Shown one piece after another: positions 1-55,440 of a stretch of DNA of 55,440 bases. Position 1 is the first letter of the stretch. Each line of letters opens with the position of its first letter. The translations under genes and the position numbers were made by a program. The stretch is from positions 1 through 55,440 of the forward strand of contig CAMYLZ010000018.1 of assembly GCA_947259375.1 (NCBI GenBank), written 5' to 3'. Below the pieces are notes generated by a model. It saw nothing but the letters and a program-made list of their open reading frames with translations, had not been told where the DNA came from and searched no databases. This DNA is from an uncultured Parvularculaceae bacterium. Its GTDB lineage: Bacteria > Pseudomonadota > Alphaproteobacteria > Caulobacterales > Parvularculaceae.

Positions 1-2
1 CG

Positions 3-308
3 CCGGCCCCGGCCGCAGCTTCCGCCGCAGCGCCAGCCGCGCCCGCGCCGGCTGCGGCGCCTGATGCGGAGCATCCCGGCGCAGTGAAATCGCCGATGGT
101 CGGCACCGCCTATCTGTCGCCCTCGCCCGGCGCCGACCCGTTCGCCAAAGAAGGCGCGCAAGTTACCGAAGGCCAGACGGTGTTGATCGTTGAAGCGATG
201 AAGACCATGAACCCGATTACCGCGCCGCGTTCAGGCACGGTCTCCAAAGTGCTCGTCGCCGACGCACAACCGGTAGAGTTTGGCGAGCCCCTGCTCATCA
301 TTGAATAA
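3..308 (+). CDS. accB: Biotin carboxyl carrier protein of acetyl-CoA carboxylase (C-terminal part)
   Basis: The reading frame is open from the left edge, so the start lies outside the window. The first ~27 codons are an Ala/Pro-rich flexible linker. A biotinyl/lipoyl domain follows, with the biotin-attachment motif EAMKTMN, whose Lys is biotinylated. The domain begins at the typical KSPMVGTAY strand and ends in PLLIIE just before the TAA stop. BCCP carries carboxyl-biotin between biotin carboxylase (AccC) and the carboxyltransferase in the first step of fatty acid synthesis. accC follows 37 bp downstream on the same strand, the standard accBC operon. The linker plus domain arrangement is that of bacterial AccB; the missing N-terminus is the only uncertainty. 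Confidence 0.95.
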   Translation, partial: PAPAAASAAAPAAPAPAAAPDAEHPGAVKSPMVGTAYLSPSPGADPFAKEGAQVTEGQTVLIVEAMKTMNPITAPRSGTVSKVLVADAQPVEFGEPLLIIE

Positions 309-345
309 TAGCAGTGCGCAATCGCGCTCTTTTGACGGATAAGAA

Positions 346-1689
346 ATGTTCAACAAGGTCCTGATCGCCAACCGGGGCGAAATCGCTCTTCGCATTCATC
401 GGGCGTGCAAGGAACTCGGCATCGATACGGTGGCGGTGCATTCGACCGCTGATGAAGACGCCATGCATGTGCGCCTCGCCGATGAGAGTGTGTGCATCGG
501 CCCGCCGGCGCCGAAAGATTCCTACCTCAACATCCCGGCGATTATCTCGGCCGCGGAAATCACCGGCGCGGACGCTATTCACCCCGGCTATGGCTTCCTG
601 TCGGAGAATGCGCGTTTCGCCGACATTGTTGCGGCGCATAACATTACCTTTATCGGTCCCGATGCGGAACATATTCGCGTCATGGGCGACAAGATCGCCG
701 CCAAGGAAGCGGTCGGCCGGGCCGGCATTCCGCTGGTTCCAGGTTCGGACGGCGCGGTAAACTCGCTCGACGAAGCGCGCGAGGCGGCCGAAAAGATCGG
801 CTACCCGGTGCTGGTGAAAGCCGCCGCCGGCGGCGGCGGGCGCGGCATGAAGGTCGCGAAAACCCCAGCCGACCTCGCAGAGGCGCTGTCCACCGCCAAG
901 GCGGAAGCCAAAGGCGCCTTCGGCGACGACGCGGTTTATCTCGAAAAATATCTCACCTTGCCGCGCCATATTGAATTGCAGATTATCGCCGACAAGCACG
1001 GCAATGTGGTCCAACTCGGCGAGCGAGACTGCTCCTTGCAGCGCCGCCACCAGAAAGTGCTCGAAGAAGCGCTCTCGCCTGCTCTCACCGACAAGGAGCG
1101 CGCCAGGATCGGCGAGACAGTGCGCAAGGCGATTGAAAAAATTGGCTATCTCGGCGCCGGGACTATCGAGTTTTTGTATGAGGACGGCGAGTTCTATTTC
1201 ATCGAAATGAACACGCGCCTGCAGGTCGAGCATCCGATCACCGAACAGGTGACCCGCATCGACCTGGTGCGCGAGCAGATTATGGTCGCGGCGGGCGCCA
1301 AGCTGAGCTTCCGCCAGGAAGACATCGCTTTCAACGGCCACGCCATCGAGTGCCGGGTGAATGCGGAAAACCCGCGTAGCTTCCGCCCCTCGCCGGGCGA
1401 AATCACCCAGTTTCACCCCGCCGGCGGGCCGGGCGTGCGCTTCGATTCTGCGGTCTATACGGGCTACAAGATCCCGCCCTATTACGACTCGATGATCGGC
1501 AAGCTGATCGTTTACGGCGACGACCGCGCCCATTGCATCGCGCGCCTGCGCCGGGCCCTTTCGGAAATGGTGTTCGTCGGCGTCGAGACCACGGTCCCGC
1601 TATTCATGGACCTCGTCGACGATCCGGAATTCCAGAAGGGCGATTATCACATCCATTGGCTGGAAGAATGGCTGGCGAAGAGCGAATAG
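346..1689 (+). CDS. accC: Acetyl-CoA carboxylase, biotin carboxylase subunit
   Basis: The 447-residue length is typical of AccC. It is an ATP-grasp enzyme that carboxylates biotin on BCCP using ATP and bicarbonate. Visible features are the N-terminal [13 protein letters not shown] motif, the ATP-binding lysines near 116 and 158, the glycine-rich loop [11 protein letters not shown] (about 159-169), the HQKVLEE segment (235-241) and the catalytic [13 protein letters not shown] (about 285-297), holding Glu287, Asn289 and Arg291. It lies 37 bp after accB and is probably cotranscribed with it. A 411-codon open frame on the opposite strand is only its shadow. No anomaly is seen. Confidence 0.98.
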
Positions 1690-1801
1690 CGCGAAAACTT
1701 CGCCGCCAAATGAATTAACACGAAAATTCCAAGCCTTACGCCGTAAACACGGCGCGGCGGCGATATTGTGCCCGCCGCCCGGACAGGCGCATAATGGCGC
1801 C

Positions 1802-2407
1802 ATGCCCCGCGATTCGGCCAATTCCATTCGGACTGACGAGCTGCTGCAAGCCTATTCGCTCGGCTATTTTCCCATGGCCCGCTCGCGCGATGATGAAAGC
1901 GTCGTCTGGGTCTTGCCGGACGAGCGCGGCGTCATTCCGCTCGACAAGGCGCGCGCGCCGAAGCGGCTGACCCGGTTTTTGAAAAACAACCCCTTCGAGA
2001 TTCGCATCGACACCGCCTTTTCGCAAGTCATCGCCGCCTGCGCCGAGGCGACAAATGCGCGGCCCGACACCTGGATCAATGACGCAATCATTGAGGCCTA
2101 TACCGAATTGCATCACGAGGGCCATGCCCATTCGATCGAATGCTGGCGGGACGGCAAGTTGGTTGGCGGGCTTTACGGCGTCGCGCTCGGCGCGGCGTTT
2201 TGCGGCGAAAGCATGTTCTCGCGCGAGACCAACGCGTCGAAGGCCGCCCTTCTATATCTGATTGAGCATCTCAAGCGCCGCGGTTTTCATTTCATCGACG
2301 CGCAGTTTTTCAACGAGCACCTCGTGCAATTCGGGCTGATCGGCGTACCGGATGCGGACTATCAAGCGGCCTTGCAAAAAGCCCTGGCGTCAGACGCTGC
2401 ATTTTAG
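1802..2407 (+). CDS. aat: Leucyl/phenylalanyl-tRNA--protein transferase
   Basis: Aat moves Leu or Phe from charged tRNA to proteins with N-terminal Arg or Lys, making them ClpS/ClpAP substrates (bacterial N-degron pathway). Family motifs visible: LLQAYSLGYFPMA near the N-terminus, the segment WINDAIIEAY, and the strongly conserved GESMFSRETNASK with LIEHLKRRGF and FIDAQFFNEHLVQFG downstream. The ATG at 1802 gives 201 residues. The frame stays open to a TTG at 1766, but that extension is not family-like. It is 112 bp after accC, the order seen in many alphaproteobacteria. There is no clear Shine-Dalgarno, so expression may depend on read-through from accBC. Confidence 0.95.
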   Translation: MPRDSANSIRTDELLQAYSLGYFPMARSRDDESVVWVLPDERGVIPLDKARAPKRLTRFLKNNPFEIRIDTAFSQVIAACAEATNARPDTWINDAIIEAYTELHHEGHAHSIECWRDGKLVGGLYGVALGAAFCGESMFSRETNASKAALLYLIEHLKRRGFHFIDAQFFNEHLVQFGLIGVPDADYQAALQKALASDAAF

Positions 2408-2518
2408 CGCAGCCAGGAAACGCCTCATCGCATGTGATCTGGCGCCAATTGCATTTACTACACACGCATGAGACGCAATGCGGCCTCCACAGATGCGTTG
2501 AGTTGGAAAGGTCAATAC

Positions 2519-3322
2519 ATGCTTCGTGTTTGCTTAGTCGCTATTTTATCGCTTGCTTCAATATCAGGCGTCACAAATGCAGCCGCCCAAGAAAATAACG
2601 AGCCCGTCAAGGTCATGGTGCTCGGCACGTTTCACTTCAATGGCGGCGGGCAAGATGTGGTCAACACGGATGTTGACGACATGTTGTCGCCGCACCGTCA
2701 GGCCGAAATCGACGACGTTCTGACACGCCTTGAAGCATTCGCGTCCGACAAAATAATGCTGGAAATGGGGCCGGCTGATGAAGCCAAATTCAACGCCAAC
2801 TATGAAGCCTACCTGAAGGGCGAGTTCGAACTTGGCGTGAATGAACGCCAGCAGCTCGGCATGAAGCTCGCGGCAAGGCTCGGCCATGACAAATTATACG
2901 GCATGGATCACGACAACTTTCTGGACTTTCGTCCCGCATTGGCGGCAGCGAAAGAACTTGGTCAGGATCGATTACTGAACGAACGCGAAGCCATGATTGA
3001 AAACATCGTGGCGAGGATTGACTCGAAAAAAGGCCAGCCTCTGCGCGAGTGGCTGATTGATCTCAACTCGCCTCCCTTCGGGGCGAACCATTATGGATAC
3101 CTGACTATCGCGCAAATGGGGACTGTCGGCGATTCAGGCGCTGAGCAAATTATCGACTGGTGGGAGCGCAATCTCGTCATGTTCGCGCATACCGCACAAT
3201 ACGCCGAACCCGGAGATAAAATCCTGATCATCGTTGGTTCAGGCCACAAATATCTGCTGCACCAGTTCTTCGAGGAGGCCCGCGGTTTTGAACTGGTCAG
3301 CCCGCTGCCTTATCTCGAATAA
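2519..3322 (+). CDS. Secreted DUF5694-like protein of unknown function
   Basis: A hypothetical of about 267 residues. The start at 2519 is chosen because GGAAAGG (2505-2511) sits 7 bp upstream and the protein then begins with a clean signal peptide (MLRVCLVAILSLASISG, cleaved near AAAQ). Mature-domain motifs include VMVLGTFHFNGGGQD near the N-terminus, MLEMGPADEAKFN, YGMDHDNFLDFRP in the middle and ILIIVGSGHKYLLHQFF near the C-terminus. This pattern recalls DUF5694, whose fold relates loosely to TraB/ChaN proteins; that match is from memory. Three 60-base lines counted by hand gave 45, 57 and 55% GC, below the neighbours, and the gene separates aat from the DUF2155 operon. This suggests a later insertion. 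No function is proposed. Confidence 0.75.
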   Translation: MLRVCLVAILSLASISGVTNAAAQENNEPVKVMVLGTFHFNGGGQDVVNTDVDDMLSPHRQAEIDDVLTRLEAFASDKIMLEMGPADEAKFNANYEAYLKGEFELGVNERQQLGMKLAARLGHDKLYGMDHDNFLDFRPALAAAKELGQDRLLNEREAMIENIVARIDSKKGQPLREWLIDLNSPPFGANHYGYLTIAQMGTVGDSGAEQIIDWWERNLVMFAHTAQYAEPGDKILIIVGSGHKYLLHQFFEEARGFELVSPLPYLE

Positions 3323-4000
3323 TCAGCCCTCAACCGCCTGCGTTTTGCAGTCGATCACCCAGACGTCATAAACCGGGTGTTCGAGCGCATTGAGCGCCGG
3401 CGACGAAGCGAACATCCAGCCGCGGAAAATATTAACGCCTTCCGCCTGCGGACCTTCCGCAACGATCGGCGCCGGGCCCTGCACGGGCTCGGCCTCATAG
3501 GCCGGCGCGGCGCCCACCGGCTCGCCCGGCAATGCGCCAAGATCTTGCGGTTCGATCGCTTCTTCGATGATCTCCGGTTCGACAATTTTCAGATCGCTTT
3601 CGCGATTGTTGAATTCGCGATCGAATACCTCAAGGAACGCCGTTGTTTCCGGAAACTCTTCCGGCGGGCGCTTGTCACAGGTGCGCGGCTGGATTTCCAG
3701 CGAGCCGAAGCGCGCAATGTCGTTCATCGGGATGTCGATGTCGGTAAAGCGCGCGGTGATTTTGTTGAGCGCCCGCAAGGTGACGGAGATCGGTTCGCGC
3801 GCCTGCCTCTCGATCACGCCGGCGAAGGGGTCGTCCTCGGAACGCGACAAACGCTCAAGCTCGCTAAGCGTTTCATCCTCCGCCTGCTCTTCGCGAACGT
3901 CGTCGAAAAGACCGGCGAGCGGGTCGTCGCTCGGCGCGGTCTGCGCCATCACCGCCAGCGGCGTCAGCCCCGCCGCCACAAAAATCAGCATACTGCGCAT
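3323..4000 (-). CDS. DUF2155 domain-containing periplasmic protein
   Basis: A 225-residue protein with an N-terminal signal peptide (MRSMLIFVAAGLTPLAVMAQ) and an acidic linker, then the DUF2155 domain in two blocks: LRALNKITARFTDIDIP...RFGSLEIQPRTCDKRPPEE and, near the C-terminus, FRGWMFASSPALNALEHPVYDVWVIDC. The domain is usually about 90-130 residues and continuous; here the blocks are split by a Pro/Glu-rich stretch (about residues 135-180). The start codon directly abuts the stop of the mlaD-like gene, implying translational coupling in the NDUFA12-mlaD-DUF2155 operon. The DUF2155 family is widespread in alphaproteobacteria without an assigned role; its genetic tie to an MCE protein suggests an envelope function (inference). 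Confidence 0.9.
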   Translation of the reverse strand: MRSMLIFVAAGLTPLAVMAQTAPSDDPLAGLFDDVREEQAEDETLSELERLSRSEDDPFAGVIERQAREPISVTLRALNKITARFTDIDIPMNDIARFGSLEIQPRTCDKRPPEEFPETTAFLEVFDREFNNRESDLKIVEPEIIEEAIEPQDLGALPGEPVGAAPAYEAEPVQGPAPIVAEGPQAEGVNIFRGWMFASSPALNALEHPVYDVWVIDCKTQAVEG

Positions 4001-4495
4001 TTAGAGCCCTCCCAAAGGATCCGCCGCCTCTTCGCTCTCAGCCGGCGCGCTCGCCTGGCTGGTGAACGCCTGCACGGCGAGGCCGAGCAAATCGACCGAG
4101 CCTTGCGTGATGGTGATCTTGTCGCCTTCGAGCAGCATTTCTTCGGCCGCGCCCGGTTCGATGGCGATATGCGCGCCGCCCAGCAGTCCGTCGGAAACGA
4201 CTTTCGCAATTGAATCTTCCGGTATCGGAACGCCGCGGTCAATCGCTAACGAAACATTCGCCTCATAGGTTGTCGCGTCGAGCGAATGCGCCATCACAGA
4301 GCCGATCTTGACGCCGGCGATGCGCACATCGGAGCCGACCGTCACGCCGTCGATGCGGCCGAACACCGCATCGAGCCGATAGGAATCCCTGCCAAGCGCG
4401 CTGCCGCTGGCGCCATAGGCATACACCATGAAGACAGCGGCGACCGCGATGACAAAGACGCCGATGACCGTTTCAAAAAATCCTGCCCGTGACAT
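4001..4495 (-). CDS. mlaD: MlaD-family (MCE domain) phospholipid transport protein
   Basis: A 164-residue short MCE protein: one N-terminal membrane helix (about residues 8-28, ETVIGVFVIAVAAVFMVYAY) and one MCE domain (about 38-115) with the conserved segment GVTVGSDVRIAGVKIGSV and the later SDGLLGGAHIAIEPG. This is the E. coli MlaD size class; such proteins form hexameric rings in the inner membrane that shuttle phospholipids with an MlaFE-type ABC transporter. No permease or ATPase is next to it here; those lie at 24.8-26.7 kb beside a second, longer MCE gene. It sits between NDUFA12 and DUF2155 genes, a conserved alphaproteobacterial arrangement. Whether it shares the MlaEF core below cannot be told from sequence. 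Confidence 0.92.
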   Translation of the reverse strand: MSRAGFFETVIGVFVIAVAAVFMVYAYGASGSALGRDSYRLDAVFGRIDGVTVGSDVRIAGVKIGSVMAHSLDATTYEANVSLAIDRGVPIPEDSIAKVVSDGLLGGAHIAIEPGAAEEMLLEGDKITITQGSVDLLGLAVQAFTSQASAPAESEEAADPLGGL

Positions 4496-4542
4496 GGCTC
4501 TCTCCTCGCGCGCTGCTGCTCAACTGATCTCGAGCAATTCTC

Positions 4543-4953
4543 TTAAGCGCTTTCCGGCGACCAAGCTTCATAGTCGTCATTCACGTCTGCGGGACCGTCC
4601 GCGCGCGAAAGGCTGCCTTTCGGGTGATAGGCAAGCGGCGTGCCGGTCATGTTCGGCAGATGATCCTGCTCAAAGGCGCGACGGGTCAAGGGCGCGACCG
4701 ACGGCGCCTCCTCGAAGGTGTGATGCAGCCAGCCATGCCAGTCCGAAGGCACGCGCGAGGCCTCGGCGACGCCATGATAGACGACCCAGCGCCGCCGGCG
4801 CTTACCGTCGCTGCCCGGAAGGCTGCCTTGTTTCTCCTCGAAATAGCGGTTTCCCTGCTCGTCGGTCCCGACGAGGCGCGCGCCCCTGCGCCAGAGCGTG
4901 AATGACGTGCCGAAGGTGGTCGAATTCCACCAGGTGAACAATTGTGAAAGCAT
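4543..4953 (-). CDS. NADH:ubiquinone oxidoreductase accessory subunit, NDUFA12 family
   Basis: A 136-residue homologue of mitochondrial B17.2/NDUFA12, an accessory subunit of complex I kept in alphaproteobacteria. Landmarks: FTWWNSTTFGTSFTLWRRG at the N-terminus, LVGTDEQGNRYFEEK, RRWVVYHGVAEASRVP and DWHGWLHHTF, then the C-terminal HLPNMTGTPLAYHPKGSLSR. The family protein contacts the peripheral arm of complex I. It is the first gene of the minus-strand operon leading to mlaD (47 bp downstream) and DUF2155. Its start is about 200 bp from the divergent nrdJ start, so the operon promoter should lie in 4954-5110. The nuo genes themselves are not in the window. Confidence 0.95.
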   Translation of the reverse strand: MLSQLFTWWNSTTFGTSFTLWRRGARLVGTDEQGNRYFEEKQGSLPGSDGKRRRRWVVYHGVAEASRVPSDWHGWLHHTFEEAPSVAPLTRRAFEQDHLPNMTGTPLAYHPKGSLSRADGPADVNDDYEAWSPESA

Positions 4954-5089
4954 GCCTCATCCTGTACTTGCCGCCGCAACGCTAGGCGCGGCGCGCGGCG
5001 CGAATATGGCGCCCGTTGATGTTGCGGGCAATAGAGGGCCAGCGCCCCAATATGCCGCGCTTTCCCCTTGAAATCTGACGGGAACAGGT

Positions 5090-5124
5090 GGAGCCCATGA
5101 GGCTCCGCGACTATATTTAGAGAC
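5090..5124 (+). promoter_or_regulatory. Candidate NrdR box / -10 region and small hairpin upstream of nrdJ
   Basis: CTATATTTAG at 5111-5120 matches 9 of 10 positions of the NrdR-box core CWATATATWG. Its first six bases also equal the alphaproteobacterial -10 CTATAT. Immediately upstream is a perfect 6-bp hairpin, GGAGCC (5090-5095), loop CATGA, GGCTCC (5101-5106). NrdR boxes usually occur in pairs one or a few helical turns apart. The next best match, CAATATGCCG at 5048-5057 (7 of 10), is 63 bp away, unusually far. The call is therefore tentative. It lies 40 bp before the chosen nrdJ start. Confidence 0.35.
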
Positions 5125-5159
5125 CGATGCGGCGCCGAACCGCCCGGAAAACGACGAAT

Positions 5160-8100
5160 ATGCGAATAGAACGCCGATATTCCAGCGAAAAGGCCGCGCC
5201 CTATGGCGCGGGGCCGGACGGAATTGTGTTCCGCCAGGCCGATTCGGAAATCCGCACGATCACCGGCGACATCCTGTTTGAAATGCGCGATCTGGAGGTT
5301 CCCAAGCATTGGAGCCAAACCGCGATCGACATTCTCGCGCAGAAATATCTGCGCAAGGCGGGCGTCCCGGCGGCGACCCGAAAAGTCCCGGAGAAAGGCG
5401 TGCCCGCCTTCCTGCAGCGCTCCATGCCGGACATCAAGGCGCTGGCCAAACTCCCCGCCGACAAGCGCTACGGGCCAGAGACCTCCGCCCGCCAGGTGTT
5501 CGACCGGATGGCAGGCGCTTGGGCCTATTGGGGCTGGAAGGGCGGTTATTTCGACGATGAAGCCGCCGCCCGGAATTATATGGACGAAATGCGCGCCATG
5601 CTGGCCGCGCAAATCGGCGCGCCAAACTCGCCGCAATGGTTCAATACCGGCCTCAACTGGGCCTATGGCATTGATTCGGTCGGCCACGGCCATTTCTATG
5701 TGGACCACGCCTCCGGCCGGCTCACTGAATCCGAGAGCGCTTATGAGCGCCCGCAGCCGCATGCCTGCTTCATCCAGTCGGTGGAAGACAGCCTCACCGG
5801 CGATGGCGGCGTCATGGACCTGTGGAAGCGCGAGGCGCTGCTGTTCAAATACGGCTCCGGCTCCGGCACCAATTTTTCGAATATTCGCGGCGCGGGCGAG
5901 CTGTTGTCGAGCGGCGGCAAAAGCTCCGGCCTGTTGAGTTTTTTGAAAGTCGGCGATACCGCCGCTGGCGCGGTCAAATCCGGCGGCACCACGCGGCGGG
6001 CGGCGAAAATGGTCGTCGTCGACGCAGACCATCCCGATATTGAAGAATTCGTCTCGTGGAAGACCCGCGAGGAAGAAAAAGTCGCGATGCTGGTCGCCGG
6101 CTCGCGCGCCATGGCGAAGCATTTGCCGCTGGTGCTCGCCGCCTGCTGGACGAGTGAAGACGACGAGACGCGCTTCGATCCGCGCCAGAACCCGGCGCTG
6201 AAAGCGGCGATCCGCGACGCCAAGAAAGCCTTCGTTCCGGACGCCTCGATCCGCCGCACGATCGACTTCGCCCGCCAGGGCTACCGGGAAATCGCCGTCG
6301 AGCGCTATGATCTTGACTGGGATTCGGAAAGCTACCGGACGGTCTCGGGGCAGAACGCCAACAACTCGGTGCGCGTCACCGATGACTTCCTCAAGGCGGT
6401 GAGCGAGGACGGCCCGTGGACGCTGAAGCGGCGCACGGATGGCGGCGCGTCCAAGACCGTGCGCGCGCGCGGCTTGTGGAGCGACATCTGCTCGGCGGCG
6501 TGGACGTGCGCTGATCCGGGCCTGCAATTTCACGACACCATCAACGCCTGGCATACCTGCCCCGAAGGCGGCGATATCCGCGCGTCCAATCCGTGTTCGG
6601 AATATATGTTCCTCGACGACACGGCGTGCAATCTCGCTTCGCTCAATCTCTTGAAATTCAAGACGGCGGACGGCTTCGACGTCGACGGCTTCGAACATGC
6701 CTGCCGCCTGTGGACGCTGACGCTCGAAATCTCCGTCCTGATGGCGCAATATCCATCGGCGGAAATCGCCCGGCGCTCGTTCGATTACCGCACGCTCGGC
6801 CTCGGCTACGCCAATCTTGGCGGGCTGTTGATGGCGTCCGGGCTTGCCTATGACAGCGAGGAAGCGCGCGCGCTCGCCGCCGGCGTCACGGCGCTGATGA
6901 CCGGCGCGGCCTATCGCGCCTCTGCCGAAATCGCCTCCTTTATCGGCCCCTTTGCAAAATTCTCCGACAATCGCGACGCCATGTTGCGGGTGTTGCGCAA
7001 CCATCGCCGCGCCTGCGTCGGCACGGCGATTGGCGGCGATTTTGAAGGTCTCGCCGTCGAGCCGGCCCCGCTTGACGCCGCCTCCGCGCCGTTCAGGGAA
7101 GTCACCGACGCGGCCCGGCGCGTATGGAACGAAGCCTATGAGCTTGGCGCGATCAATGGCTATCGCAACGCGCAAGTCACCGTGATCGCGCCGACCGGCA
7201 CGATCGGCCTCGTCATGGATTGCGACACCACCGGCATCGAACCCGATTTCGCGCTTGTGAAGTTCAAAAAGCTCGCCGGCGGCGGCATGTTGAAGATCAT
7301 CAACCGGTCCGTGCCCGCCGCATTGCGTGCGCTTGGCTATGCGGACAATGAAATCGACGACATCGTCCTTTACGCCACCGGACGCGGCACCATGCAGGAC
7401 GCGCCAGGCGTCAGCCTCGACGATTTGCGCGGCGAAGGCTTTGAAGAGCGCCATATCAGGGCGCTCGAAGAACGCCTCAAGACCGCCTTCGACCTTACCT
7501 ACGCCTTCACGCCGCAAGCGCTGGGCGAGGATTTCTGCACCAATGTGCTCGGCCTGCATGCAAGCGAACTTGGCTCCACTGGTTATGAAGTGCTGCGGTT
7601 TCTCGGTTTTGCCGATGAAGAGATCCACCAGGCGAACCTGTTCTGCTGCGGCTCGATGACCATCGAAGGCGCGCCGCATCTGCGCCAGGAACATTACGCG
7701 GTGTTTGACTGCGCCACCCCATGCGGGCGCATCGGCACGCGCGCGCTTGGCGTCGAGGCGCATCTGACCATGATGGCCGCGGCGCAGCCCTTTATCTCCG
7801 GCGCCATTTCGAAGACCGTCAACTTGCCGTCCCACGCCAGCATTGGCGATTGCGCGCAAGCCTATCTCCTCGCCTGGCGCATGGGGCTCAAAGCCATCGC
7901 GCTTTATCGCGACGGCTCGAAATTGTCCCAGCCGCTCGCCTCCGCCCTGCTCGCCGCTGATAGCGATGAAGAAGAGGTCGATCTTTCCGAAGAAATCGCC
8001 GACGCCCCGGCGGCGGAAAAATCCAAGATTGTCGCCGAGCGCATTGTCGAACGCATCATCGAGCGGACGCCGGGACGCCGCCGCCTGCCCGACCGGCGCA

Positions 8101-8960
8101 AGGGCTATATCCAGAAAGCCATTGTCGGCGGTCACAAGGTCTATCTGCACACCGGCGAGTTTGACGATGGCGAACTGGGCGAGCTTTTCATCGACATGCA
8201 CAAGGAAGGCGCCGCCTTCCGTTCGCTGATGAACAATTTCGCCATCGCAGTCTCGCTCGGGCTGCAATATGGCGTGCCGCTTGAGGAATTTGTCGACGCT
8301 TACGTGTTCACGCGGTTCGACCCGTCCGGCCCGGTGCGCGGCAACGACCAGATCAAGAACGCCACCTCGATCCTCGATTACATTTTCCGCGAACTCGCCA
8401 TTTCCTATCTCGGGCGCACCGACCTCGCCCATGTGGCGCCGGAAGACTCCGCCGTTGATGCGATCGGCAAAGGCGTCAGTCAGGAAAAGACTCAGGCCGA
8501 CGCGGCGCGGCTGATTTCCAAGGGGTTTTCCCGCTCGACGGTGACGGACAATCTGGTGATCCTGCGGGGCGGCGACTTTGATCGGCTGCGCCATGGCGTC
8601 GAACAGGCCGGCGCCAATGAAAACCGTGATGACGGCGCCATTGATGTCGAAGTCGAGGAAGCCGAAATCGCCGACATCGCCAGCGCTGTTGAAGACGCAG
8701 AAGCGGCCGCCGAAAGCGCCGGCGCCGCGCCGCGCGCGGAAACCGCGCCGGAGATCGAAGCCAAGGTCGCCAAGCTCGCCGAAGCGGTGAACCGACAGGC
8801 GCCGCGCGGGGTGCTCGCAACGCCGGCGAATTTGCGCACCGAAGCGCGCATCAAGGGCTATGAAGGCGACGCCTGTCCCGATTGCGGCCAGTTTACGCTG
8901 GTGCGTAATGGCGCCTGTCTCAAATGCGACAGCTGCGGTGCATCGACAGGCTGTTCCTAA
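5160..8960 (+). CDS. nrdJ: Adenosylcobalamin-dependent (class II) ribonucleotide reductase
   Basis: Makes deoxyribonucleotides from ribonucleotides using B12. The start at 5160 (MRIERRYSS) is preferred over the ATG at 5127, whose extra 11 basic residues are not family-like; the protein is then 1266 residues. The radical-site motif N-P-C-S-E gives Asn477, thiyl Cys479 and Glu481. The redox pair is Cys203 (PHACFIQS) and Cys490 (TACNLAS), with the 11-residue Cys479-Cys490 spacing of class II enzymes. [18 protein letters not shown] and [13 protein letters not shown] are further family blocks. A TSCPD-type domain lies around 990-1090, and the tail has a Cys-rich ribbon ([15 protein letters not shown]) that probably re-reduces the active site. 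No cobalamin riboswitch was seen upstream. A 1467-codon frame on the other strand is a shadow. Confidence 0.97.
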
Positions 8961-9030
8961 ACGCGCTTTAACCATGCATTCCGCTATAGGGAAATGATAA
9001 ATCCACACGGCCGTAATTGCGGCGTTACCC

Positions 9031-9062
9031 TTAAGCGATCGTTGATAAAGCTCCGTCATAAT
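9031..9062 (+). promoter_or_regulatory. CtrA-like box with -10 element upstream of the pentapeptide gene
   Basis: TTAA (9031-9034), 7 bases, TTGA (9042-9045) matches 7 of 8 fixed positions of the CtrA consensus TTAA-N7-TTAA. CATAAT at 9057-9062 could be the -10, so the box would overlap the -35 region, the usual arrangement at CtrA-activated promoters. It lies 33 bp before the GTG at 9095. One mismatch in a motif this short makes chance plausible. Confidence 0.35.
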
Positions 9063-9094
9063 CCCCGCACAAATGATTGCGAGGAGCAAACGCG

Positions 9095-9943
9095 GTGAAG
9101 CTGGTCGCGCTTATTATTGTGTTGATGATCGCCATCCTGTCGCTGGTCACGACGATCACGCCGGGCTCGAACCAGTATAACCGGCCAAACCCGGTCGCGA
9201 CGATCGGCAAGGAAATCACCAAGCCGCTCAGCCAGGTCGACGAAATTGGACCGGAGCTGTCCAAAGCGCTTGATCGCACCGGCGTCAAATTGCCGGCCTT
9301 GCCGGGCGCGAAGAGCAAAACCGTCGATAATACGCACGCCTTGCAGGATTTTACCGGCGCGTCCTTCGCCAATATGGACTTGCCGAAATCAAATTTCGCC
9401 GGCTCGGTTGTCACCGGCGCGGCGTTCAATGGCGCGCTGCTCGACGGCGTCAGCCTTGAGGGCGCGAGCGGCGAGCAAGTCAATTTCAAAGGCGCGCGTC
9501 TGGCGCGCGCGAACCTTAACGCCGCCTATTTCCGGGATAGCGATTTTTCCGGCGCGGAGCTGCGCGAAGCCAAGGCGCGCGCCGCCAATTTCGCAAAGTC
9601 GCAATTCGTCGATAGCGATTTCTCCTTTGCTTCCTTTGCCGGCGCTGACGTCTCTGACGCCGATCTCCGCGCCAGCTATGGCGCTGGCGCATCCTTTGTC
9701 GGCGCGAAAGCCCGCGGCGCAATCTTTGACGGCGCCGACCTTACCGGCGTGCGCTTTGCGGGAACCGACCTCGAGGATGCGCGCTTCGCCGGCGCCAATC
9801 TCAAGGCGGCGGATTTCACCCGCGCCCGGCTGCACGGCGCTGATCTTTCCGGCGCGGTTAATCTGACGGCGGAGCAACTGGCGGCGTCATGCGCAGATAG
9901 CGGCACGAAACTGCCGGAAGGGCTCGCCGCCCCGCGCTGCTAG
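9095..9943 (+). CDS. Membrane-anchored pentapeptide-repeat protein
   Basis: A 282-residue protein starting at GTG 9095, chosen for the strong GAGGAG Shine-Dalgarno at 9081-9086. One N-terminal membrane helix (LVALIIVLMIAILSLV) is followed by a linker of about 75 residues. From about residue 85 to 265 there is a run of A(D/N)LXX-type pentapeptides (FTGASFANMDLPKSNF, GADLTGVRFAGTDLEDARF, GANLKAADF, GADLSGAVNL), predicted to form a right-handed quadrilateral beta-helix. With the short N-terminal anchor the helix would face the periplasm. The last 25 residues (LAASCADSG...PRC) contain two Cys. Function is unknown; DNA-gyrase mimicry as in Qnr/MfpA is unlikely for an exported anchored protein. A CtrA-like box precedes it. 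Confidence 0.85.
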   Translation: MKLVALIIVLMIAILSLVTTITPGSNQYNRPNPVATIGKEITKPLSQVDEIGPELSKALDRTGVKLPALPGAKSKTVDNTHALQDFTGASFANMDLPKSNFAGSVVTGAAFNGALLDGVSLEGASGEQVNFKGARLARANLNAAYFRDSDFSGAELREAKARAANFAKSQFVDSDFSFASFAGADVSDADLRASYGAGASFVGAKARGAIFDGADLTGVRFAGTDLEDARFAGANLKAADFTRARLHGADLSGAVNLTAEQLAASCADSGTKLPEGLAAPRC

Positions 9944-9986
9944 TCCGACAAACAAGCCGCATATATTCTTGTCAGCGCGCGCCCGG

Positions 9987-10838
9987 CTAAGTCTGGCGCT
10001 CATCGCTTTCCTCACGCCCCTCACGCAACAGCGTCGCATCAAGCGCATCAATCACGCCAAGCGCCACCGCGCTAAGCCCATGAGAGGCGCCAAGTCCATG
10101 AGTGGAAATCGCGCCGCGCGCCGGCGCCGAAAAACTCGAAGCGACAAACTGGCGGTAGGAGGCTGCCGGCGGAAATGATTTTTGCTCCGGCGCGGCCTCG
10201 CCCGGGGCGTTCGCCGCTTTTGAAGCGACGCCCCCCATGGATTTCGCGATAGACGCCACCACTTCGCCGACAGTCTTGGCCCGCGCGCCGTCATAGAAAA
10301 CATTGCGGTTCGCCGCCGCCGCTTTCGGCAACAGGCCCGCCGCTTCCGCATTTGACGCAGCGCTCAAGAGCTTCACCGCGCCGGTCGGCCCGATAAAATG
10401 CGCCGTATAAAGATCGGCGCTGGTTGCGGCGCGTTTCAGTTTCGATTCCAGCGCTTTCTGATTTTCGTTGGCGAGCTCGCCCGCCATGGCAGAGGCTTTT
10501 TCCGCGTCGAAGCGCAAATTCAAGATCGCCTCGCGCGCATCGCCATCCGCAACCGACAGCCGGCCATTTGCATCTTTGGTGATCTGCGCCGCCGCATTGC
10601 CAAGCCCGTGACGGGGGCCATATTGCTTCACAGTGGAAAGCCAGGTCTGTTCAATAAACTGGAACAGGCCCGCCGCGCTTGAAGTCTTGGCGCGCGCATC
10701 CGGATTGAAGCCGCTTTCGCGCGCCGCCATCTTCATCAGAAAATCAAACTCGGCGCCGGTCGATTGCGCCGCGCGCTTGACCGCGCCGGTGACCAAAGCG
10801 GCGCCGGCGCTCTTTACGGCGTTAATGTCTGCACTCAT
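9987..10838 (-). CDS. Transglycosylase SLT-domain protein lacking a signal peptide
   Basis: A 283-residue lytic transglycosylase-like protein. The SLT fold is seen at about residues 28-150: LMKMAARESGFNP with catalytic Glu41, then SSAAGLFQFIEQTWL, and later YTAHFIGPTGAVKLL. Such enzymes cleave the MurNAc-GlcNAc bond with formation of an anhydro end. The N-terminus (MSADINAVKSAGAALV) is not a credible Sec signal and there is no clear transmembrane helix. It would therefore need another export route, as for flagellar-type or phage lysins. A 3TM holin-like gene lies two genes upstream on the same strand. The C-terminal ~90 residues are low-complexity. A flagellum-associated muramidase is an alternative, but no flagellar genes are nearby. 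Confidence 0.8.
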   Translation of the reverse strand: MSADINAVKSAGAALVTGAVKRAAQSTGAEFDFLMKMAARESGFNPDARAKTSSAAGLFQFIEQTWLSTVKQYGPRHGLGNAAAQITKDANGRLSVADGDAREAILNLRFDAEKASAMAGELANENQKALESKLKRAATSADLYTAHFIGPTGAVKLLSAASNAEAAGLLPKAAAANRNVFYDGARAKTVGEVVASIAKSMGGVASKAANAPGEAAPEQKSFPPAASYRQFVASSFSAPARGAISTHGLGASHGLSAVALGVIDALDATLLREGREESDERQT

Positions 10839-10901
10839 GCGGGACCTGCCCTCGCGGCGTCGTGATCTGCGCCAATCTGGCGAAGATTTGTCAATAAAGC
10901 G

Positions 10902-12026
10902 CTAACCATATTGTCCTCCGGCGGTGAACCGGGCCGGGCTGAAAGTCTGCAATTCGGCCGTCAATTCTCCGTCGAGCAGCAGCGCGGCCATGTCGGCGGC
11001 GCTCGCGGGCGCCTCGAGAATACCGTTGCGGTAATGACCGAGCGCGACATAGACGCCCGGCTTGCCTGTCGCGCCGAGGATTGGCGCGCCATCCGGCGTG
11101 CCGGGACGCAGGCCCGTCCAGCGCTCGCGCTCTGGCGCATGCGCCAGGAAAGGCGCCGCGCGCATCGCGCTTTCCTTCAACCCTTCCACCGCCGCATCAT
11201 CGACAATGGCGTCATCGCGCCCGCGCGTTTCGGTTGCGCCGATCACCAGCCGCCCGCCCGCTTTGGGGCAAAGATATGCACCCGGCGCCCGGACGACGCG
11301 GGTGAGCGCGCCTTCTTCAATACCCAGCGCAGTCGCATCACCCTTGACCGGAAAAACCAGCGCGCCGGGCGCAAGGCCGCTGACTGCGCCGCCAGCGATA
11401 ACCACCTTGCCCGCTGTGACGCGCGCGCCGTCTTCCGTTTCGAGCACCGGCCCGGCGCCGGCCGTCTCGACCCGAACGACTTTCCCGGCGATCATCTGCG
11501 CGCCGTTTTTCGCCGCGCTCGCGCGCAAGGCGCTAAGCAGACGGCGCGGATCGACCTGCGCGTCGTTTGGCGACCATTGCGCGGCGATGATTTTTGCGGA
11601 AAGCGCCGGCTCCATCGCGCGCGCATCATTGCCGGAAACCATTTCCGCCGCGCCGCCCATCGCCGCAACGCGGGCCGCCTGCGCGGCGAGCGCCGCCGCC
11701 TCGTCTTCTGTAAAAGCCAGCCCCAAAATACCGTCGCCGCGATAATCGACATCAGCGCCGGTCTCGCCCCCTAGCGCGGCGGCGAATGCCGGCCACATGG
11801 CGAGCGCCCGCACGCCGAAGCCATAGACCGCATTGGCCAATGGCCCGCCGCTGTCATGATGCTCGAAAGACGGCGCCAGCATGCCCGCCGCCGCATTGGT
11901 CGCCGCGGGAATTTGGGGGCCGGCGTCAAACACCGTCACATGGCTTCCGCGCGCGCAAAGCAGGCGCGCCAGCGAAAGGCCGATCACGCCGCCGCCGATA
12001 ATGGCGATATCACTTATTGTCTTCAT
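10902..12026 (-). CDS. thiO: Glycine oxidase ThiO, FAD-dependent
   Basis: A FAD/NAD(P)-binding DAO-family oxidoreductase. From the ATG at 12026 the protein is 374 residues and begins MKTISDIAIIGGGVIGLSLA, with the GxGxxG dinucleotide fold at residues 10-15 and an acid (VFDAG) at the end of beta-2. The segment NAAAGMLAPSFEHH (about 46-58) is diagnostic of ThiO, and the C-terminus holds ATGKPGVYVALGHYRNGIL. ThiO oxidises glycine to the imine used in thiamine thiazole synthesis. An upstream in-frame ATG at 12089 overlaps the TGA of the holin-like gene (TCAT at 12086-12089) and would add 21 residues, so coupled translation from there is possible. No other thi gene is visible. Confidence 0.9.
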   Translation of the reverse strand: MKTISDIAIIGGGVIGLSLARLLCARGSHVTVFDAGPQIPAATNAAAGMLAPSFEHHDSGGPLANAVYGFGVRALAMWPAFAAALGGETGADVDYRGDGILGLAFTEDEAAALAAQAARVAAMGGAAEMVSGNDARAMEPALSAKIIAAQWSPNDAQVDPRRLLSALRASAAKNGAQMIAGKVVRVETAGAGPVLETEDGARVTAGKVVIAGGAVSGLAPGALVFPVKGDATALGIEEGALTRVVRAPGAYLCPKAGGRLVIGATETRGRDDAIVDDAAVEGLKESAMRAAPFLAHAPERERWTGLRPGTPDGAPILGATGKPGVYVALGHYRNGILEAPASAADMAALLLDGELTAELQTFSPARFTAGGQYG

Positions 12027-12085
12027 TGCATCGCTTATATGTCGCCTGGCCCGGCCCATGTCATCCTCTATCCGGCTCGATCCGG

Positions 12086-12682
12086 TCATTCATGGTCCGG
12101 TGATTTTTTCGATGCCGCGCGATTGATCGCATCGGCGCCCGGAAAGGCGATCAGCCGGGTCTTTTCCCGCGAGCCAGCGGATGAGCCGAAAAAGTAATTC
12201 ACCACCGCCGCCGTCATCGTGGCGAGCGCGCCGAGCATGATCGAAAATTCGGTTTCGGCGCCTGCCGGCAATTTGCGCGCGACCATCACGCCGAGCACGA
12301 TGAAGTAGCCGCAAATTACCAGCGCGCCGAGCGCCATGGGCGTGCGGTCATGCATCTGGACCTGGCGCGCACGGGCATTGGCGCGGTCATCCGCATCGAT
12401 TTGCAAATGCCGGATGTCGGCCTCGCGCAACGCCGCCTGGAACTCGAGCTCCGCGCGTTTGAGCGCAATCCGTTGTTCAGGCGTCGCGCGCAAGAGCGCT
12501 TCGGCGAGCACTGTTTCGTCCGCCGTCTCATCGCCGATGATCGCGCGCGAGAGCTGCGCAACCGCCGCACCGGCGAACGGGCCGCCGAGCGCATGGGCGA
12601 TGCCCGGCGCGACATCGGCAATTATTGTTTTCAATTTGCGGCGCGTTTCGCCTTTGGGCGCCTTGCGTGACGATGCGGTCAT
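12086..12682 (-). CDS. Holin-like 3TM protein (GTA_holin_3TM type)
   Basis: A 198-residue protein. The N-terminal segment APGIAHALGGPFAGAAVAQLS is followed by a charged helical stretch with LKRAELEFQAALREADIRHL, then two evident membrane helices (about 117-135, TPMALGALVICGYFIVLGV, and 146-165, IMLGALATMTAAVVNYFFG). It ends with the diagnostic FGSSAGSREKT. This matches, from memory, the Pfam family of 3TM holins for gene-transfer-agent release. Holins permeabilise the inner membrane so that murein hydrolases reach the wall. No capsid, terminase or GH108 endolysin gene is nearby, so it is an isolated cassette or has another use. Its stop overlaps a possible thiO start by four bases. Confidence 0.75.
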   Translation of the reverse strand: MTASSRKAPKGETRRKLKTIIADVAPGIAHALGGPFAGAAVAQLSRAIIGDETADETVLAEALLRATPEQRIALKRAELEFQAALREADIRHLQIDADDRANARARQVQMHDRTPMALGALVICGYFIVLGVMVARKLPAGAETEFSIMLGALATMTAAVVNYFFGSSAGSREKTRLIAFPGADAINRAASKKSPDHE

Positions 12683-12849
12683 CGACGCTACCTTTCATGC
12701 CTGCTTTTTTAAACCGGAACGCATCTTACGGGCGCCGGAACCCATGCGGGCGGGGTTGCATAAAAAAATTGTCAATCATGGCGGCGAACCCCAGGCGGCC
12801 CACACCTATATGGCGATTGCACATGCGCCGGCACGCTTATGACGGAAAG

Positions 12850-12872
12850 GATGTTGCATGGCGTGCAACATC
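12850..12872. repeat. Perfect inverted repeat GATGTTGCA-N5-TGCAACATC
   Basis: GATGTTGCA at 12850-12858 and its exact reverse complement at 12864-12872 are separated by TGGCG. The 9-bp arms and 5-bp spacer would suit a dimeric helix-turn-helix regulator or a small RNA hairpin. There is no T-run after it, so it is not a standard terminator. It is 167 bp upstream of the holin-like gene start and 278 bp upstream of the antiporter-like gene. Confidence 0.6.
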
Positions 12873-12880
12873 GCCTAAGA

Positions 12881-13019
12881 AGGCGCTGCAGCGGTTTTCT
12901 TGCGCAGGCTTGCACCCATCGGCGCGGCCCGAAGCGATAACGTCCGAACAATCCGTGGCAGGATGTTTTCCGCTTTGGGGAAAACATCGATGGAAAACTT
13001 TTTGTGCGTCGCCATCGGC
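12881..13019 (-). other. Short ORF resembling the N-terminal half of an ACT-like domain (possible remnant)
   Basis: A 46-codon frame from the ATG at 13019, or 60 codons from an ATG at 13057, stopping at a TAG. The peptide reads like the beta-alpha start of an ACT-type small subunit (KFSIDVFPKAENILPRIVRT, then LSLRAAPMGASLRKK) and then ends where a full domain would need about 30 more residues. No good ribosome site is seen. It may be a decayed gene fragment or chance in a GC-rich region; the resemblance is by eye only. Confidence 0.2.
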
Positions 13020-13149
13020 GAATACACCGCATGCGGTCTTTCTTTAAAAAAATTCAATTTGCAATTGCGCCCGGATCAACCCATTGTTGCTTCAAGGTGA
13101 TTCGGCGTTTTTAAAAGGCGCCGAATAAAGAGCGGTTTTAAAATTCCTC

Positions 13150-14367
13150 ATGGTTCTCGCGATCGCTGCGGCTTTGTGCGCCGCAACATTCTTGATTCTG
13201 CGTTTGCCCGGCGCCAGGCGTTCGCGGGCGCTGGATTGGGCCGCCTGCGCCCCGGCGCTGCTGATCGCGCTCGGCGCCCTCGCCTCGCTGATCTGGCGCG
13301 CGGCCGGCCTGCCTTTTGCGCCATCGGAATGGACCGCCGCCGGCGCCGACATTCTGCTTGCCGCGCTCGCCTTTGTCGCCGCCGCGCAATTTCGCATCAC
13401 CCGGCTGGCGAGCGTCTGCCCGGCCTCCTTCCGGCTGGCGCTTGGCGGCGCGCCGTTGTTCTTGATCGTCTGCGGGCTCGCCGCCTTCATTCTCGTGCCG
13501 CAGCTTTCTTTCAGCGCCGCATTTCTCGTCGCCGGCGCGCTCACGCTTAACGGCGCCGCATTCGATCGCCGGGCGGTGATCGACGCGCCGGCGCCGGCCA
13601 CGCTGAAATCCGCCGTGCGGCTCGAAAGCGCGGCAATCCTCGCACTCGGCATCCCCGTCGCCGTCATGCTCGAAGCGATCGCCACCGCCGCGCCGCAAGG
13701 CATGCCGCTGATCACGCCGGTTTTCGAAGCGGCCCGCGGCTTCCTTTTCGCTTTCACCGCCGGCGGGGTGCTGGGGCTCGGCGCCGCGATGCTCGGCAAT
13801 CGCCGGCGCAAACATGCAGGCGCGCTTGCGGGCGCGGCCGGCTTCGCGGCCATGCTGCTCGCCCCTGTCATCGGCGCCCATGTGGTAATCGCCGCCGCCG
13901 CCGCCGGCCTGCTTTGGGGCGAGGAAACCCGCGCGCCGGTAACAACTCGGGTGCGCCTGCGCCGCCTCGCGGAACGCAACGCCGCGCCCGTCGCCTATTT
14001 CGCGTTCGGCGTCCTGCTCGGCCCGCGCCTGCTGCAAGCGGATTTGCTGTCCGTCGTGTTCGCCATCGCCGCCGTCACCGTGATGCGCGTCGGCCCAAGG
14101 CTTTTCAGCCTGAAAAAAACCACCCTGCCGCGCGAAAGCCAGATGTTCCTCGCCTGGTTCGGCGGCGCGCCCGGCGCGGCCTCGGCCCTGTTCCTGATTT
14201 CGCTGTTTGATGCGCCGTCGATCGTCGCCCAGGACGCGGTGCTGACCGTTGGCGCGCTCGCCGTCACCTTCGGCGTGGTCGCTGCGCGGCTCACCTCGCG
14301 CCCGCTGATCAAGCTGCTGCTAAAAGAAACCGCGCTGGCGAAAAAACGGGCGCGGTTCGCAGGGTAG
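13150..14367 (+). CDS. CPA1/NhaP-like antiporter-family membrane protein lacking the usual transport carboxylates
   Basis: A 405-residue protein with 11-12 predicted membrane helices. Similarity to CPA1 Na+/H+ antiporters rests on the order of blocks: AAFLVAGALTLNG (about 123-135), RLESAAILALGIPVAVMLEA (157-176) and, near the C-terminus, FLAWFGGAPGAASALFLISL, which aligns with the W-F-G-x-R-G-x-A-S signature. In working NhaP-type proteins the first block holds T-D-P and the second E-S-G-x-N-D-G; here they read L-N-G and E-S-A-A-I-L-A, so both membrane-buried Asp are missing. It may be non-transporting or use another mechanism. It stands alone, convergent with the kinase gene 15 bp away. Confidence 0.7.
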   Translation: MVLAIAAALCAATFLILRLPGARRSRALDWAACAPALLIALGALASLIWRAAGLPFAPSEWTAAGADILLAALAFVAAAQFRITRLASVCPASFRLALGGAPLFLIVCGLAAFILVPQLSFSAAFLVAGALTLNGAAFDRRAVIDAPAPATLKSAVRLESAAILALGIPVAVMLEAIATAAPQGMPLITPVFEAARGFLFAFTAGGVLGLGAAMLGNRRRKHAGALAGAAGFAAMLLAPVIGAHVVIAAAAAGLLWGEETRAPVTTRVRLRRLAERNAAPVAYFAFGVLLGPRLLQADLLSVVFAIAAVTVMRVGPRLFSLKKTTLPRESQMFLAWFGGAPGAASALFLISLFDAPSIVAQDAVLTVGALAVTFGVVAARLTSRPLIKLLLKETALAKKRARFAG

Positions 14368-14382
14368 CTTTGACGCGCGCCC

Positions 14383-15102
14383 TCACCACTCGAACGTTTC
14401 GAGATGCGCGCGCAAATGAAAGACAGTCGGAAATTTCTTCAAGATCAGGTCCGAGCGGTTGCCCATGCAGATGTCGCGCACGGCCTGCGGCTGCTTCTTG
14501 TAATGCTCGCGCCCGCCGGTGATGTCGTAAAGTAATCGCGCAATGGCGAGAATATCGGCGCGCCGTTCGGTCGCCGGCGTGCGTCCCCATTCATGAAAAT
14601 CAATCGTCCGTAGGCGGAAAAACACGCCGTTGCGCTCAACGAAGATATTGCCCTTGTGCAAATCGCCGTGGAATTCTTTTCGCGCGTGAATGTCCTCGAT
14701 CCCGGTGGTCAGCGCATAGATGAGGTTCAGCGCCTCGAAAGGCGGCATCCGCCCGCCGCGATATTTGTTGAGCAATTCCTCAAGGATCGCGCCGCCGAAA
14801 TATTCGCTGATCAGGCAATAGATGAAGCGGTCATTGATCCACACCTCCTCGGCGTGGAGATATTTGATGACGATGTCGCAATCGCGCAACGCGTCGAGCT
14901 TGCGCGCATAGCGGATGAAGCGCTTGGCGTTATGCTCCTTCGATTTGAAATAGAGCTTGGCCGCGCGGGTCAGCCCCGTCGCTCTTTCACGGATCTTGTA
15001 AACCTCGCCCTCGGTCCCGGCGCCGATGCGCTCGATCACCTCATAGCGCCAGGTCAGCCGGTCGCCTTTGGCAAGGCCGAAAGACTTCTGCGCGCCGCTC
15101 AT
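14383..15102 (-). CDS. Small serine/threonine protein kinase-like protein
   Basis: A 239-residue protein that is a kinase domain alone. Glycine loop RIGAGTEGEVYKI (25-37), VAIK-type lysine Lys49 (AAKLY), catalytic loop FHGDLHKGNIFV with Asp147 and Asn152, and DFG equivalent DFH at 168-170. The catalytic lysine, base and metal ligands are all kept, so activity is possible, though the catalytic loop HGDLHKGN is closer to the aminoglycoside/choline or RIO-type variant than to HRD. There is no membrane helix or sensor domain. Its substrate is unknown and no phosphatase or FHA gene is adjacent. Alternatives are a kinase of small molecules or a lipopolysaccharide-core-kinase-like enzyme. Confidence 0.8.
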   Translation of the reverse strand: MSGAQKSFGLAKGDRLTWRYEVIERIGAGTEGEVYKIRERATGLTRAAKLYFKSKEHNAKRFIRYARKLDALRDCDIVIKYLHAEEVWINDRFIYCLISEYFGGAILEELLNKYRGGRMPPFEALNLIYALTTGIEDIHARKEFHGDLHKGNIFVERNGVFFRLRTIDFHEWGRTPATERRADILAIARLLYDITGGREHYKKQPQAVRDICMGNRSDLILKKFPTVFHLRAHLETFEW

Positions 15103-15306
15103 CTAGCAACGCCCGGGCACATGGCGGCGATGACGCCCGCAATGGCGCTCAAGACTTGAAAAAGCGCCGCCTGTTGTTTCATTCGCAAACATACGCCGGA
15201 TGATCTTCTAGTGTTTTCATAGGATTCAGTGACAAGGATGCGGTGACAGGGCCGCCGCGCCCGGCTATGGTCGCCGTTTCGTGGCGTAACACTATAGGGG
15301 CGGCGT

Positions 15307-17088
15307 ATGTGGCGTATCAATAATTTCCTCCTGATGATCGTGCTGGCGGGGCTCGCAGCGTTTGGGGGCTATCGGGCGGTTCAGCACATATTGCCGGATG
15401 GCGCGCCGAAAGAAACGGCGACGCCCGAGGCGGAAGAAAGCCAGGCGCCGCGCGACCCGGCGGTCATGGATACCGGCCGGCCGATGAGCCCCGGCCTGCT
15501 CGCTTATGAGGTCGAGCATTATACTCTGCGCCATGAGATCCTGCCGGAAACAAAGTCCATCGCCGGCTCCGCCACCATCGAGTTCACCGCCCTTTCCGGA
15601 ATGGACACGCTGGAGCTTGATTTCGACGGCGTCTTTTCAGTGAGCAAGGTCGAAGGCCCCGGCGGCGCGCTCGACTTCACGAAAAGCCCGTCAAAACTCT
15701 TTGTAACGCTGGGCGAGACGCTCAATGCCGGCGAGACCGTCGCGGTGAGCGTGCATTATTCAGGCAAGCCCTGGATCGCCGACCGCGCGCCCTGGGATGG
15801 CGGTTTCGTCTGGGCCGAAACGCCTTCGGGCAAGCCATGGGTGGCGACAGCCATCCAGGGCGAAGGCTGCGACCTGTGGTGGCCCTGCAAGGACCACCCG
15901 ACGGCGGAGCCCAAGCGCGGGCTCGAATTCTTCATCACCGTGCCGGCCGGGCTGTCGGCCGCCGGCAATGGGGTGTTGCAAAACATTATAGACCTTGAAG
16001 ACGGCCGGCGCACCTTCCACTGGAAGACCGCGCTGCCGACCAATGTCTATGGCGCCGCGCTCAATGTCGGGCCTTATGTCCGCCTCACCGGCGAATACCA
16101 GTCGGTCAATGGATCGACTGTACCGCTCGAATTCTGGGCGATCGAAGATCATGAGGAAGACGCGCAGGCTTTGTTTGACAAGGAGTTTCCCGAAGCGCTC
16201 GCCTCGCTCGAAGCGCGCTTCGGCCCATACCCTTGGGGGCAGGAAAAGATGGGCGTCGCCGAAACGCCGCATCTCGGCATGGAGCATCAGACCATCAATG
16301 CGTACGGCAATGAATTCCGCCGCGGGCGATATGGTTATGACAACTTGTTCTATCATGAGCTCGCCCATGAATGGTTCGGCAACATCATGTCGGTCGGCAA
16401 TATCGCCGATATGTGGCTGCATGAAGGGACCGCCACATATGCGGACTTCGCCCATACGAGGGAAGTGATGGGCGACGCCGCCTTCCTGACGCAGAAATAC
16501 ACGCGCTATCTGGGCATCAAGAGCTGCCAGCCGATCGCGCCGCCGCGTCAGCTTTCAGGCGACCAGACCTTTGATGAGAAAACCGGGCCCGAAGGCGACA
16601 TGTATGCGAAAGGCGCATGGGTGCTGTACTCGCTCGGCTTTGTGATGGGCGAAGACAAGGTCGAGCGCGCGCTGCGCCGGCTGATCTATGACACCGCCGA
16701 GCCGCATGCGCTGACCGCGCCGATCACCCCGCGCCAGCGCACGACCGATGACTTCCTCGCCATTATCAATGACGAGGCGGGCGCGGATATGAGCTGGTTC
16801 TTCGACGTCTATGTGCGTTCGGCGCCCTTGCCTGAACTGAACGCGGAAATCGACGGCGATGACCTCGTCCTGTCCTGGAACACGTTCAGCGATGCCGATT
16901 TCCCGATGCCGGCGCCGGTGCGCATTGACGGCGAATTGCGCCGCATTGAAATGCCCGGCGGCGCGGCGCGCATTGAAGGCGGCGCTACGGCCGAGGTGAT
17001 GATCGATCCGATGATGGAAATCCTGCGCAAGCTGCCAAGCGTGCCGACCTGCGCCGAGCGCAAGGCGGAAGACGCCGCGCGCGACTAG
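15307..17088 (+). CDS. M1 family zinc aminopeptidase, membrane-anchored
   Basis: A 593-residue protein. The N-terminal helix (NFLLMIVLAGLAAFGGY) anchors or exports it. An acidic linker is followed by the M1 N-terminal beta-domain and the thermolysin-like core: GMEHQT (GxMEN exopeptidase motif, here MEHQ), FYHELAHEWFGN (HExxH zinc site) and WLHEGTATYAD (the third zinc ligand Glu, 18 residues on). The C-terminal ARM/HEAT half of large M1 enzymes is missing, giving the roughly 600-residue class common in alphaproteobacteria. AGGGG lies 8 bp before the ATG. It removes N-terminal residues from peptides, probably in the periplasm. It is convergent with the acyl-CoA dehydrogenase gene across a GC hairpin. 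Confidence 0.93.
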   Translation: MWRINNFLLMIVLAGLAAFGGYRAVQHILPDGAPKETATPEAEESQAPRDPAVMDTGRPMSPGLLAYEVEHYTLRHEILPETKSIAGSATIEFTALSGMDTLELDFDGVFSVSKVEGPGGALDFTKSPSKLFVTLGETLNAGETVAVSVHYSGKPWIADRAPWDGGFVWAETPSGKPWVATAIQGEGCDLWWPCKDHPTAEPKRGLEFFITVPAGLSAAGNGVLQNIIDLEDGRRTFHWKTALPTNVYGAALNVGPYVRLTGEYQSVNGSTVPLEFWAIEDHEEDAQALFDKEFPEALASLEARFGPYPWGQEKMGVAETPHLGMEHQTINAYGNEFRRGRYGYDNLFYHELAHEWFGNIMSVGNIADMWLHEGTATYADFAHTREVMGDAAFLTQKYTRYLGIKSCQPIAPPRQLSGDQTFDEKTGPEGDMYAKGAWVLYSLGFVMGEDKVERALRRLIYDTAEPHALTAPITPRQRTTDDFLAIINDEAGADMSWFFDVYVRSAPLPELNAEIDGDDLVLSWNTFSDADFPMPAPVRIDGELRRIEMPGGAARIEGGATAEVMIDPMMEILRKLPSVPTCAERKAEDAARD

Positions 17089-17098
17089 GAAATGCGCT

Positions 17099-17119
17099 GG
17101 GCGGCGCAGCGCGCCGCCC
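17099..17119. terminator. GC-rich hairpin between convergent genes
   Basis: GGGCGGCGC (17099-17107), loop AGC, GCGCCGCCC (17111-17119) is a perfect 9-bp stem in the 40-bp gap between the convergent aminopeptidase and isovaleryl-CoA dehydrogenase genes. It lacks a long T-run on either strand (only CTTT at 17127-17130), so it may be a weak or Rho-assisted bidirectional terminator. Confidence 0.5.
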
Positions 17120-17128
17120 GCGTCGCCT

Positions 17129-18301
17129 TTAGCCGGTTTTCGAAAACAGCTCCCGGCCGATCAGCATACGGCGCACTTCCGACGTGCCGGCGCCGATTTC
17201 ATAGAGCTTGGCGTCGCGCAGCAACCGGCCTGTCGGATATTCGTTGATATAACCATTGCCGCCGAGTAGCTGGATCGCGTCGAGCGCCACTTGCGTTGCT
17301 TTTTCCGCCGCAAAGAGAATGCAGCCCGCCGCGTCCTGGCGCGTGGTCTCGCCCCGGTCGCAGGCTTTCGCCACCTGATAGACATAGGATTTCGCGGCGT
17401 TGGTCGTCACATACATGTCGGCGAGTTTGCCCTGGACGAGCTGGAACTCGCCGATGGACTTGCCAAACTGCTTCCTTTCATGGACGTACGGAATCACCAC
17501 GTCGAGGCAGGCCTGCATGATGCCGGTCGAGCCGGCGGCGAGCACCGTGCGCTCGTAATCGAGGCCGGACATCAACACCCGCACGCCGTCATTGACCGCG
17601 CCAAGCACGTTTTCTTCCGGCACTTCGCAATCTTCGAAAACAAGCTCGCAAGTATCCGAACCCCGCATGCCGAGCTTGTCGAGCTTTTGCGCGGTTGAAA
17701 ATCCTTTGAACCCCTTTTCGATCAGGAAGGCGGTGATGCCGCGCGAGCCGGCCTCCGGCTCGGTCTTGGCGTAAACCACCAGCGTGTCGGCGCCGGGGCC
17801 GTTGGTGATCCACATCTTGTTGCCGTTGAGGATATAGCGGTCGCCTTTTTTCACCGCTTTCGTCCGCATGCCGACGACATCGGAACCGGCGCCCGGCTCC
17901 GACATGGCGAGCGCGCCCAGATGCTCGCCGGAGACGAGTTTGGGCAAATATTTCGCCTTTTGCTCTTGCGAGCCGTTCAAATTGATCTGGTTGACGCAAA
18001 GGTTTGAATGAGCGCCATAGGAAAGCCCCACTGCGCCGGAGGCGCGCGAGATTTCTTCCATCACCACCGCATGCGCGAGATAGCCGAGCCCGGCGCCGCC
18101 ATATTCCTCGTCCGCAGTGACGCCGAGCAGCCCCAGCTCGCCCAGCTCCGGCCACAGCTCGCGCGGAAAGAGGTTTTTCTCGTCGATTTCCGCCGCGCGC
18201 GGCGCCAATCGTTCAGACGCCCAGCGGGCGACCATATCGCGCATTTCCTCGATCATCGGATCGAGATCGAATTTCATAAAAGCCTGTGAGTTTGAGCGCA
18301 T
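17129..18301 (-). CDS. ivd: Isovaleryl-CoA dehydrogenase
   Basis: A 390-residue acyl-CoA dehydrogenase. The start at 18301 has AGGGAGG 8 bp upstream. FAD/substrate motifs: [12 protein letters not shown] (131-142) and [11 protein letters not shown]. The subclass is read from the catalytic base. Glu250 in [12 protein letters not shown] occupies the helix-G position used by isovaleryl-CoA dehydrogenase, while the C-terminal position that holds Glu in short/medium-chain enzymes is Ala371 ([12 protein letters not shown]). It oxidises isovaleryl-CoA to 3-methylcrotonyl-CoA in leucine breakdown, passing electrons to ETF. The methylcrotonyl-CoA carboxylase genes that often follow are absent; the downstream neighbour is the convergent aminopeptidase. 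Confidence 0.93.
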
Positions 18302-18462
18302 GATCGCGCCTCCCTAGCAGTATCTGTCAGTTTTGCGCTTTGATACTCCCAGGCGGGCTCCGGAGCAAATATTCTGCGAAGCGTTTCCCTTTCACGACTG
18401 GGTGCGATGGCGCGCGCCCGCCTGCCGGTGCATCATTCTACCAACAACAGGAGACGGCGGAT

Positions 18463-19038
18463 ATGTTGAAATCACTGATTGCCGGCGCCGGTGCGCTTTT
18501 CTGTCTTTATGCACAGGCCTTTGCGGCGGATCGATATGTCATCGATCCGGTGCACACCCATGTGCTTTTCAAGACCGAGCGTTTCGGCCTTTCCAATACG
18601 ATCGGCAGTTTTTCGCAAATCACCGGCGAGTTGATGCTGGATGAGGCAAATCCGGAGAACTCTTCGGTGACCGCGACCATCGATGTCGCCAGCCTGCGGT
18701 CCGACGACGCCACCCGCGAGGGGCATTTAAAAGGCGAGAACTGGCTCGATGCGGCGGCGTATGCGGAAATCACCTTTGTCTCGACAGGCGTAGAACAAAT
18801 CGATGCTGGGTCGGCGCGGGTCACCGGCGATTTGACCGTGCGCGGACAGACCAAGCCGGTGACGCTCGACGTGACCCTTAATAATATTGGAACCGACCCA
18901 GTGTCGAAACGCAAAGCCGTCGGCTTTTCAGCGACCGCCCGCATCAACCGCCATGATTTCGGCGTTTCCATCGCTGAAAAGCTGATCGGCGCCGATGTCG
19001 AGATAATCATTGAAACGCTGGCGATCGCGCCGGAATAA
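18463..19038 (+). CDS. YceI family periplasmic lipid-binding protein
   Basis: A 191-residue protein. ATG at 18463 with AGGAG (18449-18453) upstream gives a proper signal peptide (MLKSLIAGAGALFCLYAQAFAA). The mature part is a YceI lipocalin-like barrel: DRYVIDPVHTHVLFKTERFG at the start, then HLKGENWLDAAAYAEITFVS, LTVRGQTKPVTLDVTLN, and the family end RINRHDFGVSIAEKLIGADV. Family members bind isoprenoid chains such as ubiquinone precursors. The ligand here is unknown. It is monocistronic as far as can be seen; the channel gene downstream is convergent 29 bp away. Confidence 0.93.
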   Translation: MLKSLIAGAGALFCLYAQAFAADRYVIDPVHTHVLFKTERFGLSNTIGSFSQITGELMLDEANPENSSVTATIDVASLRSDDATREGHLKGENWLDAAAYAEITFVSTGVEQIDAGSARVTGDLTVRGQTKPVTLDVTLNNIGTDPVSKRKAVGFSATARINRHDFGVSIAEKLIGADVEIIIETLAIAPE

Positions 19039-19067
19039 TTCCCTGCCAAAATTTCAGCGTTTCAGTC

Positions 19068-19856
19068 TCAGCGTTCAAGGCGCTCGGACAATTTCTCAAT
19101 CTCCCGCCGCAAGGCGCCGATTTCGAGCCGGATCGCCTTTTGCCCGTCAATCACTTCATCGACCACCGGTTCGGAATCCTCTTCGACCACCCGCACGACG
19201 ATGGCGACGAAGAGATTGAGCATGGTGAAGGTCGCGATCAGCACGAAGGTGAGAAAAAACACCCATGAACGGGCATGGGTCTGGTTGACCTTGCCGGCGA
19301 TATCCGGCCAGCCTTCGAGCGTCATCACCTGAAACAGCGTGTACATGGCCTGCAGCACATTGCCGAAAAGCGCGGGGTGATCATCGCCGTAAAGATTTGC
19401 GCCGATCACCGCGAAGACATAGACGATGAGCGTCAGCACCACGCCGACCGACGCGATGCCGGGGATCGAATCGAGCAACGCCGAGACCACTACCCGCATG
19501 CGGGGGATCACGGTGATGACCCGCAACACCCGTAAAACCCGAAAGGCCCGGAGCGCCGCCAGCCCTGACGTCGCCGCCCCGACCGAGACCGCGACGATCA
19601 GGAAGTCGAAAATATTCCACCCATTACGAAAATAAGCGCCCCGCCAAGCGATGATGCGCACGCCGATTTCCGCCACAAACGCATAAACGATGATGCGGTC
19701 GACAATCGGCAGGAAGGCCCCCGCGGCCATATTCGCGCCGTCAAAGGTCTCCGCCCCGAGGACGATGGCGTTGACGATAATCAGCGCCAGCACCACGCCC
19801 TGAAAGACGCGGGTTTCTACAAAACGCTGCAATGGCGTCAGATCGGCGGCGGTCAT
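19068..19856 (-). CDS. Voltage-gated cation channel (BacNav/BacCav, one-domain)
   Basis: 262 residues from the ATG at 19856, which has GAAAGGG 7 bp upstream; the longer frame to 19979 adds an unlikely Arg-rich leader. Six-helix ion-channel domain: S1 18-38, S4 with Arg at 103, 106, 109 and 112 (LRAFRVLRVLRV), S5 about 133-155, pore helix 170-178, filter T-L-E-G-W-P-D at 179-185, S6 about 199-224. The C-terminal 230-262 is a coiled coil (LRREIEKLSERLER) that would tetramerise four copies. Gly182 and Asp185 differ from the sodium-channel filter TLESWSM and resemble calcium-selective variants. Ion selectivity is inference. Confidence 0.92.
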   Translation of the reverse strand: MTAADLTPLQRFVETRVFQGVVLALIIVNAIVLGAETFDGANMAAGAFLPIVDRIIVYAFVAEIGVRIIAWRGAYFRNGWNIFDFLIVAVSVGAATSGLAALRAFRVLRVLRVITVIPRMRVVVSALLDSIPGIASVGVVLTLIVYVFAVIGANLYGDDHPALFGNVLQAMYTLFQVMTLEGWPDIAGKVNQTHARSWVFFLTFVLIATFTMLNLFVAIVVRVVEEDSEPVVDEVIDGQKAIRLEIGALRREIEKLSERLER

Positions 19857-20064
19857 ATTTCTACCCTTTCGGCGGCGTCCCTCTGTGGAAAACCCAAAAC
19901 GCACCCCGTAACGCCACGAGCGATAAGCGGATTCCGCCAAAGCACGAACCCGCAAACCGCCCGCCGCGGCGCGCTCCACGCCAATATTGCCAAAAGGAAA
20001 CCGGCGCCTGCCTTGAGAATGGGCCGCAATTTATTGGCGCGCCTGGCAAATTCCGCTATGCGGT

Positions 20065-22593
20065 ATGGCGCAGTCCCAAAATGACCGTTACCTTCATCGA
20101 CAGGTCGGCGCGATCGACAATGCGAGCAATCTTTTGACCGAAAACGCCAGCAATATTTCCAGCAGCAATACGGATGCGGCCCGGGCTGGCGACGATGACG
20201 CCGCGCGGATGCGCCTTAAAGGCATTATCGCCGCGCCGCGCCGCGACGCCGCCAACCCGGACGGGCTGATTTTCATACGCTCTGACGAGGCGCGCTGGAA
20301 CGCCCGCAGCCGGCAGATCTGGCAGGTCTCGCGGCTGGCCGCCGTGTTCGTGCTGGTCACCATCTTGTTCGGCGTACCGCTCGGCAATTGGCTCGCCCAT
20401 CTCCAGCTTGAGCGTACGACCGGCGTCGATGCGCCATGGAATCCGTTTGCCGTCTTCAATATGTGGGCGCTGCTGCTGGCGGCGATCCTGCCGGTGATGA
20501 CGCTGTTTCTCGGCTATGCGCTGTCGCGGCTGATGATGATGATCAATGCCGCTGAATCGATCGCCGCCGCCGCCCAGCAATATGTGACCCCCGATACCGC
20601 CGCCGCGCAGAATGTAACCACGGTCGGCGGCGTCGTGCAGACCCATGTCGCCGCCCTTAATGACGGGCTCGACAATGCGCTCGCCCGCCTCGCCTCGGTC
20701 GAAGCGATGATCCGCCAGCATGTGGCGGCGATCGAAATCGCCGGCGACGCCATCGACCAGAAAGCGGCAAGCGCGGTCGGCCGCGTCGCCGATGAGCGCG
20801 CGCGCCTAATGGACCTTACCGAAACGCTGAACGCCCATGCCGACAGCTTCGCCGCCGCCATTGCTGAAAAAGCGAATGCCGCCGTCGCCAGCCTGCAATC
20901 AGCGGACACGGTGTCGCTCGAGGCCGAAAAAGACTTTGAAGACCGGCTGACGCGGCTCGAATCCGCCGCGGGACGGGCTTTCGCCAGTTTCGAATCACTG
21001 CGCGACGCCTTGCGCGACGTTGACGAGACCATGCGCGCATCGGCGCAGTCGATTGACGCGTCTGCGGAAGAAACCCGGCAAGCCTCCGCCCGCGCCAATG
21101 CCGCAGCGGGCGAAGCGGCGCAGACCGCAGCCGAGAACGCGGCGCAAATCGGCGCCGCCGCAAACCGTGCAGTCGAAGAAGCCAAATCCGCTACCGACGC
21201 CGCCATTGAGAGCGCGCGCGAACAGGCCGAACGCAGCTCGCACGCGGCAATCGACGCGGCGAGCGCACAATCCGCGAAAATCCAGAACGCCGCCGCAAAG
21301 GCGCTTGAGGAAATCTCGCGCACCGCCTCCGGCGCCGTCGCGGCGGCCGCTGAAGGCGCAGGCGAAGCGACAAAGGCCGCAACAGAGGTTTCCGAAGCCG
21401 CGCGCAAGGCTGGCGAGGCTGCGAACAAGGCATCGAGCGATGTTGTCGCCGCGAGCGAGCGAGCCCGCAAAAGTTCTGATGACGCCATGAAATTCACCGC
21501 GCAGGAAGCCAGCCGGATGGAAGAGCGCAATCAGGCGCTCGCCGATGCCCGCGCCGCGCTGGAACAGGAAAACACCCGGCTCGAATCGCTGATCGACGAA
21601 CAGCGAAAACGCGCAGACCGTCTTGCCGAGGCCATCGCCTCACAGACAGAGCGTTTGTCGCGCCTTGCCGAAGCGCAATTGCGCGAACAGGAAGCCGCCG
21701 CGCGGCTCGCTATTGCGCAAAATGAAATGCAAGAACACGCCGACCGTCAGGCGGCGGAACAAAAAACGCAATCGGAAACGACTGATGAAGCGGACGCCAG
21801 GCGCGCCGCCGCCGCGCAATCAACGCTCGATCTGCAGCCGGCGACGAAACCGGAAGCGGCGGCCGCTGCACAATCTGCCGCGACGCCGGCCGCCAAACCT
21901 GCGGCAAACCCGACGCCCGCCGCCCGCCAGACCAACGGCGCCGGCGCCGCGCGGCTTGACGAGCTTGCCCGCGACATCGCCGAGCGTCGCCCCGCAAAAG
22001 GCGGGCGCCGGCAGCCTCCGCCCCTGACGCTGGGTGAAAGCCCCGCCGGAAACGAGGCGGCGAGCGAGGGTGCGCGCAATCGCAAGGATGTTCCCTGGCG
22101 CGAGATCCTTGACGCCGCCGACGATGGCGCGCCGCTTGATCTTGGCGCGGCGGCGGCGGAAAAAAATGGCGCAGCGAGCGAAATGAGCACGGATGACGCG
22201 CAGGCCGCCGCGAAAGCAAAAGAACAGGCGGAGGCTGAAAACGCCATCCGCATCATCGCCAGGCTTCAGGACTTCACCCATGAGCTGGAGACCCGGCTTT
22301 ACGGCGACCCGCCGCCGGCGCTGCAGGAGCGGTTCGACCGGGGCGACCGCAATGTCTTCGCCAATCGCCTGCTGCGCCTTAACGAAGCCGACGTCAAACG
22401 CCGTATACGCACCGAATCCGGCCGCGACCGGAAATTCGAAGCGGGCGTTCATGAATTTCTGCAAGGCTTCGAAAAGCTGCTGGAAGATGCAACAACCTCT
22501 GAAACCGCCGACGAGGAACTGGAAGAATATCTCAGCTCGCCCCTCGGCCGGGTCTATTTGATGATCGGCGCGACGGTCGGCTATTTCGCCTAA
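20065..22593 (+). CDS. TipN-like polarity protein: two membrane helices plus long coiled coil
   Basis: An 842-residue protein. The N-terminal ~85 residues are polar; two membrane helices follow at about 90-110 and 132-156. Residues about 200-620 are Ala/Glu/Lys-rich, heptad-like coiled coil. About 590-740 is low-complexity Ala/Pro linker. A compact conserved-looking C-terminal domain (about 740-840) contains ETRLYGDPPPALQERFDRGD and NVFANRLLRLNEADVKRRIR. Size and layout match Caulobacter TipN, a pole-marking protein of about 890 residues with two N-terminal helices and a large coiled coil. The identification is architectural, not from aligned residues. The Ala-rich coil also gives spurious long frames on other strands. 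It is followed 16 bp later by the DUF1801 gene. Confidence 0.7.
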   Translation: MAQSQNDRYLHRQVGAIDNASNLLTENASNISSSNTDAARAGDDDAARMRLKGIIAAPRRDAANPDGLIFIRSDEARWNARSRQIWQVSRLAAVFVLVTILFGVPLGNWLAHLQLERTTGVDAPWNPFAVFNMWALLLAAILPVMTLFLGYALSRLMMMINAAESIAAAAQQYVTPDTAAAQNVTTVGGVVQTHVAALNDGLDNALARLASVEAMIRQHVAAIEIAGDAIDQKAASAVGRVADERARLMDLTETLNAHADSFAAAIAEKANAAVASLQSADTVSLEAEKDFEDRLTRLESAAGRAFASFESLRDALRDVDETMRASAQSIDASAEETRQASARANAAAGEAAQTAAENAAQIGAAANRAVEEAKSATDAAIESAREQAERSSHAAIDAASAQSAKIQNAAAKALEEISRTASGAVAAAAEGAGEATKAATEVSEAARKAGEAANKASSDVVAASERARKSSDDAMKFTAQEASRMEERNQALADARAALEQENTRLESLIDEQRKRADRLAEAIASQTERLSRLAEAQLREQEAAARLAIAQNEMQEHADRQAAEQKTQSETTDEADARRAAAAQSTLDLQPATKPEAAAAAQSAATPAAKPAANPTPAARQTNGAGAARLDELARDIAERRPAKGGRRQPPPLTLGESPAGNEAASEGARNRKDVPWREILDAADDGAPLDLGAAAAEKNGAASEMSTDDAQAAAKAKEQAEAENAIRIIARLQDFTHELETRLYGDPPPALQERFDRGDRNVFANRLLRLNEADVKRRIRTESGRDRKFEAGVHEFLQGFEKLLEDATTSETADEELEEYLSSPLGRVYLMIGATVGYFA

Positions 22594-22609
22594 GCGGAGC
22601 AACAGCGCC

Positions 22610-23197
22610 ATGGCGGCGAAAACCCCTGACGATTATTACGAAGGTCTCGAACGCTGGGCCGACGAGCTGCGTGCCTTGCGCGCAATCATTACGTCCACGG
22701 AGCTTACCGAGGAAATCAAATGGGGCGGGCCGTGTTACACGGTTGACGGCAAGCATGTGGTTGGCGTTGGCGGTTTCAAATCCTATTTCGGCCTGTGGTT
22801 CCACCAGGGCGCCCTGTTGAAGGACGAAAAGCGCGTCCTCATCAACGCACAGCAGGGCAAGACGCGCGCCTTGCGGCAATGGCGCATGCACGCGCCCGCC
22901 GACATCAAACCGCAGATCATCAAGCGCTATCTGAAAGAAGCGATTGCGCTCGCCCGCGAGGGCAAGGAAATCAAACCGGCGCGCGGCAAGGCGATAATCA
23001 TCCCGCCGGAGCTCAAAGACGCGCTTTCAACAAACAAGCGCGCTGCGGCGGCGTTTAAGAAACTGCGCCCTGGTCTGAAACGCGAATATGCGGACTATGT
23101 GGCGGAAGCAAAACGCGTCGACACCGAGGCCCGGCGCATCGACAAGATCCTGCCGATGATCGCGCAAGGCGCCGGTCTCAAAGACAAATATCGATAG
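22610..23197 (+). CDS. DUF1801 / YdeI-type protein
   Basis: A 195-residue cytoplasmic protein; ATG 22610 has GGAGC 9 bp upstream. The N-terminal DUF1801 domain (about 10-115) contains EEIKWGGPCYTVDGKHVVGV and SYFGLWFHQGALL. The C-terminal ~60 residues have the YdeI/OmpD-associated pattern (IPPELKDALSTNKRAAAAFK, DYVAEAKRVDTEARRIDKIL). The fold is iron-chaperone/frataxin-like in some members; biochemical role unknown. It is 16 bp downstream of the TipN-like gene and may be cotranscribed with it, without a clear functional link. Confidence 0.88.
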   Translation: MAAKTPDDYYEGLERWADELRALRAIITSTELTEEIKWGGPCYTVDGKHVVGVGGFKSYFGLWFHQGALLKDEKRVLINAQQGKTRALRQWRMHAPADIKPQIIKRYLKEAIALAREGKEIKPARGKAIIIPPELKDALSTNKRAAAAFKKLRPGLKREYADYVAEAKRVDTEARRIDKILPMIAQGAGLKDKYR

Positions 23198-23221
23198 AGT
23201 TTTAACGCCTTGGCGGACGTA

Positions 23222-23848
23222 TCACGCGCCGGCGCGCAGCGCGGCGCCTTCCTCATAGGACCAGGCGACCAGCCCGGCGAGCACATCGTTGAACGCGCGC
23301 TCAAACGCTGCATAAACCGCATCCGGCCCCAATGAATTCGCAGCGATGCGCGCTTCGAATTTCTCCGCCGCATAGACAGTTCCCTTGCCGTCGGTGAGGC
23401 GCGCATAGACCACGACCAGCGCCGCGCGATCGCGCGCGCGCGCATCAATTTCCATCCGGCGAATATCCGTTTGCAGAACAATATCGGCGACGGGAATGGC
23501 GTTGCGGTCGCCAACGGCGAGGATCCGGCCGGAATCCTCGAATGTCTGCGTCAGCGCTGTCTGGAACAGGCGCGGCGCCCGGTCAGCCCATTCGGCGCCG
23601 CCGAAATATTCGACCTTGCCCGGCCCCGGCGAAACGGCGATGCGCATGGTGTCGTAAACCCGCGTTGCGCGCGGATCCTCGATCACCAGCGACCAGCCGA
23701 GCGCCGGCCCGCCCAACGCATCGGCCGGCGCCGCGACGATATTGAAACGCGGCTTTGGCGGCGCGGCTTCCGGCAACACCGAAACGCAGGCCGGCGCCGC
23801 AAGCGCGGCGAGCATGGCGAAAATTCGTGCAAGGCGTTTCATCATCAT
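23222..23848 (-). CDS. ABC-type transport auxiliary lipoprotein (PqiC/YmbA-like)
   Basis: About 208 residues. Starts at GTG 23851 and ATG 23848, 23845 or 23842 are all in frame; AGGGGA at 23855-23860 best suits 23848 or 23845. The signal peptide ends in the lipobox APAC, so the mature protein is a lipoprotein. Motifs IVEDPRATRVYDTMRIA and VEYFGGAEWADRAPRLFQTALTQTF are typical of the ABC transporter auxiliary family that accompanies MCE systems (PqiC/YmbA). It is the last gene of mlaE-mlaF-mlaD-pqiC-like and its ATG overlaps the mlaD stop (TGATG), indicating coupled translation. It likely links the MCE complex to the outer membrane (inference). Confidence 0.88.
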   Translation of the reverse strand: MMMKRLARIFAMLAALAAPACVSVLPEAAPPKPRFNIVAAPADALGGPALGWSLVIEDPRATRVYDTMRIAVSPGPGKVEYFGGAEWADRAPRLFQTALTQTFEDSGRILAVGDRNAIPVADIVLQTDIRRMEIDARARDRAALVVVYARLTDGKGTVYAAEKFEARIAANSLGPDAVYAAFERAFNDVLAGLVAWSYEEGAALRAGA

Positions 23849-24768
23849 CACTCTTCCCCTGCATATTCAGGCGCGCGTTCGCCGAAGAAATAAGCGTTCG
23901 GATCGCGGTCAATCTCGCGCATCATGGCGTCAAGCGTCCGGATAAGGCGGCGCGCCTCGCTCAAGGCCGGCGCCACCTGCCCCAGCCCTTGATCGGCGAA
24001 AACGCGCACGGACGCGCGGTTTTCCGAGGCCATGGCGTGCAATTCCGCCACCAGCGCGCGCGATTCCGTCAACAGCGCATCGATTTCGTCGGCGGTCGCC
24101 GGCGCGTCATTCTCCATGAACTCCTGCAAGCTGGTCGCCGCCGCATCAAGCTTGCCGGTGACTTTCGCGAGGTCCGTGGTGATCTGGTTGACATTTTGCA
24201 GCGTTGCGGAAATCTCCGCGTCATTTTCTGCGAAAGCGGCGGTCAGCGTTTCCACGTTGGAAATGATGCCGGATATGCCATTGATATTTTCATCCGACAA
24301 CAGACGGTTTGCCTGCGCGAGAACATCGCCGGAGCCTTCGAGAAACGCGGCGAAACCGGATGTGTCCGCCTGAATGTCCGGCGCGCTTTCCTCGCTGACA
24401 TCCTTGAGCAACGGCGCATCCGCCGAACCGCCGACAAACTGGATAATGGCGAGCCCGGTAAAACCGACAAGTTCAAGCTCCGCCTTGGTGTCGACTTTAA
24501 CCGGCGTATCCTTGTCGACCCGCACGCGGGCAACGACGATGGACGGGTCTTGCGGATCGATGGAGAGCGTTTCGACCTCGCCCTTCTGAATGCCATTGAA
24601 ACGCACCGCGGCGCCAACGGAAAGGCCGGAGACCCGCTCGGTGAAAATCACGTCATATTCATCGAATTCGCGCTGCGACTGGCCGAGCCACAAGATGAAC
24701 AGGAACGCGCCCGCCACCATGCTGAGCACGATGGCGCCGATGACGGCGAATTTTGCGTGCGTTTCCAT
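23848..24768 (-). CDS. mlaD: MCE-domain substrate-binding protein (MlaD family, long form)
   Basis: A 306-residue protein: N-terminal membrane helix (VIGAIVLSMVAGAFLFILW), MCE domain about 38-120 (VSGLSVGAAVRFNGIQKGEV, LELVGFTGLAIIQFVGG), then a long alpha-helical region (about 130-290) rich in Leu/Ala heptads that in this family builds a needle or coiled coil extending from the MCE ring. It differs from the 164-residue MlaD at 4001-4495, which lacks the helical tail. Third gene of the operon; its TGA overlaps the next ATG, and 19 bp separate it from mlaF. It probably shuttles phospholipid between membranes with MlaE/MlaF. Confidence 0.93.
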   Translation of the reverse strand: METHAKFAVIGAIVLSMVAGAFLFILWLGQSQREFDEYDVIFTERVSGLSVGAAVRFNGIQKGEVETLSIDPQDPSIVVARVRVDKDTPVKVDTKAELELVGFTGLAIIQFVGGSADAPLLKDVSEESAPDIQADTSGFAAFLEGSGDVLAQANRLLSDENINGISGIISNVETLTAAFAENDAEISATLQNVNQITTDLAKVTGKLDAAATSLQEFMENDAPATADEIDALLTESRALVAELHAMASENRASVRVFADQGLGQVAPALSEARRLIRTLDAMMREIDRDPNAYFFGERAPEYAGEE

Positions 24769-24787
24769 CGACTACTACCCGCGCCCT

Positions 24788-25570
24788 TCAGCCCGCCTCA
24801 GCGGCGAGCGCGGCCCTGCCGCGGGGCCCTGAAAAATACTCCTGTATCCACGGATGGTCCGTCCGCCGGATTTCGTCGAGCGGACCGCAGGCGATGACGC
24901 GCTTTTCAGCCAACACCGCCACCCGGTCACAGGTCGCATGCAGCGTATCAAGATCATGGGTTACCATAAACACGGTTAACCCTAAGGATTCCTTGAGATT
25001 GACGATCAGTTCATCGAATTTGGCGGCCCCGATCGGGTCGAGGCCGGCCGTCGGTTCGTCAAGAAAGACGATTTCCGGGTCGAGCGCCAGCGCCCGGGCG
25101 AGACCGGCGCGCTTGCGCATGCCGCCGGAAAGCTCGGAAGGGTATTTCGCGCCGGCTTCCTCCGGCAGGCCGGACATGGAGATTTTCAGGGCCGCAATAT
25201 CCTTGATTAGTTCGTCCGGCAGCCGCAAATGCTCGCGGATCGGCGCCATGACATTTTGCGCCACCGTCATCGACGAAAACAGCGCCCCACCTTGAAAGAG
25301 AACGCCCCAGCGCTGTTCGATCGCTTCGCGCGCGGCGTCATCCGCACCATAATAATCGACGCCGAAAACTTTCACCGTTCCCCTGGACGGCGGTTTGAGA
25401 CCGATAATCGCGCGCATCAATACCGACTTGCCGGTGCCCGAACCGCCGACCACGCCAAGAATTTCACCCTCGCGCACTTTGAGGTCGAGATTTTCATGCA
25501 CGACAAAATCGCCGAAGCGGGTTGTCAGTCCCTCGACATCGATGATGCAGCTCTCCGTCCCGCCAGCCAT
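24788..25570 (-). CDS. mlaF: MlaF-type ABC transporter ATP-binding protein
   Basis: 260 residues from ATG 25570; a TTG two codons earlier is less likely. Complete ABC ATPase: Walker A GGSGTGKS (about 42-49), Q-loop LFQGGALFSSMTV, signature LSGGMRKRAGLARALAL, Walker B EIVFLDEPTAGLDP and switch His in VTHDLDTL. The LSGGM variant and HPWIQEYFSGPRGRAA end are typical of the Mla/Ttg2 phospholipid transporter ATPase. The start is 2 bp after the mlaE stop. It powers lipid movement by the MlaE permease. Confidence 0.95.
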   Translation of the reverse strand: MAGGTESCIIDVEGLTTRFGDFVVHENLDLKVREGEILGVVGGSGTGKSVLMRAIIGLKPPSRGTVKVFGVDYYGADDAAREAIEQRWGVLFQGGALFSSMTVAQNVMAPIREHLRLPDELIKDIAALKISMSGLPEEAGAKYPSELSGGMRKRAGLARALALDPEIVFLDEPTAGLDPIGAAKFDELIVNLKESLGLTVFMVTHDLDTLHATCDRVAVLAEKRVIACGPLDEIRRTDHPWIQEYFSGPRGRAALAAEAG

Positions 25571-25572
25571 AA

Positions 25573-26709
25573 TCAAAAATCGATCTCCAGATAAAACATG
25601 GCGAAAAACGCATCGAGCAGGATCACCGCGAACAGCCCTTGCACCACGGAAAGCGTCGTCCGTTGACCAAGCGACTCCGCGCTCCCCTCAACCTCCATGC
25701 CCTGATAGCAGCCGATAACGCCGATCACGAAGGCGAAGAACGGCGCCTTGATCAGCCCGGCCCAGAAATGGTTGATGATAATGGTTTCCTGAAAGCGCGA
25801 CAGGAACAGCGCCGGCGAGATATCCATCGCCGTCGCCGCCACCAGCCCGCCGCCGATCAGCCCTAAAATGGCGGCGATAAAGGCGATCACCGGCATCATA
25901 ACGACCAGCGCAATGACCCGCGGCAACACCAGCACTTCGACCGGGTCGAGCCCGAGAACGCGCATGGCGTCGATTTCCTCACGGATCTTCATCGAGCCGA
26001 TCTGGGCGGTAAACGCACTACCCGACCGCCCGGCGATCAGGATCGCGGAAAGCAGAACGCCAAACTCTCGCAACACAGATATGCCGACAAGTTCGACAGT
26101 AAAAATGTCGGCGTTGAACAGGCGCAAAATTTTTGCGCCCATGAACGCCACCACCGCGCCGATCAAAAAGGTCATCAGGCCGATGATCGGGATCGCATTC
26201 AGCCCCGCCTCTTCCATATGATGAAAGGTCGGGGTCCAGCGCATCCGCGCCGGCCGCATGGCGACCCGCGCGGCGGTGCTCAACGTCACGCCGATAAAAC
26301 TCAAAACCTCGATCGCTGAATAATAAGCATCGACGACGCCGCGCCCCAGCCGGTCAAGCACGACAATGACCGCATTGCCCTGCAGCGGCGCCACATGACA
26401 TGGCGCGAGGTGATCGCGCACTTGCTCAAGCAGCGCAGTATGGGCGTCCTTGGCGCCGATGAAGCGTGAAATTTCCGTCCGGGTCTGGCAGGACAGGAAT
26501 GTGCGTTGCAGGACCATAGCGCCGGCCGTGTCGAGCCGGTCAACGCCGGACATGTCGATCACCAGCTCGCGCCCGAGCGAATCGTCGGCGAAATCGCGCA
26601 AGCGTTCATCCAGACCGCCAAGCTCGCGCGCACGCCAGTCGCCGCGTGCAATCAGGTTAAGCACGCCATCCTGCATTCCGATATCGAATGTCGCCGCCGA
26701 ATCCGTCAT
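25573..26709 (-). CDS. mlaE: MlaE-type ABC permease with N-terminal STAS domain
   Basis: 378 residues from ATG 26709 (AAGAAAG upstream); an in-frame ATG at 26739 would give 388. Residues about 1-95 form a STAS-like domain (LVIDMSGVDRLDTAGAMVLQ), replacing the separate MlaB protein of E. coli. Residues about 130-375 are the MlaE permease: VGISVLREFGVLLSAILIAG, GSAFTAQIGSMKIREEIDAM, LGLDPVEVLVLPRVIAL and FAVILLDAFFAMFYLEIDF. First gene of the Mla operon. A perfect CtrA-type box (26712-26726) sits immediately in front of the 26709 start, or within the first codons if translation begins at 26739. Confidence 0.94.
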   Translation of the reverse strand: MTDSAATFDIGMQDGVLNLIARGDWRARELGGLDERLRDFADDSLGRELVIDMSGVDRLDTAGAMVLQRTFLSCQTRTEISRFIGAKDAHTALLEQVRDHLAPCHVAPLQGNAVIVVLDRLGRGVVDAYYSAIEVLSFIGVTLSTAARVAMRPARMRWTPTFHHMEEAGLNAIPIIGLMTFLIGAVVAFMGAKILRLFNADIFTVELVGISVLREFGVLLSAILIAGRSGSAFTAQIGSMKIREEIDAMRVLGLDPVEVLVLPRVIALVVMMPVIAFIAAILGLIGGGLVAATAMDISPALFLSRFQETIIINHFWAGLIKAPFFAFVIGVIGCYQGMEVEGSAESLGQRTTLSVVQGLFAVILLDAFFAMFYLEIDF

Positions 26710-26711
26710 GA

Positions 26712-26726
26712 TTAATTCTTTCTTAA
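26712..26726. promoter_or_regulatory. Perfect CtrA-type box TTAA-N7-TTAA
   Basis: TTAA at 26712-26715 and TTAA at 26723-26726, separated by seven bases and followed by G. It is the only exact match I found among the TTAA sites scanned. It is 2 bp upstream of the preferred mlaE ATG and 136 bp before the CHASE2 gene on the other strand. Binding could repress mlaE by occlusion or affect the divergent gene. Confidence 0.5.
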
Positions 26727-26784
26727 GGGTGCGCACCATCCGGCCCGTCCCTTGCAGTAATAAGCACAGAGGCGAGCTTTACAG

Positions 26785-26805
26785 CAGGATAATAAAATCA
26801 TCCTG
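26785..26805. repeat. AT-rich inverted repeat in the mlaE/CHASE2 divergent region
   Basis: CAGGAT (26785-26790), 9-bp AT-rich spacer, ATCCTG (26800-26805). It lies between the divergent genes, about 60-75 bp upstream of the CHASE2 start, where an operator or promoter element would be expected. Confidence 0.35.
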
Positions 26806-26861
26806 AATATGGACGGCGCGCACAAGATCGGCGACAAACGCAATCTGGAAGGGGTCGTTTC

Positions 26862-29114
26862 TTGTCCAAGCGTATGTTTTCAAAGCCGTTTCAGTGGCTC
26901 ACCGCGCTCCCGCTCCTGGCGGTGACGGGCGCGCTCGCGGTCATCGCCCTCGCAACCCTCGCCGGCGCGCAATCGCCGGAGGCGACCGGGCGAGAACGGC
27001 TTTTCGACTATTTCCAGCGCATTGCACCGTCATCGGGGGATGCGTCCGAGAACTTCCACCTGGTGCTTATCGATCGCGAAAGCGTCGATGCGGTCGGCCC
27101 GTGGCCATGGCCGCGCACGATCCTCGCCGATTTGGTGGAGGCGGCCGGCGCCGCCGGCGCAAAAGGCGTCATCCTCACCGAAGCCGTCGATTCACCGGAT
27201 CCGCTATCGCCGGAAACCATCGGCGAGTTCTGGCTGTCCGGCGCGCGCGATGAAGCTTTCGCACAGCAATTGGCGCTGTTGCCGCAAACCGACGAACGCC
27301 TTGCCGCTTCCTTCGCCAATGTCGATGGCGCGGTCGGCGTGAGCGTTGCTCCGCCGCTCGATCCGAACCGCGCCCAGTCGCTCGCACGCAGCGACACGAA
27401 ACGAGCAATGTGGATGACCCTGGCGCAAGGCGACAGCGACTATATCGCCCTGCCCGCGGCGCGTTATTTCTACAGCCTCAATCCGGCGCTTGGCGACGCG
27501 GCCCAGCCGGCCGTGGCGTCCCTCGCCCCGGACAAGGACGGCGTTGTCCGGCGCCTGCCGCTGATCTGGTCGCTCGAAGGCGCGCCGGCGCCGGCGATCG
27601 CGCTCCAGGCGGCGCGGCTCGCCGCCGGTGACGAGACGGTGGGCGTTGTGCTCTCGGCCTCCGCCGCCAAGGCGCAAGGGCGCACCGTCGCCCGCATCAA
27701 TGTGGCGTCGCGCGCCATCGGCGTCAGCGAAACCGCAAGCGTGCGGCTTTACCTGCCCAAGCGTCTGGCGACGCCCGCGACATCCGCAGCGCGCCTGCTC
27801 GATCCGCTCGACGGCAACCAGCAATTGCAAGGCGCTGTCGTGCTGATTGGTCTCGATACGGAGCTTGGCGAGGCGGTGACGACCGCGCGCGGCGCCTTGC
27901 CGCCGGCCGCCCTGCATGCGCTCGCCGCGACGCAGATCGTCTCCGGCGAAACGCCGCGCCGGCCGTTATGGACCGGCTATCTCGAAGCGCTGGCGGTCAT
28001 GGTCTTCGGCGCCGCCGCCGTCATGATCGCGCAGCGGCTGGAATTCTGGCAGGCGGCCGGCGTCGCCGCCCTAACCTCGCTGATTCTTCTGGCCGTCGCT
28101 TTTGCGGCCTTCACCTTTTCCGACCTGCTCGTCAATCCGCTGCCCCCGGCGATGGCGCTGTTCATCGGCGCCTTCACGGTCGCCGGCGGTCGCTCGATCG
28201 GCGGCGTGTTGCGTGACGATAATCTGCGCGGCTCGTTTCATGACACTTTGCCTGAACGGGCGATGAAGCTGCTACGCGAAGACGCGGCGAGCAATATTTT
28301 GAAAGGCGTGCGCCGCGACGTCACCGTGCTTGCCTGCGAACTCAGGATCGCCGATGAAGATCTCGGCGCGCTTGAAAATGCGCCCGATGAAGCAACAAAG
28401 CTGCTGGCGGCGGCGAGCCTCGATCTTCGCCAGACCATCATCGCGTCCGGCGGCGCCGCCGACCAGGCCGAAGGCGGCCGGCTTTTCGCCTATTACAACG
28501 CTCCGCTTGAGACCGCCGATCATATGCAGGCCGGCTGCGCAGCGGCGCTGCGCCTCATTGAAAGCATGGACAAGGTCAATGCCGACCTCGATGCGTCAAG
28601 CCGCACACGGGGCCTGCAAATCCATCTTGCCATCGGCATCGCCGCAGGCCCGTGTTTCGTCGGCCCCATGGGGCATGGCCGCAATAATCGCTATTCGGCG
28701 ATCGGCCCGGCCGTCGACCGCGCGGCCTTCCTGCGTAACCAGTCGGAATATTACGGCCCGGCGATGATCTGCGACGAGCTGATCCACAAGGAAACACATC
28801 ACCACTTCGCATATCTGGAGCTCGACCGTCTGCGCCTGCGCGATGAAAAGCGCCCGGTTTCGATCTTTGCATTGATCGGCAATCCGTTCATCAAATCGTC
28901 GAAAGCCTTCCGGGCGCTTGACGACACGCATCGCGAGTTCCTCAAAGCCTACCGCGCCGGCGATATGGATAAGGCGACAACATTCCTGGCGAAGTCGAAA
29001 AGCTCGCCAGGCGCGCAGATCGCGCTGTTCGACATTTATGAAGAACGCATCACGCGATTTGCGGAAAAAGGCCTTCCGGAAAACTGGGACGGCGCGCACA
29101 GCGCGGACGCCTGA
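26862..29114 (+). CDS. CHASE2 sensor protein with degenerate class III adenylate cyclase domain
   Basis: 750 residues. The start is TTG 26862, supported by GGAAGGGG (26847-26854) 7 bp upstream; ATG 26874 is too far from it. One N-terminal helix (13-35), an extracytoplasmic CHASE2 domain (about 45-360; VLIDRESVDAVGPWPWPRTI), three membrane helices (about 368-390, 398-420, 424-442), then a cyclase-fold domain (about 487-650). The catalytic residues are altered: the first metal Asp is Glu493 (VTVLACELR), the second is Gly539 (EGGRLFAYY, normally G-D), and the N-x-x-x-R pair reads Asp619/Phe623 (IGPAVDRAAFL). It is therefore probably a pseudocyclase or a nucleotide-binding sensor. Divergent from mlaE. 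Confidence 0.9.
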   Translation: MSKRMFSKPFQWLTALPLLAVTGALAVIALATLAGAQSPEATGRERLFDYFQRIAPSSGDASENFHLVLIDRESVDAVGPWPWPRTILADLVEAAGAAGAKGVILTEAVDSPDPLSPETIGEFWLSGARDEAFAQQLALLPQTDERLAASFANVDGAVGVSVAPPLDPNRAQSLARSDTKRAMWMTLAQGDSDYIALPAARYFYSLNPALGDAAQPAVASLAPDKDGVVRRLPLIWSLEGAPAPAIALQAARLAAGDETVGVVLSASAAKAQGRTVARINVASRAIGVSETASVRLYLPKRLATPATSAARLLDPLDGNQQLQGAVVLIGLDTELGEAVTTARGALPPAALHALAATQIVSGETPRRPLWTGYLEALAVMVFGAAAVMIAQRLEFWQAAGVAALTSLILLAVAFAAFTFSDLLVNPLPPAMALFIGAFTVAGGRSIGGVLRDDNLRGSFHDTLPERAMKLLREDAASNILKGVRRDVTVLACELRIADEDLGALENAPDEATKLLAAASLDLRQTIIASGGAADQAEGGRLFAYYNAPLETADHMQAGCAAALRLIESMDKVNADLDASSRTRGLQIHLAIGIAAGPCFVGPMGHGRNNRYSAIGPAVDRAAFLRNQSEYYGPAMICDELIHKETHHHFAYLELDRLRLRDEKRPVSIFALIGNPFIKSSKAFRALDDTHREFLKAYRAGDMDKATTFLAKSKSSPGAQIALFDIYEERITRFAEKGLPENWDGAHSADA

Positions 29115-30296
29115 TCACTCAAACAACTTGCCCCCGTCCCACAGGCGCGCGGCGATCAGCGCCGCGACGACCGCCGCCGCCCCCATTCCCGCCATCATCA
29201 AATAGGCGGGCGCCGAGCCGTGCGCGTCCCAGATATAGCCCGCAATAACAGTCGCAATGCCGGTGACCGCGCCGACCCCGGTCGCCGACATCACCGTCAT
29301 GCCGGTATTGACGAGGCGCAGCGGCGTCGCCCGGTCGAGAAACTCGATCACGCCGAGATAGGCGGCCGCAAAAGTGAACGCATGCAAAGTCTGCACAAGG
29401 AACAAAAACGGCAATGGCGGGTCGAAAGCGGTCACCGTCCAGCGCAATGCCGACGCCGCGCCGCCAAGCACCAGCAACATCGCCGGGCCGACGCGGCGCG
29501 CGAGAGAGCGCACCCGCGCCAGCATGATGATCTCCACGACGACGCCCGTCGCCCATAACAGGCCGATCATCAAGGTTGAATATCCGAGCGCCTCCCAGCG
29601 CAGGAAAGAAAATGCGTAATAGACCGCATGCGCCCCTTGCGTGAGCCCGGCGGAAACCAGCACCGCCAGAAACACCGGATTGGCGAGCAGTCTGGGCGCC
29701 TCGCGCCAGGAAACCGGTTTGGCGCCGCCGCGCCCGCCCGCGCCCGCGGGCAACATCAGCGACATCACGAAGGCGGCCGCGGCGGCGATCGCCATCGCCG
29801 GCGCCACCGCGACAATGCCGACGCTCGACAGCAGCGCCCCGCCGCCGATCGTCGTGGTGAGAAAAAACACCGATCCCGCCGCGCGCGTTTCGCCGTAATT
29901 CAGCCAGCCATTGCGGTCGGCGCGCAGCACGGCGGTGTCTGTCAACGGCACCAGCATTCCGAATGTCCAGATCACCATGGCGGCGGAAACGCCGATCAAC
30001 AGCTTGCCCGGCAGCACCATCAACCCAGCCGCGCCAAGCGCAAACAGAAAGGTGACAATACGCAGCGGGCGGCGCTCATCGCTTTGCTGATCGGCCCAAA
30101 ACGCAATGAACGGGCCGAAAAGCAACCGCGCGATCAGCGATATGCCGGTGATCAGGCCGATTTCGCCGGCATTGAACCCTTTGAGCGCCAGCCAGCCGGC
30201 GAAAAACGGCAATTGAATGCCGAGCAGCACGAATTGCCCGCCGTAAAAGCCGGCGTAAAGCGCCATCACTTTATTTTTGGAAAGCCCGCGCGTCAT
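29115..30296 (-). CDS. MFS transporter (MFS_1-like / HcaT-type)
   Basis: 393 residues from ATG 30296; the frame is open to a TTG at 30326. Twelve membrane helices are evident. The N-terminal block ALYAGFYGGQFVLLGIQLPF and the loop WADQQSDERRPLRIVTFLF resemble the 3-phenylpropionate permease (HcaT)/MFS_1-like group, in which sugar or aromatic-acid uptake is known. No catabolic gene is next to it, so the substrate is open. It ends directly at the stop of the CHASE2 gene (convergent, no gap). Confidence 0.85.
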   Translation of the reverse strand: MTRGLSKNKVMALYAGFYGGQFVLLGIQLPFFAGWLALKGFNAGEIGLITGISLIARLLFGPFIAFWADQQSDERRPLRIVTFLFALGAAGLMVLPGKLLIGVSAAMVIWTFGMLVPLTDTAVLRADRNGWLNYGETRAAGSVFFLTTTIGGGALLSSVGIVAVAPAMAIAAAAAFVMSLMLPAGAGGRGGAKPVSWREAPRLLANPVFLAVLVSAGLTQGAHAVYYAFSFLRWEALGYSTLMIGLLWATGVVVEIIMLARVRSLARRVGPAMLLVLGGAASALRWTVTAFDPPLPFLFLVQTLHAFTFAAAYLGVIEFLDRATPLRLVNTGMTVMSATGVGAVTGIATVIAGYIWDAHGSAPAYLMMAGMGAAAVVAALIAARLWDGGKLFE

Positions 30297-30363
30297 AAAA
30301 CGCGGTTTAAGCCAACTCAGCCGCAAATGGAAACGCGGATTTTCCCGCCGCAGTCAACCGCGC

Positions 30364-30999
30364 CTAGCCGCCATTATATGCGCGACGCGCGGCGATCGTC
30401 TCCGTACGGTCTTTTTCGATCCGGTCCGCCAGCATGTCCGCCGTATTGCCGAGGCTGCGGATCGACGCCGAATAGGCGGTGCGAATCGCATCGATCTGGT
30501 CTTCATCGACGGGCTCGCCGAGCTTTTCAAGCTGCCGCGCCGCGCCGGTGTAAATCTTGCGGTGTTCGCGCAGCGCCTGAATGGCGTTCTCGACGGTCAC
30601 CACGTCATTCATCGTAACGCGCGGCGAGATGATCGCATTATCTGCAATGCGCGACAGCCGCGCCGCCGCATCGAGATTATCGCGCGCATCAAGCGACAGG
30701 CGCTCGAAACGCAATCCCGCCGGCTGCAGGGCCGTCACGTAAATCTCAACCGCATCGCTATGCGAAACCCGGTCGTCTTCGGCGCCGCCTGTGATCCGCG
30801 CGATAATCGACACCGGTTCCGGCTTCGGCCAGGGCGCGGCTTCGACATCGCGCGCCGCATCCACCAGCAAGTCGCGTTCGGCTATGGTTTGCATTTTGAA
30901 GGAATTATCGGAAGCCAAAGGATTGACCGCGCATGCGCCGGTCAAGGACAAAATCGCCAATGCTGCTGCGCCACCTTGGCAGCTGGATTTGAACTTCAC
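30364..30999 (-). CDS. Hypothetical lipoprotein
   Basis: 211 residues from GTG 30999, preferred because GGAG lies 9 bp upstream and the product then starts with a lipoprotein signal (MKFKSSCQGGAAALAILSL) ending in the lipobox LTGAC. The mature protein is mostly alpha-helical and charged (ALREHRKIYTGAARQLEKLG, ADMLADRIEKDRTETIAARR). I do not recognise the family. It is 67 bp upstream of the MFS gene on the same strand and divergent from pip. Confidence 0.8.
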   Translation of the reverse strand: MKFKSSCQGGAAALAILSLTGACAVNPLASDNSFKMQTIAERDLLVDAARDVEAAPWPKPEPVSIIARITGGAEDDRVSHSDAVEIYVTALQPAGLRFERLSLDARDNLDAAARLSRIADNAIISPRVTMNDVVTVENAIQALREHRKIYTGAARQLEKLGEPVDEDQIDAIRTAYSASIRSLGNTADMLADRIEKDRTETIAARRAYNGG

Positions 31000-31084
31000 G
31001 TGCCCCGACTCCGAACTAAACCTTGTTAGCCACACCCTGCCCATCTAAAGCCTATCAAATCGATTTGAGATTGTCAGCCGGGAA

Positions 31085-32041
31085 ATGACCGAATTGCGCA
31101 AGTTGTATCCGCCGATTGAGCCCCATGATGCCGGAATGCTCCGTGTATCGGTCCTGCATGAGATTTATTACGAAGTGTCCGGCGCGCCGGACGGCAAGCC
31201 GGTTGTGGTTTGCCATGGCGGGCCCGGCGGCGGCTCCACGCCGTCGATGCGGCGCTATTTCGACCCCGAATGTTACCGGATTGTTCTCTTTGACCAACGC
31301 GGTTGCGGCAAGTCGAAACCCCATGCGGCGCTCGAAGACAACACCACCTGGGCGCTGGTCGATGATATGGAAGCGCTGCGAGCGCATCTCGGCATCGAGC
31401 GCTGGCAGGTTTTCGGCGGCTCCTGGGGCTCGACGCTGGCCCTCGCCTATGCCGAGACCTGCCCCGAACGGGTCAGCGAGCTGGTTTTGCGGGGCATTTT
31501 CACGCTGCGGCGCGAAGAGCTTGAGTGGTTCTATCAGGAGGGCGCGAGCTGGGTGTTTCCCGACGCATGGGCGGATTACCTGGCGCCGATCCCCGAGGCC
31601 GAGCGCGGCGACATGATCGCCGCCTATTACAAACGCCTCACCGGCGAGGATGAAGACGCACGCCTGCGCGCTGCGAAAGCCTGGAGCCTGTGGGAAGGCG
31701 GGACGGTGAGCCTGATGCCGTCGCCTGAGCGCATGCAGACCTTTTCAAGCGACGCGTTCGCCCTCGCCTTTGCGCGGATCGAATGCCACTATTTTCAGCA
31801 TGGCGGCTTTTTCGAGCGCGATGACCAGATTTTTGCGAATTTGGACCGTGTGCGGAATATTCCGGCGGTTATCGTGCAGGGGCGCTATGACGTCGTTACG
31901 CCGATGAAGACCGCCTGGGAATTGCACCAGCGCTGGCCCGAAGCAGATTTCAGGCTGATCCTCGACGCCGGGCACGCCGCGAGCGAGCCCGGCATTATCG
32001 ATGCGCTGGTCAAGGCGACCGACGGCTTTTCGCGCCAATAA
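31085..32041 (+). CDS. pip: Proline iminopeptidase (prolyl aminopeptidase)
   Basis: A 318-residue alpha/beta hydrolase of peptidase family S33. Oxyanion region CHGGPGGGSTPSMRRYFDP, YRIVLFDQRGCGKS, nucleophile elbow GGSWGSTLALAYAE (Ser near 112), Asp in VIVQGRYDVVTPMKTAW and His in ILDAGHAASEPG. These blocks are specific to the prolyl aminopeptidase subfamily, which removes N-terminal proline from peptides in the cytoplasm. GGGAAATG around the start supplies weak Shine-Dalgarno bases. It ends at a strong intrinsic terminator. Confidence 0.95.
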   Translation: MTELRKLYPPIEPHDAGMLRVSVLHEIYYEVSGAPDGKPVVVCHGGPGGGSTPSMRRYFDPECYRIVLFDQRGCGKSKPHAALEDNTTWALVDDMEALRAHLGIERWQVFGGSWGSTLALAYAETCPERVSELVLRGIFTLRREELEWFYQEGASWVFPDAWADYLAPIPEAERGDMIAAYYKRLTGEDEDARLRAAKAWSLWEGGTVSLMPSPERMQTFSSDAFALAFARIECHYFQHGGFFERDDQIFANLDRVRNIPAVIVQGRYDVVTPMKTAWELHQRWPEADFRLILDAGHAASEPGIIDALVKATDGFSRQ

Positions 32042-32066
32042 AATCTGTTCCTGTTTGAATAAAAAA

Positions 32067-32098
32067 ACGCCGGAGGCGATCCGCCTCCGGCGTTTTTT
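32067..32098. terminator. Strong bidirectional intrinsic terminator
   Basis: A 12-bp perfect stem (ACGCCGGAGGCG 32067-32078 with its complement 32082-32093), 3-base loop ATC, T6 on the plus strand and A7 before it (so T7 on the minus strand). It sits between the convergent pip and NSS transporter genes and can serve both. Confidence 0.92.
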
Positions 32099-32118
32099 AT
32101 TGGCCGCCGGCGACGAGC

Positions 32119-33633
32119 CTAACCGGCAGAACCGTTGATCGCCGGCAAGATGAATGGCGACCACACCATCGCGTAGAAAATCACCGCGAAAATACCGATC
32201 GGCGCGACCCAACGGATCAGGAAACGCCAACGCTTGAACCAGACTTCGGATTTGAAGCCGATAGCCTCGCGCGCCGTCGTGCTGGAAATGACCCAGCCCG
32301 CAAACACCGCGGTGATGAAACCGGCGATAGGCAAAATGAGGTCTGTGGTGGCGCTGAGGAAATCAAGCAGCACCATGCCCTCGAAAAGCGGAACGCCGCC
32401 CAGCGGTTGCCAGACATTCCAGAAATTCGACTGGTCTTCGCCATTCGGACCGACCGCCGGCACCTGGCTCAGCGCGTTCAACACGCCGATAGCGAAGATA
32501 ACGAGACCGATAATGCTCGCCGAGACCCAGCGACGATCCGCCTTGGTCTGCTCATCGACCCATTTTGTCGAGGTTTCCAGCAGCGCAATGGACGAGGTGA
32601 TCGCCGCAAAAAACGCTAACAGGAAGAACGCCAGCCCGAACAGGCCGCCTACCGGCATGCCGTGGAAGGCGAGCGGCAGGGTCTGGAACATCAGCGTCGG
32701 GCCAGCGCCCGCGGCAAGGCCCATCGCAAAGACGATCGGGAAGATCGCGAGCCCGGCGACAATGCCGACGCCGGTATCAGCGATCGCCACCAGACGCGCC
32801 GATCCCGGCAAATCCTGATCCGCCCGCATATAGGCGCCGTATGTCGCCATCAGCGCCGAGCCGAGGCCGATGGAGAAGAACGCCTGGCCGAGCGCGGCGG
32901 AAATCACTGAGCCGTCCTTGACCCCGTCAAGGAGATCGTCGAACCGGACGCCGAGCAGGAAGTCCGCGCCGCGCGCCGCATCCCCTTCGATCAGCGCAAA
33001 GCCGAACAGCACAATCAGCAAAATGAAAAAAGCCGGCATCAAAAGCGTGACCGCCGTTTCAATACCGCCTTTAACACCGCGCGCGACGATGAATACTGTC
33101 AGCACCATGAAGATAGCGTGATAGATGATCATTCGCGTCGGGTCGGATAGCAGCTCGCCAAGCTTGGCGCTGACCTGTTCCGGGGTCTGGCCGGCGAATG
33201 CGCCGGATGCAAGCCCGGCAACGCCGTCGCGGCCGATGGCTGCAAAAAGGTCGCCGCCGATCATCACCACATAGGCCAGCACCCAGCCGGCAATCACGGA
33301 ATAAAAGGTCAAGATGATGAACGAGCCGATCATCCCGAACCAGGATTGCAGCGACCATAAGGGCGAGCGCCCCTCTGCTCGCGCAATTTTTACCACGCTG
33401 CCGACAGCCGACATGCCCCCGCGCCGGCCGATAAACAGCTCGGCCACCAGCACCGGCAGGCCGATCAGCAACACGCACAGAATGTAAAAGACGACAAACG
33501 CGCCGCCCCCGTTTTCGCCCGCCACATATGGGAAACGCCAAAGGTTTCCGAGCCCTACGGCGGAGCCGATCGCGGCCATGATAAACGCCGCCCGTGATGA
33601 CCAATGGGTATTCTCGCCTGCCGTTCCTTGCAT
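32119..33633 (-). CDS. Sodium-dependent neurotransmitter:sodium symporter (NSS/SNF) family transporter
   Basis: 504 residues from ATG 33633 (AAGGGG about 9 bp upstream); the open frame extends further but the added residues are Arg-rich and implausible. Eleven or twelve membrane helices. TM1 carries the Na+/substrate signature SAVGLGNLWRFPYVAGENGG; TM6-like segment LGQAFFSIGLGSALMATYGA. It resembles LeuT/MhsT-class amino-acid:Na+ symporters (LAPTF-type sequences). Substrate is probably an amino acid. The leader contains a hairpin that reads as a terminator on the opposite strand (33656-33683). Confidence 0.94.
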   Translation of the reverse strand: MQGTAGENTHWSSRAAFIMAAIGSAVGLGNLWRFPYVAGENGGGAFVVFYILCVLLIGLPVLVAELFIGRRGGMSAVGSVVKIARAEGRSPLWSLQSWFGMIGSFIILTFYSVIAGWVLAYVVMIGGDLFAAIGRDGVAGLASGAFAGQTPEQVSAKLGELLSDPTRMIIYHAIFMVLTVFIVARGVKGGIETAVTLLMPAFFILLIVLFGFALIEGDAARGADFLLGVRFDDLLDGVKDGSVISAALGQAFFSIGLGSALMATYGAYMRADQDLPGSARLVAIADTGVGIVAGLAIFPIVFAMGLAAGAGPTLMFQTLPLAFHGMPVGGLFGLAFFLLAFFAAITSSIALLETSTKWVDEQTKADRRWVSASIIGLVIFAIGVLNALSQVPAVGPNGEDQSNFWNVWQPLGGVPLFEGMVLLDFLSATTDLILPIAGFITAVFAGWVISSTTAREAIGFKSEVWFKRWRFLIRWVAPIGIFAVIFYAMVWSPFILPAINGSAG

Positions 33634-33655
33634 ATACTCATGCCCCTTATGGAAG

Positions 33656-33683
33656 CGCCGGGTCCCTTGCCCGGCGGTTTTTT
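33656..33683 (+). terminator. Terminator-like hairpin on the plus strand within the NSS leader
   Basis: CGCCGGG (33656-33662), loop TCCCTTG, CCCGGCG (33670-33676), then G and T6 (33678-33683) on the plus strand. No plus-strand gene ends here; the hairpin is 23 bp beyond the NSS start codon and antisense to its leader. It could stop antisense transcription or act as a leader hairpin in the NSS mRNA. Confidence 0.5.
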
Positions 33684-33797
33684 GTATTTTAGACAATTTT
33701 TTACGTTTGTTAGCAAATATTGTTGAACGGGACGAACGTAAAGCTGGCGCGGAGGGGCAAAGTCTTGGCGGCCAGCGCTTTACCGGGATGAGAAACA

Positions 33798-34166
33798 TTG
33801 ACAGAACCGCTAAGACAAGAACCTGCGCTTTTACAAGCTGAACAGGTCGACGGGCTCGTTGCCGCCGCCGGCGTTGAAGGCGCGCTCGCAATTCTAGATG
33901 CATTCCACAGATCGACGGTCGATCTGCTGGGCGTGATGGGCGAGGATTTGCGCCAGAGCGCGCTCAGCGAAGCCTCCCGCTCGGCCCACGCAGTCAAGGG
34001 CTCGGCGGCCAATGTCGGCGCGCAAGCGCTTGCGGAAAGCGCATCGGCCATTGAAATCGCTTGCAAGAATGGCCAGGACGCTTTTGCGCTTGCAAAACTT
34101 GAAGAAGCGCATTCGCTGTTCGAAGCGTTTTGCGAGGCATTTCGGTCCCATCTGCAACAGCCGTGA
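33798..34166 (+). CDS. Orphan Hpt (histidine phosphotransfer) domain protein
   Basis: 122 residues, start TTG 33798 with GGGATGAG upstream. A single Hpt four-helix domain; phospho-accepting His64 in SAHAVKGSAANVGAQALAES matches the HxxKG consensus (H-A-V-K-G). Hpt proteins relay phosphate between hybrid kinases and response regulators. No kinase or regulator gene is in the window, so its partners are unknown. It is divergent from the NSS transporter and convergent with rodA 64 bp away. Confidence 0.88.
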   Translation: MTEPLRQEPALLQAEQVDGLVAAAGVEGALAILDAFHRSTVDLLGVMGEDLRQSALSEASRSAHAVKGSAANVGAQALAESASAIEIACKNGQDAFALAKLEEAHSLFEAFCEAFRSHLQQP

Positions 34167-34230
34167 TCGCGCGCAACGCGTCACGTCAATCAAGCGCGGC
34201 AGTGCAAGCTTTTCACCGCCTATCGGTAGC

Positions 34231-35376
34231 TCACAGGGAATCGCTGGACCGGTACATGTCCTGATCGCGATGGACATGGGCGCTCATGACAATGCCGAAG
34301 CCGGCCATGATCGTCAGCATCACGGTGCCGCCATAGGAAACAAGCGGCAGCGGCACGCCGACCACTGGCGCGAGGCCCATCACCATGCCGGTATTAATCA
34401 ACACATAGAGCGTGAATGTCGCCACGACTCCGACCGTGGCGAGACGCGCAAAATGTAATTTCGCGCCCATGGCGATCGACAATCCGGTGATGATGACGGC
34501 GAGATAAGCCAGCAACAAGCCGATCGCGCCGACAAAGCCGAATTCCTCTCCGAAAATCGTGAAGATAAAGTCGGTTTGCATTTCGGGCAGGAATTTCAAT
34601 TGGCTTTGCGTGCCTTCCATATAGCCCTTGCCGTCGAGCCCGCCGGAGCCAAGCGCAATTTTCGATTGCAGCAGGTGATAGCCCTCGCCCAACGGATCGC
34701 GATCGGGATCGAGAAAAGTGAGAATGCGCTTGATCTGATATTCCTTGAGAATGTCGAAGCGATATGCGCCATACGCCGCCCCAATGCCGCCCAGCACGCC
34801 GGCAAAGCCGATGCGCCAGGAAAGGCCCGCCACGAAAACGATAATCGCGCCGGTCGCCGCGAGGAGCAGCGCGGTGCCGAGATCAGGCTGAATGAAGATC
34901 AGGCCGACCGGCGCGCCGATCATCAGCGCCGGTGGGATCAGATAGAGAAAATGCGAAACCTGCTCTGCCCGCAGGCCGTGATAATAACGCGCAAGGCCAA
35001 GAACGAGGCCGATTTTCATCGCCTCCGAGGGCTGGAATTGCATGCCGCCAAACTCGATCCAGCGCCGCGCGCCCATATTCACCTCGCCGATCAACGGCAC
35101 CGCCACCAGCGCGAGCAGCGCGGCGAAATAAACCGGATAAGCGAGCGACAACCAAAAACGGACCGGCACCAGCGCCGCCGCGACGAGCACGCCTAAGGCC
35201 GCCAGATAGCGCATGCCGTGCTTTATCGCCCAAGGCTGCCAATGGCCTTCGGCCACCGAGTAAAGCGTGATGACGCCGGCGCCGGCGATAATCGTCAGCA
35301 GAATGATCAATGGCCAGTGAAGACGCGAGAGCTTGTCGCGAATACCGCGCCGCCGGCCGGGAAGGATGATCGACAT
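34231..35376 (-). CDS. rodA: Rod-shape-determining peptidoglycan glycosyltransferase RodA
   Basis: 381 residues, ten membrane helices, SEDS family. Diagnostic segments: GARRWIEFGGMQFQPSEAMK, FIQPDLGTALLLAATG, LPEMQTDFIFTIFGEEFGFV (with the catalytic-loop acidic residue region) and GVPLPLVSYGGTVMLTIMAG. RodA polymerises glycan strands for cell elongation with PBP2. Last gene of the mre operon; starts 6 bp after the mrdA stop. Nothing unusual. Confidence 0.97.
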   Translation of the reverse strand: MSIILPGRRRGIRDKLSRLHWPLIILLTIIAGAGVITLYSVAEGHWQPWAIKHGMRYLAALGVLVAAALVPVRFWLSLAYPVYFAALLALVAVPLIGEVNMGARRWIEFGGMQFQPSEAMKIGLVLGLARYYHGLRAEQVSHFLYLIPPALMIGAPVGLIFIQPDLGTALLLAATGAIIVFVAGLSWRIGFAGVLGGIGAAYGAYRFDILKEYQIKRILTFLDPDRDPLGEGYHLLQSKIALGSGGLDGKGYMEGTQSQLKFLPEMQTDFIFTIFGEEFGFVGAIGLLLAYLAVIITGLSIAMGAKLHFARLATVGVVATFTLYVLINTGMVMGLAPVVGVPLPLVSYGGTVMLTIMAGFGIVMSAHVHRDQDMYRSSDSL

Positions 35377-35382
35377 CGCGCC

Positions 35383-37326
35383 CTACCCTTCTTGCAGTCC
35401 CGGCGCGCGCGCCAGCGCTCGCGGATCGAACGGCGTTCGCGATGCCGGGTCTTTTGCCGCAACCGCTTTCATGATGTCGCGTGCTTTCGGCCCCGCCGCG
35501 CGCGAGCCGCCAATGCCATGCTCGACAAGCACCGAACAGGCGTAACGTGGATTCTCATAAGGCATGAACGAAATGAAAAGCGCATGGTCGCGGCGCGCCC
35601 AAGGGAGTTGTTCGGGTTTTGTCAGGCCCCTCGCCCGTTCTTCATTGGTGATGCGATAGAGTTGACTGGTTCCGGTTTTACCGGCCATTTGCCAGTCAGG
35701 GTCTTCGATACGCGAGCGCGCCGCCGTGCCATACTCATTGACGACAGCGTTCATGCCGGCGCGGGCGACGGCAAGATGTGCAGGATCGACGTCGATCAGC
35801 GGCGCTTGCGGCGGCGGCAAAACGAGATCGCCAACAGCGCGCACCAGACGCGGGCGCACCGCTCGGCCGGTGGCGACGCGGGCGGTCATTACAGCGAGCT
35901 GTAGCGGCGTCGCGGTGACAGCGCCTTGCCCGATGATCGCCGACAACGTTTCACCCTGGAACCATGTCTGGTTTTCAGGATTGCCCGCATAATAGGCGCG
36001 CTTCCATTCGCGCGACGGCACAACGCCGCCTTTCTGGCCGGAAACCCCTAGCTCGTAAGTTTGGCCAAGCCCGAAACGTTTCGCCACATCGGCCAACACA
36101 TCAATGTCGAGTGACTTGGCGATCTCGTAATAATAGGTGTCGCAGGAATGCTTGAGCGAGCCTTCCATATTGACCGTGCCGTGCCCGCCGGCCTTCCAGC
36201 AATGGAAATAGCGATTGCCGTACCACATCTTGCCGCGGCAATAGACAGTTTCGTTCGGCTTGTGTCCGGCCTCCTGCGCAGCAATTGCGCTCAGGACTTT
36301 GAAGGTCGAGCCTGGCGGATAGGCGCCGGTTAGCGCCTTGTTCAAAAGCGGCTTATACGGACTTTCATTGAGCTCGCGCCAAAGCGCCGGATCGATGCCA
36401 ACATTGAAGTCATTGGGGTTGAAGGCAGGCGTTGACGCAAGCACCAGAATATCACCGGTAATAACGTCCATCACCACCGCTGCGGCGCTTTGCACATCCT
36501 GCTCGACGCCTGGAATGGGTTCGGCCAGCACCTTCATCGCATGGGTCTGGAGTTCCGCGTCAATCGTCAGCGTCAACGGCTTGCCTTGCGCCGGCGGCTT
36601 CGCCGTGTCGGCAAGTTCCTCAATCACCCGGCCATGCGCGTTGATCTTGACATTCATCGAGCCAGCAGCGCCGCGCAACTCACTCTCATAGGTGCGCTCC
36701 AGCCCCTCGCGGCCGATCTTGAATCCAGGCTGGCGCAACAGCACCCGGTCCGCATCGGTTTTTTCCGCCGCCAGATCGCGCTCGGTCACGGCGCCTACAT
36801 AGCCTATGACAAAAGCCGAGGCCGGCCCGAACGGATAGTCACGGGTTTCGCCCACATCCGGCAACACGCCGCCAAGATGCGGAAGCTGGAAATTGATCCG
36901 CGAGAATTCTTCCCAGGTGAGATTGTCGGCGACCTGCACCGGCGTAAAGGCGCCGCGACGGCGAATCTCGCGCATGATGCGCGCGCGCCGATCGTCGCTG
37001 ACCGGCGTGATTTGCGCGATCTTGTCGAGCGCCGCATCCACATCGCGCGCCTGTTCCGGCACCAGCAGGATACGGAAGTTCTTGCGGTTCGACGCCAGCG
37101 GCGCGCCGAATCGGTCAACGATTTCGCCGCGCAATGGCGTCAGCACCCGGCGATTGAACTGGTTTTCCTGCGCAAGGTCGAGATATTTTTGATGATTGGC
37201 AATCTGTAGCTGGTAAAGCCGCCCGGCGATCCCGGCGAATAACAGGCTGACGCCGCCGCCCAACAGCACGGTGCGTCGGGAAACGACTTCCTGGCGTTCG
37301 GGATCATGGGCGCCGAAACTGACCAT
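35383..37326 (-). CDS. mrdA: Penicillin-binding protein 2 (elongation transpeptidase)
   Basis: 647 residues. N-terminal membrane anchor (about 17-40) preceded by an SRRTVLLGG stretch that resembles a twin-Arg motif but is common in alphaproteobacterial PBP2. Pedestal/dimerisation domain about 60-245, transpeptidase about 250-620. Active-site motifs: S340-T-F-K343 in YPPGSTFKVL, S394-C-D in LKHSCDTYYY, and K-T-G in MAGKTGTSQLY. Cys363 and Cys376 flank the active-site lid, where other PBP2s bind zinc. Cross-links peptidoglycan with RodA. Starts 3 bp after mreD. Confidence 0.97.
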   Translation of the reverse strand: MVSFGAHDPERQEVVSRRTVLLGGGVSLLFAGIAGRLYQLQIANHQKYLDLAQENQFNRRVLTPLRGEIVDRFGAPLASNRKNFRILLVPEQARDVDAALDKIAQITPVSDDRRARIMREIRRRGAFTPVQVADNLTWEEFSRINFQLPHLGGVLPDVGETRDYPFGPASAFVIGYVGAVTERDLAAEKTDADRVLLRQPGFKIGREGLERTYESELRGAAGSMNVKINAHGRVIEELADTAKPPAQGKPLTLTIDAELQTHAMKVLAEPIPGVEQDVQSAAAVVMDVITGDILVLASTPAFNPNDFNVGIDPALWRELNESPYKPLLNKALTGAYPPGSTFKVLSAIAAQEAGHKPNETVYCRGKMWYGNRYFHCWKAGGHGTVNMEGSLKHSCDTYYYEIAKSLDIDVLADVAKRFGLGQTYELGVSGQKGGVVPSREWKRAYYAGNPENQTWFQGETLSAIIGQGAVTATPLQLAVMTARVATGRAVRPRLVRAVGDLVLPPPQAPLIDVDPAHLAVARAGMNAVVNEYGTAARSRIEDPDWQMAGKTGTSQLYRITNEERARGLTKPEQLPWARRDHALFISFMPYENPRYACSVLVEHGIGGSRAAGPKARDIMKAVAAKDPASRTPFDPRALARAPGLQEG

Positions 37327-37329
37327 CGC

Positions 37330-37842
37330 TTACGCCTCCACCAGAACGCGGCGGTGCAACTCGCCAAATACGATAGCGAATACCGGATAGATCAACACAG
37401 TGGCGATCAATTGCAGCGCCAATGCGCCGACCGGAAGCAGCGCGCCTGACATCAAACTCATCACGAGCCACAAGATAAGCCCTGCGCCAAGCGAGGCCAA
37501 GGCGAATCCGATCCACACCACTTTTTGTTCGCGGCCGAGGAAATAGGCGCGCTGGGACAGCACGATGAACTGGGTCGCGAGATAAACCGCCGGCCACAGG
37601 CCCAGCGGACCGCCGGTCAAAAGATCCTGCAACAGGCCGATCAGGAATACGCTGACGGACGGCATCAGGTCGGGCCCGTAAACCGTCCAGAAAAACACGA
37701 TCACCAGCGGAATGATCGGCGTTGGCGCAAGCCCTTCGAACAGCCGAACCGGCGCCGCCAGCAAAATAACGCCGAAAACGCCGAGCAGCGTCGGCGTGAT
37801 CGCCCGCATCAGCCGCAGAAGGTTTTCCGCGCGATAACCCAT
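37330..37842 (-). CDS. mreD: Rod shape-determining protein MreD
   Basis: 170 residues, five or six membrane helices. Recognised by LLQDLLTGGPLGLWPAVYLA (the conserved loop of MreD) and by position between mreC and mrdA, with gaps of 4 and 3 bp. It is an integral inner-membrane component of the MreBCD elongasome. Sequence conservation in this family is low, so context carries much of the identification. Confidence 0.93.
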   Translation of the reverse strand: MGYRAENLLRLMRAITPTLLGVFGVILLAAPVRLFEGLAPTPIIPLVIVFFWTVYGPDLMPSVSVFLIGLLQDLLTGGPLGLWPAVYLATQFIVLSQRAYFLGREQKVVWIGFALASLGAGLILWLVMSLMSGALLPVGALALQLIATVLIYPVFAIVFGELHRRVLVEA

Positions 37843-37846
37843 CGCC

Positions 37847-38761
37847 CTAGCCTTCCGCCGGCGCTTCGGCGCTCGCCTCTGCTTCGCTTTCGGCGGATGC
37901 GCTCTCGCCGCCGGCGTCTATTTCGGGGAACGCGTAATTGATCACCCGCACCATGCGCGTGCGTGAATAATTCGCATAAAGATTAACAATGATCTCACCC
38001 TTGCGCTCGCCGCTGACAATGCCGACGGGCAGGCCGCGCGGCAGCGCCCCGCCGGCGCCGGAAGTCAATACGCGCTGCCCCGGCGCGGTTTCCGCCTCTT
38101 CGGCGCGCGCCGTAAAACTGATCGCCGGCATGCTGCGCGTATTGCCGACGAGAATGCCTTCGACATCGGCGCCTTCCACATAAACGGGCACGCGGCTTTG
38201 AATATCCGTCAGGAGAAGAACCCGAGACGCCGAACCGCCGGCTTCAACGATGCGCCCGACGAGCCCGTGATTGTCGACCACCGCCTGGCCGACCTCGATA
38301 TTGCTCGACCGGCCTGCATTGACGATCATCGAGCGCGCAAAGGCGTCATTAGCCTCGCCAATGACAAAGGCGGTAATTGGCTGGGCGCCCGGCGGCGCGC
38401 GATACCCTTCGAGCGCTTCAAAACTCGCCACCGTCTCACGCAGTTCCAGCGCTTCGGCCATCCACTGGCGCAGTTCCGCATTTTCCGCACGCAGCGCCCG
38501 GTTTTGTTCCATGACGTTGAAATAATCGCCAATCGAACCGGCCATATTGTTGACCGCGTTAATCGGTCCGGCGAACAGCATCAGCACCGGCGAAGCGGCG
38601 TCCATCACGCCTTCGCGCGCCTTTTTGAATACGGATGCTTGCGCAGAATAAAGGCTGGACAGGAGCAGCAGCACCGAGACCAGCATGAGCAGGATCAGAT
38701 TGAAGCGTGAATGCGCCCTACGCCCCAGCCCTTCACGACGATCCTGACCTAAAAATTCCAT
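37847..38761 (-). CDS. mreC: Rod shape-determining protein MreC
   Basis: 304 residues: cytoplasmic N-tail, membrane helix about 24-42 (ILLMLVSVLLLLSSLYSA), coiled coil about 70-105 (NRALRAENAELRQWM), then a two-domain beta region (AFVIGEANDAFARSMIVNAG, VVDNHGLVGRIVEAGGSASR, VLLLTDIQSRVPVYVEGADV). The acidic Ala/Glu-rich tail is of no recognised function. MreC is the periplasmic scaffold of the elongasome and activates PBP2. GGAG lies only one base before the ATG, an unusually short spacing. It is separated from mreB by 99 bp, the largest gap in the operon. Confidence 0.95.
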   Translation of the reverse strand: MEFLGQDRREGLGRRAHSRFNLILLMLVSVLLLLSSLYSAQASVFKKAREGVMDAASPVLMLFAGPINAVNNMAGSIGDYFNVMEQNRALRAENAELRQWMAEALELRETVASFEALEGYRAPPGAQPITAFVIGEANDAFARSMIVNAGRSSNIEVGQAVVDNHGLVGRIVEAGGSASRVLLLTDIQSRVPVYVEGADVEGILVGNTRSMPAISFTARAEEAETAPGQRVLTSGAGGALPRGLPVGIVSGERKGEIIVNLYANYSRTRMVRVINYAFPEIDAGGESASAESEAEASAEAPAEG

Positions 38762-38860
38762 ACTCCACGACGTAAATCCGTTGGCGCGCGGCGTCCAGAT
38801 CGCTGATGCGCCTTATTTTGGCGCGCCCTGTTCTCCCCCGCGTCTCGTTCTAGCACAGCC

Positions 38861-39907
<1,047 letters not shown>

Positions 39908-39944
39908 TTATCCTATAGGTGTGTGCCGAACTGCACCGAAGGTC

Positions 39945-39973
39945 TTATCCTTAATGGGTTCCTAAATCGTCAA
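39945..39973 (-). promoter_or_regulatory. Probable mreB operon promoter with CtrA-like box in the spacer
   Basis: Read on the minus strand: -35 TTGACG (39968-39973), 17-bp spacer, -10-like GGATAA (39945-39950). Within the spacer, TTAG-N7-TTAA (39951-39965) matches 7 of 8 positions of a CtrA box. The start codon is 44 bp downstream. Confidence 0.55.
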
Positions 39974-40092
39974 CAAACCGGCGTCATTCGCGCGGTTTTT
40001 TCATTCTGCGACAGCGCGCCGGCATTTACGCCTTAGCAAGATTCTCTCGGCCATTGGGGAGGATGCGGATTTCGCCCCCCGCCCAAGCCGTC

Positions 40093-40857
40093 CTAACCGC
40101 TCTCGCCTTGGCGAATCCGCCGGTAGATCCAGCGCACAAGCAATAGAAACCCAAGCCAGCCGGCGACGATCGCGGCGATCACCGCCATGTCCAGCGGCTC
40201 GCGGCTGGTGAAAAACTCGAGCGCGCCGCCGACGCCCTCTTTCAGCCGGTCCGCATCCTGGGTGAATGCCGCCAGCAAGGCCACCACCGCGATTTTCGGG
40301 ATAATGCCGAGCCCGGTCCCGGCCCAGAATTTCCAGATTGGAATATGCGCCGCGCCTGCTGCGGCATTGACGACGATGAATGGCGCGGACGGCACGACGC
40401 GCACCAGCCCGCTGGCGAGAATACCGTGATCGCCGATGAGGTTGATGGTTTTTTGCACCCGCTCGCTGCCGATGCGGCGAACCCATCGCCCGCCGAGAAA
40501 ATGCCCGAGCCCGAAAGTCAGCGTGGCGCTCGCCATGGTCGCCGCCCAGGCGTAAAACGCGCCATTTTTCGGGCCAAAGACGATCACCGTCGCGGTAATC
40601 AGCAGAATTTGTGGAAAGCCGGTAAGCGCCAGAAAAGCAAAAATCGACACAACGCCAAGGATCGCGAATGGCGATTCCGCCGCTTCCGACAAGAGGCGGC
40701 TGATCTCGCCTTCCTTTTCAAGGTGGAGCCATTGCTGCCCATAGGCGAGCATCAAGACCACAAAAATCAGCAGAAGAACCGACACGGCAAGCGAAGTGAT
40801 CGCCTTCGCGTCCATGGAGTTCAAAAAGCGCCCTAACCGGCGCAAAAACTCGACCAT
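40093..40857 (-). CDS. TVP38/TMEM64 (VTT-domain) membrane protein
   Basis: 254 residues, about six membrane helices. The VTT domain spans about 60-215, with FAFLALTGFPQILLITATVI and the family core VRVVPSAPFIVVNAAAGAAH plus FWAGTGLGIIPKIAVVALLA. VTT/DedA-superfamily proteins act in lipid scrambling or flipping in eukaryotes and some bacteria; the bacterial TVP38 role is not settled. Monocistronic on the minus strand, 191 bp upstream of mreB. It is a candidate envelope lipid handler given its neighbours (inference). Confidence 0.9.
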   Translation of the reverse strand: MVEFLRRLGRFLNSMDAKAITSLAVSVLLLIFVVLMLAYGQQWLHLEKEGEISRLLSEAAESPFAILGVVSIFAFLALTGFPQILLITATVIVFGPKNGAFYAWAATMASATLTFGLGHFLGGRWVRRIGSERVQKTINLIGDHGILASGLVRVVPSAPFIVVNAAAGAAHIPIWKFWAGTGLGIIPKIAVVALLAAFTQDADRLKEGVGGALEFFTSREPLDMAVIAAIVAGWLGFLLLVRWIYRRIRQGESG

Positions 40858-41190
40858 ACTTTGTTCGCCGTTCCCGCTTCACGCTGAACCGGCCGCGTTT
40901 CGCGTCCCCCTCGCAAAAGCGCATCCGGCGCGCTGGCCGGGTAATCTGCGCCAGCGCCCATTTTGTCACCCTGGACCGATGAAACGCCCCCGTTCCGGTC
41001 CGCCCTTGGGCAAAATGCTTAACGCGCTCACCTGGCGATAGCAATCGCCCGCCTCGCGGCGAAGTGCGATTCACCCGCTTTTGCCCGTCCCGGATTTGCT
41101 TCAAGCAGTCAAAAAGTCCACCATGAGCCCGGTGGGGCGGCCGGCTGAACTGGGGAGTTTGGACGGCAGGTGCGTTGTGGGGTTTTCAAC
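40858..41190. other. 333-bp intergenic region between VTT gene and lysozyme-like gene
   Basis: No credible gene. It must hold promoters for the two divergent genes. The only clear structure is a 6-bp hairpin, GGCGAT (41034-41039), AGCA, ATCGCC (41044-41049). A 128-codon minus-strand frame crossing into the VTT gene is Arg-rich and has no family features. Confidence 0.6.
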
Positions 41191-41838
41191 ATGCGTATCC
41201 GATTGATCATATGGATCATGATTTTTGCGCTCGGGCTGCTTGTCGGCGACCGTTACGGGTTGCCGGGCGGCGTCGCGCGCATGGCTGAGCCGGCGTTCCG
41301 CACGGTCGAGGGATGGTTCGGCGGGCTTGGCGAACCGATCCCGGACGCCGGCGACGCCGCCAGCGACAAAGCCCCATCGCCGGCAAGCGCCGCCGCCGCC
41401 AATGCCGGTCTTCGGATGAACGCTGCAGGTTTGCAGATCATCAAGGAGAGCGAAGGCCTGCGGCTCGAAGCCTACAATCTCAATGGCCAATGGCTGATCG
41501 GTTACGGCCATTCGCGCACTGCGAAGCGCGGCATGACCATCACCGGCCAGCAAGCCGATCAATTACTGCGCGACGATGTGCGTGCGTCCGAAGACGCCGT
41601 GCGCCGCATGGTCAAAGTCGCGGTCAATGATAACCAGTTTTCCGCCATGGTTTCCCTCGCCTACAATATGGGCGCTGGCGGCTTTTCACGGACATCCGTC
41701 CTTTCACGGATCAATAAGGGCGACTATCCGGGGGCGGCGGATGCATTCCTCAACCACAATAAGGGCGGCGGCCGCGTCATCGAGCACTTGACCCATCGTC
41801 GCGAGAAAGAACGCGCATTGTTTTTAACGCCCGCCTAA
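41191..41838 (+). CDS. Membrane-anchored GH24 lysozyme-like protein with altered active site
   Basis: 215 residues from ATG 41191 (GTGGGG upstream; a GTG at 41170 would add 7). N-terminal helix 4-19 anchors or exports it, then a Pro/Ala linker, then a phage T4-type lysozyme domain from about 75. The catalytic Glu88 is present (ESEGLRLEAY), but the T4 Asp20 region reads N-L-N (96-98) and the Thr26 position is Leu102 (QWLIGYGHS), so two of three active-site residues are gone. NDNQFSAMVSLAYNMGAGGF and NHNKGGGRVIEHLTHRREKE are standard GH24 blocks. This recalls SpmX-type muramidase domains of Caulobacterales, which bind rather than cut. Overlaps miaA (convergent) by 4 bp. Confidence 0.85.
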   Translation: MRIRLIIWIMIFALGLLVGDRYGLPGGVARMAEPAFRTVEGWFGGLGEPIPDAGDAASDKAPSPASAAAANAGLRMNAAGLQIIKESEGLRLEAYNLNGQWLIGYGHSRTAKRGMTITGQQADQLLRDDVRASEDAVRRMVKVAVNDNQFSAMVSLAYNMGAGGFSRTSVLSRINKGDYPGAADAFLNHNKGGGRVIEHLTHRREKERALFLTPA

Positions 41839-42743
41839 AGCCCGGCGAGAATCCCGCGCGCCGCAGCGTCTGCGCTCTCCGACCGCGGCCAGTCATTCGC
41901 CTGATTGCGAAACCAGGTGAGCTGGCGTTTGGCGAAACGCCGCGTCACCTGTTGCAAGGCGGCGAGCGTTTCCGCCCGGGTCGCCTCGCCAGCGAGAAAC
42001 GCGCTGATTTCCGGCACGCCCAGCGCCTTCATGACCGGCAGGGACGGATCGAGCTTGCGCGCGACAAGCGCTTTGACTTCCTCGACGGCGCCCTCGCCGA
42101 GCATTGCTTCCGCGCGCGCATCGCAGCGGGCGTAAAGCGTCTCACGGTCGGGCGCGATCACAATCCGCGCGGCGACATTTTCGATCAAGGGCGCACGCGG
42201 CTGGTTCTGGAAATAGGAAAGCGGCTTGCCAGTCGCTTCATGAATTTCCCAGGCGCGGATCAGGCGTTGCGCATCGCCTTCGGGCAAATGCGCCATGGCG
42301 GGGTCGCGCAAAATGACCTCCGCCCGGAACGCCGCCGGACCGATCTCTTCACGCCGCGCCGTTGCGCGCGCGCGGATTTCCGCCGGCGCCGCGGGAACCG
42401 GCGACAGCCCTTGTTCCAGCGCGCGGAAATATAGCCCGGTGCCGCCGACTACGATGGCGGACTTTTCTCTCCCCAGAATGCCGCCGACCGCATCCGCGGC
42501 AAGCCGCGCCCAGCGCCCGGCGGAACAGCGCTCCGCGCCATCGAGCGCGCCGTAAAGATAGTGCGGAACGGCGCGCTCATCCTCCGGCGACGGGCGCGCG
42601 GTCAGGATGCTAAGATCGGCATAAACCTGCATGGCGTCGGCATTGACGATTTCCGCCGAAATCGCACGCGCAATTTCAAGCGCCGCCGCCGACTTGCCCG
42701 AAGCGGTTGGCCCTGCAATAAAGATCACGCTTGCGTCGCTCAT
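41835..42743 (-). CDS. miaA: tRNA dimethylallyltransferase
   Basis: 302 residues. P-loop GPTASGKS (11-18), substrate motif NADAMQVYADLSILTARPS, VGGTGLYFRAL and the C-terminal FAKRQLTWFRNQ. MiaA adds a dimethylallyl group to A37 of tRNAs that read codons beginning with U. The start codon is only 18 bp from the divergent serB start, so any promoter must lie within serB or the mRNA has a very short leader. Its 3' end overlaps the GH24 gene by four bases. hfq/hflX, frequent miaA neighbours, are not here, though hflKC are 2.5 kb away. Confidence 0.96.
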   Translation of the reverse strand: MSDASVIFIAGPTASGKSAAALEIARAISAEIVNADAMQVYADLSILTARPSPEDERAVPHYLYGALDGAERCSAGRWARLAADAVGGILGREKSAIVVGGTGLYFRALEQGLSPVPAAPAEIRARATARREEIGPAAFRAEVILRDPAMAHLPEGDAQRLIRAWEIHEATGKPLSYFQNQPRAPLIENVAARIVIAPDRETLYARCDARAEAMLGEGAVEEVKALVARKLDPSLPVMKALGVPEISAFLAGEATRAETLAALQQVTRRFAKRQLTWFRNQANDWPRSESADAAARGILAGL

Positions 42744-42761
42744 GAGGTCGTCCGTACCCGT

Positions 42762-43649
42762 ATGACTGATATTCTATCCATTATCGCCAATCCGGCCAAA
42801 CAGGCGATCGATCAATCGCTTCTCGACCGCCTGATAGGGGCCGTCAAGGGTGCGAACCTGACGGAGCTGGGGGCTGGCGTCGCCTATGATATCGGGCTTT
42901 CGAATGCGCCCGGCCTAGATGGACTGCAACAGGCGGCCCGCATCGCCAAGGATGCCGGGCTCGACATCAATCTGGTGGCGCGCGCCAACCGCCGCAAGAA
43001 GCTCCTCATTGCGGATATGGATTCGACGATCATCGAGCAGGAATGCATCGACGAGCTTGCCGAATTCGCCGGCAAGCGCGCCGAGATCTCCGATATTACC
43101 GAACGTGCCATGCGCGGGGAGCTCGACTTTGAAGCCGCCCTGAAAGAACGCGTCGCCATGCTGAAAGGCCTCGATGTCGGCGTTTTGCAGGAAACATTCG
43201 AAAAACGGATTTCACTGACGCCCGGCGCGAAAACGCTGGTCGAAACCATGAACGCCGCCGGCGCGCTCACCGCCCTCGTCTCCGGCGGCTTCACGTTTTT
43301 TACCGGCCGGGTGGCGGAACGGACAGGGTTTCAATTCAACCAGGCGAATGAGCTGTTGGTTGCGGATGGGCGCCTCACTGGCGCGCCGGCGGACCCCATT
43401 CTCGGGCGAGAAGCAAAAGAACAGGCGCTCATCCGCCTTGCCGCCGAACGCAAGATCGGTCTTGCCGATACGCTCGCCGTCGGCGATGGCGCCAATGACC
43501 TGCTGATGCTCGCCCGCGCCGGGCTCGGCGTCGCCTTCCGGGCAAAGCCTGCCGTCGCCGAAGCCGCGCAAGCGCGCATCGACCACGGCGACCTCACGGC
43601 GCTGTTATATCTGCAAGGTATTCCGCAGACGGAATTTGCAAAAGAGTGA
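42762..43649 (+). CDS. serB: Phosphoserine phosphatase
   Basis: 295 residues from ATG 42762. N-terminal ~75-residue regulatory-type region, then a HAD phosphatase core: IADMDSTIIEQECIDELAEF with nucleophile Asp85 and acid Asp87, Ser/Thr motif II LVSGGFTFFTGRVAERTGF, motif III Lys in GREAKEQAL and motif IV VGDGANDLLMLARAGLGVAF. Final step of serine biosynthesis. Divergent from miaA with 18 bp between start codons and only a distant GAGG (42744-42747) as ribosome site. Convergent with degP across a long hairpin. Confidence 0.96.
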   Translation: MTDILSIIANPAKQAIDQSLLDRLIGAVKGANLTELGAGVAYDIGLSNAPGLDGLQQAARIAKDAGLDINLVARANRRKKLLIADMDSTIIEQECIDELAEFAGKRAEISDITERAMRGELDFEAALKERVAMLKGLDVGVLQETFEKRISLTPGAKTLVETMNAAGALTALVSGGFTFFTGRVAERTGFQFNQANELLVADGRLTGAPADPILGREAKEQALIRLAAERKIGLADTLAVGDGANDLLMLARAGLGVAFRAKPAVAEAAQARIDHGDLTALLYLQGIPQTEFAKE

Positions 43650-43654
43650 GTCGA

Positions 43655-43713
43655 GAGTAGAGCGTAGCGAATGGAAATCGAAACAGATCGTTTTCATTTG
43701 CTAAAGACTACTC
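43655..43713. repeat. Long imperfect cruciform between serB and degP
   Basis: Nested inverted repeats: outer GAGTAG (43655-43660) with CTACTC (43708-43713), inner 13-base arms TAGCGAATGGAAA (43665-43677) and TTTTCATTTGCTA (43691-43703), which pair fully if two G-U wobbles are allowed. The 13-base loop begins TCGAAACAG. More AT-rich than the genes on each side. It may be a bidirectional terminator for the convergent genes or a small mobile palindromic repeat; I saw no second copy in the window. Confidence 0.65.
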
Positions 43714-43717
43714 GCGA

Positions 43718-45109
43718 TTACGGCCGCAGCGACTCGTAAAACAGCAGATCGCCGCGCTGCACATAAATCTGCACCGGCCCGCTATTGAGGTTTTTAAGCT
43801 TGCCGAGCTTGTCGACCGCGGCGGCGGGACGCGTCACCCGCTCCCAGCCGATTTCAAGAATGACATCGCCCGGCTGCAGCACGATCGCCGCCGCGCTTTC
43901 CGGATCGACCGCAGTAACGACCACTCCTTGCACTTCCGCCGGCAGGCCGAAGGCCTGGCGCAACTCGTCCGTCGGCTCTTGCAGCGTCAGGCCGGAACCG
44001 ACAGCGGCATTCGCCGGCAGGACGCCGCCGGGATTGGCCGCAAGCAGCCGCGTTTCGCGCCGGTCGATGCGCACCTGGACGGTCAGCCTGCGCTCCGCAC
44101 GCAGCACGGTTACCGGCACGGTCTGGCCAATCGGCGTGTCGGCGACCGCGCGGGTCAGGTCGCGCACCGTTTCAATATCGCGGCGGTTGAAGGTCAAGAT
44201 GACGTCGTTGGGTTGAAGCCCCGCATCTGAGGCCGGGCTGTTGGGGCGCACCACGGTAACGACCGCGCCTTTCGGCGCTCGAAGCCGCAACGCGCTGGCG
44301 AGCTCCGGCGTCACATCGTCAATCGAAACGCCAAGCCAGCCGCGCCGGGTCTCGCCAAAATCGATCAGTTGCGAAATCACCGTCTCGGCAAGATCCGCCG
44401 GCACGGCGAAACCGACGCCTACAGACCCGCCAGTCTGGGAGTAAATCGCCGTATTGACGCCAACTACCTTGCCGTCGAGGTCGAATAACGGACCGCCGGA
44501 ATTGCCGCGATTGATGGCGGCGTCCGTCTGGATGAAATCATCATACTGACCGGCGTTGATGTCGCGATTGCGCGCCGAGACGATGCCGACGGTCACCGTC
44601 CCGCCAAGACCGAAAGGGTTGCCGATGGCGATCACCCAGTCGCCGACGCGCGCGGCGTCGGAATTGCCAAAGCTCACAAAGGGAAAGCGCTCGCCGCCGC
44701 CCTCAAGCTGCAACACGGCGAGATCGGTTTCGCGATCGCGCCCGCGCACGGTCGCGGAAAACTCGCGCCCGTCATGCAGGGTCACCGTTATGTCGTCGGC
44801 ATTGTCGATGACGTGATTATTCGTGACGACGACGCCGGACGCATCAATGATGAAGCCGGAACCGAGCGATACGGCCGGGCGATTGAATTTGCGCTGCAAA
44901 GGCGAAAGTTCGCCTGTCGCGCGCCCGTCGGCCGTGCGTTGGGCCGACGAGATATTGACCACCGCCGGCGTCAGTGTTTCCGCAAGGTCGGCGAAACTGT
45001 CCGGCGCGCCGCGCGCTTCGGCGGAACTGATCCCGGCCTCAGCAAGAACCAATCCCGAAGCGGCGAGAACGCTCGCCGCCATGCCCCTGACAATTTTCGT
45101 AAGAGCCAT
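43718..45109 (-). CDS. degP: Do-like periplasmic serine protease (DegP/DegQ family)
   Basis: 463 residues with a signal peptide (first ~30). Trypsin-like catalytic triad: His99 (VVTNNHVID), Asp129 (RETDLAVLQL), Ser204 (NRGNSGGPLFD). Two PDZ domains follow (about 255-345, beginning RRGWLGVSIDDVTPELASAL; and about 370-460). It degrades or chaperones misfolded envelope proteins. It follows hflC after 106 bp, forming the common alphaproteobacterial hflK-hflC-degP cluster, and a small inverted repeat lies in that gap, so it may also have its own promoter. Confidence 0.95.
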   Translation of the reverse strand: MALTKIVRGMAASVLAASGLVLAEAGISSAEARGAPDSFADLAETLTPAVVNISSAQRTADGRATGELSPLQRKFNRPAVSLGSGFIIDASGVVVTNNHVIDNADDITVTLHDGREFSATVRGRDRETDLAVLQLEGGGERFPFVSFGNSDAARVGDWVIAIGNPFGLGGTVTVGIVSARNRDINAGQYDDFIQTDAAINRGNSGGPLFDLDGKVVGVNTAIYSQTGGSVGVGFAVPADLAETVISQLIDFGETRRGWLGVSIDDVTPELASALRLRAPKGAVVTVVRPNSPASDAGLQPNDVILTFNRRDIETVRDLTRAVADTPIGQTVPVTVLRAERRLTVQVRIDRRETRLLAANPGGVLPANAAVGSGLTLQEPTDELRQAFGLPAEVQGVVVTAVDPESAAAIVLQPGDVILEIGWERVTRPAAAVDKLGKLKNLNSGPVQIYVQRGDLLFYESLRP

Positions 45110-45142
45110 ATCCGCCCCTATCCGTTCCCCGAACCAGAAACC

Positions 45143-45158
45143 TAACCTTGTCAGGTTA
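45143..45158. promoter_or_regulatory. Inverted repeat upstream of degP
   Basis: TAACCT (45143-45148), TGTC, AGGTTA (45153-45158): a perfect 6-bp inverted repeat 34-49 bp upstream of the degP ATG (minus strand), within the 105-bp hflC-degP gap. A position near -10/-35 of a degP-specific promoter fits an operator; no regulator is identified. Confidence 0.35.
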
Positions 45159-45214
45159 CCGCAAAGCCGACAATCGGAAAACGCTTGTCGCCGGCCTAAC
45201 CGCGCATTTGACCG

Positions 45215-46090
45215 TTAATTGCGAGACCCTTCCAAATTGTTGAAATAGCGGAAGAATTCGCTGTCAGGCGACAGCAGGATGGTAGTCCCGCCTTTTTGCA
45301 GCGCTTCTTCATAAGCAAGCAGCGAGCGATAAAAGGCGAAAAACTCCGGATCCTTGCCGTAAGCGGCGGCGAAAATCGCGTTTCTTTCCGCATCAGCGGC
45401 GCCGCGGATCTTCTCCGCTTCTTCGTTGGCTTCCGCCTTGATTTCGATCACCTGGCGGTCGGCTTGGGCGCGGATCTGGTTCGCCTGCTCATTACCTTCG
45501 GAGCGATATTGCTGGGCGAGCTGACGGCGCTCGGCGATCATGCGCTGATAAACCGCTTCGGAGTTGGTTTGCGGCAGGTCGGCCCGGCGGATCTTGACGT
45601 CGATGATTTCGACGCCCAGCGGCCGCGCGGACTGGGTGAGCTGCTGCTGAATACGGCCCATCAATTCGCTGCGCCGTTCGGAAATAATCTCGTCGATCGT
45701 GACAGAACCCAGAACCGCCCGCAGCGAGTCGTTAAGCTGGTTCGACAGGCGCTCTTCGCCACGCAGCTCCGTGCGCACCGACTGGAAGAACAAGAGCGGG
45801 TCGACGATGCGATAGCGCGCGAATGCGTCGACAATCAAACGCTCCTGATTGCGGGCGATGATTTCGGTCTGCTCCTGCTCAAGAATGCGATTGCGCCGGT
45901 CGATGAAGTCGACGGTTTCGATGAAGGGCGTTTTGATCTTGAGCCCTGCTTCCGTATACTGACTCTTTGGCTCGCCGAAGCGAAACACCAGCGCCGAATG
46001 GGTTTCCGGCACCGTAAAGGCAGTGTTGATCAACACGACCAGAAGAAAGACGGCGACGACGCCGATCAGGGGAAGGGATGCGTTTTTCAT
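45215..46090 (-). CDS. hflC: Protease modulator HflC (SPFH family)
   Basis: 291 residues. N-terminal membrane helix 5-25 (LPLIGVVAVFLLVVLINTAF), SPFH/band-7 domain about 25-200 (VFRFGEPKSQYTEAGLKIKT, VDAFARYRIVDPLLFFQSVR, LGVEIIDVKIRRADLPQTN), then a helical tail with EGNEQANQIRAQADRQ. With HflK it forms a large membrane cage around FtsH and tunes its proteolysis. Begins 1 bp after the hflK stop. Confidence 0.97.
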   Translation of the reverse strand: MKNASLPLIGVVAVFLLVVLINTAFTVPETHSALVFRFGEPKSQYTEAGLKIKTPFIETVDFIDRRNRILEQEQTEIIARNQERLIVDAFARYRIVDPLLFFQSVRTELRGEERLSNQLNDSLRAVLGSVTIDEIISERRSELMGRIQQQLTQSARPLGVEIIDVKIRRADLPQTNSEAVYQRMIAERRQLAQQYRSEGNEQANQIRAQADRQVIEIKAEANEEAEKIRGAADAERNAIFAAAYGKDPEFFAFYRSLLAYEEALQKGGTTILLSPDSEFFRYFNNLEGSRN

Positions 46091-46091
46091 T

Positions 46092-47264
46092 TTAGTTCTC
46101 TCCCTGCTGGCGGCGGACTTCGTTCAAGGGCAGATAGGGCACCACCCCGGATCCCGCATCCTCATCGACAATGATCTTGTCCATATCGCCAAGCACGCGC
46201 TCAACTGTTTCCAGATACATGCGCTGGCGAGTGACCTCCGGCGCTTTCCTGTATTCATCATAAATATTCTCAAAACGCTGAGCCTGACCGCGCGCTTCCG
46301 CCGTCACGCGCGACGCATAAGCGCGCGAATCTTCAAGAATGCGCTGAGCCTCGCCGCGCGCTTCCGGCACGACCTGGTTCGTGTACTGACGGGCCTGCTG
46401 AATGACCGTCGCCTGGTTTTGTTCAGCCGCTTGCACGTCGCGGAACGCCTCGTTCACCTCATTGGTGGGCGGTTCGGCTAGCGTCAGGTTGACCCGCTCA
46501 ATCTGGATGCCCGATTGATAGGAATTAAGCGCGCTTTGCATCAGTTCCTGTGTCTGCGAGGCGACCTGCGTGCGGCCTTCTGTCTGGACGAAATCGAGCG
46601 TATTGCGCCCCACGACTTCGCGCATAGACGCCTCGCCCACTGTGCGCACCATTTCCTCAGGATTGTCGATGTTGAAAATGAACTGCGCAACGCCCGGCAA
46701 ATTCTCGCCCGGCGCCGGCGCGATATCGGATTTGATCTTCCACTGCACGGTGAACGCGACGTCGACGATGTTCTTGTCGCCGGTCAGCATCAGCCCGTCC
46801 GACTGGCCGCCGCGCCGTTCGCGCGCCGGTATCGGCATTTCGAGGACGGTCAGCGCCGGCTGCTTGTTGACATTCTGGACCGGCGACGGCACGCGCCAGT
46901 GCAGGCCCGGGCCGGAGATGCGGCTATATTCGCCAAAGGTGGTCACCACCGCCAGCTCGTTCGGCGCAACCTGATAAAACCCGCTAGCGCCCCACAATGC
47001 GACCAGACCAAACCCGAACAAACCGGCCGTCGCACGGTTGAGCTGGAAGCCCCCGCCGCCGCCATTGCCGCGTCCGCCGCGTCCGCCGCGCGGAAAAGCG
47101 CGTTTCAAGCGCTGTCGCGAAGCCTGAAGCAGGTCTTCGAGGTCGGGCGGCTCGCCGCCGCCGCGCCCGCCCTGGTTGGAGCCATTGTTGTTGTCGCCGC
47201 GCGGCGGCTGACCCCAGGGGCCGCGACCGCCGCCGCGATTGCCGGAATTGTCTTGCCAGGGCAT
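46092..47264 (-). CDS. hflK: FtsH protease activity modulator HflK
   Basis: 390 residues. The N-terminal ~75 residues are Gly/Arg/Asn-rich (repeated GGRGG stretches), normal for HflK. Membrane helix about 80-98, then an SPFH domain (QVAPNELAVVTTFGEYSRIS, GPGLHWRVPSPVQNVN, VAFTVQWKIKSDIAPAPGEN) and a coiled helical arm (AAEQNQATVIQQARQYTNQV). Partner of HflC in the FtsH cage. First gene of hflK-hflC-degP, divergent from mrp with overlapping promoter elements in the 164-bp gap. Confidence 0.97.
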   Translation of the reverse strand: MPWQDNSGNRGGGRGPWGQPPRGDNNNGSNQGGRGGGEPPDLEDLLQASRQRLKRAFPRGGRGGRGNGGGGGFQLNRATAGLFGFGLVALWGASGFYQVAPNELAVVTTFGEYSRISGPGLHWRVPSPVQNVNKQPALTVLEMPIPARERRGGQSDGLMLTGDKNIVDVAFTVQWKIKSDIAPAPGENLPGVAQFIFNIDNPEEMVRTVGEASMREVVGRNTLDFVQTEGRTQVASQTQELMQSALNSYQSGIQIERVNLTLAEPPTNEVNEAFRDVQAAEQNQATVIQQARQYTNQVVPEARGEAQRILEDSRAYASRVTAEARGQAQRFENIYDEYRKAPEVTRQRMYLETVERVLGDMDKIIVDEDAGSGVVPYLPLNEVRRQQGEN

Positions 47265-47327
47265 TCAAGGCCTCTCTTGGTTGATTTGTTCGCCGCGCCC
47301 GCGCGCGCTTGTCGCGCGCATTCCCGG

Positions 47328-47377
47328 TTGGAACCCTCTCAGGCCCGTATATATGTTACGCCATCGGCCCGGCGCAA
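47328..47377. promoter_or_regulatory. Overlapping divergent promoters for mrp and hflK
   Basis: Plus strand (mrp): TTGGAA 47328-47333, 16-bp spacer, TATATG 47350-47355. Minus strand (hflK): TTGCGC 47372-47377, 18-bp spacer, TATATA 47348-47353. Both use the same AT-rich core TATATAT (47348-47354), so the two would compete for polymerase. Pattern match only. Confidence 0.45.
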
Positions 47378-47428
47378 CGCAGCGCCTGTGGTTTTGGGCG
47401 TTTTTTTTAAGGATTTCAAAGGCCAACG

Positions 47429-48544
47429 GTGAACGATTCCCTAATTCTTCGAATTCGCGCCGCCCTTGCGGGCGTCATCAACCCCGCAACCGGCAATAAC
47501 GTCGTCGCCGACGGCATGGTCGAAGGCCTGAGCGCCGACGCCCAAGGCCGCGTGCGCTTCGCGCTCGCCATGAAAGAAGGCGCAAGCCGCGAGATCGCCG
47601 AAACGCTGCTCGCCAAGGCGAAAGAAGCGGCGGGCGGCGTTGACGGGGTTGGCGCGGTCGCCGCTGTCGCCACCGCCCATGGCGGCGGGGCGAAGCCGCC
47701 GCAGGGCCGCCCCTCGCCGCAAGCGAGCGCCAGCGCCCACGCCAACCCTTTCGGCCTTCAACAGCGCCCGCGCGTTCGCGAAGCCGGTGAAAGCATGAGC
47801 GGCGTCAAGGCGGTCATCGCCGTCGCTTCGGGCAAAGGCGGCGTCGGCAAATCGACCATCGCCGCCAATCTCGCCGTCGCCCTCGCCGCCACGGGCCTCA
47901 AAACCGGCTTTCTCGACGCGGATATTTACGGCCCCTCGGCGCCGACGCTGTTCGCTATCAAGGACAAGCCCGCCATGAAGGATGGGAAAATACTCCCGCA
48001 CGAGGCTTATGGGGTCAAAATCATGTCGATCGGCATGCTGGTCGATCCCGAAAAAGCCGTCGCCTGGCGCGGCCCCATGGTGATGGGCGCGGTGCGCCAA
48101 TTAATGAGCGATGTCGATTGGGGGGCGCTGGACGTCTTGATCATCGACACGCCGCCGGGCACCGGCGACACGCATCTGTCGCTCATTCAGTCGAAGCGCC
48201 TGACCGGCGCGGTGATCGTTTCGACCCCACAGGAAATGGCGCTCGCCGATATGCGCCGCGGCGTTTCCCTGTTCCGCCAGACCGGCACGCCGGTGATCGG
48301 CGTCATTGAAAACATGGCTTGGCTCGAAGCCCCTGGCGGCGAACGGCAATATCTGTTCGGCGAGGGCGGCGCGCGCCGCGCCGCGCAAGCGCTTGACGCG
48401 CCTTTCCTCGCCGCCGTGCCGCTCTATCCGGATTTGCGCCAGGCCTCCGACGACGGCCAGCCGCTCGCCGCACGTGATCATCCGGGCGCTGATATTTTCA
48501 ACAGGCTTGCGGGCGATGTCGCCGATTTCATCAAGCGCGCGTAA
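47429..48544 (+). CDS. apbC: Mrp/NBP35-family P-loop ATPase (Fe-S cluster carrier ApbC)
   Basis: 371 residues; GTG 47429 with AAAGG 6 bp upstream. N-terminal ~80 residues are a degenerate MIP18/DUF59-like domain, then an Ala/Pro/Gln linker, then the ATPase: deviant Walker A SGKGGVGKS (134-142), VDPEKAVAWRGPMVMGAVRQ, Walker B LIIDTPPGTGDTHLSLIQ. The CxxC Fe-S motif usual near NMSY...IFGHGG is absent: the segment reads NMAWLEAPGGERQYLFGEGG. As I recall, related alphaproteobacteria also lack it. It carries or inserts Fe-S clusters. Its stop abuts that of the convergent gene. Confidence 0.94.
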   Translation: MNDSLILRIRAALAGVINPATGNNVVADGMVEGLSADAQGRVRFALAMKEGASREIAETLLAKAKEAAGGVDGVGAVAAVATAHGGGAKPPQGRPSPQASASAHANPFGLQQRPRVREAGESMSGVKAVIAVASGKGGVGKSTIAANLAVALAATGLKTGFLDADIYGPSAPTLFAIKDKPAMKDGKILPHEAYGVKIMSIGMLVDPEKAVAWRGPMVMGAVRQLMSDVDWGALDVLIIDTPPGTGDTHLSLIQSKRLTGAVIVSTPQEMALADMRRGVSLFRQTGTPVIGVIENMAWLEAPGGERQYLFGEGGARRAAQALDAPFLAAVPLYPDLRQASDDGQPLAARDHPGADIFNRLAGDVADFIKRA

Positions 48545-49660
48545 TTATTCTGCCGCCAGATCAACGCTGGTGTGATCATGGACGATCCGCCATGCGCCAT
48601 TGTCGCGGCGCATGATGACGCTAAAAAGACCACTCGAGCGCTCGCCATTATTGAGCAGGTTGAAACGGCCGGTCGCCACCGCAACGTCATCGGTGATCAT
48701 TGTCGCCTCGAGCCGCTCGAAAGCGAGCTGGCCGAGCCCGGCGCCGCCGCCATAGCGTTCGCGATAACGCTTGAGGGTCGCTGACCAACCGCGCGTAATA
48801 TCGCCGCCCGCGACGAATTTCAGATCATCACTCTTCCAATAAAAATTCATGAAGCCTTCTAGGTCGCCCTCATTCCATGCGGCGGCCTGGGCGTGCAGCG
48901 TGGCGCGAACGACATCGCCGGGGGCGCGCGGCGCTGTCTTTTTGTCAGCGGCGGCCGGCGCCGCCTGCGCGGCGGGTTGCGGCGCCGGCGCAATCGCCTC
49001 TTCTTCCTGTTCTTCTTGCTCGACAAGCGCGGCGGCCTGCGTCACCGGGGTCGCCGCCTGGCGCATTTCCGGCGCGGCGCCGGAAAGCCGGCCGACCGGC
49101 GAGGGTTGCGGACGATTGGCGGCGGGTGCGATGCGCTCCTCAACGACCGGCGCCGCGGCAAGTCGGGTCGGCGCGCTAGACGCCACTTCAGCCGTCGCTA
49201 CGGATTCGGGCTGCGTCAAAATTTCGTTCATCGCCTCTTCGAGCGCGTCTTCGTCATTGTCCGTATTCGCCGCAAGGCGCGGCGCCGGGACAACCGTCGC
49301 CGCCGGTTGCTGCGCGGCGCGGCGCGCCTCAACCACATAGTCGCTCTCGCTCGATGCATCGGCGCGCAAGGCGGGCGCGGCCGAGCAGGAAAAGCCGGCC
49401 GCGGCAAGGCGCTGCGTCAATGCACGCGCTTTTTCCAGGCAAAAGGCGGTAGAATTATCCGCGTGATAGGGCACGGAAACATTATCTTGCCCGCGCGCAT
49501 AGCGCACATCGCAACTCTCCCCCACCGCGCCGGGCGCGAGCACCTCGATCACCCGCGCATCAGCCCCGCGCGCGCAGGTCGTTTTATAGTCAGCACCCTG
49601 CGCAAATGCGCTTGCGCCCATCAGCGTTGACATTGCAACGAATGAAATCGCCCGTTTCAT
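48545..49660 (-). CDS. Secreted protein with C-terminal SnoaL/NTF2-like domain
   Basis: 371 residues from ATG 49660 (GGAAGGGG upstream). Signal peptide MKRAISFVAMSTLMGASAFA. An N-terminal ~90-residue region has four Cys (TTCARGADARVIEV, GESCDVRYARGQD, AFCLEKARALTQRL, FSCSAAP), probably two disulfides. The middle (about 100-245) is Ala/Pro/Glu low complexity. The C-terminal ~120 residues are SnoaL/DUF4440-like (QAAAWNEGDLEGFMNFYW, GWSATLKRYRERYGGG, WRIVHDHTSVDL). The NTF2 fold binds small ligands or is catalytic; no function can be assigned. The N-terminal Cys region is not one I recognise. Confidence 0.85.
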   Translation of the reverse strand: MKRAISFVAMSTLMGASAFAQGADYKTTCARGADARVIEVLAPGAVGESCDVRYARGQDNVSVPYHADNSTAFCLEKARALTQRLAAAGFSCSAAPALRADASSESDYVVEARRAAQQPAATVVPAPRLAANTDNDEDALEEAMNEILTQPESVATAEVASSAPTRLAAAPVVEERIAPAANRPQPSPVGRLSGAAPEMRQAATPVTQAAALVEQEEQEEEAIAPAPQPAAQAAPAAADKKTAPRAPGDVVRATLHAQAAAWNEGDLEGFMNFYWKSDDLKFVAGGDITRGWSATLKRYRERYGGGAGLGQLAFERLEATMITDDVAVATGRFNLLNNGERSSGLFSVIMRRDNGAWRIVHDHTSVDLAAE

Positions 49661-49825
49661 CTCAATCCCCTTCCACATCTGTCCGTTACGGGATGATCCG
49701 CGCGCGGCGTCCCGTCAGCTTCAAAAACCTTAACGCATGGCGCGCGGCAAAAGGAGCGTGAAAGCCTGTCTCGCCTTCATGATATTGCCCCGACGGTGAA
49801 CGCCCGGTCGCCAAAACCATTAAAA

Positions 49826-50359
49826 TCAGGGGTGTTTCGCCCGGATTCGGGGGCGCCGGTCCAGTATGAAAAATTCGCAAGCATGCTCATTGACCGCGCT
49901 TTTCTCAGCGCCGCCCATGGGGGTTTCATCCCAATCGCCCGAATCAAGCGCCGGGAAATAGGTATCGCCCTCAATCTCGGCATCGACCCGCGTCAGGTAA
50001 ATCCGGTCAGCGCGCGCGATGGATTGCGCGTAAATCTCGCCGCCGCCAATCACGGCGATTTCGTCAACGCCGCGCGCCCCAGCGCAATGGCCTGCAAGTT
50101 CAAGCGCGCTTTCGAGCCGGCGCGCGATATACACGCCCTCCGCGGTAAAGTCCGGCGCGCGCGTAACGACGATATTGTCGCGACCGGGCAGCACCTTGCC
50201 GATCGAATCAAATGTCTTGCGCCCCATCACCATGGGCTTGCCCATGGTCGCCGATTTGAACCATTTGAGATCGTCCGAAATGCGCCAGGCGAGCCCTCCG
50301 CGCGCGCCAATGACGCCATTGCGCGCCACTGCGACCACCAAGCAAAGACGAACACTCAT
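49826..50359 (-). CDS. folA: Dihydrofolate reductase
   Basis: 177 residues from ATG 50359, whose ATGA overlaps the GNAT stop. DHFR landmarks: VVAVARNGVIGARGGLAWRI (Met20-loop region), ISDDLKWFKSATMGKPMVMG, RKTFDSIGKVLPGRDNIVVT, VIGGGEIYAQSIARADRIYL. Asp in SDDLKWFK is the usual substrate-binding acid. Reduces dihydrofolate produced by ThyA. Last gene of thyA-GNAT-folA, all joined by 4-bp overlaps. Confidence 0.95.
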   Translation of the reverse strand: MSVRLCLVVAVARNGVIGARGGLAWRISDDLKWFKSATMGKPMVMGRKTFDSIGKVLPGRDNIVVTRAPDFTAEGVYIARRLESALELAGHCAGARGVDEIAVIGGGEIYAQSIARADRIYLTRVDAEIEGDTYFPALDSGDWDETPMGGAEKSAVNEHACEFFILDRRPRIRAKHP

Positions 50360-50844
50360 GCGCCGCCGCCCGCAGCAAGCTTGTCCAACGCCTCCCCTTT
50401 CAGGCGATAAACGGTCCACTCATCCATGGGGTTGGCGCCAAGCGACTTATATAAAGCGATTGAGGGGGCATTCCAGTCAAGCACCGACCATTCCATGCGC
50501 CCGCAATCATGCTCCAGCGCGATCTGCGCGAGGCGGGCGAGCAGCGCCTTGCCGACGCCGGCGCCGCGCCGGGCTTCGCGCACATAAAGGTCTTCAAGAT
50601 AAAGCCCGTGCTTGCCGAGAAATGTCGAAAAGTTGAAAAAATAGATGGCGAAGCCGACAGGCTCGTCATCAATTTCGGCGATCAGGGCAAAAGCCTTCGG
50701 ATGCGCCGAAAACAGCGTTTGCCTCAAATGATCAGACGTCGCCGCCACCTCGTCAGACAGCTTTTCATAATCCGCGAGCGCGCGAATGAAGCTCAAGATC
50801 TGTGCTTCATCTCCCCGCTTTGCCTGACGAATGACAATGCTCAT
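50356..50844 (-). CDS. GNAT family N-acetyltransferase (SAT-like)
   Basis: 162 residues. GNAT fold: [20 protein letters not shown] contains motif A (R-x-x-G-x-G/A), and the C-terminal [20 protein letters not shown] and MDEWTVYRL match the spermidine/spermine acetyltransferase-like subgroup ([20 protein letters not shown]). The acceptor amine is unknown. Embedded between thyA and folA with ATGA overlaps on both sides. Confidence 0.92.
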
Positions 50845-51635
50845 ACCGCCACCGGCGCCTTGATATGGGCCTGCGCCTCGTAATTTTCGAATCGGATGTC
50901 CTCATAGGTAAAATCGAAAATATCTTTTATCTCCCGGTTAAGCCGCAGCGTCGGCAGCGGCCCCGGCGAGCGGGTCAATTGTTCGCGCGCTTGCTCCACA
51001 TGGTTCGAATACAAATGCGCGTCGCCAAGCGTGTGGACAAATTCGCCCGCTTCAAGGCCGCAGACCTGCGCGATCATTTCCGTCAGCAAGGCGTAAGAGG
51101 CGACGTTGAACGGCACGCCCAGAAAGATATCGCCGGAACGCTGGTAAAGCTGGCAGGAAAGCCGACCATTGGCGACAAAGAACTGAAAAAGCGTATGGCA
51201 GGGCTGGAGCGCCATTGCGTCGAGATCGGCTGCATTCCAGGCGCTGACAATCAACCGGCGCGAGGCCGAGTTGCGCTTGATTTCATCGATGACCAAGGCG
51301 ATCTGGTCGATTTCGCGTCCGTCCGGCGCCGCCCATCGCCGCCATTGCTTGCCATAGACCGGACCAAGCTCGCCATTTTCATCGGCCCATTCATTCCAGA
51401 TCGAAACGCCATTTTCTGCGAGATACTGCGTGTTGGTGCTGCCGGTCAGGAACCAGAGTAATTCGTGTACGATTGATTTCGTGTGCAGCTTCTTGGTGGT
51501 AAGGAGCGGGAAGCCGCGTGAAAGGTCAAACCGCATCTGATGGCCAAAGACGGCGCGCGTGCCGACGCCGGTGCGGTCAAGGCGCTCGTCGCCCTCGTCA
51601 AGGACGCGCTGTAACAGGTCGAGATATTGTCGCAT
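50841..51635 (-). CDS. thyA: Thymidylate synthase
   Basis: 264 residues from ATG 51635; the frame is open further upstream but [15 protein letters not shown] is the family start. Catalytic Cys146 in [12 protein letters not shown]; folate/dUMP motifs [46 protein letters not shown] and HLYSNHVEQ. Makes dTMP from dUMP with methylene-tetrahydrofolate, generating dihydrofolate for FolA. First gene of thyA-GNAT-folA; weak Shine-Dalgarno. Divergent from the DUF4153 gene. Confidence 0.97.
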
Positions 51636-51761
51636 GGATTGCTCGCGAATCTGGTTTTGCCGCGCCAGTTTAACGGCATGGCGCAAAAGGCCAAATGGCG
51701 GTTTTTCCCCCAATGCCCATCATGATATGCTGGCGTGCGGGGTAAAACGGATGAGGGCTTC

Positions 51762-53291
51762 ATGAATTCCGGAGAAAATGGCGCGTCGAAGCGGGACGCC
51801 GGAAAAGGGCTTGCCTTGCCAGGCTTGATCATCGGCCTTTTAACCGGCCTTGCGGCCTATGGGATCATCGAATTCTGGATCGACGGGCGCGATGATAATC
51901 CGCTGGCGATTGCCGCGCTGTTTTTCGTCATCACCGCCTCCGCCGCATATTTGTTGCTGGCCGAGCGCGCTTCGCTCTTCAGGGCCCTTGGAGGAGCATT
52001 GGCAATCGCCATCATGCTCGCCCTGCCCGACTATTTCATGACTGCCGCCGCGCTCGACGATTTCGACAATCTTTCCGACTTTCCCGCGATGTTCTGGTTC
52101 GCGACGAGCCGCGGGCTTGTCGCCTATTTGCTCGCAACGCTTTTCAAGGCCGGGTTCGAGGGCGGCGCGGGATTGCATCTCAAGCCGGCTTATCGCGACG
52201 TTTTTTTTCACGGATTGACGATGCCGCTGATCGGCGGCGGGGCGCTATTATTTGCCGGTCTTGCAGTAGTCTTGCTGTTCGCCTGGGCGCGGCTGTTGAA
52301 GGAACTCGATGTCGGTTTCTTCAACGCGCTGTTTCAGGAGCCGTGGTTCCTGTTGCCATTTATCGGCGCCATTGGCGGGCTGTCGATCGCCCTCATTCGC
52401 GGGCTGCAATCCGTGCTCGGGGCGCTGCGATTCATCTTGCTGCTGATTGCGCGAATCTTGATGGTGATCACCGCCGTGTTCACCCTGACGTTGCTGCTCG
52501 TGCTGGCGACAAAAGGCGTCGCGCCGGTGTTCGACCAGCCTTACCCCAGCGCCCTGATGCTCGGGCTGGCCCTGGCCGGCATGTTGATTTTCAACGGCGT
52601 TTATCAAAATGGCGAGGCCGCGCCGCCGCCATTATGGCTGCGCCTGCCGACGCTCGCGACGCTTATCGGCTTTCCAGTCTATGCGCTGATCGCATTTTAC
52701 GCATTCTGGCTGCGGGTCGGCGAATATGGCCTTACCCCGCCGCGCATTGCCGGGCTGACAGTCAACGGTCTGGTCGCCGCTTATTCCATTGTCTGCCTCG
52801 CCGGGCTGGCGAGCGAGCTCAACTGGCGCGGCAAACGCTGGATGCCGCCGGTCGGCTCCTTGAATACGGCCATGGCGGCGCTTTGGGTCGCCGCGCTCAT
52901 TTTGCTGGCGACGCCGCTCATCAATCCATGGGCGATCAGCGCGCGCAGCCAGCTTGCCCGCATCGCCGATCAGCGCGTCGCCGCAGCGGATTTCGACTTC
53001 GGCTATTTGCGTTTCCAGCTTGGCCGCCATGGCGACAAGGCGCTCGATGAGATGCTGTTGCTCGAAGACCACCCGGAAGCGCCCGCGATCCGCGACGGCG
53101 TCAAACGCGCGCGCTCGGCGAGGAACTATTGGGAATATCGCCATCCGGTAATTATCGACAACGGCGGCGACGAAACCGCCGGACGAGAACCGCCGCCAGA
53201 AGAATCGCTCGACCGGCCGGAGACCTTGCCGATCAATCCCGGACCGGACGTCGACCCGCCGCCAGCGGGCGAGCCGCAAAACGGCCGCTAG
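51762..53291 (+). CDS. DUF4153 domain-containing membrane protein
   Basis: 509 residues from ATG 51762 (GAGGG a few bases upstream). About 11-12 membrane helices between residues 20 and 400, then a ~110-residue soluble tail (FGYLRFQLGRHGDKALDEML, ARNYWEYRHPVI). The helix layout and the segment VGEYGLTPPRIAGLTVNGLV are typical of DUF4153, a family of unknown role. The Pro/Glu-rich end overlaps the stop of the convergent XRE gene by 4 bp. Confidence 0.88.
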   Translation: MNSGENGASKRDAGKGLALPGLIIGLLTGLAAYGIIEFWIDGRDDNPLAIAALFFVITASAAYLLLAERASLFRALGGALAIAIMLALPDYFMTAAALDDFDNLSDFPAMFWFATSRGLVAYLLATLFKAGFEGGAGLHLKPAYRDVFFHGLTMPLIGGGALLFAGLAVVLLFAWARLLKELDVGFFNALFQEPWFLLPFIGAIGGLSIALIRGLQSVLGALRFILLLIARILMVITAVFTLTLLLVLATKGVAPVFDQPYPSALMLGLALAGMLIFNGVYQNGEAAPPPLWLRLPTLATLIGFPVYALIAFYAFWLRVGEYGLTPPRIAGLTVNGLVAAYSIVCLAGLASELNWRGKRWMPPVGSLNTAMAALWVAALILLATPLINPWAISARSQLARIADQRVAAADFDFGYLRFQLGRHGDKALDEMLLLEDHPEAPAIRDGVKRARSARNYWEYRHPVIIDNGGDETAGREPPPEESLDRPETLPINPGPDVDPPPAGEPQNGR

Positions 53292-53539
53292 GCGTCGGCC
53301 TTTTCTTCTTCTCTCTTCAGCATGTGGATCTTGCGGCTCGGGCCATTGTAATCCTCAACCCCTTGCGAGATCGCATAGCAGGCCAGGCGCACGGCGCGGG
53401 GGATCTTTACTTCGTCGCCCGAGCGTTCGCCCTTTTCGTAATATTGGATCATGCGCCGCTTGAGGCCGAGCAGATGCGCGGCGTCTTTTTGGGACAGCCC
53501 GAGCGTCTTACGCCATTTTTTGAAGTCGCTGGCTTCCAT
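53288..53539 (-). CDS. XRE-family helix-turn-helix regulator
   Basis: 83 residues. A single HTH_3 domain at about 5-55: FKKWRKTLGLSQKDAAHLLG with recognition helix LKRRMIQYYEKGERSG, then IPRAVRLACYAISQGVEDYN. No partner toxin or sensor domain is seen. It is the last protein gene before the tmRNA locus, divergent from it; its promoter must lie in 53540-53640, beside the ssrA promoter. Targets unknown. Confidence 0.9.
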   Translation of the reverse strand: MEASDFKKWRKTLGLSQKDAAHLLGLKRRMIQYYEKGERSGDEVKIPRAVRLACYAISQGVEDYNGPSRKIHMLKREEEKADA

Positions 53540-53642
53540 CGCCTTGTCCCGGAGCTGTCATCCTTGCTTCAGCGCACATAATGCATGGATGTTACAGAAT
53601 CTTGACAACATTGACTAATTTTCAGCCGAACGCATAGAAACC

Positions 53643-53671
53643 CTTTAAATCCCCGAAATTGGGCCCTATAT
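53643..53671 (+). promoter_or_regulatory. Probable ssrA promoter
   Basis: CTTTAA (53643-53648), 17-bp spacer, CTATAT (53666-53671). The -10 equals and the -35 matches 4 of 6 of the alphaproteobacterial CTTGAC-N17-CTATAT pattern. Two further TTGAC motifs (53602, 53611) lie upstream. Transcription would start near 53678, just before the acceptor piece. Confidence 0.5.
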
Positions 53672-53679
53672 TCCCCGAG

Positions 53680-54027
53680 CTCGCGCAAGCGGGCTATGGC
53701 GATAAATGACGCGTGTAATAACCGTATCGGACCCGGGGGCGGTACCCGGCGGCTCCACCACATCCCCTCTCCCGCAATTTCCGTAATGCGGCTGGGAGGT
53801 TGTGACGGGGCCGAACTAGGATCGACGAGCGTCTAAAGACGATGTTTTCGCCCGGTTTGCCTCCGTTATTTGGCTACAACTGAATAGTTGCCAATGACAA
53901 CTACTCGGAAGAGTTCGCTCTCGCTGCGTAACGCGGCGCGACAAACTCGCATTTAAAGTCCTGGCCTCTTTCCAAGGCCAGGCGGGGCCCCCGGCGCCTG
54001 GCAACAGAAGCCGGGACTTTATTTTCT
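53680..54027 (+). ncRNA. ssrA: Two-piece (circularly permuted) tmRNA
   Basis: Order is acceptor piece, intervening segment, coding piece. The acceptor piece ends ...CGGCTCCACCA at 53760. The coding piece starts at 53807 with GGGGCCGAACTAGGATCGAC. GGGGCCG (53807-53813) pairs with CGGCTCC to give a 7-bp acceptor stem with a G3-U70 wobble, the alanine identity element. GACGC (53708-53712) and GCGTC (53829-53833) may form part of P2. A tag frame is at 53890-53931. A 3' helix AAAGTCCTGG (53955-53964) with CCGGGACTTT (54011-54020) precedes TTATTTTCT and probably ends the RNA. Both outer ends and the internal cuts (about 53761-53806 removed) are estimates. It rescues stalled ribosomes and tags the nascent protein for ClpXP. 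sspB lies downstream. Confidence 0.93.
53890..53931 (+). other. tmRNA tag reading frame, tag (A)ANDNYSEEFALAA
   Basis: Resume codon GCC (53890-53892) followed by codons for NDNYSEEFALAA and TAA (53929-53931). With the alanine charged on the tmRNA, the appended tag is AANDNYSEEFALAA, one of the long alphaproteobacterial type (Caulobacter AANDNFAEEFAVAA, from memory). AANDNY is the SspB-binding part and ALAA the ClpX-binding part. AGTTG precedes the resume codon, as in other tmRNAs. Confidence 0.92.
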
Positions 54028-54289
54028 CCCCAACAACCCGAGCACCACCTTTCGTCGCCGGGATTTCTTAAAATTGCGCCCATTCGGGCGCGGGAGCTTG
54101 CGGCGCAAGAAACTGCTTATCGCTGCGTTCAAACCGAAAATGATGTGACAAGGCGGTGTGTGCCGATCCGCTTAAAGCCACGCTGCGTCAAAATCTGCAG
54201 CGCGCAATTACGCATCGCCAATGCTGGCGCCGCGCGAACAACGCCGCTAAAAGAGTGAGCGAAGACAACGAAAAGGCGATTACGTTCCC
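54028..54289. other. Region between ssrA and sspB with a possible 12-codon leader frame
   Basis: No protein gene of normal size. A small hairpin CTTGC-GGC-GCAAG lies near 54098-54110. Near the 3' end GTGAGCGAAGACA (54255-54267) almost repeats the sspB start GTGAGTGAAGACA (54290-54302). From GTG 54255 there is a 12-codon frame (MSEDNEKAITFP) whose TGA overlaps the sspB GTG as GTGA. This could couple translation or be a duplication scar. Confidence 0.4.
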
Positions 54290-54853
54290 GTGAGTGAAGA
54301 CATCGAACTCGACTATGGCGACCTCATTCAAGAAGCGCAGAAAATGGCGTATCGCTTTTTGATGCGCGATGTTCTGCGCATTGTCGCGGAAATCGGCGAC
54401 GCGCCAGGCGAGCACCATTTCTTCATAGAATTCAAGACCGGCGCGGACGGCGTCTCCATTCCCGACCATCTCAAGGAACAATATCCAGAGTTAATGACCA
54501 TCGTGCTGCAGCACCAATTCAACGACCTGACCGTCAATGACGACCAGTTCGGCGTAACGCTATGGTTCAAAGGCAAGGAAGCGCGGCTCGAAATCCCGTT
54601 CGATGCAGTCACGCAATTCGCCGACCCGAGCGCGCAATTCGGCGTTCGCTTCGACGCCGATGCGGAAGGCGACGCCGCGGCGATTGCAACCGGTGACGAA
54701 GACGCCGGCAACGCCCCCGTCGGCGCCAAGGCCGATGGCGATGACGCATCCACGGCGGATGCCGAAACAACGACTGACGAGACCGAAGACAAACCGGCAA
54801 AATCCGGCGACGGCGCGGACGTAGTCAGCCTCGACGCCTTCCGGAAAAAATAG
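54290..54853 (+). CDS. sspB: ClpXP adaptor SspB (alpha type)
   Basis: 187 residues, start GTG 54290; AAAAGG is 13 bp upstream, a long spacing. The SspB fold spans about 1-125: DYGDLIQEAQKMAYRFLMRD, EHHFFIEFKTGADGVSIPDH, LKEQYPELMTIVLQHQFNDL, VNDDQFGVTLWFKGKEARLE and IPFDAVTQFADPSAQFGVRF. Residues about 126-180 are an acidic disordered linker, ending in DVVSLDAFRKK, the short C-terminal peptide that docks on ClpX. SspB holds ssrA-tagged proteins and delivers them to ClpXP. It lies about 260 bp downstream of the tmRNA gene on the same strand. Confidence 0.95.
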   Translation: MSEDIELDYGDLIQEAQKMAYRFLMRDVLRIVAEIGDAPGEHHFFIEFKTGADGVSIPDHLKEQYPELMTIVLQHQFNDLTVNDDQFGVTLWFKGKEARLEIPFDAVTQFADPSAQFGVRFDADAEGDAAAIATGDEDAGNAPVGAKADGDDASTADAETTTDETEDKPAKSGDGADVVSLDAFRKK

Positions 54854-54856
54854 CGC

Positions 54857-55440
54857 TTAACGCACCGTGCCTGCCGCCGCATGCACGACAGCAAAATCGT
54901 CTTCATAGATCCGGCGCCAGCCTTCCATCTTGTCGAGTAGCACGACGCGCTTGTCGGCGGGCGGATATAGCGACCAGCCTATGCCGTATTTTTCGATCTG
55001 CATGCGGATCACGCCCTCGCCGCCGGCGAGACCGCTCTCATGAATGTCATGCATAAAGCCGTCCTGGAACAGGCGGTCCGCGCGGCCATCGACGAAAGTG
55101 GGAATACGCTCGTAAATCAGGGCGCCGCCGAAACTGTAATCATTAATGACATTGCCCTGAACGCCTTGCGCGCGCGCCGCAGCGATGGCGGCCGCCGGAT
55201 AGCTGCGTTGCGGCGACCAATCCGCAAGGCTTACGGCTGCTGCGAACGCGGCGACCAAAAGACCGGCGCTTGCGATAAGCGCCTGCGGCGCCAACCGCGC
55301 CATCGCCTGCTCGATACGGTCATTTTCCACACGGCGCGCCCAACGCGCGAACGAGATCGCCGGAAGTTCTTTTGCCAGCTCCGCAATGCCGATGATCGGC
55401 GCTAGCATGAATAACAGATACATGAAGCGCACATGGGTGA
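54857..55440 (-). CDS. Membrane protein, C-terminal part (partial; glycosyltransferase-like tail)
   Basis: The frame is open to the right edge, so the N-terminus lies outside. About 190 residues are seen: two membrane helices (near MRFMYLLFMLAPIIGIAELA and LIASAGLLVAAFAAAVSL), then a soluble region with VINDYSFGGALIYERIPTFV and DGRADRLFQDGF. The N-D-Y-x-x-G-G-x-L followed by F-V/I-D-G-R-A-D pattern occurs at the end of multi-helix proteins related to GT-C/ArnT-like mannosyltransferases whose role is often unassigned. Convergent with sspB, 3 bp apart. The gene family is stated by pattern only. Confidence 0.75.
   Translation of the reverse strand, partial: THVRFMYLLFMLAPIIGIAELAKELPAISFARWARRVENDRIEQAMARLAPQALIASAGLLVAAFAAAVSLADWSPQRSYPAAAIAAARAQGVQGNVINDYSFGGALIYERIPTFVDGRADRLFQDGFMHDIHESGLAGGEGVIRMQIEKYGIGWSLYPPADKRVVLLDKMEGWRRIYEDDFAVVHAAAGTVR

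Follow-up and report, generated by a model that had tools for sequence, protein, structure and literature searches.

In the genome of an uncultured bacterium of the family Parvularculaceae, a circularly permuted tmRNA gene (ssrA) lies directly upstream of sspB, which is encoded on the same strand. We assign a probability of approximately 95% to the reading that this is an intact and functional ssrA gene of the alphaproteobacterial type, whose transcript is processed into a two-piece RNA and whose tagged products are delivered by the SspB protein encoded next door. The two genes reside near one end of the window, which is the entire 55,440-nucleotide stretch of contig CAMYLZ010000018.1 analysed here. 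A tmRNA frees stuck ribosomes and tags unfinished proteins, and the SspB adaptor takes the tagged proteins to degradation. Both components are of known kinds, the RNA being a known two-piece tmRNA and the protein a member of the known SspB family, and no evidence against either identity was found in this analysis.

PMC11915505 reports 11,946 unique permuted tmRNA sequences and describes a transcript that is cut by tRNA-processing enzymes. Likewise, the two-piece tmRNA of Caulobacter is described as functional in PMC3985003, which also cites Lessner 2007 on SspB and ClpXP, perhaps in alphaproteobacteria also. Our literature search, which included passages of PMC3985003, PMC11915505, and PMC8119881, found no mention of ssrA-sspB adjacency, and we make no claim that the arrangement is unpublished.

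A permuted tmRNA gene with a complete acceptor stem

The covariance-model search proposed with the original prediction yields a full-length match. Specifically, the Rfam model for alpha_tmRNA (RF01849, model positions 1–355 of 355) aligns to positions 53640–54018 of the forward strand with a score of 246.3 bits (E = 2.3e-70), where the cut-off is 50 bits. A second Rfam model, RF04321, matches positions 53698–53931 with 137.7 bits, and ARAGORN independently calls a permuted tmRNA (tmRNA*) at 53664–54022 on the same strand with the tag ANDNYSEEFALAA. Both Rfam and ARAGORN found the tmRNA, and the remark that such genes tend to escape standard gene finders is not borne out for these two tools. 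The genome contains one tmRNA match and one SspB match, and among 14 control genomes RF01849 matches Caulobacter vibrioides only.

The acceptor end reads CGGCTCC-A-CCA (53750–53760), with the CCA ending at position 53760, and GGGGCCG (53807–53813) forms the start of the coding piece. These are the boundaries that had been predicted. The predicted tRNA-Ala-like pairing of the two pieces is also present, since all seven of seven positions pair to complete a 7-bp acceptor stem. The third pair is G-U (G3-U70), which is the known alanine identity pair.

The acceptor piece spans 53679–53760 (+), with an approximate 5′ end that is placed from a promoter-like site. Stem pairing defines an intervening spacer of 46 nt (53761–53806, +), whose removal is expected only. 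The coding piece (53807–54018, +) is delimited by RF01849 and ARAGORN and has an approximate 3′ end. Within it, ARAGORN places a tag frame that runs from GCC to TAA (53890–53931, +) and encodes ANDNYSEEFALAA followed by the stop. Two loci of the window's order, L141 and L139, carry the same tag, as does L263. A regular expression for the acceptor stem gave some 5-nt spacers when applied across the class, which are probably misreads; spacer length by this approach is reported for the window alone.

The gene had been described as split and permuted. The permutation is confirmed, but the word split should be used with caution: the locus is a single circularly permuted gene, and two pieces would arise through RNA processing. 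It shares with the permuted two-piece tmRNA of alphaproteobacteria (RF01849; Caulobacter ssrA) the full-length model match, the order of the pieces, the stem, the CCA, and the ANDN tag, and we observe no substantial difference from the Caulobacter type. As had been proposed, positions 53540–54289 likely carry no ordinary protein gene, judging from the size of the ORFs and their overlap with the RNA and sspB; those of at least 60 amino acids that touch this region are 150, 64, 62, 60, and 97 amino acids long. No match to an SmpB motif is present within the window.

By analogy with the known families, the primary transcript of ssrA would consist of the acceptor piece, the 46-nt spacer, and the coding piece, in that order. 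Processing would remove the spacer and leave two pieces that remain paired as a tRNA-Ala-like RNA. This RNA would then be charged with alanine and enter stalled ribosomes. Because the alanine carried by a tmRNA is included in the tag peptide, stalled products would receive A-ANDNYSEEFALAA, with the first alanine supplied by the RNA. Presumably, SspB produced from the adjacent gene would bind the start of this tag and bring the tagged proteins to ClpXP.

The SspB protein and a flanking regulator

The sspB gene (54290–54853, +) was correctly predicted to lie downstream on the same strand. It begins with a GTG start codon and encodes a protein of 187 amino acids that matches PF04386 (140.4 bits, E = 6.4e-41) and ends in VVSLDAFRKK. 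No NCBIfam family matched this ORF at an E-value of 0.001. The nearest solved chains are 2nys (residues 19–187), 2qas (residues 18–124), and 2qaz (residues 18–123), the last of which is named SspB Protein. The family match and the C-terminal pattern are shared with the alphaproteobacterial SspB adaptor (PF04386; 2qaz, 2qas, 2nys). Endings similar to VVSLDAFRKK are present in 54 of the 68 SspB ends from the class that were read by script, with 10 further adjacent genomes unread. This C-terminal tail may be the ClpX-binding portion of the protein. Distinguishing features of the window's SspB are its GTG start, the 17 residues that precede the Pfam match, and a linker between core and tail that is unlike those in the other aligned SspB rows.

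Among the best 80 of 584 named SspB loci, the nearest are two from Marinicaulis sp., one from an uncultured alphaproteobacterium, and one from Parvularculaceae. Over the compared stretch, no difference is visible by eye between the same-genus locus L128 and the Marinicaulis locus L261, so Marinicaulis or a close neighbour is the probable source of the window. Upstream of ssrA is a divergently oriented gene for a small HTH_3 regulator (53288–53539, −; PF01381, E = 3.3e-8), which is outside the system. Its letters recur by eye upstream of ssrA in L261 and L263.

Gene order across the class

The order of the two genes could be an inherited relic without regulatory meaning, in which a terminator stops transcription at the end of ssrA and sspB relies on a separate promoter. 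We give this explanation somewhat less than an even chance. In a survey of 114 genomes of the class, one per family, a tmRNA match over the cut-off is present in 108, an SspB match in 107, and both in 105. The original prediction had suggested that adjacency be checked in related genomes, and in 78 of these 105 family representatives an SspB match in the same orientation begins within 1 kb downstream of ssrA, at a median distance of 109 nt. Such retention argues against a relic, whereas the 27 of 105 genomes that lack this order within 1 kb are consistent with one. In 8 of the 105, SspB is farther downstream on the same strand and contig, and in 19 it is elsewhere (on another contig, on the other strand, or upstream), although some of these cases may be assembly breaks.

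The window's order is more loosely organized. Both genes are present in 41 of 41 genomes, with SspB less than 1 kb downstream in 21, separated by 1.5–12 kb on the same strand in 12, and located elsewhere in 8. The last two groups also favour a relic.

Adjacency is also evident outside this survey. Of the best 80 of 584 named SspB loci, which were selected by similarity to the query, 54 have an ARAGORN tmRNA that ends ahead of the SspB match in the same orientation, and in one additional locus (L278) the tmRNA end overlaps the start of the SspB match. The count of 54 is probably too low because ARAGORN gave tags in just 90 of the 110 class loci examined; several of the named loci also include less than 1 kb of upstream sequence. 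Judging from the lengths of genomes, chance placement would yield almost no such adjacency. Since the genomes share ancestry, the pattern reflects an old gene order that has been kept, rather than many independent events, and this order is probably ancestral in the class.

A strict partnership between ssrA and SspB is disfavoured by two class genomes with SspB and no tmRNA match (G019 and G053) and by three with a tmRNA and no SspB. For L126 (G068), from a class genome without SspB, ARAGORN reads a non-permuted tmRNA with the tag ADDNFEYAMAA. Three other genomes (G043, G047, and G073) have neither an alpha_tmRNA match over the cut-off nor SspB.

Transcription of the gene pair

A promoter-like sequence, TTTAAA-17-TATATT (53644–53672, +; 9 of 12 matches), precedes ssrA and lies inside the RF01849 match. 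The region 53540–54900 contains two promoter-like sites, compared to a mean of 0.6 after shuffling, and TATAT is kept by eye in five of six aligned rows. A simple scan also identifies a terminator-like feature at 53997–54025 (+), where the last tmRNA hairpin is followed by the T-rich sequence ACTTTATTTT. This signal is weak because three terminator-like sites occur on both strands of the region versus a shuffle mean of 2.4. Its position between the genes would speak mildly against an ssrA-sspB operon here and fits a relic, as does the gap of 271 nt from the end of the tmRNA match to the sspB start codon. The distance to the SspB match, 322 nt, is longer than the class median. Conversely, the simple scan finds no promoter-like site in the ssrA-sspB gap, which argues against a relic.

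To compare genomes, a T-tract was defined as at least 5 T in 8 nucleotides, and the 106 genomes that offer 60 nt or more of downstream sequence were included. Where the two genes are linked, 21 of 78 genomes have a T-tract after the tmRNA; where they are unlinked, 17 of 28 do (Fisher p = 0.0025, kinship ignored). Another comparison of T counts also showed a difference between these groups (p = 0.0005, kinship ignored). The lower frequency of T-tracts where sspB follows argues against a relic. However, linked genomes are richer in G+C than unlinked genomes, and the effect becomes weak once G+C enters the model (t = −1.9, or −2.4 for gaps of at most 200 nt). In addition, even linked genomes have T-tracts more often (27%) than positions drawn at random from the 200 nt upstream (13%), which again favours a relic. 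T counts were rejected as proof of read-through, given that much of the difference follows G+C and that linked genomes are still above random places. A hairpin-plus-T score was likewise discarded as a read-through test, since linked and unlinked genomes do not differ at four of five thresholds (p = 0.04 at the fifth).

On balance, the T-tract data lean only slightly toward read-through in tightly linked relatives, and for the window they point the other way. Some SspB may be supplied by read-through from the ssrA promoter, although this contribution would be weaker here than in those relatives because of the T-rich tail, the longer gap, and the looser linkage in the window's order. As in the original prediction, cotranscription of ssrA and sspB stays an unproven arrangement that we only infer.

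Tag sequence and the presence of SspB

A broader proposal is that ssrA and sspB form a class-wide tag-and-deliver transcription unit, with the stable tmRNA as the leader of the adaptor mRNA, and that tag and adaptor coevolve such that lineages without SspB tend to lose the SspB-binding start of the tag as well. We regard this proposal as unlikely overall. The ANDN tag start is present in the window and in 76 of the 86 class genomes that have both SspB and an ARAGORN tag. The other 10 have different tags, some of them long with repeated ANxN, and the tag of G052 has evidently been misread.

Unusually long ARAGORN tags were noted in L101 (G070), L032 (G017), L067 (G011), and L115 (G044), and further in L120 (G077), L121 (G087), L300, and L314. 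Most contain at least two ANxN-like motifs, for example ANSNVANGNSVGATGGFAAFAPANGNFAAVAA. These tags reflect either a wrongly placed resume codon or a repeated SspB-binding motif.

Loss of ANDN accompanies loss of SspB in two orders and not in a third. In the order of G083, SspB is present in 0 of 40 genomes and tmRNA in 40 of 40, and all 30 tags read are without ANDN. In the order of G039, SspB is present in 0 of 18 genomes and tmRNA in 14 of 18; ANDN is absent from 14 of 14 tags read from 15 loci. These 14 tags represent 13 genomes, two of the tags being from G192, and the tag of G039 itself likewise lacks ANDN. Combined, 44 of 44 tags read from these two SspB-less orders are without ANDN. 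In the order of G025, SspB is present in 17 of 40 genomes and in 0 of 21 from the family of G025 itself, and this SspB-less family has kept ANDNELALAA in 11 of 11 tags read. Strict co-loss of the tag start and SspB is ruled out as a rule by this family. In another family of the same order, the SspB-less genomes G211 and G213 carry ANNN and ANEN. SspB-bearing members of the order have ANDN in 16 of 17 tags read, the exception being G238 (ANESYALAA), which has two strong tmRNA matches, perhaps from contamination, one of which was read.

Possible insertions at the tmRNA 3′ end

We examined 20 intervening stretches, representing 7 of the 8 class cases with a far SspB, all 12 from the window's order, and G231. 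Four of them, L341 (G003), L342 (G007), L359 (G129), and L360 (G231), contain tmRNA-end repeats that exceed five shuffles and are clear by eye. Downstream repeats of this type resemble the kind of trace left by ssrA integration. Insertion at the tmRNA 3′ end is not supported by these 20 stretches as the general cause of displaced sspB genes. The window's own gap scores 15 against the tmRNA end, while shuffles reach 20, and shows no repeat. In L128, the gap after the tmRNA contains an additional tmRNA 3′ end that scores 51 against the tmRNA end of the window (shuffles up to 21) and 21 against that of L128 itself, which is no better than shuffles. This pattern looks as if the tmRNA end had been swapped by insertion.

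The RNA is conserved across three loci from the same genus and in two named near relatives, whereas the downstream gap has diverged. Together with the full-length 246-bit match, the intact acceptor stem, the CCA, and the tag frame, this makes a decayed gene or a false tmRNA match, for which we found no evidence, exceedingly improbable.

Implications

These results allow ssrA to be annotated correctly in the window and show that most of the sampled families of the class with both genes (78 of 105) retain the ssrA-sspB order. Should the two genes share a transcript, tmRNA processing would influence the supply of the tmRNA's own adaptor. Moreover, the contrast among SspB-less groups, in which 44 of 44 tags are without ANDN and 11 of 11 have it, could help test the extent to which SspB constrains the tag.
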